From Spirochaetaceae bacterium (GTDB taxonomy: Bacteria > Spirochaetota > Spirochaetia > SZUA-6 > Bin103): a stretch of DNA of 27,893 bases. Location of the stretch: contig JAPOQV010000324.1 in NCBI GenBank assembly GCA_026710565.1, positions 1 to 27,893 of the forward strand, in the 5' to 3' direction. A model generated the notes under the pieces. It saw only the letters and a list, made by a program, of their open reading frames with translations, had not been told where the DNA came from and ran no database searches. This document shows positions 1 to 27,893 of the stretch, piece by piece. The number at the start of each line of letters is the position of its first letter. Position 1 is the stretch's first letter. The translations under genes and the position numbers were made by a program.

Positions 1-153
1 GCCGTGGAGGAGCACATGGCGTGCGGGTTCGGCGCCTGCCAGGGATGCGCGGTGCGCACCGCCGCCGGCGGCTACGACCTGGGCTGCCGCGGCGGGCCGG
101 CCTTCGACGCGGAGCGCCTGGCGTGGCCCGGCCGGGCGGCGGCGGCCGCGTGA
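1..153 (+). CDS. pyrK: Dihydroorotate dehydrogenase electron-transfer subunit PyrK, C-terminal end (5' truncated by window)
   Basis: The window opens inside this gene, and the last 50 codons are readable in frame 1 up to TGA. The residues EEHMACGFGACQGC followed by a further Cys in DLGCRGGP give the Cys-x4-Cys-x2-Cys...Cys pattern that binds the [2Fe-2S] cluster in PyrK. PyrK is the FAD/[2Fe-2S] subunit that passes electrons from class 1B PyrD to NAD+. The stop overlaps the GTG start of pyrD by 4 nt (GTGA), so the two subunits are translationally coupled. The identification rests on the motif and on the pyrD neighbour. The N-terminal FAD/NAD domains lie outside the window. Confidence 0.93.
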   Translation, partial: AVEEHMACGFGACQGCAVRTAAGGYDLGCRGGPAFDAERLAWPGRAAAAA

Positions 154-1127
154 CCGACCTCTCCACGACGATCGCGCGCGGGCTGCCGGCGCCGAACCCG
201 GTGCTGCTGGCCTCCGGCACCTGCGGCTACGGCCGCGAGCTGGAGGCATTTCTGCCGCTGCGCGACTTGGGCGGGATCGTCACCAAGACCGTCACCCTGC
301 GCCCGCGGGCCGGCAATCCGCCGCCGCGCATCACCGAGACGCCGTCCGGGATGCTCAACGCGATCGGCCTGCAGAACGTCGGCGTCGACGCCTTCTGCCG
401 TGACAAGCTGCCGTACCTGACCGAGCTGGGGATCCCGTTGCTGGTGAGCGTCATGGGGCACACGGTCGAGGAACTGTGCTCGGTGGTGGAGCGCGTCTGC
501 CGTGCGGACGGGCTCGGCCGGCGCGTCGGCTTCGAGCTCAACCTGTCGTGCCCGAACGTCGCCTACGCCGACGCGCGCATGTTCGCGCATGACCCGGAGC
601 TGGTCGCCTCGGCCGTGGCGGCGGTGCGGCAGGTCACCGGCCGTCCGGTGGCCGCCAAGCTCAGCCCGGAAGTCCCGGACGTGGCCGGTTACGCGCTGGC
701 GGCCGAGCGGTCGGGCGCCGACGCGGTGACGGTCATGAACACGATCACCGGAATGGTGATCGACGTGCGCACGCGCCGGCCGGTGCTGGCCAACGGCACC
801 GGCGGGCTGTCGGGGCCGGCGATCCTGCCGATCGCGGTCCGTCAGGTGTTCCAGGCTGCGCGCGCGGTCTCCATCCCCGTGATCGGCGTGGGCGGAATCC
901 GCTCGGCCGACGACGCACTGCAGATGATCATCGCCGGCGCCGCGGCCGTGCAGGTGGGCACCGCGTCGTTCGTCGATCCCGGCACCGCCGGCGCGGTGCG
1001 CGAAGGCATCGCGGAGTACGTCCACCGCGAGGGCGGGCGCCTGCGCGACCTGATCGGCTCGATTCGCGATGACGACGGGCGCGGGAACGAGCCGCGCGGG
1101 GAGGTAGCCGATGCCGCCGCAGGATGA
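150..1127 (+). CDS. pyrD: Dihydroorotate dehydrogenase, class 1B catalytic subunit
   Basis: This 325-aa FMN enzyme oxidises dihydroorotate to orotate in UMP synthesis. The start is the GTG at 150, which overlaps the pyrK stop; homology begins there (TDLSTTIARGL), although the frame stays open upstream. It is a TIM barrel. NLSCPN holds the class 1 active-site Cys (C134). VAAKLSPEV and TVMNTITGM are FMN/substrate segments, and PVIGVGGIRSADDALQMIIAGA with VQVGTA is the C-terminal phosphate-binding part. Cys rather than Ser as the catalytic base, plus the adjacent pyrK, puts it in class 1B (NAD-linked heterotetramer). Its last 17 nt overlap pyrF. The length is normal for the family (about 300-310 aa) with a short polar tail. 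Confidence 0.96.
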   Translation: MTDLSTTIARGLPAPNPVLLASGTCGYGRELEAFLPLRDLGGIVTKTVTLRPRAGNPPPRITETPSGMLNAIGLQNVGVDAFCRDKLPYLTELGIPLLVSVMGHTVEELCSVVERVCRADGLGRRVGFELNLSCPNVAYADARMFAHDPELVASAVAAVRQVTGRPVAAKLSPEVPDVAGYALAAERSGADAVTVMNTITGMVIDVRTRRPVLANGTGGLSGPAILPIAVRQVFQAARAVSIPVIGVGGIRSADDALQMIIAGAAAVQVGTASFVDPGTAGAVREGIAEYVHREGGRLRDLIGSIRDDDGRGNEPRGEVADAAAG

Positions 1128-1824
1128 TCTCTCCAGGGTGATCATCGCCCTGGACACGCCCGACCTGGCGCGGGCGGAGCGCCTTATGGACACGCTCGGC
1201 GACCGGCCGGGCTACTACAAGGTGGGCCTGGAGCTGTTCGCGGCGGAGGGGCCGGCGGCGGTGCGGGCGGTGCGCGACCGCGGTCACGGCGTGTTCCTGG
1301 ACCTCAAGCTGCACGACATTCCAGAGACCGTGGCGCGGGCCACGCGGGCCGTCGCACGGCTGGGCGTCGACCTCGTCACCGTGCACGCCGCGGGCGGCCC
1401 GGCCATGCTGCGGGCCGCCGCCGCAGCAGCGCAGGAAGGCGCGGAAGGCGCGGGCTATGCGCCGACGCTTCTCGGCGTTACTATACTTACGAGCCTTGAT
1501 CGCGCCGATCTGGACGCGGTCGGGCTTGCGCCCGGACGTCGAGTCGATGACGTGGTGGTCGACCTTGGCCGTATGGCGGTCGACTCCGGCTGCGGTGGCC
1601 TCATCGCCGCCGGCAGTGACGCACGGGCGCTGCGCGCTGCCGTTGGTCCGGACGCCAGGATCGTCACCCCCGGGGTGCGACCGGTCTGGGCGGCCGCGCA
1701 CGACCAGAAACGAATCGCGACACCAGCGGCGGCACTCGCCGCGGGAGCCGATTACGTGGTCGTCGGCCGGGCGGTGACCGCCGCCCCGGATCCGGCCGGC
1801 GCCTTCGAACGACTCATGGAGTAA
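1111..1824 (+). CDS. pyrF: Orotidine 5'-phosphate decarboxylase
   Basis: This 237-aa enzyme decarboxylates OMP to UMP, the last step of de novo pyrimidine synthesis. The N-terminus VIIALDTPD is the first barrel strand. FLDLKLHDIPETV is the family signature with the catalytic D-K-x-x-D set (D64, K66, D69). The C-terminal VTPGVRP and ADYVVVGRAVT form the phosphate-binding loops. The ATG start follows a strong GGGGAGG ribosome-binding site located inside the end of pyrD, which it overlaps by 17 nt. The order pyrK-pyrD-pyrF gives an uninterrupted dihydroorotate-to-UMP segment apart from PyrE. Confidence 0.96.
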   Translation: MPPQDDLSRVIIALDTPDLARAERLMDTLGDRPGYYKVGLELFAAEGPAAVRAVRDRGHGVFLDLKLHDIPETVARATRAVARLGVDLVTVHAAGGPAMLRAAAAAAQEGAEGAGYAPTLLGVTILTSLDRADLDAVGLAPGRRVDDVVVDLGRMAVDSGCGGLIAAGSDARALRAAVGPDARIVTPGVRPVWAAAHDQKRIATPAAALAAGADYVVVGRAVTAAPDPAGAFERLME

Positions 1825-1836
1825 TCAGACACACCG

Positions 1837-3438
1837 ATGAAGTTCACCGATCTCAACCTGGATCCGAGGATCCAGAACGGAATCCGCGACGCCGGATTCG
1901 TCGAATGCACGAAAGTCCAGGAACGTACCTTCGAGTACTCGCTCGAAGGTATCGACGTGACCGTGCAGTCCCAGACCGGAACCGGCAAGACCGCCGCGTT
2001 CCTGATCTCGATCTTCGAGCTGTTCCTCAAGGAGGAATACTTCGACGACCGATTCGCGCTCATCATCGTCCCTACCCGCGAGCTTGTGGTCCAGATCGAG
2101 GAAGAGGCGCAACTGCTCGGCAAGCACCTCGACTTCAAGATGGCCAGCGTGTACGGAGGCGTAGGCTACGAGGAACAGGAACGAGCCCTGCGCGAGGGGG
2201 TGGATATCCTCATCGCCACCCCGGGCCGGTTGCTCGATTTCGACCGCTCCGGAAAGGTGCCGCTGCCGGACGTCGGCGCCCTGGTGATCGACGAGGCGGA
2301 CCGCCTGTTCGACATGGGCTTCATGCCCGACGTGCGCAAGATCCTGCGGCGCGTGCCGCCCGCCAAGGAGCGCTGGACCATGCTGTCCAGCGCCACCCTC
2401 GACGGCCGGGTGCGCAACCTGGCATGGCGGGACATGAGCAAGCCGGCGGAGATTGCAATCGAGCCGGAGCGGATGACGGTGGAGACCGTCACGCAGAGCC
2501 TCTACCACGTCACCAAGCAGCAGAAGCTCAGCCTGTTGCTCGGCCTGCTGAAGCGGGAGAACCCCGAAAGTGCGCTGATCTTCACCAACACCAAGCACGC
2601 CGCCGAGCAGGTGGCGCGCCGGCTGTCCATGAACGGCCACGAGGCCGAGTTCATCATGGGCGACCTGCCGCAGAGTAAGCGCCAGAGGCTGATCGATCAG
2701 CTAAAGGAGGGCACCCTGCCGATCCTGGTGGCCACCGACGTGGCGGGGCGCGGGTTGCATATCGACGACCTGGACCTGGTGGTCAACTACGATTTGCCGG
2801 AGCACACCGAGAACTACGTCCACCGCATCGGCCGCACCGCGCGTGCCGGCAAGAACGGCAAGGCGGTGTCCCTGGTGTGCGAGGAGTTCGTCTACGGCCT
2901 GAACGCCATCGAGGAGTTCACCCGCACGACCATTCCGGTCGAGAAGGCGACTCCCGAGCTGTACGTCACCGACCAGTCCGCAGGAGTGCGGGTCCCGCAC
3001 GGCCCGCGCCATCGCCCCGGCGACCGGCCGCGGGACCGCCGGCCCGCCGGCCGCCCATCGTCCGGCGATGGCCGGCGCAGGCAGCAGCGGCCCGCCGACC
3101 GGCGTCCCGTCGGAGCGCAGGACAGCCGCGACCGGCCGTCCCGACCGCATCGGCCCGAGCAACGGGACCGGGTGGCTCCCTCAGGAGCACACCCGGCTCG
3201 CACACCGGCTGCCGTCCCTGCCGCCGCCCGTGCCGGGGACCGGGACGGATCGCGCGGCGGTCGCCCGCAGGCTCCCCAGGCCACCAACGGGGCGAGGCCG
3301 CGGCCCGCACCGAGGCCGGCGGCGCCACCGGAGCAGAAGAAGCCTGCGGCCGCGCCCGTGCGGCCGGAGACTCCCGCCCGGCGCTCACTGCTGAAGCGCC
3401 TCCTGGGACGGTTGACCGGTAAAGCCGAGGACGCGTGA
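1837..3438 (+). CDS. DEAD-box ATP-dependent RNA helicase, RhlB/RhlE type, with basic C-terminal tail
   Basis: This 533-aa protein is predicted to unwind or remodel RNA in the cytoplasm (ribosome assembly or RNA decay). Core motifs are in order: SQTGTGKT (motif I, K51), PTREL (Ia, about 80), TPGRLLD (Ib, about 128), DEAD (152-155), SAT (185-187), ATDVAGRGLHI (V) and HRIGRTARAG (VI, about 330). From about residue 385 to the end the sequence is low-complexity and rich in Arg, Pro, Ala and Gly. It finishes with a Leu/Lys/Arg helix (SLLKRLLGRLTGK). Such tails usually bind RNA or partner proteins. It begins 12 nt after pyrF and its stop overlaps the folD start (GTGA), so it is part of the same transcription unit. 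RhlB and RhlE cannot be told apart by eye, so no symbol is given. Confidence 0.93.
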   Translation: MKFTDLNLDPRIQNGIRDAGFVECTKVQERTFEYSLEGIDVTVQSQTGTGKTAAFLISIFELFLKEEYFDDRFALIIVPTRELVVQIEEEAQLLGKHLDFKMASVYGGVGYEEQERALREGVDILIATPGRLLDFDRSGKVPLPDVGALVIDEADRLFDMGFMPDVRKILRRVPPAKERWTMLSSATLDGRVRNLAWRDMSKPAEIAIEPERMTVETVTQSLYHVTKQQKLSLLLGLLKRENPESALIFTNTKHAAEQVARRLSMNGHEAEFIMGDLPQSKRQRLIDQLKEGTLPILVATDVAGRGLHIDDLDLVVNYDLPEHTENYVHRIGRTARAGKNGKAVSLVCEEFVYGLNAIEEFTRTTIPVEKATPELYVTDQSAGVRVPHGPRHRPGDRPRDRRPAGRPSSGDGRRRQQRPADRRPVGAQDSRDRPSRPHRPEQRDRVAPSGAHPARTPAAVPAAARAGDRDGSRGGRPQAPQATNGARPRPAPRPAAPPEQKKPAAAPVRPETPARRSLLKRLLGRLTGKAEDA

Positions 3439-4307
3439 GCCCCGCCGGCGCCACCATCGTCGCCGGTGCGGAAGTCGCGGCCGCGCTGCGAAAGGAGGTG
3501 AGCGCGGCCGCGGCGGAGCTGACGGCCGCTTCCGGCCGGACGCCGCGGCTGGACGTGCTGCTGGTCGGCGGCGATCCGGCCTCCGCGTGGTACGCCGCAG
3601 CGAAACGCAAGCTCGGCCGGCGGCTCGGCATCGAGGTGCGCGTCACCGAGCTGGCGGCCGACACGCCGGCTGCGGCCGCCGCCGACGCGGTCGGCCGCGC
3701 GAGCGGCGATCCGCTCGTCGACGGGGTGATCATCGAGCTGCCGCTGCCGGCGGGGATCCAGCTCGCCGGACTCCGTGACCGCCTGGACCCGGTGAAGGAC
3801 GTTGACGGCATCACCCCCGCCAACCGGGCGGCGCTCTTCGACGGGCACGAGCAGGAGGCGCTGGTGCCGGCCACGGCGCTGGCCTGCGTCCGCATGATCG
3901 AGCGCTGCGGCCGGACCATCCGCGGCGCGGCGGTCGCCGTCGTCGGCCGCGGTCCGACCGTGGGCCGTCCCGTGGCCGCCGCGCTGATCAATCGTCACGC
4001 CACGGTCACGGTGTGCCACACGCGCACGCGCGACCTGGGCGCCGTGCTCGGCGAAGCGGACGTGGTGGTGGCCGCCGCGGGCGTGCCGCGCCTGGTCACC
4101 GGAGCGATGATCCGGCCGGGCGCGGCGGTGATCGACGCCGGCACCAACCAGGTGGGAGACGAGCTGGTCGGCGACGTGGAGCCGGAGTCGGTCGCCGCGG
4201 TCGCCGGCGCGCTGACGCCCGTGCCCGGCGGCGTGGGCACGGTCACCACGGCCATGATCATGGCCAACGTGATGCGCGCGGCCGAAATGCGGGGAGTGGC
4301 AGCGTGA
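3435..4307 (+). CDS. folD: Bifunctional methylene-THF dehydrogenase / methenyl-THF cyclohydrolase
   Basis: This 290-aa enzyme interconverts 5,10-methylene-, 5,10-methenyl- and 10-formyl-tetrahydrofolate with NADP. The Tyr/Lys pair of the active site is present in WYAAAKRK (Y53, K57). PVKDVDGI (family PxKDVDG) and the Rossmann motif VGRGPTVGRP (usual VGRSxxVGxP) follow. TPVPGGVGTVT near the end matches the conserved TPVPGGVGPMT. The GTG start overlaps the helicase stop by 4 nt, and the stop overlaps fchA by 4 nt in the same GTGA manner. Coupling to fchA makes sense because FchA produces the methenyl-THF that FolD reduces. Confidence 0.95.
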   Translation: MSPAGATIVAGAEVAAALRKEVSAAAAELTAASGRTPRLDVLLVGGDPASAWYAAAKRKLGRRLGIEVRVTELAADTPAAAAADAVGRASGDPLVDGVIIELPLPAGIQLAGLRDRLDPVKDVDGITPANRAALFDGHEQEALVPATALACVRMIERCGRTIRGAAVAVVGRGPTVGRPVAAALINRHATVTVCHTRTRDLGAVLGEADVVVAAAGVPRLVTGAMIRPGAAVIDAGTNQVGDELVGDVEPESVAAVAGALTPVPGGVGTVTTAMIMANVMRAAEMRGVAA

Positions 4308-4936
4308 GCATGCTGGCGGTGCCGGTGACGGAGTTCCTGGCGCAGGCCGCATCCCGTTCGCCGGCCCCGGGCGGCGGCGCGGTGGCCGCGGTGACCGGCG
4401 CCGGCGCCGCTGCGCTGGTGTCGATGGTCGGGGAGCTGACCATCGGCCGGAAGCGTTACCGGGACGTGCAGATGGAGGTCACGGCGCTCCGTGACCGGGC
4501 TGTCGCCGCCATGCATGCGCTGCAGGCGGCGGCCGTCGAGGACGCGGACGCCTACGGGGCGTACCTGCGGGCGTCGGCCCTTCCCAAGGACGACCCCGCC
4601 GCGCGTGAGCGGCGGGAAGCGGAGGTCGCCGCTGCCGTGGTGCGCATGACGCGCGCGCCGCTGGCCACGGCCGAGCGCTGCACCGAGGTGCTGCGGCTGG
4701 CTCGGCAGCTCGCGCCGATCGGCGCTGCGCACGCCATCAGCGACGCCGGCGTGGCACTGCACCTGGCTCATGCCGCGCTGAAGTCCGCATTGCTGACCGT
4801 CGATGTCAATCTTCCGTTCTTGCGTGATGCGGAAGAGGCTGATTCGATCAGAAGTCGCGGAAGCGATCTTGCGTCGAGTGCCGAACATGACCTATTGGAA
4901 GGAATACAGTCCGTTTCCTCCCGATCAAGCGAATGA
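4304..4936 (+). CDS. fchA: Formiminotetrahydrofolate cyclodeaminase (FTCD-C family)
   Basis: This 210-aa protein is predicted to convert 5-formimino-THF to 5,10-methenyl-THF plus ammonia, feeding FolD. The diagnostic N-terminal stretch SPAPGGGAVAAVTGAGAAAL followed by MVGELTIGRKRYRD matches the cyclodeaminase domain (PTPGGGS...AAL...MV..LT.GRKKY). The rest is helical with conserved DADAY and PLATAE segments. I chose the GTG at 4304 because GGGGAG sits 7 nt upstream and the start overlaps the folD stop. The ATG at 4310 is a possible alternative. No formiminotransferase gene is visible here, so the formimino donor (histidine or purine breakdown) is unknown. Confidence 0.88.
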   Translation: MSMLAVPVTEFLAQAASRSPAPGGGAVAAVTGAGAAALVSMVGELTIGRKRYRDVQMEVTALRDRAVAAMHALQAAAVEDADAYGAYLRASALPKDDPAARERREAEVAAAVVRMTRAPLATAERCTEVLRLARQLAPIGAAHAISDAGVALHLAHAALKSALLTVDVNLPFLRDAEEADSIRSRGSDLASSAEHDLLEGIQSVSSRSSE

Positions 4937-5076
4937 GTCGGCCACATTTTGCGAATTAGTGTAGATTCTCTGACTGGTCACCCCTGTGTGGGCGAGAATC
5001 ACGGCATTTGCCGCGCACCTCGGGATCCTATTTCGCAAAACGACCACTGGATCTTGATATTTCGCGTATAGAGGTC

Positions 5077-5105
5077 TTGACACTCTGCGAGAGGGCCCGT
5101 ATGTT
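5077..5105 (+). promoter_or_regulatory. Sigma70-type promoter for ilvB-ilvN(-polA)
   Basis: TTGACA at 5077-5082 and TATGTT at 5100-5105 are separated by exactly 17 nt. Transcription would start near 5112, leaving a very short leader before the AGGAG (5117-5121) and the ilvB ATG at 5129. The 192-nt gap from 4937 is visibly richer in A/T than its surroundings. It also holds a 7-bp inverted repeat (4964-4970 with 4994-5000) and a small hairpin CGGCA-TT-TGCCG (5002-5013). Neither is followed by a T tract, and I see no branched-chain leader peptide or T-box. Confidence 0.65.
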
Positions 5106-5128
5106 CGTCGACTCACAGGAGTGATGCG

Positions 5129-6856
5129 ATGGCAATGACGGAAAACGGCATCGAAGGCGGGCACATCCTGATCAAGTGCCTGGAGCAGGCCGGGATCAAG
5201 CACGTATTCGGCCTGTCGGGCGGGGCGGCGCTGCCGATCTTCGACGCGCTGGTCGCAACCGGCACCGACATGGAGTTCATCCTGGTCCGCCACGAGCAGG
5301 GCGCCGCGCACATGGCCGACGGCTACGCCCGCGCCACCGGCAAGCCGGCCTGCGTGCTGGTCACCAGCGGGCCCGGCGCCACCAACACCCTGACCGGCAT
5401 CATGACCGCGCACATGGACTCGGTGCCGATGATCGTCGTCTCCGGGCAGCAGGTGACCTGGATGCTGGGCAAGGACGCCTTTCAGGAGGCGGACATCTTC
5501 GGCGTGACCATGCCGATCGTGAAGCACAGCTACCTGGTCAAGGAGACGGCCGACATCCCCCGCACCGTGCGGGAGGCCGTGCACATCGCCACCAGCGGGC
5601 GCCCCGGGCCGGTGCTCATCGACGTTCCCAAGAACGTCAGCCAGGGGCCGTTCGTCGGTTCGATGGAGCCCGGCATGGAGCTGCCCGGCTACCAGGTGCC
5701 GGAACTCACCGACAGGGAATCAATCCACGACATCGCGGAGGCGCTGGGCAACGCGCGCCGGCCGGTGCTGCTGATCGGGCACGGCGCCCTGATCTCCGGC
5801 GCGCACGGAGAGGTGCGGGCGCTGGCCGAGAAGCTGCACGCCCCGGTGACCACCACGCTGCTGGGCAAGGGCGCTTTCCCGGAGACCCATCCGCTGTCGC
5901 TGGGGATGCTGGGCATGCACGGCACCGCGTACGCCAACAAGGCGGTCATGGAGTGCGACCTGATCATGTCGGTCGGCTCCCGCTTCGACGACCGCATCGT
6001 CGGCGACCCGAGCAAGTTCTGCCAGAACGCGACCAAGATCCACATCGACATCGACGAGGGTGAGATCGGCAAGATGATCAAGCCCGACCTGCACTGCGTG
6101 GCCGATGCGCGCATGGCGTTGGAGGAGTTGGTCAAACACGTCGGCCGGCTGGAGACCGAGGAGTGGCTGGCCACGCTGGATGGGTACAAGGAGCGTTTTC
6201 CGCTGAAGTACCGCAAGCAGGGCGGCTTGAAGATGCAGCACGTGATCGACGAGCTCTACCACCTGACCGGCGGCCGCGCGATCGTCTCCAGCGACGTGGG
6301 ACAGCACCAGATGTGGGCGGCGCAGTTCTACCTGACCGACCACCCCGACAACTGGCTGTCGTCCGGCGGCGCCGGCAGCATGGGCTTCGGCTTCCCGGCG
6401 GCGATCGGCGCCCAGTTCGGCTGCCCGGACGACCTGGTGCTGGCGATCGTCGGCGACGGCGGCTTCCAGATGACCATGTGCGAGCTGGCCACCGCCTGTA
6501 TCCACAAGCTGCCGCTCAAGGTGATCGTGCTCAACAACCACTACCTTGGCATGGTCCGGCAGTGGCAGGAGCTGTTCTACGATGAGCGGGAGAGCGGGGT
6601 CGACCTGGAGGGCAACCCGGACTTCGCCAAGCTGGCGCAGTCGTTCGGGGCCATGGGTCTCAACCTGCGGCGACCCGGTGACGTGCGCAAGGTCCTGACC
6701 CGGGCGCTGGAGTACAACGACGGTCCGGTGCTCATCAACGCCGAGGTGGAGAAGGCGGACAACGTCTACCCGATGATCCCCTCGGGTCAGCCGCTGGAGA
6801 CCATGATCATCGACCGGCCGACCACCAAGCTGGCCAAGCCGGTGGGATCCACCTGA
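5129..6856 (+). CDS. ilvB: Acetolactate synthase large (catalytic) subunit
   Basis: This 575-aa ThDP/FAD enzyme condenses two pyruvates, or pyruvate with 2-oxobutyrate, in valine, leucine and isoleucine synthesis. The N-terminal pyrimidine-binding domain has RHEQGAAHMADGYARATGK with the catalytic Glu (E56). FQEADIFGVTMPIVKHSYLV and VLIDVPKNV are typical of ALS and separate it from other ThDP enzymes. The central FAD/DHS domain includes GSRFDDR. The C-terminal ThDP motif starts at GDGGFQMT (about 442) and ends at VLNNH (about 470). The length is normal. AGGAG lies 7 nt before the ATG. The stop shares one base with the ilvN start. Confidence 0.96.
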   Translation: MAMTENGIEGGHILIKCLEQAGIKHVFGLSGGAALPIFDALVATGTDMEFILVRHEQGAAHMADGYARATGKPACVLVTSGPGATNTLTGIMTAHMDSVPMIVVSGQQVTWMLGKDAFQEADIFGVTMPIVKHSYLVKETADIPRTVREAVHIATSGRPGPVLIDVPKNVSQGPFVGSMEPGMELPGYQVPELTDRESIHDIAEALGNARRPVLLIGHGALISGAHGEVRALAEKLHAPVTTTLLGKGAFPETHPLSLGMLGMHGTAYANKAVMECDLIMSVGSRFDDRIVGDPSKFCQNATKIHIDIDEGEIGKMIKPDLHCVADARMALEELVKHVGRLETEEWLATLDGYKERFPLKYRKQGGLKMQHVIDELYHLTGGRAIVSSDVGQHQMWAAQFYLTDHPDNWLSSGGAGSMGFGFPAAIGAQFGCPDDLVLAIVGDGGFQMTMCELATACIHKLPLKVIVLNNHYLGMVRQWQELFYDERESGVDLEGNPDFAKLAQSFGAMGLNLRRPGDVRKVLTRALEYNDGPVLINAEVEKADNVYPMIPSGQPLETMIIDRPTTKLAKPVGST

Positions 6857-7386
6857 TGGCGTCGGGAAACGGGCACGTGGGCAGCCTGATGGACGAACGC
6901 CCGGTCAACACGTTGAGCGCCCTGGTCGCCAACAAGCCGGGCGTGCTGGCGCGCATCGCGCAGGTGTTCGCGCGGCGCGCCTACAACATCGAGTCGCTGG
7001 TGGTCTCGCCGGCGCACAACGGCGCCTACTCGCGGATGACGATCGGCGCCTCCGGCGACCCGCAGGGGCTCGACCAGATCATCAAGGGCGTCAACAAGCT
7101 GGTGGACGTCATCCACTGCTTCGACCACACCTTCGACCGCGCCGTGGTGCAGGAGCTGGCGCTGGTGAAGATCTCCTGCCAGTCGGACCAGCGCACGGAG
7201 GCGCTGCAGATCTGTGACCATTTCGACTGCAGCACGGAGGATCTCACCGAGCATTCGATGATCCTCAAGTGCACGGGTTCGTCGGAGAAGGTCGACGCGC
7301 TGCTCGGCATGCTCGAGAAGTTCGGGGTCGTCGAGATGATCCGCACCGGCAAAGTTGTGATGGCACGGGGCGGGGAAGTAACCTGA
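6856..7386 (+). CDS. ilvN: Acetolactate synthase small (regulatory) subunit
   Basis: This 176-aa regulatory subunit activates IlvB and carries valine feedback control. The N-terminal ACT domain (about 17-90) is clear: NTLSALVANKPGVLARIAQV, then RRAYNIESLVVSP and the SRMTI strand. The C-terminal domain has LVKISCQSDQRTEALQICDHF and a final KFGVVEMIRTGKVVMARG, as in bacterial small subunits. The ATG overlaps the ilvB stop by one base (TGATG), so the two subunits are translated together. The name ilvN rather than ilvH is a convention and cannot be decided from sequence. Confidence 0.95.
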   Translation: MASGNGHVGSLMDERPVNTLSALVANKPGVLARIAQVFARRAYNIESLVVSPAHNGAYSRMTIGASGDPQGLDQIIKGVNKLVDVIHCFDHTFDRAVVQELALVKISCQSDQRTEALQICDHFDCSTEDLTEHSMILKCTGSSEKVDALLGMLEKFGVVEMIRTGKVVMARGGEVT

Positions 7387-7390
7387 CGGC

Positions 7391-10114
7391 GTGAACGACG
7401 ACCGGCGGCTGTTCCTGATCGACGGCATGCCGATCGTCTATCAGGCCTATTTCGTCTTCCTCTCCAATCCGCGCCTGACCTCGCGCGGGGTCAACACGTC
7501 GGCCGCGTTCGGCTACACCAACTCGCTGGTCAAGATCATCGAGGAGGAGCAGCCCACGCACATGGCGGTGGTGTTCGACGCCGCGGGCCGCAACCGCCGC
7601 CATGACGAGTACGGCGAGTACAAGGCGCAGCGGGAGAAGGCTCCGGAGGAGATGCTGGACTCGCTCGGCGACGTGCACGCCATCACCGAGGCGCTGCGCA
7701 TCCCGGAGATCACGTGGCCCGGCGCGGAGGCCGACGACGTCATCGGCACCATCGCCGCGCAGGCGGAGGCGGCCGGCTTCCACACGTGGCTGATGACCCC
7801 CGACAAGGACTTGGCGCAGGTCGTCACCGACCGCACCACGCTCTATCGGGTCAGCCGCACGCCCGGCAGCCCGGCGTCGATCCTGGGACCGGCCGAGGTA
7901 CGAGAGCGCTGGGGCGTCGCCGACGTGGCGCAGGTGGTCGACGTGCTGGCGCTGGTGGGAGACACGGTCGACAACATCCCCGGCGTCCCGGGCATCGGCG
8001 ACAAGACCGCGCAGAAGCTTCTGGCGCGGTTCGGGACGGTCGAGGAGTTGATCGCGCACGCGGGCGACCTCAAGGGCAAGCAGCGCGAACGGGTCGAGCA
8101 GTACGCGGAACAGGCGCTCCTGTCCAAGCGCCTCGCGACCATCGACCTGGACGTGCCGGTGGACGTGGACCTGGAGAGCTTCGCGCGGCTCGACCCTGAC
8201 CACGATGCGACCATCGCCATCTTCGACCGGCTGGAGTTCCGGCTGCTCAAGGAGCGGCTGTTCCGGGACGCCGGCGACGACTCCCCGGCAGCGCGCGGCA
8301 TGGCAACCATCGGCGACACCGCCCACGACTACCGGGTGGCCGCCACCGCGGCGGAACGGCGGGAGTTGGCCGCCGGGCTGCTCGCGGGGGACGGAGTGGC
8401 GATCGACCTGCAGAGCACGGGGACGGATCCCAAGCGCGCCCGGATCGTCGGCGTCGCCTTCTCCGCAGCGCCGCACACGGCGACCTTCGTGCCGTTCCCG
8501 GCTGACGATGCGGGTTACGCACAGGCGCTCGACGACCTGCGGCCGGTGTTCGAGTCGGAGGCGATGACCAAGGTCGGCCACTATCTCAAGCACGCCATGA
8601 GCGTTCTGGCCTGGCACGGCGTGGGGCTGGCCGGCACGGTGCGCGACACGCACGTCACCCACAGCCTCATCGACCAGGAGGGGCGCCATCGCCTGGAGCA
8701 GCTCGCCGAGCGCTACCTGGACTACTCGCCGATCCCGCTCTCCTCGCTGGTGGGCGAGGACGGCAAGGACCAGTTGCCGCTGCTGGAGGCCGACCCGCAG
8801 CGCCTGGCCGACTACGCCGCCGAGCGGGCGGACGTGGCCCTGCGCCTGCAGGCCGCACTCGCCGCGGAGCTGGCCGACGCCGAGTACGAGGGCGTCTGCC
8901 ACGACATCGAAAGCCCGCTGATCGGGGTGCTGGTGGAGATGGAGCACGCCGGGGTCACCGTCGACGTCGACGTGCTGCACGAATACGCGGACCAGCTCGG
9001 CGCCGAGATCGCGGCGCTGGAGCAGGGCATCTACGAGTCGGCGGGAGGCGAGTTCAACCTCAATTCGCCCAAGCAGCTCGGCGAGATCCTGTTCGACCGG
9101 CTGCAGATCGACCCCAACCCGAAGAAGACCCGCACCGGCCAGTACATGACCAACGAGCAGCAGCTCTCCCGCTACGCCGACCGCCACCCGATGATCCCGA
9201 TGCTGCTCGACTACCGCATCGTGCAGAAGCTCAAGTCCACCTACGTCGACACGCTGCCGGCGGCGGTGTTCGAGCGCACCGGCCGCATCCATACCACCTT
9301 CAACCAGTTGGTGGCCGCCACCGGGCGGCTGAACTCGGAAGGACCGAACCTGCAGAACATCCCGATCCGCACGGACAAGGGGCGGGAGATCCGCCGGGCC
9401 TTCGTACCGCCCGGCCCCGACTACCTGCTGCTGTCGGCCGACTACTCGCAGATCGAGCTGCGCATCCTGGCATCCATCGCGGGCGAAGAGTCGATGCTGG
9501 AGGACCTGAGCAGCGACGTGGACATCCATGCCGCGACCGCGTCACGCGTGTACGGCGTGCCGCTGGACCAGGTCACGCTGGAGATGCGCAGCAAGTCCAA
9601 GATGGTCAACTACGGCATCGCCTACGGCATGTCCTCATTCGGACTGGCGCAGCGGTTGCGCATCGCGCGCAAGGAGGCGGGCCAGATCATCGAGCGCTAC
9701 TTCACCCAGTACCCGAAGATCCGCGGCTACATGGACGAGGCGATCGCGTTCGCGCACGCCGCCGAGTACGTGCAGACCCTGAAGGGCCGGCGCCGATTCC
9801 TGCGCGACATCAACTCCCGCAACCGCACCGCGCGCGCGGCCGCGGAGCGCATCGCCATCAACGCCCCGATCCAGGGCACCGCCGCCGACATGATCAAGAT
9901 CGCCATGATCGACATCGCCCGTGAGCTGAAGCGGCGGCGCCTGCGCACGCAGATGATCCTGCAGGTGCACGACGAGCTGGTGTTCGACCTGCACCGCGAC
10001 GAGCGCGAGGAGGTGGTGCCGCTGGTGCACGACCTGATGCGCGATGCGCTGCCTCTGGCCGCCCCGATCGAGGTCGAGATCGGCGTCGGCTCCGACTGGC
10101 TCAGCGCCCATTGA
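7391..10114 (+). CDS. polA: DNA polymerase I with degenerate 3'-5' exonuclease domain
   Basis: This 907-aa protein is predicted to fill gaps and remove RNA primers. Its 5' nuclease domain (1 to about 290) is intact (TPDKDLAQ, GDTVDNIPGVPGIGDKTA). The proofreading domain is present but eroded: exo I reads IDLQSTG (D339 kept, usual Glu is Q341), exo II reads HYLKHA (usual Asp is A402), and exo III reads YAAERAD (Y475 kept, usual Asp is R479). The polymerase domain is complete: motif A SADYSQIELRILA (about 682), O-helix KSKMVNYGIAYGMS, and motif C VHDELVFD (859-866). The O-helix has Tyr741 where E. coli has Phe762. The GTG start, 4 nt after ilvN, gives the normal N-terminus and is preceded by GGGGAAG. 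Confidence 0.95.
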   Translation: MNDDRRLFLIDGMPIVYQAYFVFLSNPRLTSRGVNTSAAFGYTNSLVKIIEEEQPTHMAVVFDAAGRNRRHDEYGEYKAQREKAPEEMLDSLGDVHAITEALRIPEITWPGAEADDVIGTIAAQAEAAGFHTWLMTPDKDLAQVVTDRTTLYRVSRTPGSPASILGPAEVRERWGVADVAQVVDVLALVGDTVDNIPGVPGIGDKTAQKLLARFGTVEELIAHAGDLKGKQRERVEQYAEQALLSKRLATIDLDVPVDVDLESFARLDPDHDATIAIFDRLEFRLLKERLFRDAGDDSPAARGMATIGDTAHDYRVAATAAERRELAAGLLAGDGVAIDLQSTGTDPKRARIVGVAFSAAPHTATFVPFPADDAGYAQALDDLRPVFESEAMTKVGHYLKHAMSVLAWHGVGLAGTVRDTHVTHSLIDQEGRHRLEQLAERYLDYSPIPLSSLVGEDGKDQLPLLEADPQRLADYAAERADVALRLQAALAAELADAEYEGVCHDIESPLIGVLVEMEHAGVTVDVDVLHEYADQLGAEIAALEQGIYESAGGEFNLNSPKQLGEILFDRLQIDPNPKKTRTGQYMTNEQQLSRYADRHPMIPMLLDYRIVQKLKSTYVDTLPAAVFERTGRIHTTFNQLVAATGRLNSEGPNLQNIPIRTDKGREIRRAFVPPGPDYLLLSADYSQIELRILASIAGEESMLEDLSSDVDIHAATASRVYGVPLDQVTLEMRSKSKMVNYGIAYGMSSFGLAQRLRIARKEAGQIIERYFTQYPKIRGYMDEAIAFAHAAEYVQTLKGRRRFLRDINSRNRTARAAAERIAINAPIQGTAADMIKIAMIDIARELKRRRLRTQMILQVHDELVFDLHRDEREEVVPLVHDLMRDALPLAAPIEVEIGVGSDWLSAH

Positions 10115-10202
10115 GCTCTGCTCAATCGGCCCACTGAGCTCTGCTCAGTCGGCCCACTGAGCAGAGCTCAGTCGCGACACTGAACTGGGCTCAGTCGCTC
10201 AC
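10112..10202. repeat. Four-copy 23-bp tandem repeat between polA and the Sel1 gene
   Basis: Units start at 10112, 10135, 10158 and 10181. Each follows the pattern TGA(G/A)C...GCTCA(A/G)TCG...CAC with a period of 23 (last copy 22). The first two copies have the core TGAGCTCTGCTCA, while the third has its exact reverse complement, TGAGCAGAGCTCA. The polA stop codon lies in unit 1 and the stop of the convergent Sel1 gene lies in unit 4, so the whole intergenic space is made of the repeat. Confidence 0.85.
10133..10172. terminator. 17-bp perfect hairpin, probable bidirectional terminator or mRNA 3' stabiliser
   Basis: Bases 10133-10149 (ACTGAGCTCTGCTCAGT) are exactly complementary to 10156-10172, leaving a 6-nt loop (CGGCCC). 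The hairpin starts 18 nt after the polA stop and ends 26 nt before the end of the convergent gene, so it can fold in both transcripts. No T-run follows on either strand, so it is not a classical intrinsic terminator. Blocking exonucleases or Rho-assisted termination are possible roles. The pairing is seen directly and the role is inferred. Confidence 0.6.
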
Positions 10203-11728
10203 TGGGTGGCGCCGGCGGGTAGCGTGATCGCGTCAGGCGTTGGCTGCCACTCCCGCGCCAGGCGCCTGGCCTCCGCCAGCAGGGCCGGGGAGAGACGGGC
10301 GGCGACCTGATCCCGGAACCGCTCGGCCGCTTCCCGCCGCTCCGGTGACTGGAACCGCGAGGCGGCGAGCTCGTACCACAGGTGCGCCTGCGTGTCGTCC
10401 TGCTCCACGCCCAGTCCCTTGTCGTACATGTACCCGATCGAGAACTGAGCGTCGGCGGCACCCCGTTCGGCGGCGCGCTGGTACCAGGCGGCCGCTACCG
10501 CATGGTCCTGCGCAACGCCCTGCCCGGCGTAGTACATGTTGCCGATGGTGTACTGAGCCACGACGTCTCCTTGCTCGGCGGCGCGCCGGAACCACTTCGC
10601 GACTTCCCTGGTCAGGGCCGGCGGGATGTCCTCGCCCGACGTATTGGTGACGATGTACCGGGCCTCGTCGTGTCCCAGTTCGGCGGCGCGCCGGAACCAG
10701 TCCATGGCTATGGCATAGTCCTGGGAGACGCCGACGCCGACTCCGTACATGATCCCGACCCGGAACTGAGCGTCGGCGTGGCCTTCTTCGGCGATGCGCA
10801 GCAGCCACTTCGCGGCTTCGCCAAAGTCCTGAGGGACGCCCAGACCGTCGAGGTACATGGTCGCGAGCCGGGACTGAGCGTAGGCGTCACCCTGTTCGGC
10901 GGCCGCAAGGAACCACGTCGCGGCTTCGTCGTAGTCCCGGGGGACGCCCTGACCGAGATAGTAGCTGGCCCCCAGCCCGGACTGAGCGTCCGGGTCGCCC
11001 TGCTCGGCCGCCCGGCGGAACCACTTCACGGCCTCTGCCAGGTCCTGGTCCACGCCATGGCCGTCGCGATACATGAAGCCAAGCAGGGCCTGAGCGCGCA
11101 CGTGGCCCTGCGCAGCCGCGCGGCCGAGCCATGTGGCTGCCTGGGCCGTGTTCCGAGAAACGCCTGTTCCATCCAGATACATGAGTCCCAGGTAGAACTG
11201 GGCGTAGGTATAGTCCTGTTCGGCGGCCTGGAGGTACCAGGAGGCGGCCGTTGCCGGGTTCTTGGAAACGCCCCGTCCTATGTGGTACGAGACGCCGAGG
11301 TAGTACTGAGCGTAGGAATCGCCCTGATCGGCCGCCCGGCGGTACCACCGAAGCGCCTCGGCGTCACTCTGGGCGACCCCGTGGCCTTCGGCGTACATGA
11401 GTCCGAGGCTGGCCTGAGCCTCGACATCGCCCTGCTCGGCTGCCCGCGCGTACCACGTCGCCGCTTCCGCAAGGTTGCGGGAGACGCCGAGGCCCAGGTA
11501 GTGCATGACCCCGAGCCGGTACTGGGCTCCAGCGTCACCCTGTAGTGCGAGATTCCGGAATCCCCGGTACGCAGTTGCATAGTCCCCGCGTTCGTAGGCC
11601 GCGACGGACTCACTCAAGGTCTGGGCGATCGCCGGCATGGCCGCCGACGCCGCCAGCAGGACCACGAGAGCCGGGACACACACACGAAGCGCCCGCCGCG
11701 CTCCGGTCCCGATGACGCTCACTCCCAT
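10199..11728 (-). CDS. Secreted Sel1-like repeat (SLR) protein
   Basis: This 509-aa protein is built from about eleven 36-residue Sel1 repeats, starting near residue 64. The repeat pattern is AQ-x2-LG-x-MY-x2-G-x-GV...A-x2-WY-x-RAAEQGD. The ninth repeat is degenerate (GHDEARYIVTNTSGEDIPP). Such alpha-solenoids act as protein-binding scaffolds. I chose the ATG at 11728 because it gives a signal peptide: a basic start (GARRALR), a hydrophobic stretch (VPALVVLLAASAA) and an AIAQ-type cleavage site. The frame is open to 11998, but the extra 90 residues look like non-coding sequence. The export route fits an envelope or periplasmic role; the partner is unknown. It stands alone, convergent with polA. 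Confidence 0.88.
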   Translation of the reverse strand: MGVSVIGTGARRALRVCVPALVVLLAASAAMPAIAQTLSESVAAYERGDYATAYRGFRNLALQGDAGAQYRLGVMHYLGLGVSRNLAEAATWYARAAEQGDVEAQASLGLMYAEGHGVAQSDAEALRWYRRAADQGDSYAQYYLGVSYHIGRGVSKNPATAASWYLQAAEQDYTYAQFYLGLMYLDGTGVSRNTAQAATWLGRAAAQGHVRAQALLGFMYRDGHGVDQDLAEAVKWFRRAAEQGDPDAQSGLGASYYLGQGVPRDYDEAATWFLAAAEQGDAYAQSRLATMYLDGLGVPQDFGEAAKWLLRIAEEGHADAQFRVGIMYGVGVGVSQDYAIAMDWFRRAAELGHDEARYIVTNTSGEDIPPALTREVAKWFRRAAEQGDVVAQYTIGNMYYAGQGVAQDHAVAAAWYQRAAERGAADAQFSIGYMYDKGLGVEQDDTQAHLWYELAASRFQSPERREAAERFRDQVAARLSPALLAEARRLAREWQPTPDAITLPAGATQ

Positions 11729-12058
11729 CCCAACGCGATGCCCTGCGCGCCATGCTACTCGTGCCACTGCGATTGGTCCAACGAACCAGTCTGTCCCGAG
11801 CACGTCGGCGGAGTCGTCGCCATGGTGCAGGCGGTGGCTGGGCGTACCGGCGACTTCCCGCCGCGGTCGTGTTTCGCCGCCGACTTCGAGCGCTTCTCCA
11901 ACCAGAGCGGCCGGAGCGCCTTCTCGAACTGGGCGCGCAGCGTTCGATCCCGCGACCGGCATCATGCGCACCGGCCGACACCACGATGCGCGGCGCACAT
12001 CAGTACTCGTTCCGGCTGTCGCCCCGCCATGGCGGAGTGCATCCGGACTAGCGGGCAG
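11729..12058. other. 330-nt stretch without a supported gene
   Basis: This is the upstream region of the Sel1 gene and lies downstream of the SecB-like gene, both on the - strand. Open frames exist on both strands because of the high GC content, but none has a ribosome-binding site and a recognisable product. I see no convincing -35/-10 pair, no strong inverted repeat and no tRNA-like fold. Confidence 0.5.
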
Positions 12059-12529
12059 CTACGGGCTCTGTTCCGAGTTCCCCGTTCCTGACTCGCTCGG
12101 TGGGTCCGACTTGAGGACCTTGACGAGATTGGCTGACGGCACTCGAAGTCGTCCCAATCTACTTAGACCCGTTACCGACTCGATGATCCCTCGCGCCGCA
12201 CCCAGCAGCATCACGGAACCGTTGTGGACTAGCATCATAGGAGTACCCTTGTTGCCATCATCATCGGACTGGAGACGGAATACTCCACTGATTGTGAGAT
12301 CGAATGTCCGGACGTTTCCTTGAGCGGTTCGAATCCTCAGCGTCACCATGTAGGTGGGTTCGCCTTCTAATTCAGCTTCATGGACCACGGGTCGGGAAAG
12401 CGACAACGTAGGTTCCTCGAGTTCCTCCGGGCTGTCGTGAGTCTCCTCGTACTGAAGGCGCTCGACGCAGAAATGGAGGAGGCTTAGGCCGGCTCGGCCG
12501 ACCTCCTGAAGAGGGAACCCGTTAGCCAT
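12059..12529 (-). CDS. SecB-like chaperone of a toxin-antitoxin-chaperone (TAC) module
   Basis: This 156-aa protein has the length of SecB (about 155). Its C-terminal half follows the SecB pattern: a strand pair ending in LTISGVFRL, then SVMLLGAARGIIESVTGLS, which parallels SecB's LxPYARExIxxLxxR helix. RLRVPSANLVKVL then corresponds to SecB's LPPxNFxxLF segment. The N-terminal strands (LSLLHFCVERLQYE, YMVTLRIRTAQG) also fit. It lies 3 nt after the HigA-like antitoxin and has no good ribosome-binding site of its own, so it is probably coupled. In TAC modules such a chaperone binds the antitoxin's C-terminus and protects it. I infer that role from position and fold, not from a proven match; a generic SecB is less likely in this context. 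Confidence 0.72.
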   Translation of the reverse strand: MANGFPLQEVGRAGLSLLHFCVERLQYEETHDSPEELEEPTLSLSRPVVHEAELEGEPTYMVTLRIRTAQGNVRTFDLTISGVFRLQSDDDGNKGTPMMLVHNGSVMLLGAARGIIESVTGLSRLGRLRVPSANLVKVLKSDPPSESGTGNSEQSP

Positions 12530-12532
12530 CAG

Positions 12533-12922
12533 CTACGCTGCGGACGTCAGTTCCGTGGAAACCGTCTCGGGTCCAAGGGACATCTCCACACTCCCACGCA
12601 GCCTGAAAAGGTCTGACTTAGTGAACGCCTCGATGCGTGGGAGGGCGGAATCCGAATGCGCAACGGCGCTCTTCAGACGCACCTCGATTCGGCTCTCAAG
12701 CCCGATGGCGACCGCAACGAGACTCTTCAATGTGAGATTGTCATTGCCGCTGAGGATCTGGCTGATACGAGCTTTGCTCACCCCGATGGCTGCTGCCAGA
12801 GCGGTCCGAGTCAATCCCAGTTCTTCCATCCGGTCAACGATACGCTCCCCGACATCGATAGATAGAAGATCAAACTCGAACTCGGGATCGCCTTCAAAGC
12901 GTCGGACCCAACTATCGATCAC
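12533..12922 (-). CDS. HigA-like XRE-family antitoxin with C-terminal extension
   Basis: This 129-aa protein has a clear XRE helix-turn-helix (about 27-80): GLTRTALAAAIGVSKARISQ, then ILSGNDNLTLKSLVAVAIGL. After the DNA-binding domain about 45 residues remain (SALPRIEAFTKSD to TELTSAA). In TAC systems an antitoxin C-terminal tail of this kind is the chaperone-addiction (ChAD) segment, so this is the candidate SecB-binding part. The GTG start at 12922 has GGAGGG plus AAAGG upstream and overlaps the toxin's end by 11 nt. It should neutralise the HigB-like toxin and repress the operon promoter. Confidence 0.85.
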   Translation of the reverse strand: MIDSWVRRFEGDPEFEFDLLSIDVGERIVDRMEELGLTRTALAAAIGVSKARISQILSGNDNLTLKSLVAVAIGLESRIEVRLKSAVAHSDSALPRIEAFTKSDLFRLRGSVEMSLGPETVSTELTSAA

Positions 12923-13310
12923 CCTTTCCCTCCATCCTCTGTTGTGCCTCGGTAATCACTTCGCGATACGCCTCTCGTCCGGCATGTAGCGCTTGACTCG
13001 GCGTCTTCTTTGCCTTCTTGGTGAATCCATGCAGCAGTATGATTCGTCTTGCTCCCAGTGGGTCGTAGCACCAGAAGATACGCTGCTGGCCAGCCTTGAA
13101 CTCCCAGGAGTTCTCGCCCTTGAGCTTGCGGCACTTCTCTTGGTTCCGTGGCGGTCCAAGGTCGGCCGACACGGAGAGCAGAGCAGCGACTCGCTTCTGG
13201 TCTCGCAGATCAAGGGCCTCCAGATGTCCCTCGACTTGGCAGGCACGATCGCTCCGGGCATACGCGAGCACCTCATAGGCGAAACCAGCATATAACTGCT
13301 TCAGTGGCAA
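12912..13310 (-). CDS. HigB/RelE-family (Gp49-like) toxin
   Basis: This protein of about 132 aa belongs to the RelE/HigB superfamily of ribosome-dependent mRNA interferases. The pattern matches well: a helix pair over YEVLAYARSDRACQVEGHLEAL, then LGPPRNQEKCRKLKGENSWEF, QQRIFWCYDPLGARRIILL, and the hallmark HGFTKKAKKTPSQAL tail (family LLHGFxKKxxKTPxxEI). The only in-frame start after the stop at 13314-13316 that spans the domain is TTG at 13310, with GAGG upstream, so the exact start is uncertain. It is the first gene of the three-gene module and overlaps the antitoxin by 11 nt. Confidence 0.87.
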   Translation of the reverse strand: MPLKQLYAGFAYEVLAYARSDRACQVEGHLEALDLRDQKRVAALLSVSADLGPPRNQEKCRKLKGENSWEFKAGQQRIFWCYDPLGARRIILLHGFTKKAKKTPSQALHAGREAYREVITEAQQRMEGKGDR

Positions 13311-13379
13311 TAACTAAGCGCCTCAACCAGCGTGAACCCACATCGGACGACCTCTCTCGTCAGCCCCTGGGACACTCCA

Positions 13380-13408
13380 TAGTTAACCTAAGGCTTTACC
13401 GAAGTCAA
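13380..13408 (-). promoter_or_regulatory. Candidate promoter/operator of the TAC module
   Basis: On the - strand TTGACT (13408-13403) is followed after 16-17 nt by TTAACT or TAACTA. The near-palindrome TAGGTTAACTA overlaps the -10 area, a reasonable place for HigA autorepression. The -35 match is good and the -10 match is weak. The rest of 13311-13601, between the toxin and the RraA gene, shows no gene. Confidence 0.4.
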
Positions 13409-13601
13409 CACCGGGCTCGTAGTTCCGGTTCGACGTCACGGAGGTCCCGGCCATCGTTCTGGCGTGCCGCCAAGCCTCTGACCGCGCAGCGCCGGCTGTT
13501 TGGTCGCGAACAGTTCGCCGAGAACCTGTCGACGGTCGCCGTCCGAGGGGAGCACCGAGGAGAGGGCTCCCGCCACGCTACGGCTGGGACCGAGTTCGCC
13601 C

Positions 13602-14345
13602 TTAGTTCTGCCGGGCCTTCCACGCGCGGTACTGGGCGAAGGTCTCCTCGTCGGGCGGGTAGTACTTGCCGGGGGAGAGGTTCTCCTCGTCCAGGCGGCG
13701 GCGGATCCACTCCTCCAGGTCGTCGCGCTCGATGGTCGCCTGGGCGATCTCCGGCGCGATCGAGCGCGGAATGACCACCACGCCGTCGTCGTCGGCGACC
13801 AGGTAGTCGCCGGGACGGACCAGCACGCCGTCCACGGAGATCGCGTCGTTGGCGGTGTAGGGGTAGCCGAACTGCGTGCCCAGGGCCGCGGTCCTGCCCA
13901 AGCCCCAGAGCGAGACGCCGTAGTCCTTGACGGTGTCCATGTCGCGGATGCCGCCGTCGCAGATCAGGCCGTCCGCCCCGCGCTGCTTGAGCCGGAGGAA
14001 CTTGATGTCGCCGCCGACCGACATGAGCGTGCTGCGCATGGCCTCCATGACGATTACGTCGCCCGGTCCGGCCTGCTCGAATGCCACGTACTCCGCCGAC
14101 TGCTCGCCGGGCGGCTTGTCGGCCACGCCGTCCGGCCGCGCGGGGACGAAGCGGACGGTCACCGCCCGCGCCACCAGCCGAGCGCCGGGGCTCATGCTCT
14201 TCAGGTTCGGCATGAAGGTGTAGCGCGCCGCGTAGCCGGCGTGGGCCAGCGTGTCGACCACGGCGGTCGAGTTGATCAGTCGCAGCGCGGCGCGGGTCGC
14301 CTCGTCCAGAACGTGCCCGGGGGTCGGTTGGACCAGCGCCTCCAT
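13602..14345 (-). CDS. RraA-family protein (HMG/CHA aldolase-like)
   Basis: This 247-aa protein belongs to the RraA fold family, which includes 4-hydroxy-4-methyl-2-oxoglutarate aldolase / oxaloacetate decarboxylase and the RNase E regulator RraA. The signature is GADGLICDGGIRDMDTVKDY, with the Arg-Asp pair (R134, D135) that binds substrate and metal. GPGDVIVMEA and VRPGDYLVADDDGVVVIP are the other conserved strands. It is longer than RraA itself (about 160 aa) and has the C-terminal helices of the aldolase-like group. The ATG lies 4 nt after the aldolase gene, so the two are co-translated. The substrate is unknown; an aldolase or decarboxylase acting with its neighbour is my inference. Confidence 0.82.
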   Translation of the reverse strand: MEALVQPTPGHVLDEATRAALRLINSTAVVDTLAHAGYAARYTFMPNLKSMSPGARLVARAVTVRFVPARPDGVADKPPGEQSAEYVAFEQAGPGDVIVMEAMRSTLMSVGGDIKFLRLKQRGADGLICDGGIRDMDTVKDYGVSLWGLGRTAALGTQFGYPYTANDAISVDGVLVRPGDYLVADDDGVVVIPRSIAPEIAQATIERDDLEEWIRRRLDEENLSPGKYYPPDEETFAQYRAWKARQN

Positions 14346-14349
14346 CGGG

Positions 14350-15342
14350 TCAGTCCGGATTTTCCAGCGAATCGTAGAAGCGGATGATGTCGCCGCGGTG
14401 GTCGGACTCGTTGAAAGCCATGCCGGTGCGCGGGTGCTGGTTGAGCACGCCGGTCATCATGTACGGGTAGTCGAACCCCCACTTGAGCTTCTCGCGCAGC
14501 GGCTCGATGTGGTGCTGGATGCAGTGCAGGGCCGGGCGCAGGCGGAACTTGGGATTGTGCAGGAAGCTCAGCAGCAACTCCATCGGGCAGTTGCCGGCCC
14601 CGCGCCCCAGGCCGGCCATGCTCGCGTCCAGCCGGTTGGCGCCCCGGACGGTCGCCTGGATGGTGTTGGCGAAGGCGAGCTGCCGGTTGTTGTGCGCGTG
14701 CATGCCGACCAGCTTGCCGCCCTCGTCGCAGTACGGTTGAAAGATCTTCATGTAGTCGTCGATCTGCTCCGTGTACAGCGCGCCGAAACTGTCGACGATG
14801 CAGATCACCTGCACCTCGGAGCGGGCCACCAGGGCCAGCGCCTCGTGCAGCTCCCGGTCGTTCACGGTAGACAGCGCCATCAGGTTGAGGCTGGTCTCGT
14901 AGCTCTTGTCGTGGGCGTCCTTGATCATGTCCAGCGCCAGCGGGATCTGGTGGATGTAGGTGGCGATGCGGATCATGTCGATCACGCTGTCCGACTTGGG
15001 GAGGACGTCCTCCTGGTAGTCGCTCTTCTCGGCGTCGGCCATCGCCGCGATCTTCAGCGCCGTGTCGTTGTCGCCGACGATGCGGCGAACGTCGCTCTCC
15101 TGGCAGTGCTTCCACGGCCCGAATTCGCCGGGCGGGAACTGCTCGCGGGAGTTGATGTAGCCGATCTCCATGTAGTCGACACCGCCCTCGACGCACGCCT
15201 GGTACACGGCGCGCACGGTCTCGTCGCTGAACTGATGGTCGTTCATCAGTCCGCCGTCGCGGATGGTGCAGTCCAGCACCTTGATCTCCGGGCGGTACGA
15301 CACCCAACCCGCAGGTCCTGCCTGCGGCCTGCTTTCACTCAC
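14350..15342 (-). CDS. HMGL-like (DRE-TIM) aldolase
   Basis: This 330-aa TIM-barrel aldolase is of the HMG-CoA lyase / 4-hydroxy-2-oxovalerate aldolase / isopropylmalate synthase superfamily. LDCTIRDGG carries the R28-D29 pair, and [14 protein letters not shown] carries the metal-binding His pair (H215, H217). [12 protein letters not shown] is the glycine-rich loop. The GTG start at 15342 has AAAAGGAGA upstream and overlaps the aroC stop by 4 nt (GTGA); the frame continues further up only as aroC antiphase. It lacks the C-terminal DmpG communication domain and the LeuA regulatory domain. The reaction cannot be assigned. Pairing with the RraA-family gene suggests a C-C lyase or synthase step on an oxo-acid. 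Confidence 0.82.
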
Positions 15343-16451
15343 GTCTCGGTCTCCTTTTGGAATTGTAGCACGGCCGCAGATGTCGCCCCATGCAGCAGAT
15401 AGTGATCGGCCAGCACCAGCGCCACCATGGCGTCCACCAGCGGCACGGCGCGCGGCAGTACGCACGGATCGTGGCGGCCGCGGCCCTTGATCGTCGTGGG
15501 ATTGCCGTCCACGTCCACCGTCTCCTGCTCGCGCAGGATGGTGGCGGTCGGCTTGAAGGCGGCGCGGACGACGATGTCCTCGCCGTTGGTGATGCCGCCC
15601 TGCACCCCGCCGGAGTGGTTGGTGCGGGTGCGCACGCGGCCGCCCTCGGCGTAGAACGGGTCGTTGTGGGTCGAGCCGGTCAGGAAGGTGCCGCCGAACC
15701 CGGAGCCGATCTCGAACCCCTTGCAGGCCGGCAGCGACAGCAGCGCCCTGCCCAGATCGGCCTCCAGCTTGTCGAACACCGGCTCGCCCCAAACCGGCGG
15801 GACGCCGCGCACGACCGTCTCCACCACCCCGCCGAGCGAGTCGCCATCCTTGCGGGCGGCGCCGATGAGCTCGACCATGCGCTCGGCCGCCTCCGGGTCC
15901 GGGCAGCGGGTGGGCGTCGCCTCGATGGCGGCGCGGTCGAGGCGCTCGTGGTCGACCTCCGCCTCGATCGACTGCACGCGGGCGACGTAGGACAGCACCT
16001 CCGTCCCGCAGCGCTCGCGCAGCAGCTTCTGGGCGATGGCGCCCGCGGCCACGCGGCCCACGGTCTCGCGCGCGCTGGCGCGACCGCCGCCGATCCAGGC
16101 GCGGATCCCGTACTTGCGCTCGTAGGTGTAGTCGGCGTGCGACGGGCGGTAGGCGCGGCGCACCTCCTCGTAGTCCTGCGGCTTGGCGTCGGTGTTGCGC
16201 ACCAGCACCGCGATCGGCGTGCCCAGCGTGCGGCCCTCGAACACTCCGGAGAGGATCTCGGCCCGGTCGGCCTCGCGGCGCTGGGTGGTCAGCGAGCTCT
16301 GCCCCGGGCGCCTGCGGTCCAGCTCGGCCTGCAGGTCTGTCGCGGCCAGCTCCAGCAGGGGCGGGCAACCGTCTACCACCGCGCCCACGGCGGGCCCGTG
16401 CGACTCACCGAAGGTGGTGACCCGGAACAGGTGCCCGAAGGTGTTGCCCAT
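15339..16451 (-). CDS. aroC: Chorismate synthase
   Basis: This 370-aa enzyme converts EPSP to chorismate using reduced FMN, the last step of the shikimate pathway. All three family signatures are visible: [16 protein letters not shown] near the N-terminus, [17 protein letters not shown] in the middle, and [18 protein letters not shown] near the C-terminus. [17 protein letters not shown] and NTDAKPQDY are also typical. The length is normal (350-390). The ATG at 16451 gives the standard [19 protein letters not shown] start. It is first in the operon aroC-aldolase-RraA. No other shikimate gene is in view. Confidence 0.97.
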
Positions 16452-16525
16452 GAGGCGCGATGGTGGCGGCAGGTTCGTGCGCGGTCAATCGCGGGCGTTA
16501 CCGCTGGGCGTATGGGGGGCATCGC

Positions 16526-16747
16526 TCATGAGGCGAGCCACGCGGAAACATCGCCGGCTTCGTGGTTCGTCGTCTCGTCCTTCCGGACGATCTCGATGCC
16601 CAGGCTGCCCAGATGCTGGATGAACTCGCTCAGGGAGAGACCGCTGATTCTCGCGGCCTTTCCCAGCGAGACGCCGCCGCCATTGTAGAGACTGGCCGCG
16701 AGCGCCAGCCGGCTTCTCCATTCTTCAAGGATCAAGGTGCCGGTCAT
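16526..16747 (-). CDS. UPF0175-family small protein, putative antitoxin
   Basis: This 73-aa protein has the UPF0175 helix-turn-helix-like pattern: LALAASLYNGGGVSLGKAAR, then ISGLSLSEFIQHLGSLGIEI (family LAxxLYxxGxxSLGKAAxLAGxxxxEFxxxLxxxGI). UPF0175 proteins are commonly encoded beside PIN-domain toxins and are treated as antitoxins. The ATG overlaps the stop of the upstream metallo-hydrolase remnant (ATGA). Directly downstream, another ATGA overlap opens a reading frame of only 14 codons (16485-16529), where a toxin would be expected. Either the partner was lost or none existed. I am sure of the family resemblance, less so of the function. Confidence 0.7.
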   Translation of the reverse strand: MTGTLILEEWRSRLALAASLYNGGGVSLGKAARISGLSLSEFIQHLGSLGIEIVRKDETTNHEAGDVSAWLAS

Positions 16748-17215
16748 AGCGGGTTGCCGATCTCCGGTGCTTCGGTACGGATCGTCTTGAGGTCTTCGCC
16801 CACGATGATCCGGCCGTCGTAGATATCGGCGATCTCTTTCACGATGCGCTCGCGTACCCCATCCGCGTCGACCTGCCGTGTCATGTGCGTCAGCACCAGC
16901 GTGCCCACGCCGGCGCGTTGCGCATGCTCGGCCGCATGCCTGTGGCCCGCCGTACCCCAGCTCATCGCCTTGTTGTACTCCGTTCCGCTCACGTAGTGGC
17001 ACATGTGGACCAGGATGTCCGCCCCCTGGGCCAGCTCGACCAGGGCGTCGCACGGTCCGGTATCGCCGCTGTACACCAACGATCCCTCGTCGCAATCGAG
17101 GCGGTAGGCAAGGGAGATCAACTGCGGCTGTGTGTGCGGCGTCTCGACGGCGCGCACCGTCCAGCCGCCCCCTTCCACCGTCGAGCCGTGCTGCAGCTCT
17201 GTGACCCGAGGGTGC
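16744..17215 (-). pseudogene. Metallo-beta-lactamase-fold hydrolase, 3' half only
   Basis: About 157 codons match the C-terminal half of RNase Z/arylsulfatase-like MBL hydrolases. Key parts are SLVYSGDTGPCDALVELAQG with the metal-bridging Asp, ADILVHMCHY, GTAGHRHAAEHAQRAGV and TLVLTHM with the last His ligand. The N-terminal half with HxHxDH is absent. Readable homology stops around RVTELQHGST (near 17215), and beyond it the opposite strand carries a glycosyltransferase remnant. A GTG at 17178 could start a 144-aa product, but it would lack the active site. I call it a truncated gene. It overlaps the UPF0175 start by 4 nt. Confidence 0.75.
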
Positions 17216-17270
17216 GGACGTGCTCGCGGGTCGACCGACGCCTACGCCGCCGACATGCGCGCCGCGCTCG

Positions 17271-17539
17271 GGCAACGCCTTCCTGGAGGCCATCTACTTC
17301 CGTAAGCCGCTGGTCGTGAACCGCTACTCCGTGTACACCCACGACATCGAGCTGCTCGGCTTCCGCACGATCGAGATGGACGAGTTCGTCAGCGAGGACA
17401 CGTGTGCGTAGCTCGCCGCTACCTCACCGATCCCGCCCTGCGCGCCGAGGCCGCAGAGCACAACTACCGCATCGCCCGCACCTACTACTCCTACGAGACC
17501 CTGGAGGAGCGCCTCCGCCTGGTCCTGAGCATGTTCTGA
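17271..17539 (+). pseudogene. Glycosyltransferase (GT-B, group 1 type) C-terminal remnant with frameshift
   Basis: GNAFLEAIYFRKPLVVNRYS, followed by VYTHDIELLGFRTIEMDEF, matches the donor-site and C-terminal part of group 1 glycosyltransferases (conserved GNAxLEAxYxxKPxVVNRY). The frame closes at TAG 17409-17411. The match resumes one frame over (VARRYLTDPALRAEAAEHNY, then RIARTYYSYETLEERL) up to TGA 17537-17539. So at least one frameshift lies near 17402, and the whole N-terminal part is missing. Upstream (17220-17270) is not recognisable. Confidence 0.72.
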
Positions 17540-17572
17540 GCCGACGCCGGCCTGAGGGAGCAGAACAGATCA

Positions 17573-17768
17573 TGAGGGACCGTCGACTCGAACGCCAACA
17601 GGCCGAGGGCACCGACCCGGAGGACCCCGACGAGTACCGAGCTGTGAGCACCTTCTGGGTGCCTCGCGGCGCGCTCTTCTAAAGGCACAGGCGAGGCAGT
17701 CCACCAATGGCAACTCGTTTACGACGCCATGGACGCCATCGAGCGCGGCAACCGGACGCTCGATGTGC
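17573..17768 (+). pseudogene. Decayed internal fragment of a type I methyltransferase gene (hsdM')
   Basis: This stretch is clearly similar to codons about 65-135 of the intact hsdM at 19992. [19 protein letters not shown], then VSTFWVPRG here, corresponds to [19 protein letters not shown], then ESIFWVPRE there. After a short deletion and frame change, KAQARQSTNGNSF and DAMDAIERGN correspond to [10 protein letters not shown] and [11 protein letters not shown] stop follows GALF at about 17680. It cannot make a working protein. The DNA match to the intact gene is strong but not identical, so this is a remnant of a related second hsdM rather than a fresh copy. Confidence 0.8.
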
Positions 17769-17835
17769 GTCGACAGGTGACTTGCGGCACGGTCCACGAT
17801 GTAGATCTGAATGTTCAGGTAGAGTACGCGGAAAG

Positions 17836-19446
17836 ATGAATGGTGGTGAGGAATCGAGTGTGTTGAGGGCTGTTGGAGAGGGCATCGGCCGATGGGTCCG
17901 GGAGCGGGAGGTGCTGCGCGTCGTAGCGACGGTGGACGGAACGGATTCGGCTCTCGTATACCCCCAAGCGATCAAGGAGACGCTCGTCTGGGCGGAGAAT
18001 CGAGCAGGCGGCGACCTCCCGGAGAACGCGTGGGCTGGGGAGGAGTTCGAAAAGCTGGCCGGGGGGCGTTCGGTACTTGCAACCGCCCTCAAGACTGAGG
18101 AGGGGGCGCTCTGGGCGCTTCGCGCGGAAGATCCTGACAAGAGCGTTCCCGGACGGGTCTGGACAACGGAGGTGACCGTTGGGCAACCGGAGGTAGGCCC
18201 AGTGCTGATGAGCGTTCGACTACTTGCAAGTTCACATGAAGCCGGGCTTGAGATTAGTCCGCATGTTCCGGGGCTTGTTCAGCAAATCGTGGACGAATGT
18301 GGTGTGAGTGCGGATGGGGTGGTGGTCGCGACGGCTCCGCATGGCATAGAGACGGAGGGCGAGGCAGAGAGACTCATCGGTCTCCTGGAGAACCCGCGGC
18401 GTCGCCTGCCTGTGATTGTGGCGTCGGGAGATGAACGTGGGATAGATGCGGCTGCACCGCTGATCAACGCGGACTCGCTTGCTGTCGCCACGCTGGGCTT
18501 AGCGCACGTTGTGGTTGTGCCAGCGCGTCTCTGCTATGCATTGTCCGCTGCTTTTGGCAGGGTGCGGTCCGTTTTTCACGGTGGGGTCAGGGTGTACATG
18601 TCGGAGTTTGATTCTGCGGCGGATCCTTACGAGCACCGGCTGTTTCTCGGTCAGGATTTACGCTTGGCTCCAGAGGTGTGTGAAACTGAGGTAAGGCGTA
18701 TAGTAGCGAGCGAGAGCCTGCGGCGAACTCGGCTCGGTCACGATGTGCTGGCGTTTGCTGCTGTGCGCAGCGAAGTAGTTCGGCGAGAAACGAATAAGAC
18801 TGCGAATGCGAGCAACGCGGAGCAACTCTTGGGAGCGAGGCGTCAGATCGAGGCGCTTGAGCACGAGGTAGGGGCCGCGAGGGCGGAGGCGGATCAGAAC
18901 TTCGAACTCGCGGCGGCGGAAGAAGATCGAGCCAGGAACGCGGAAGCGATTCAGCACGGGTTGCGGGCGCGTGTGCAAACACTTGAGGAAGCGTTGTCGC
19001 AGCGGGACATTGAACCGGACGCCGGATTACAGGTTCCTTGCACATGGCAGGACATGTCTGACTGGTGCGATGAAGTTCTGGCGGGCCGCCTGGTCTTAGC
19101 ATCTCAGGCAAGACGCGGCGTAAAGAAGGCAGCGGTTGAAGAGCCCAAACTCGCAGCGGGATGTCTGGTTTGGCTATCTTCCACTTCCAGGAAGCGACGA
19201 ATACACGGGGGTGGGAATCTGGGCAACATTCCGATTCGCGAAGGGATCCTGAACGCGTCCTGTGGAGGCGATGAGTTTGAGTTCGAGTGGCAACATCGTA
19301 AACTCGTTGCAGATTGGCATATCAAGAATGGCGGGAACACCCGTGATCGCAGACGGTGCCTTCGAATCTATTACTGCTTCGACGAAGTTACGCAGCAAGT
19401 GGTCGTTGCCGACATGCCGGCGCATCGACGAACAGACGCTACTTAG
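17836..19446 (+). CDS. Unrecognised 536-aa protein with central coiled coil, defence-island context
   Basis: I do not recognise a named family. The ATG at 17836 is chosen because upstream codons run through the hsdM remnant; GGAAAG sits just before it. Residues 1-150 are mixed alpha/beta (VLRVVATVDG, RVWTTEVTV). Residues about 190-290 contain VVVATAPHG, RRLPVIVASG, LAVATLGLAHVVVVP, and FHGGVRVYMSEFDSAADPYE, a plausible Rossmann-like or nuclease-like unit. A charged heptad-rich coiled coil spans about 328-395 (QIEALEHEVGAARAEADQN). The C-terminal 90 residues end in RCLRIYYCFDEVTQQVVVAD and MPAHRRT, recalling small beta-barrel toxin-like endings. The gene is richer in A/T than the housekeeping block, suggesting transfer. 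Position between RM remnants and hsdM suggests defence, which is inference only. Confidence 0.7.
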   Translation: MNGGEESSVLRAVGEGIGRWVREREVLRVVATVDGTDSALVYPQAIKETLVWAENRAGGDLPENAWAGEEFEKLAGGRSVLATALKTEEGALWALRAEDPDKSVPGRVWTTEVTVGQPEVGPVLMSVRLLASSHEAGLEISPHVPGLVQQIVDECGVSADGVVVATAPHGIETEGEAERLIGLLENPRRRLPVIVASGDERGIDAAAPLINADSLAVATLGLAHVVVVPARLCYALSAAFGRVRSVFHGGVRVYMSEFDSAADPYEHRLFLGQDLRLAPEVCETEVRRIVASESLRRTRLGHDVLAFAAVRSEVVRRETNKTANASNAEQLLGARRQIEALEHEVGAARAEADQNFELAAAEEDRARNAEAIQHGLRARVQTLEEALSQRDIEPDAGLQVPCTWQDMSDWCDEVLAGRLVLASQARRGVKKAAVEEPKLAAGCLVWLSSTSRKRRIHGGGNLGNIPIREGILNASCGGDEFEFEWQHRKLVADWHIKNGGNTRDRRRCLRIYYCFDEVTQQVVVADMPAHRRTDAT

Positions 19447-19552
19447 TGGTCGCGTCGGATGCGCACCTCGTACTCCCGCCTTGGTCGCCGGCGGCGTTCG
19501 AGATCACTATCGTAATAGTGTCCCGTGGTGCCCTCTCCAACATCAGGCGTCT

Positions 19553-19754
19553 CTACTTCACCGTTTCGATCAACGCTATGTCCCGGCGCAGCATTTCGTT
19601 TGACAAGCTGAAAGACTTCCATGCCCTTTGACTCTGCCCGCTCATCGAGATAGCGCTGCACGTCTTCCTCCAGATAAACCGGTAGAATGAGTCTAGCGTC
19701 TTCTTGATAGAACTTCCCACGTTCATCCTTCGAAAAGTCATACTCCTGTCTCAT
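19553..19754 (-). pseudogene. Small antitoxin-like gene (MxxEYDFSK... family), frameshifted
   Basis: From the ATG at 19754, with GAGGAGAG just upstream, the frame reads MRQEYDFSKDERGKFYQEDA, then RLILPVYLEEDVQRYLDERA and ESKGMEVFQLV. This is typical of a family of about 70-80 residue putative antitoxins with a ribbon-helix-helix-like body. The expected end, NEMLRRDIALIETVK, is present but in another frame, closing at 19553. One extra A in the run GTCAAACGAA (near 19600) explains the shift. Without repair the frame runs on to 19443 with an unrelated basic tail. No partner toxin is visible next to it. A sequencing error could give the same picture. Confidence 0.65.
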
Positions 19755-19991
19755 GGCTCTCCTCGTGTCGGCGTCCATACCTCGTGGCCGACTTGGCCGA
19801 GATGATGCTCACCGCGGTCTCCTGCAGGTCGGTCTCCCGATAAGTATGGGCGACGCCCCGCATTTGCCGCTTCTTGTCTTGAAGGAGCGGCTGCGGATGG
19901 TGCTCAGCGTGTTTCTGACGCGAAGCGGACAGGGTAGAGTGTACTCGACGCGCCGTCAGTGCGCGCGATGGGAGTGGTGTAGACCAGCGTC

Positions 19992-21593
19992 ATGGCACGG
20001 GAACGACCAAGGAAGCAGACGGCCGCGCGAGGAGGGGCGGACAGCGCTCAGGCCGCCACGACCGGATACGAGGCCGAGCTGTGGCGCATGGCCGACGCGC
20101 TGCGGGGCTCGATGGATGCAGCCGAGTACAAGCACGTCGTCCTGGGCCTGATCTTCCTCAAGTACATCTCCGACGCATTCGAGGAGCGGCACACGCTACT
20201 CGAACGCGAGCAAGCCGAGGGCGCCGACCCCGAGGATCCGGACGAGTACCGCGCGGAGAGCATCTTCTGGGTCCCGCGCGAGGCGCGCTGGGGCCATCTC
20301 AAGGCGCAGGCCAGGCAGCCCACCATCGGCCAGCTCGTCAACGACGCCATGGCCGCGATCGAGCGCGACAACCCGGGGCTCAAGGACGTGCTCCCCAAGG
20401 ACTACGCCCGCCCGGCTCTCGATAAGCAGCGGCTTGGTCAGCTCATCGACATGATCAGCAACATCAAGGTGGGCGACCAGGAGGCCCGCTCGAAGGACGT
20501 GATCGGCCGGGTGTACGAGTACTTCCTGTCACAGTTTGCCAGTGCCGAGGGCAAAAAGGGCGGCGAGTTCTATACCCCGCGCTGCGTCGTCAAGCTCCTG
20601 GTCGAGATGCTGGAGCCCTACCGGGGCCGCGTCTACGACCCCTGCTGCGGCTCCTCCGGCATGTTCGTTCAGTCGGTCGAGTTCATCCGCGCCCACACCA
20701 CCGGCAACGGCAACGGCGGCAGGGCGCGCGGCGACATCTCCGTGTACGGCCAGGCGTCGACCTCCACGACGTGGCGCCTGGCCAAGATGACCCTCGCCAT
20801 CCGCGGCATCGAGGGCCAGATCGCCCACGGCGACACCTTCCACAACGATCGCCACCCCGACCTCAAGGCCGACTTCATCCTGGCCAATCCCCCGTTCAAC
20901 GTCTCCGATTGGGGCGGCGACCGGCTTGCGGACGACAAGCGCTGGCGCTATGGGGTCCCGCCCCGAAGAAACGCCAACTTCGCCTGGGTGCAACACATCA
21001 TCCACCATTTGGCACCCGGCGGCACGGCCGGCTTCGTCCTCGCCAACGGCTCGATGTCCTCGAACCAGTCCGGCGAGGGAGAAATCCGCAAGAACCTGAT
21101 CGAGGCCGATCTGGTCGACTGCATGGTGGCGCTGCCGGGGCAATTGTTCTACGCCACGCAGATTCCCGCCTGCCTCTGGTTCCTCGCCGGCGATCGTCAA
21201 GGCGGTACGTCCCGAGACCGTCGCAGTACGCTGCTGTTCATCGACGCTCGCAAGCTCGGCCGCATGGTCGACCGCACCCACCGGGAGTTCACGGACGAGG
21301 ACATCGCCCGCATCGCCGACACGTACCATGCATGGCGCGGAGAAGAAGCAGCCGGCGTCTACGCCGACGTTCCCGGCTTCTGCAAGAGCACGGCGCTGGA
21401 GGAGGTGCGCAAGCACGGTTACGTGCTCACCCCCGGCCGTTACGTCGGAGTCGAGGCACCGGAAGACGACGGCGAGCCATTCGAGGCCAGAATGAACCGC
21501 CTCGTAGCCAAGCTCCGAGAGCAACAGGCGGAGGCAGGAAAACTGGATGTTGTTATAGCCACCAATCTGAAGGAGTTGGGGTATGGGTCGTAG
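19992..21593 (+). CDS. hsdM: Type I restriction-modification methyltransferase subunit HsdM
   Basis: This 533-aa protein is the m6A DNA methyltransferase subunit that pairs with HsdS. The N-terminal HsdM_N helical domain (about 25-165) has [20 protein letters not shown], then [15 protein letters not shown]. The methyltransferase domain follows: [20 protein letters not shown] motif [14 protein letters not shown] (from 216), [20 protein letters not shown], and catalytic motif IV NPPF (299-302). The C-terminal part reaches the HsdS overlap (11 nt). The 213 nt upstream (19779-19991) hold no supported gene and only weak promoter-like hexamers. All catalytic motifs are intact, unlike the fragment at 17573. 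Confidence 0.96.
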
Positions 21594-22791
21594 CTGGAAC
21601 GATGCCGCTCTGGGAGAGTTGCTGTCGTTTGCCAATGGACGATCGAGCCCCGAACGTGACGAGCGATTCTCTCATCCGGTGTATGGCTCTAATGGGCTCA
21701 TCGGGTACTCAGAAGAGACGAACGCCGACCCGGACACGATCATTATAGGACGGGTCGGAAGCTATTGCGGTTCCCTGCACTACAGCTCCGATGATTGCTG
21801 GGTAACAGACAACGCCATTCGGGCAACTGCAATCGAAGATAATGACTCACGATTTCTCTATTATCTCCTGCAAACTCTAAGTTTGAATGACTGGCGAGCA
21901 GGGTCGGGTCAACCTCTCCTAAACCAAACAACCCTTGCCTCAATTCCCGTAAGAGTCCCCCCGTCGCACGAGCAACGGGCCATCGCAGGGTTTCTCGGCG
22001 CCCTGGACGAAAAAATTGATCTAAACCGTCATATGAACGAGACTATGGACGCCATCGCTCGAGGCTTGTTCAAGTCATGGTTCGTCGATTTCGATCCCGT
22101 CCACGCCAAACGTGTTCGTTCCCATCATCCACAACCCGACAAGAAATTCTTAAGTCTGTTTCCCGAATCGTTCGACCGTCACGGCACGCCGCAAGGATGG
22201 AGTACTAAGCCACTCTCAGGCATCGCCGAGTTTCTGAACGGTTTGGCGATGCAGAGGTTTCCTGCAATCTCATCATCGAATAGTCTGCCTGTAATCAAAG
22301 TCAGTGAGCTGCGTAGCGGCGTGACGCCAAAAACGGGGCGAGCGTCGCGTGGCATGCCAGCGAAATATGTCGTGAGAGATGGCGACTTTCTGTTCTCATG
22401 GTCTGGAAGTCTGATAGCGAAGTTTTGGACCGGTGGTGAAGGAGCCCTAAATCAGCATCTATTCAAGGTCACTTCCGGTCGGTACCCTATGTGGTTTTGC
22501 GGTCATTGGATTTACCATCACTTGGAAGGCTTCCAGGCCATAGCGGCTTCGAAGGCAACCACGATGGGACACATCCAACGGCGTCATCTGAAACAGGCGA
22601 TGGCCACTTGCCCGCCAGATGGTGTGCTCGCCGAGTTGGGCCACATTATGGAGAACTTAGTAGACAGAGTCATCAAGAACGAGCTGGAATCTCGGACACT
22701 GGTGGAAATCCGAGACCGTCTTCTCTCGAAACTCATTACCGGTGAACTTCGCATTCTGTCAGCCGTGAACGGGAGGGAGGACGCAACATGA
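21583..22791 (+). CDS. hsdS: Type I restriction-modification specificity subunit HsdS
   Basis: This 402-aa protein sets the bipartite DNA target of the complex. It has two target-recognition domains: TRD1 (about 1-130: [49 protein letters not shown]) and TRD2 (about 205-345: [31 protein letters not shown]). Each is followed by a conserved helical spacer, [19 protein letters not shown] in the middle and [16 protein letters not shown] at the end. The ATG lies inside the end of hsdM. The gene is noticeably richer in A/T than hsdM, as is common for exchangeable specificity genes. Its stop overlaps the next gene by 4 nt (ATGA). Confidence 0.95.
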
Positions 22792-23615
22792 GTACCCTCA
22801 CTCGCAATGAGCAGCGTTATCTTGAGAAGATGCTGGAAATGGATGGTGGCTACGTACTGAGTTACTCTGACGCGACGTACGGCGAGTTCTTCCGTCGCCA
22901 TGGCGTGGAGATCCACTCAGAGCGGTTCCAAACGTACGGGACATCGAAGGCCAAGAAGATGCGGTCTTTTTGGAACCGGGAGTCAGATGCGCTGGTTGCG
23001 ACGGTGCTTGGGGACATGTTCGACGAGTACGAGGTCGACTGCGATCTCGAAGGGAGGCAAGTCGACGCTTCCCTATTGGGGAAATCGCGTAGTATCCTTG
23101 CAAGGCTCAGTGGGCGAGAAACGAGAGTCGACCCCGAAGGGGGCGTTGAACGGTTTCTGGGCAGGGAGTTCGCGATACCGAATGTTCGCAAGTTGCCGAT
23201 TGAGGATGCAGTTGTCCCGATCGTGGAAAGCCGGTTAGACGAGGCTCAGAAGGCGATGCGCGTGGGAGCGTATCTTTCGGTGGTAGTGCTATGCGGGAGC
23301 ATTCTTGAAGCCGTGCTGCTCGGAAATGCCCGTCAAGAACCGAGGCGGTTCAATTCGGCGACTGGGAGCCCAAGAAGAGGCGGCAAAGTCAAGGGATTCT
23401 ACGACTGGACACTGGCGAACTTCATCGATGTCGCAAACGAGATAGGTTTGTTGAAGGTGGATGTGCAGAAGTTTAGCCACGGCTTGAGGGACTTCCGGAA
23501 CTACATCCACCCGTATCAACAGATCAGTTCGGGCTTTACGCCGGACGAACACACGGCGAAGGTGTGTTTTCAGGTACTCAGGGCGGCGCTCGCAAGTGTG
23601 GCGGGCGAGAGGTGA
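22788..23615 (+). CDS. HEPN-like (putative abortive-infection RNase) protein coupled to hsdS
   Basis: This 275-aa protein has two parts. The N-terminal half (1 to about 120) begins RNEQRYLEKMLEMDGGYVL, followed by TYGEFFRRHGVEI, and looks like a helical or winged-helix domain. The C-terminal half (about 150-275) is all helical with AYLSVVVLCGSILEAVLLG, DWTLANFIDVANEIGLL and KFSHGLRDFRNYIHPYQQ. The last gives R234-x6-H241, fitting the HEPN RNase motif (R-x4-6-H). The ATG overlaps the hsdS stop (ATGA), so it is made together with the RM subunits. By analogy with RM-linked anticodon nucleases it may be a fallback RNase that acts when restriction is inhibited; that role is inferred. A non-catalytic HEPN or DUF4145-type role is possible. 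Confidence 0.72.
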   Translation: MSTLTRNEQRYLEKMLEMDGGYVLSYSDATYGEFFRRHGVEIHSERFQTYGTSKAKKMRSFWNRESDALVATVLGDMFDEYEVDCDLEGRQVDASLLGKSRSILARLSGRETRVDPEGGVERFLGREFAIPNVRKLPIEDAVVPIVESRLDEAQKAMRVGAYLSVVVLCGSILEAVLLGNARQEPRRFNSATGSPRRGGKVKGFYDWTLANFIDVANEIGLLKVDVQKFSHGLRDFRNYIHPYQQISSGFTPDEHTAKVCFQVLRAALASVAGER

Positions 23616-23729
23616 AGGGGTGGTTAGCGACGCCGGGCAAGCGAAGCGGCGTCGGGCTGCACGGGAACCGACGGTAGGAGTCACCTCGCTCGTGGGTGTG
23701 TGCTGGAATTCGTCGTCGCGGAGGTGTGG

Positions 23730-24115
23730 GTGATCGCGGTGTTCGGCGAGTCCGTGGTCGAGGAAGCCAGCGTCGATTGGTTGCGCGCGCTCGGGTACTC
23801 GGTGGAGGGCGGCCCGGAGATGTCACCGGAGACGGATTCGGCCCGTTATCCCCTGGGCGCGGCCCATGCGGACGTGGTACGCACGAGCGCCGTTCGGGGA
23901 TCGCCGTCGCGGCGGGTCAACGCCGAGCCGCCGGAGGAAGCGCTCGCAGATACGCTACGCAAGCTGACGGGCGGAGGGCGCGACGCTCAAAGCGCGCATA
24001 CCGGGCATCCCAGTGCGGGGCGGTGGACGGAGGCGCAGTCGAATACGTCGCTTGCGACGGCCCCAGCCGCGGCGCTCAGGCTCGCGTGATCGACTTTGGT
24101 GAGCCGTGCGGGTGA
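23730..24115 (+). pseudogene. Decayed 5' fragment of a type I restriction endonuclease gene (hsdR')
   Basis: Starting at GTG 23730, with GGAGG upstream, the frame reads FGESVVEEASVDWLRALGYS, and later DVVRTSAVRG and PPEEALADTLRKLTG. These line up with [29 protein letters not shown] and [13 protein letters not shown] at the start of the intact hsdR (26636). After a frame change, VDGGAVEYVACDGPSRGAQA then RVIDFGE lines up with [20 protein letters not shown] then RVIDFDE. A stop follows at 24113-24115. The nuclease and motor domains are missing. The divergence from the intact copy says it came from a different type I system. Confidence 0.82.
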
Positions 24116-24146
24116 CGATCGAGGGCATCTTCGTTGGAGAGTTCGC

Positions 24147-24650
24147 ATGATGGGGACCTTCCTCACTGGACCGGATCAGAAGGAAGGGCTGTCGCTGGCG
24201 TACGTCAGGGCGCTGGCCGCGCGTGCGGGACTTTCGACCGCGGTGCCGGAGCCCGACCGGGACAGCGTTGATCTGCGAGTCATGGCGGATGGGTCCGCGT
24301 CGTCCGGCCCTTGACCTGCAGTTGAAGGCTACGACCGACCTGCCGGAAGGCCGGTCAGGGTTTCTGCCGTTCCGGTTGAGCATCAAGAACTACGGGGATC
24401 TTTGTGTGGAGACGCAGACGCCTCGGCTGCTCGTGCTGCTCGAGTTGCCGAAGGATGAGTCCAGGTGGATGACGGTGACGCCGGAGGAACTGATCATGCG
24501 GCGACGCGCCTACTGGCTGAGCCTGCAGCAGGGACACCAGAGACCCACCGATCAGCAGACGGTCACACCGTGCACGTTCCGGAATCCAATGTGTTCAACG
24601 TAGAAGCTCTTCAGAAGCTCATGGAACAGTCCCGGAGGGGGGAGATCTGA
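24147..24650 (+). pseudogene. DUF4365-domain (nuclease-like) gene with two frameshifts
   Basis: The ATG at 24147 has GGAGAG 6 nt upstream. The first frame gives GPDQKEGLSLAYVRALAARA, then PEPDRDSVDLRV. The second frame gives RPALDLQLKATTDL, LSIKNYGDL, PRLLVLLELPKDESRWMTVT and MRRRAYWLSLQQG. The third gives VTVHVPESNVFNVEALQKLM to TGA 24650. Together they cover a whole DUF4365 protein of about 165 aa. The D...D and QxK pattern is nuclease-like (PD-(D/E)xK). Frameshifts lie near 24290 (extra base in GATGGGTCC) and near 24566. It shares one base with the next gene. Either it is inactivated or the sequence has errors; residues elsewhere look well conserved, so the loss would be recent. Confidence 0.77.
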
Positions 24651-25803
24651 TGGAGGTCGACATTCGCGACAGGAACGCTCTGCTGGCCGTGTCACCGGCG
24701 GCGCTGTCGGCGTACACGCCCGCGCGAGCGGATGGGAGCGACAGGATGCGTACCGCGTGCACTCGGATGTCTACGTCGGTGAGGCGCGGCCGGAGATCAT
24801 CGTGCCGCGCACGGAGCGCTTGGGCGATTACGCGAGCGTCGTGGCGATGCTGATCGACACGTTCGCCAACGTGGCTGACGAGGACGCGATGACGGTCTAT
24901 CGCGATCTCGTGACCGCGGACCGGGACGTCGTGCGCGTGCGGGCGGCTGAGAGCGACGATGGCAGTGTTGGCTTGGACGACGGCGTGAACCTCGTGAGCG
25001 GCGCCCGCGATCTTCTGCTGTCAGCGGCGTGCTCAATTCGGGAGCCACAGCCCGTCTATCGTCCCGGGGCGAATCGGGAGGCGGCAGAGCTGTTGAAGCG
25101 GATGCGACTTGGACAGACGGACCACGGCAGCTTCGGGGTGACATTGCTGACGCCGGTCGTGCCGCCGGCAATGCCTGCGCTATTTCCGGATCTGGATGAT
25201 AGGAGCGCGCCGATCGAACGTCGCACGACGCGGCGGCTGGTGGAGGCCGTCGTTGCGGCGCAACATGCGACGGAACGGGCGGCAGCAGGTGATGGCGGCG
25301 CCTTCGAGGGGACCGTGAGCAGCGGCGTGAGCGCGAATCTGTGCGAGGCCCTGGTGCGGATTATCGAGCCGTTTCCGGCGCTGGACGTCGGCGTTTCGTG
25401 GGCACGGACTCGTCCGGTGGCGATACAACGAACGGTAGTTCGCTTCGGCCAGGCGGATGCGGCTCTCCTGCGCGAGGCGGCGCATTCGCTCCGCGAGCGC
25501 GCGCCTCGACCCGACGTGCGCCTACACGGCTTCGTTCGGCTCCTGAAGCGCGGGGAGGCTGACGACGATGGCACGATCGGCCTCGCCACCGATATCGAAG
25601 GGAAACAGCAGTCGGTCGTGGCGGTCCTTGGTCGGGCGGACTATGAGCGGGCGGTTCAGGCTCACAAGGATCGCGCTCTGGTCGTGCTGGCGGGCGACCT
25701 CGAACGTGCGGGCCAGCGGTGGCGGTTACTGAATTCTCACGTCGATGGCGTTGTGCGCGACGACGAACAGGAATCGGGAGGCTCTCCGAGTGACGACGAG
25801 TAG
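24650..25803 (+). pseudogene. Partner gene of DUF4365, about 384 aa, one frameshift; function unknown
   Basis: The ATG at 24650 follows GGAGGGGGGAGA and overlaps the DUF4365 stop by one base. The first frame reads VDIRDRNALLAVSPAALSAY. After a frameshift between about 24715 and 24735 the match continues as GWERQDAYRVHSDVYVGEAR, PEIIVPRTERLGDYASVVAM, and on to TAG 25803. From 24757 an uninterrupted 348-residue frame exists. I know no function. It is acidic and mixed alpha/beta, has no transmembrane segment, and contains RDLVTADRDVVRVRAAESDD and GVSANLCEALVRIIEPFP. The C-terminal part (VRLHGFVRLLKRGEAD, DRALVVLAGDLE, GQRWRLLNSHV) looks like beta-barrel strands. I infer that it works with the DUF4365 protein, because the two are coupled. 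Confidence 0.68.
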
Positions 25804-25896
25804 ACATCGGGAAGAGAGTCCATCGTCTCGTTCCGATCACGGTGATGAGGAATGAAACTGTCTCTTGGCTGGAATCTGGGCCGACGAGTGTAGACA

Positions 25897-26028
25897 GTGG
25901 CGACCCTACACCGACTCACCGTTCGCGGCTTCAAGGCGATCCGCTCGCTGGAAGAAATCGAGGTGCGTGGAGTCAACGTGCTCATCGGGGCGAATGGCGC
26001 GGGCAAGAGCAATCTGCTGGACGTGTTC
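25897..26028 (+). pseudogene. AAA (OLD/RecF-like) ATPase, N-terminal 44 codons only
   Basis: A GTG start reads LHRLTVRGFKAIRSLEEIEV, then VNVLIGANGAGKSNLLDVF. This is the N-terminal strand pair and Walker A (GANGAGKS) of OLD/RecF-type ATPases that partner TOPRIM-like proteins. The ATPase homology stops at codon 44, where the sequence enters the DUF4276 frame. The frame runs on to 26139 with unrelated residues. Walker B, the coiled coil and the rest of the ATPase are missing. The 93 nt before it (25804-25896) hold no gene. Confidence 0.78.
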
Positions 26029-26632
26029 CCTGACGGAGGTCCTCGGGCCGCACCTTGCCGGCCGGAATCTGTATTTGGCCCGTCGGCTTGTGCCCACGTC
26101 AGCGGGCGGTCGCGTGAACAGACAGCGGATCCTGCGTGATACGCTGCGTCAACGACAGGATACCTACGTGACGACGTTCTTCGATCTGTATGGACTGCCA
26201 TCCGACTTTCCCGGACCTGTCGCCTCCTCCGCGGATCCCCTGGAGCGCGCAGCGGCCATCGAGGAGGCGCTGCATGAGGAAGTGGTGCGCGTGACACAGT
26301 GTCGCCCTGATCGGTTCGTGCCGCACATTCAGCCGTGTGAGTTCGAGGCGCTGCTGTTCTCGGATACGTCGCAATTTGCCCGGGAACAACCGGCGTGGGC
26401 AGGATCGGTCGCGGAACTCGCAGTGGCCGGTCGTCGCGCTGGCAGCCCGGAGCACATCAACGATGGATCGAAGACTCATCCATCGGCGCGGCTGGAGCGA
26501 CTGTCTGGGTACCGCAAGGTTCGCGACGGAACCGCGGTGGCAAGACGCATTGGGTTGTGCCGCATTCGCCGTGAGTGTGCGCACTTCGCTGATTGGGTCG
26601 CCCGGCTGGAATCCTTGGCGGCCCTGGGGTAG
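26027..26632 (+). pseudogene. DUF4276 (TOPRIM-like) protein, 5' end removed by deletion
   Basis: About 201 codons match DUF4276: LTEVLGPHLAGRNLYLARRL, YVTTFFDLYGLPSDFPG, IEEALHEEV, RFVPHIQPCEFEALLFSDTS, SPEHINDGSKTHPSARLERL and LCRIRRECAHFADWVARLE. The family's first 15 or so residues, with the VEGQTE motif whose Glu is thought to be catalytic, are gone. In their place is the ATPase fragment in a different frame. So a single deletion joined the start of the ATPase gene to codon about 15 of this gene. The open frame upstream to 25865 is therefore not its true start. A product could not be made normally and would lack the key Glu. Confidence 0.8.
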
Positions 26633-26635
26633 TCA

Positions 26636-27893
26636 GTGGCGATCGTGACGGAGTCGATGGTGGAGGATGCCGCGCTCGATTGGTTCCGGGCGCTCGGCTA
26701 CCACGTGGTCGGCGGTCCCGACGAGGCGCCCGGACCTCATGCGCTCCGCAAGAGCTACACGGACGTGATGTCCGCGAGCGCCGTGCGCGGCGCGATTCAC
26801 CGTCTCAATCCCGACCTGCCGGAGGAAGTGCTCGACGACGCGCTGCGCAAGCTGCAACAGCCTGTGGGGGCCACGCTGGAGGCGCGCAACCGCTCGTTTC
26901 ACCGCATGTTGGTGGACGGCGTGGCCGTCGAGTACCGCGCCGTCGACGGTGACATCCGCGGCGCCCAGGTGCGTGTCATCGACTTCGATGAGGTCGACGC
27001 CAACACGTGGACGGTCATCAACCAGTTCACGGTCACGGAGAGCGGCAACACCCGCAGGCCAGACATCATGGTGTTCGTCAACGATCTGCCACTGGCCGTG
27101 ATCGAACTCAAGAATCCGGCCGATGGGAACGCCACCGTCTGGTCGGCGTTCCACCAGTTGCAGACCTACAAGGCGGAACTGCCGTCGCTGTTTGCCTGCA
27201 ACGCGGTGCTATTGGTATCGGACGGCCTGCAGGCGCGACTCGGGACGCTCTCCGCCGGCCGGGAGTGGTTCAAGCCGTGGCGGACGATCGGCGGCCAGGA
27301 ACTGGCGCCGGCCTTCTATACCGAGCTGCAGGTGGCGATCGAGGGCGTCTTCGAGAAGCGCCGCTTCCTGTCGCTGCTGCGCGACTTCATCGTGTTCGAG
27401 GACGACGGCGGCGCGCTCGTCAAGAAGATGGCCGGCTATCACCAGTTCCACGCGGTGGAGGCGGCGGTCGGCGAGACCCTGCGCGCGGCGGCGCTGCGGC
27501 AGCAAGCGCAGCAGGTAGCCGAGACAGGCGGCCGGTACGAGGCCGGCAGACAGCCGGGGGGCGATCCGGGCGATCGACGCATTGGCGTCGTCTGGCACAC
27601 GCAGGGATCGGGGAAGAGCCTCACCATGGCCTTCTACGCCGGGCGCATCATTCGCGAGCCGGCGATGGCCAACCCGACGGTGGTGGTGCTGACCGACCGC
27701 AACGCCCTCGACGACCAGCTCTTCGGTACCTTCGCTCGGTGCCACGATCTGTTGCGCCAGCCGCCGGTGCAGGCGGCGAGCCGGGCGGACCTGCGCGCCA
27801 AGCTCGCCGGCCAGGCGGGCGGCTTCGTGTTCACCACCATCCAGAAGTTCTTCCCGGAGGAGAAGGGCGACCGCCACCCGCTGCTCTCGGACC
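26636..27893 (+). CDS. hsdR: Type I restriction endonuclease subunit HsdR, N-terminal 419 codons (runs off window)
   Basis: The frame is open from GTG 26636 to the window edge. HsdR is the nuclease and translocase of type I systems. The N-terminal region has [17 protein letters not shown] and [20 protein letters not shown]. The nuclease core [18 protein letters not shown] gives the PD...E-x-K set (D143, E157, K159). The SF2 motor begins with Walker A HTQGSGKS (K327), then [19 protein letters not shown] and FTTIQKFF. The start lies 4 nt after the broken DUF4276 gene. No inactivating change is seen in the visible part, so with hsdM and hsdS it should form a working system, although separated from them by about 3 kb of decayed genes. 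Confidence 0.95.

Follow-up and report, generated by a model that had tools for sequence, protein, structure and literature searches.

A probable toxin-antitoxin-chaperone operon with a divergent SecB-like third gene in a Spirochaetaceae contig

Results

Three consecutive genes in a 27,893-nucleotide contig of a Spirochaetaceae bacterium (the whole stretch analysed, here called the window) very probably form a tripartite type II toxin-antitoxin-chaperone (TAC) operon, in which the chaperone would hold the C-terminal tail of the antitoxin and shield it from Clp proteolysis. The genes (Table 1) follow each other as toxin, antitoxin and SecB-like gene, which is the order of the M. tuberculosis HigB1-HigA1-SecBTA locus (Rv1955-Rv1957) and the parallel that a preliminary description of this DNA had drawn. 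Its account of three - strand genes also agrees with the list of open reading frames: the toxin and antitoxin overlap by 11 nt (12912-12922), and a 3-nt gap (12530-12532) precedes the third gene. Coordinates, Gp49 and HTH_3 domains and a predicted SecB fold together give a type II toxin, an antitoxin and a SecB-like gene in an operon-like array. The antitoxin carries a C-terminal extension that varies in length and composition and, as far as its sequence tells, a ClpXP-type (LAA-like) C-terminus.

Table 1. Position and basis of the features of the predicted TAC operon in the window
Feature	Coordinates	Strand	Basis
Toxin, Gp49/HigB-like, 132 aa, TTG start	12912..13310	-	Pfam; profile against PDB; 18 relatives
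Antitoxin, XRE/HTH_3, 129 aa, GTG start	12533..12922	-	Pfam; NCBIfam; 103 relatives
Antitoxin C-terminal tail, about residues 80-129, stop included	12533..12685	-	Variable tail with kept -AA end
SecB-like chaperone (predicted), 156 aa, ATG start	12059..12529	-	Predicted structure; Pfam matches of relatives

Searches of public protein sets (E <= 0.001) yielded 29 relatives of the chaperone, 103 of the antitoxin and 18 of the toxin. The nearest relative of each protein has an identical length and 98-99% identity, and remoter ones extend down to about 50-60% identity. Since relatives of like length and identity exist for all three proteins, these are true genes and not chance frames. The TTG start of the toxin is a candidate rather than a proven start; the nearest relative begins at the same residue.

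The toxin and antitoxin

The toxin matches Pfam family PF05973 (Gp49) across residues 30-114 (E = 1e-11) with a score of 45.2 bits, over the gathering cut-off of 23.9. A 17-sequence profile finds the solved HigB toxin of PDB entries 6af3 and 6af4 (E = 9.5e-6), presumably that of Streptococcus pneumoniae HigBA, which places both proteins in the same toxin family. The initial HigB/Gp49-like label is upheld by these two matches, and we take this family to belong to the RelE/ParE superfamily.

The antitoxin matches Pfam HTH_3 (E = 5e-9), and the match stops at residue 75. Against the NCBIfam HigA equivalog TIGR02607 it scores 29.9 bits, under the curated cut-off of 47.7, so that the earlier wording "XRE, HigA-like" is right and "HigA" itself is not established. 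One relative (P0093) fuses part of Gp49 with the HTH domain in a single protein, in support of their being partners. In the region before the toxin (13250-13620) the only palindrome found is an imperfect 9-nt one at 13501-13512; being imperfect and about 190 nt off, it is unpersuasive as an operator. The same interval contains no sigma-70-like promoter, a pattern that may not be the host's.

The SecB-like third protein

Direct searches with the third protein gave no SecB match: no Pfam family, and hence not PF02556 (SecB), appeared at E <= 10, and NCBIfam, PADLOC and PDB sequences likewise returned none. A chaperone profile of 21 sequences also matched no SecB chain in the PDB. The assignment therefore comes from its relatives and its fold. 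At E <= 1, PF02556 matches 13 of the 20 relatives in the alignment, the best E value being 3.1e-6. In the predicted structure, an antiparallel sheet leads into a long helix and then a short one, and the whole aligns with solved SecB. Foldseek ranks M. tuberculosis Rv1957 (5mtw) first, at 17-18% identity; its top ranks are SecB and Rv1957 entries, clearly apart from the remaining matches, and 19 of the 23 matches at E <= 0.001 carry one of these names.

These results support the third protein as a divergent SecB-like chaperone. Its predicted fold is that of the M. tuberculosis TAC chaperone, but its sequence has diverged too far to be matched directly, and its identity to SecB and Rv1957 structures is 12-18%. 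Canonical export SecB (E. coli, H. influenzae) lies within the same 12-18%, and the window gene differs in standing beside a toxin-antitoxin (TA) pair. The preliminary description had made its SecB-like call by eye, from a C-terminal helix and a proline-containing segment, and had named profile and structure searches as the check. The protein's own match to PF02556 is absent, and SecB similarity is present in its relatives' matches and in its fold; with the apparent linkage to antitoxins described below, the call is borne out.

With the chaperone protein or its profile as query, viral contigs, plasmids and phages gave no relatives, and with the antitoxin or an antitoxin relative viral contigs and plasmids gave none. 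A search of genome contigs found a single distant locus, in Denitrificimonas caeni (L001, 5127-6213), with 37% identity over residues 75-136. Here an MqsA-type antitoxin frame (PF15731, 3.7e-18) is followed by, and overlaps, a SecB-like frame (PF02556 at 0.003, below the cut-off), and inspection of the outer neighbours by eye showed no toxin adjoining them. A single other SecB match in the D. caeni genome is strong (4.1e-54), and 100 genomes of its phylum, its own included, gave no match besides this locus.

Linkage in relatives

Linkage of the chaperone to the TA pair was deduced from exactly equal sizes of the longest contigs across three homologue tables rather than read from DNA. This measure links 7 of the 29 chaperone relatives with an antitoxin relative, at sizes of 1197, 1366, 7206, 14835, 22610, 32061 and 63402 bases, the other 22 being not assessable. 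A toxin relative is also tied in three of the seven (7206, 22610 and 32061), and contigs of 6613 and 425390 bases join a toxin and an antitoxin only. When chaperone sizes were jittered by up to 5% in 2000 trials, chance chaperone-antitoxin matches had a mean of 0.19 and a maximum of 3. If equal size means the same contig, then the genes are near neighbours on the 1197- and 1366-base contigs. The chaperone thus apparently co-occurs with an antitoxin in some relatives, and the concern raised earlier, that its homologues might lie mostly away from TA pairs, seems answered for these 7 of 29.

The contig size of 425390 is shared by P0061 and P0144, one toxin and one antitoxin relative, the antitoxin's tail being short and not ending in AA; none of the 29 chaperone relatives has this size. 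This is possibly a chaperone-free, two-gene version.

The antitoxin tail

The part of the antitoxin that varies between relatives starts at about residue 80-85, beyond the end of HTH_3, and leaves about 45-50 residues, in keeping with the tail of about 45 residues first proposed. The window antitoxin ends in TELTSAA. An -AA end is found in 73 of 103 antitoxin relatives (72 of the 89 with at least 110 residues), where composition leads one to expect about 1.1; it occurs in 0 of 29 chaperone relatives and 0 of 18 toxin relatives. The 89 longer antitoxin relatives have 79 distinct last-12 sequences, 63 of them ending in AA, and since the relatives share ancestry among themselves these counts do not represent independent events. 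Almost no tail is present in some relatives (for example P0035, P0038 and P0081), a few of which may be cut.

Eight linked pairs, the window's included, give 28 comparisons, with a mean identity of 0.83 for the antitoxin body, 0.44 for its tail and 0.63 for the chaperone. In these non-independent comparisons the rank correlation with chaperone identity is 0.77 for the body and 0.22 for the tail. Apart from the tail types into which the sequences visibly group, a value of only 0.22 gives no support to co-evolution of tail and chaperone.

The tail is a candidate chaperone-addiction (ChAD) segment, and -TELTSAA is a candidate ClpX-type degron. The HigA1 ChAD holds both the chaperone site and the ClpX degron (PMC8165232, citing Texier et al. 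2021), and the window tail fits this pattern in length, variability and end. Its -AA end also resembles the ClpXP signal in TAC antitoxins (PMC11618068).

The preliminary description named a confident interface between tail and chaperone as support, and this was not seen. When antitoxin and chaperone were folded as one chain, with the in-frame stop that separates the genes read through, the model had helices in the antitoxin and repeated, in the chaperone, the secondary structure predicted before. It has no confident tail contact and no ordered tail. Block means of pLDDT are about 20-30 in the tail, and antitoxin residues 1-80 reach only 34-47. These values come from a thin alignment with the chaperone as a monomer, where a tetramer would be expected, so that the fold weighs neither for nor against binding.

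Neighbourhood

The genes to the left and directly right of the trio are mostly housekeeping (polA, ilvBN, pyrDF and aroC). The GC content of the trio is 57.5%, compared with 66.1% for the window, and 36 of 533 sliding stretches of its size are as low or lower, which is a mild hint of acquisition. Only part of the earlier term "accessory region" stands: the lower GC of the trio and type I restriction genes further right favor it, and the mostly housekeeping neighbours speak against it. These restriction genes, HsdM and HsdS, occupy 19992-22791, and HsdS has a low GC of 53.2%.

A 255-aa frame on the - strand (16526-17293), whose listed start may be too far upstream, matches UPF0175 over residues 195-240 (PF03683, 5.8e-9); members of this family commonly serve as the antitoxin to a PIN toxin. 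At 24757-26632, a 348-aa frame that has no Pfam match at E <= 0.001 is followed by a DUF4276 protein (PF14103, 2.9e-39), an arrangement like that of ATPase-plus-DUF4276 candidate defence pairs. Directly downstream of the SecB-like gene, on the same strand, lies a Sel1-repeat protein with 11 repeat stretches (10199-11998). By eye it has a hydrophobic stretch at about residues 106-120, a possible signal peptide, and its listed GTG start is therefore probably upstream of the true one.

Discussion

Relation to known TAC systems

The window trio was at first thought unusual outside mycobacteria, a view that published surveys overturn. Among 688 SecB sequences, 52 in several groups are TA-associated, and outside the alpha-, beta- and gamma-proteobacteria the fraction is 44 of 70; most chaperones of TAC or antitoxin-chaperone loci fall into eight communities, and 33 known TAC chaperones are missing from PF02556 (PMC4257090). 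TAC antitoxins of the HigA, MqsA and HicB families have variable C-terminal extensions with transferable addiction, and modules from M. tuberculosis, G. lovleyi, V. cholerae and M. methanica have been tested (PMC5105189). HigBA-type TAC modules outside mycobacteria are thus already known. What is new here is a divergent TAC lineage with a common -AA end, within a kind of system that is already known.

The M. tuberculosis TAC resembles the window, as far as the descriptions go, in that its antitoxin joins an HTH domain to some 45 residues of tail (PMC5105189) and has a hydrophobic C-terminal end (PMC8165232). Also by its description, the Geobacter lovleyi TAC (Glov_3492, Glov_3491 and SecBTA) is a HigBA-type counterpart outside mycobacteria (PMC5105189). 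E. coli CmdTAC shares a SecB-like chaperone with the window, and its antitoxin ends in LAA. Its toxin is an mRNA ADP-ribosyltransferase, whereas that of the window is Gp49/HigB-like, and its antitoxin has an N-terminal helix pair and a long unstructured C-terminal part in place of an HTH domain (PMC11618068).

From these characterised TAC systems we infer how binding, protection, degradation and triggering would proceed. The HigB-like toxin probably acts as a ribonuclease that cleaves mRNA at the ribosome, to judge by its family and by its M. tuberculosis TAC counterpart, and the HTH antitoxin would bind it and probably repress the operon. Left unprotected, the fast-evolving tail would keep the antitoxin unfolded and expose its terminal hydrophobic -AA to ClpXP. 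The SecB-like chaperone would bind the tail, probably as a tetramer, so that the antitoxin folds and its end is hidden. Rv1957 binds the ChAD in a different way from that in which E. coli SecB binds PhoA (PMC6377645). If other clients such as preproteins, phage capsid proteins or aggregates drew the chaperone off, then the antitoxin would be degraded and the toxin freed.

Alternative explanations

A classical HigBA pair might instead have come by chance to precede an independent SecB-like export chaperone gene, with an antitoxin that is independent of the chaperone. The lack of a tail in some antitoxin relatives, the 22 of 29 chaperone relatives that have no tie to an antitoxin (and are not assessable), and the predicted fold with no tail interface would all suit such an arrangement. 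Against it are the 3-nt gap on the same strand, seven contig-size matches that far exceed chance and include two contigs barely longer than the genes, and the mostly TA-associated SecB sequences outside the alpha-, beta- and gamma-proteobacteria (44 of 70; PMC4257090), which make it quite improbable. That the third gene is unrelated to SecB, its small sheet-plus-helix fold being alike by chance, is extremely improbable: the missing Pfam and PDB sequence matches and the 12-18% sequence identity to SecB and Rv1957 structures would be expected of such a protein, but the PF02556 matches of 13 of 20 relatives, and top structure ranks held by SecB and Rv1957 well apart from the rest, would not.

Compatible with the TAC reading is a role in phage defence, for which the module would be retained as in CmdTAC (PMC11618068), its chaperone sensing newly made phage capsid protein. 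This is possible, if on balance doubtful. HsdM and HsdS lie about 7 kb to the right, and the best PADLOC matches of the antitoxin are to models of candidate defence systems (PDC-M64B, E = 7.4e-10), but these matches may stem only from the common HTH domain, the toxin and chaperone have no PADLOC match at E <= 10, and the trio sits mainly among housekeeping genes. We further raise, as an unlikely idea, a TAC lineage whose DNA-binding part and degron are near-fixed while the chaperone-binding tail is repeatedly swapped, each tail type having its own SecB-like partner; the tail/chaperone surface would then be an arms-race sensor, for example of phage capsid proteins that steal the chaperone. A literature search, covering sources available in part, found no description of such a swapped-tail lineage.

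Implications

The Pfam SecB model misses the window chaperone and 7 of 20 aligned relatives even at E <= 1, and such modules are therefore probably under-counted. The natural variation of tails and chaperones among the relatives could reveal which rules govern chaperone addiction, and their shared -AA end yields a simple, testable prediction of Clp-dependent turnover.
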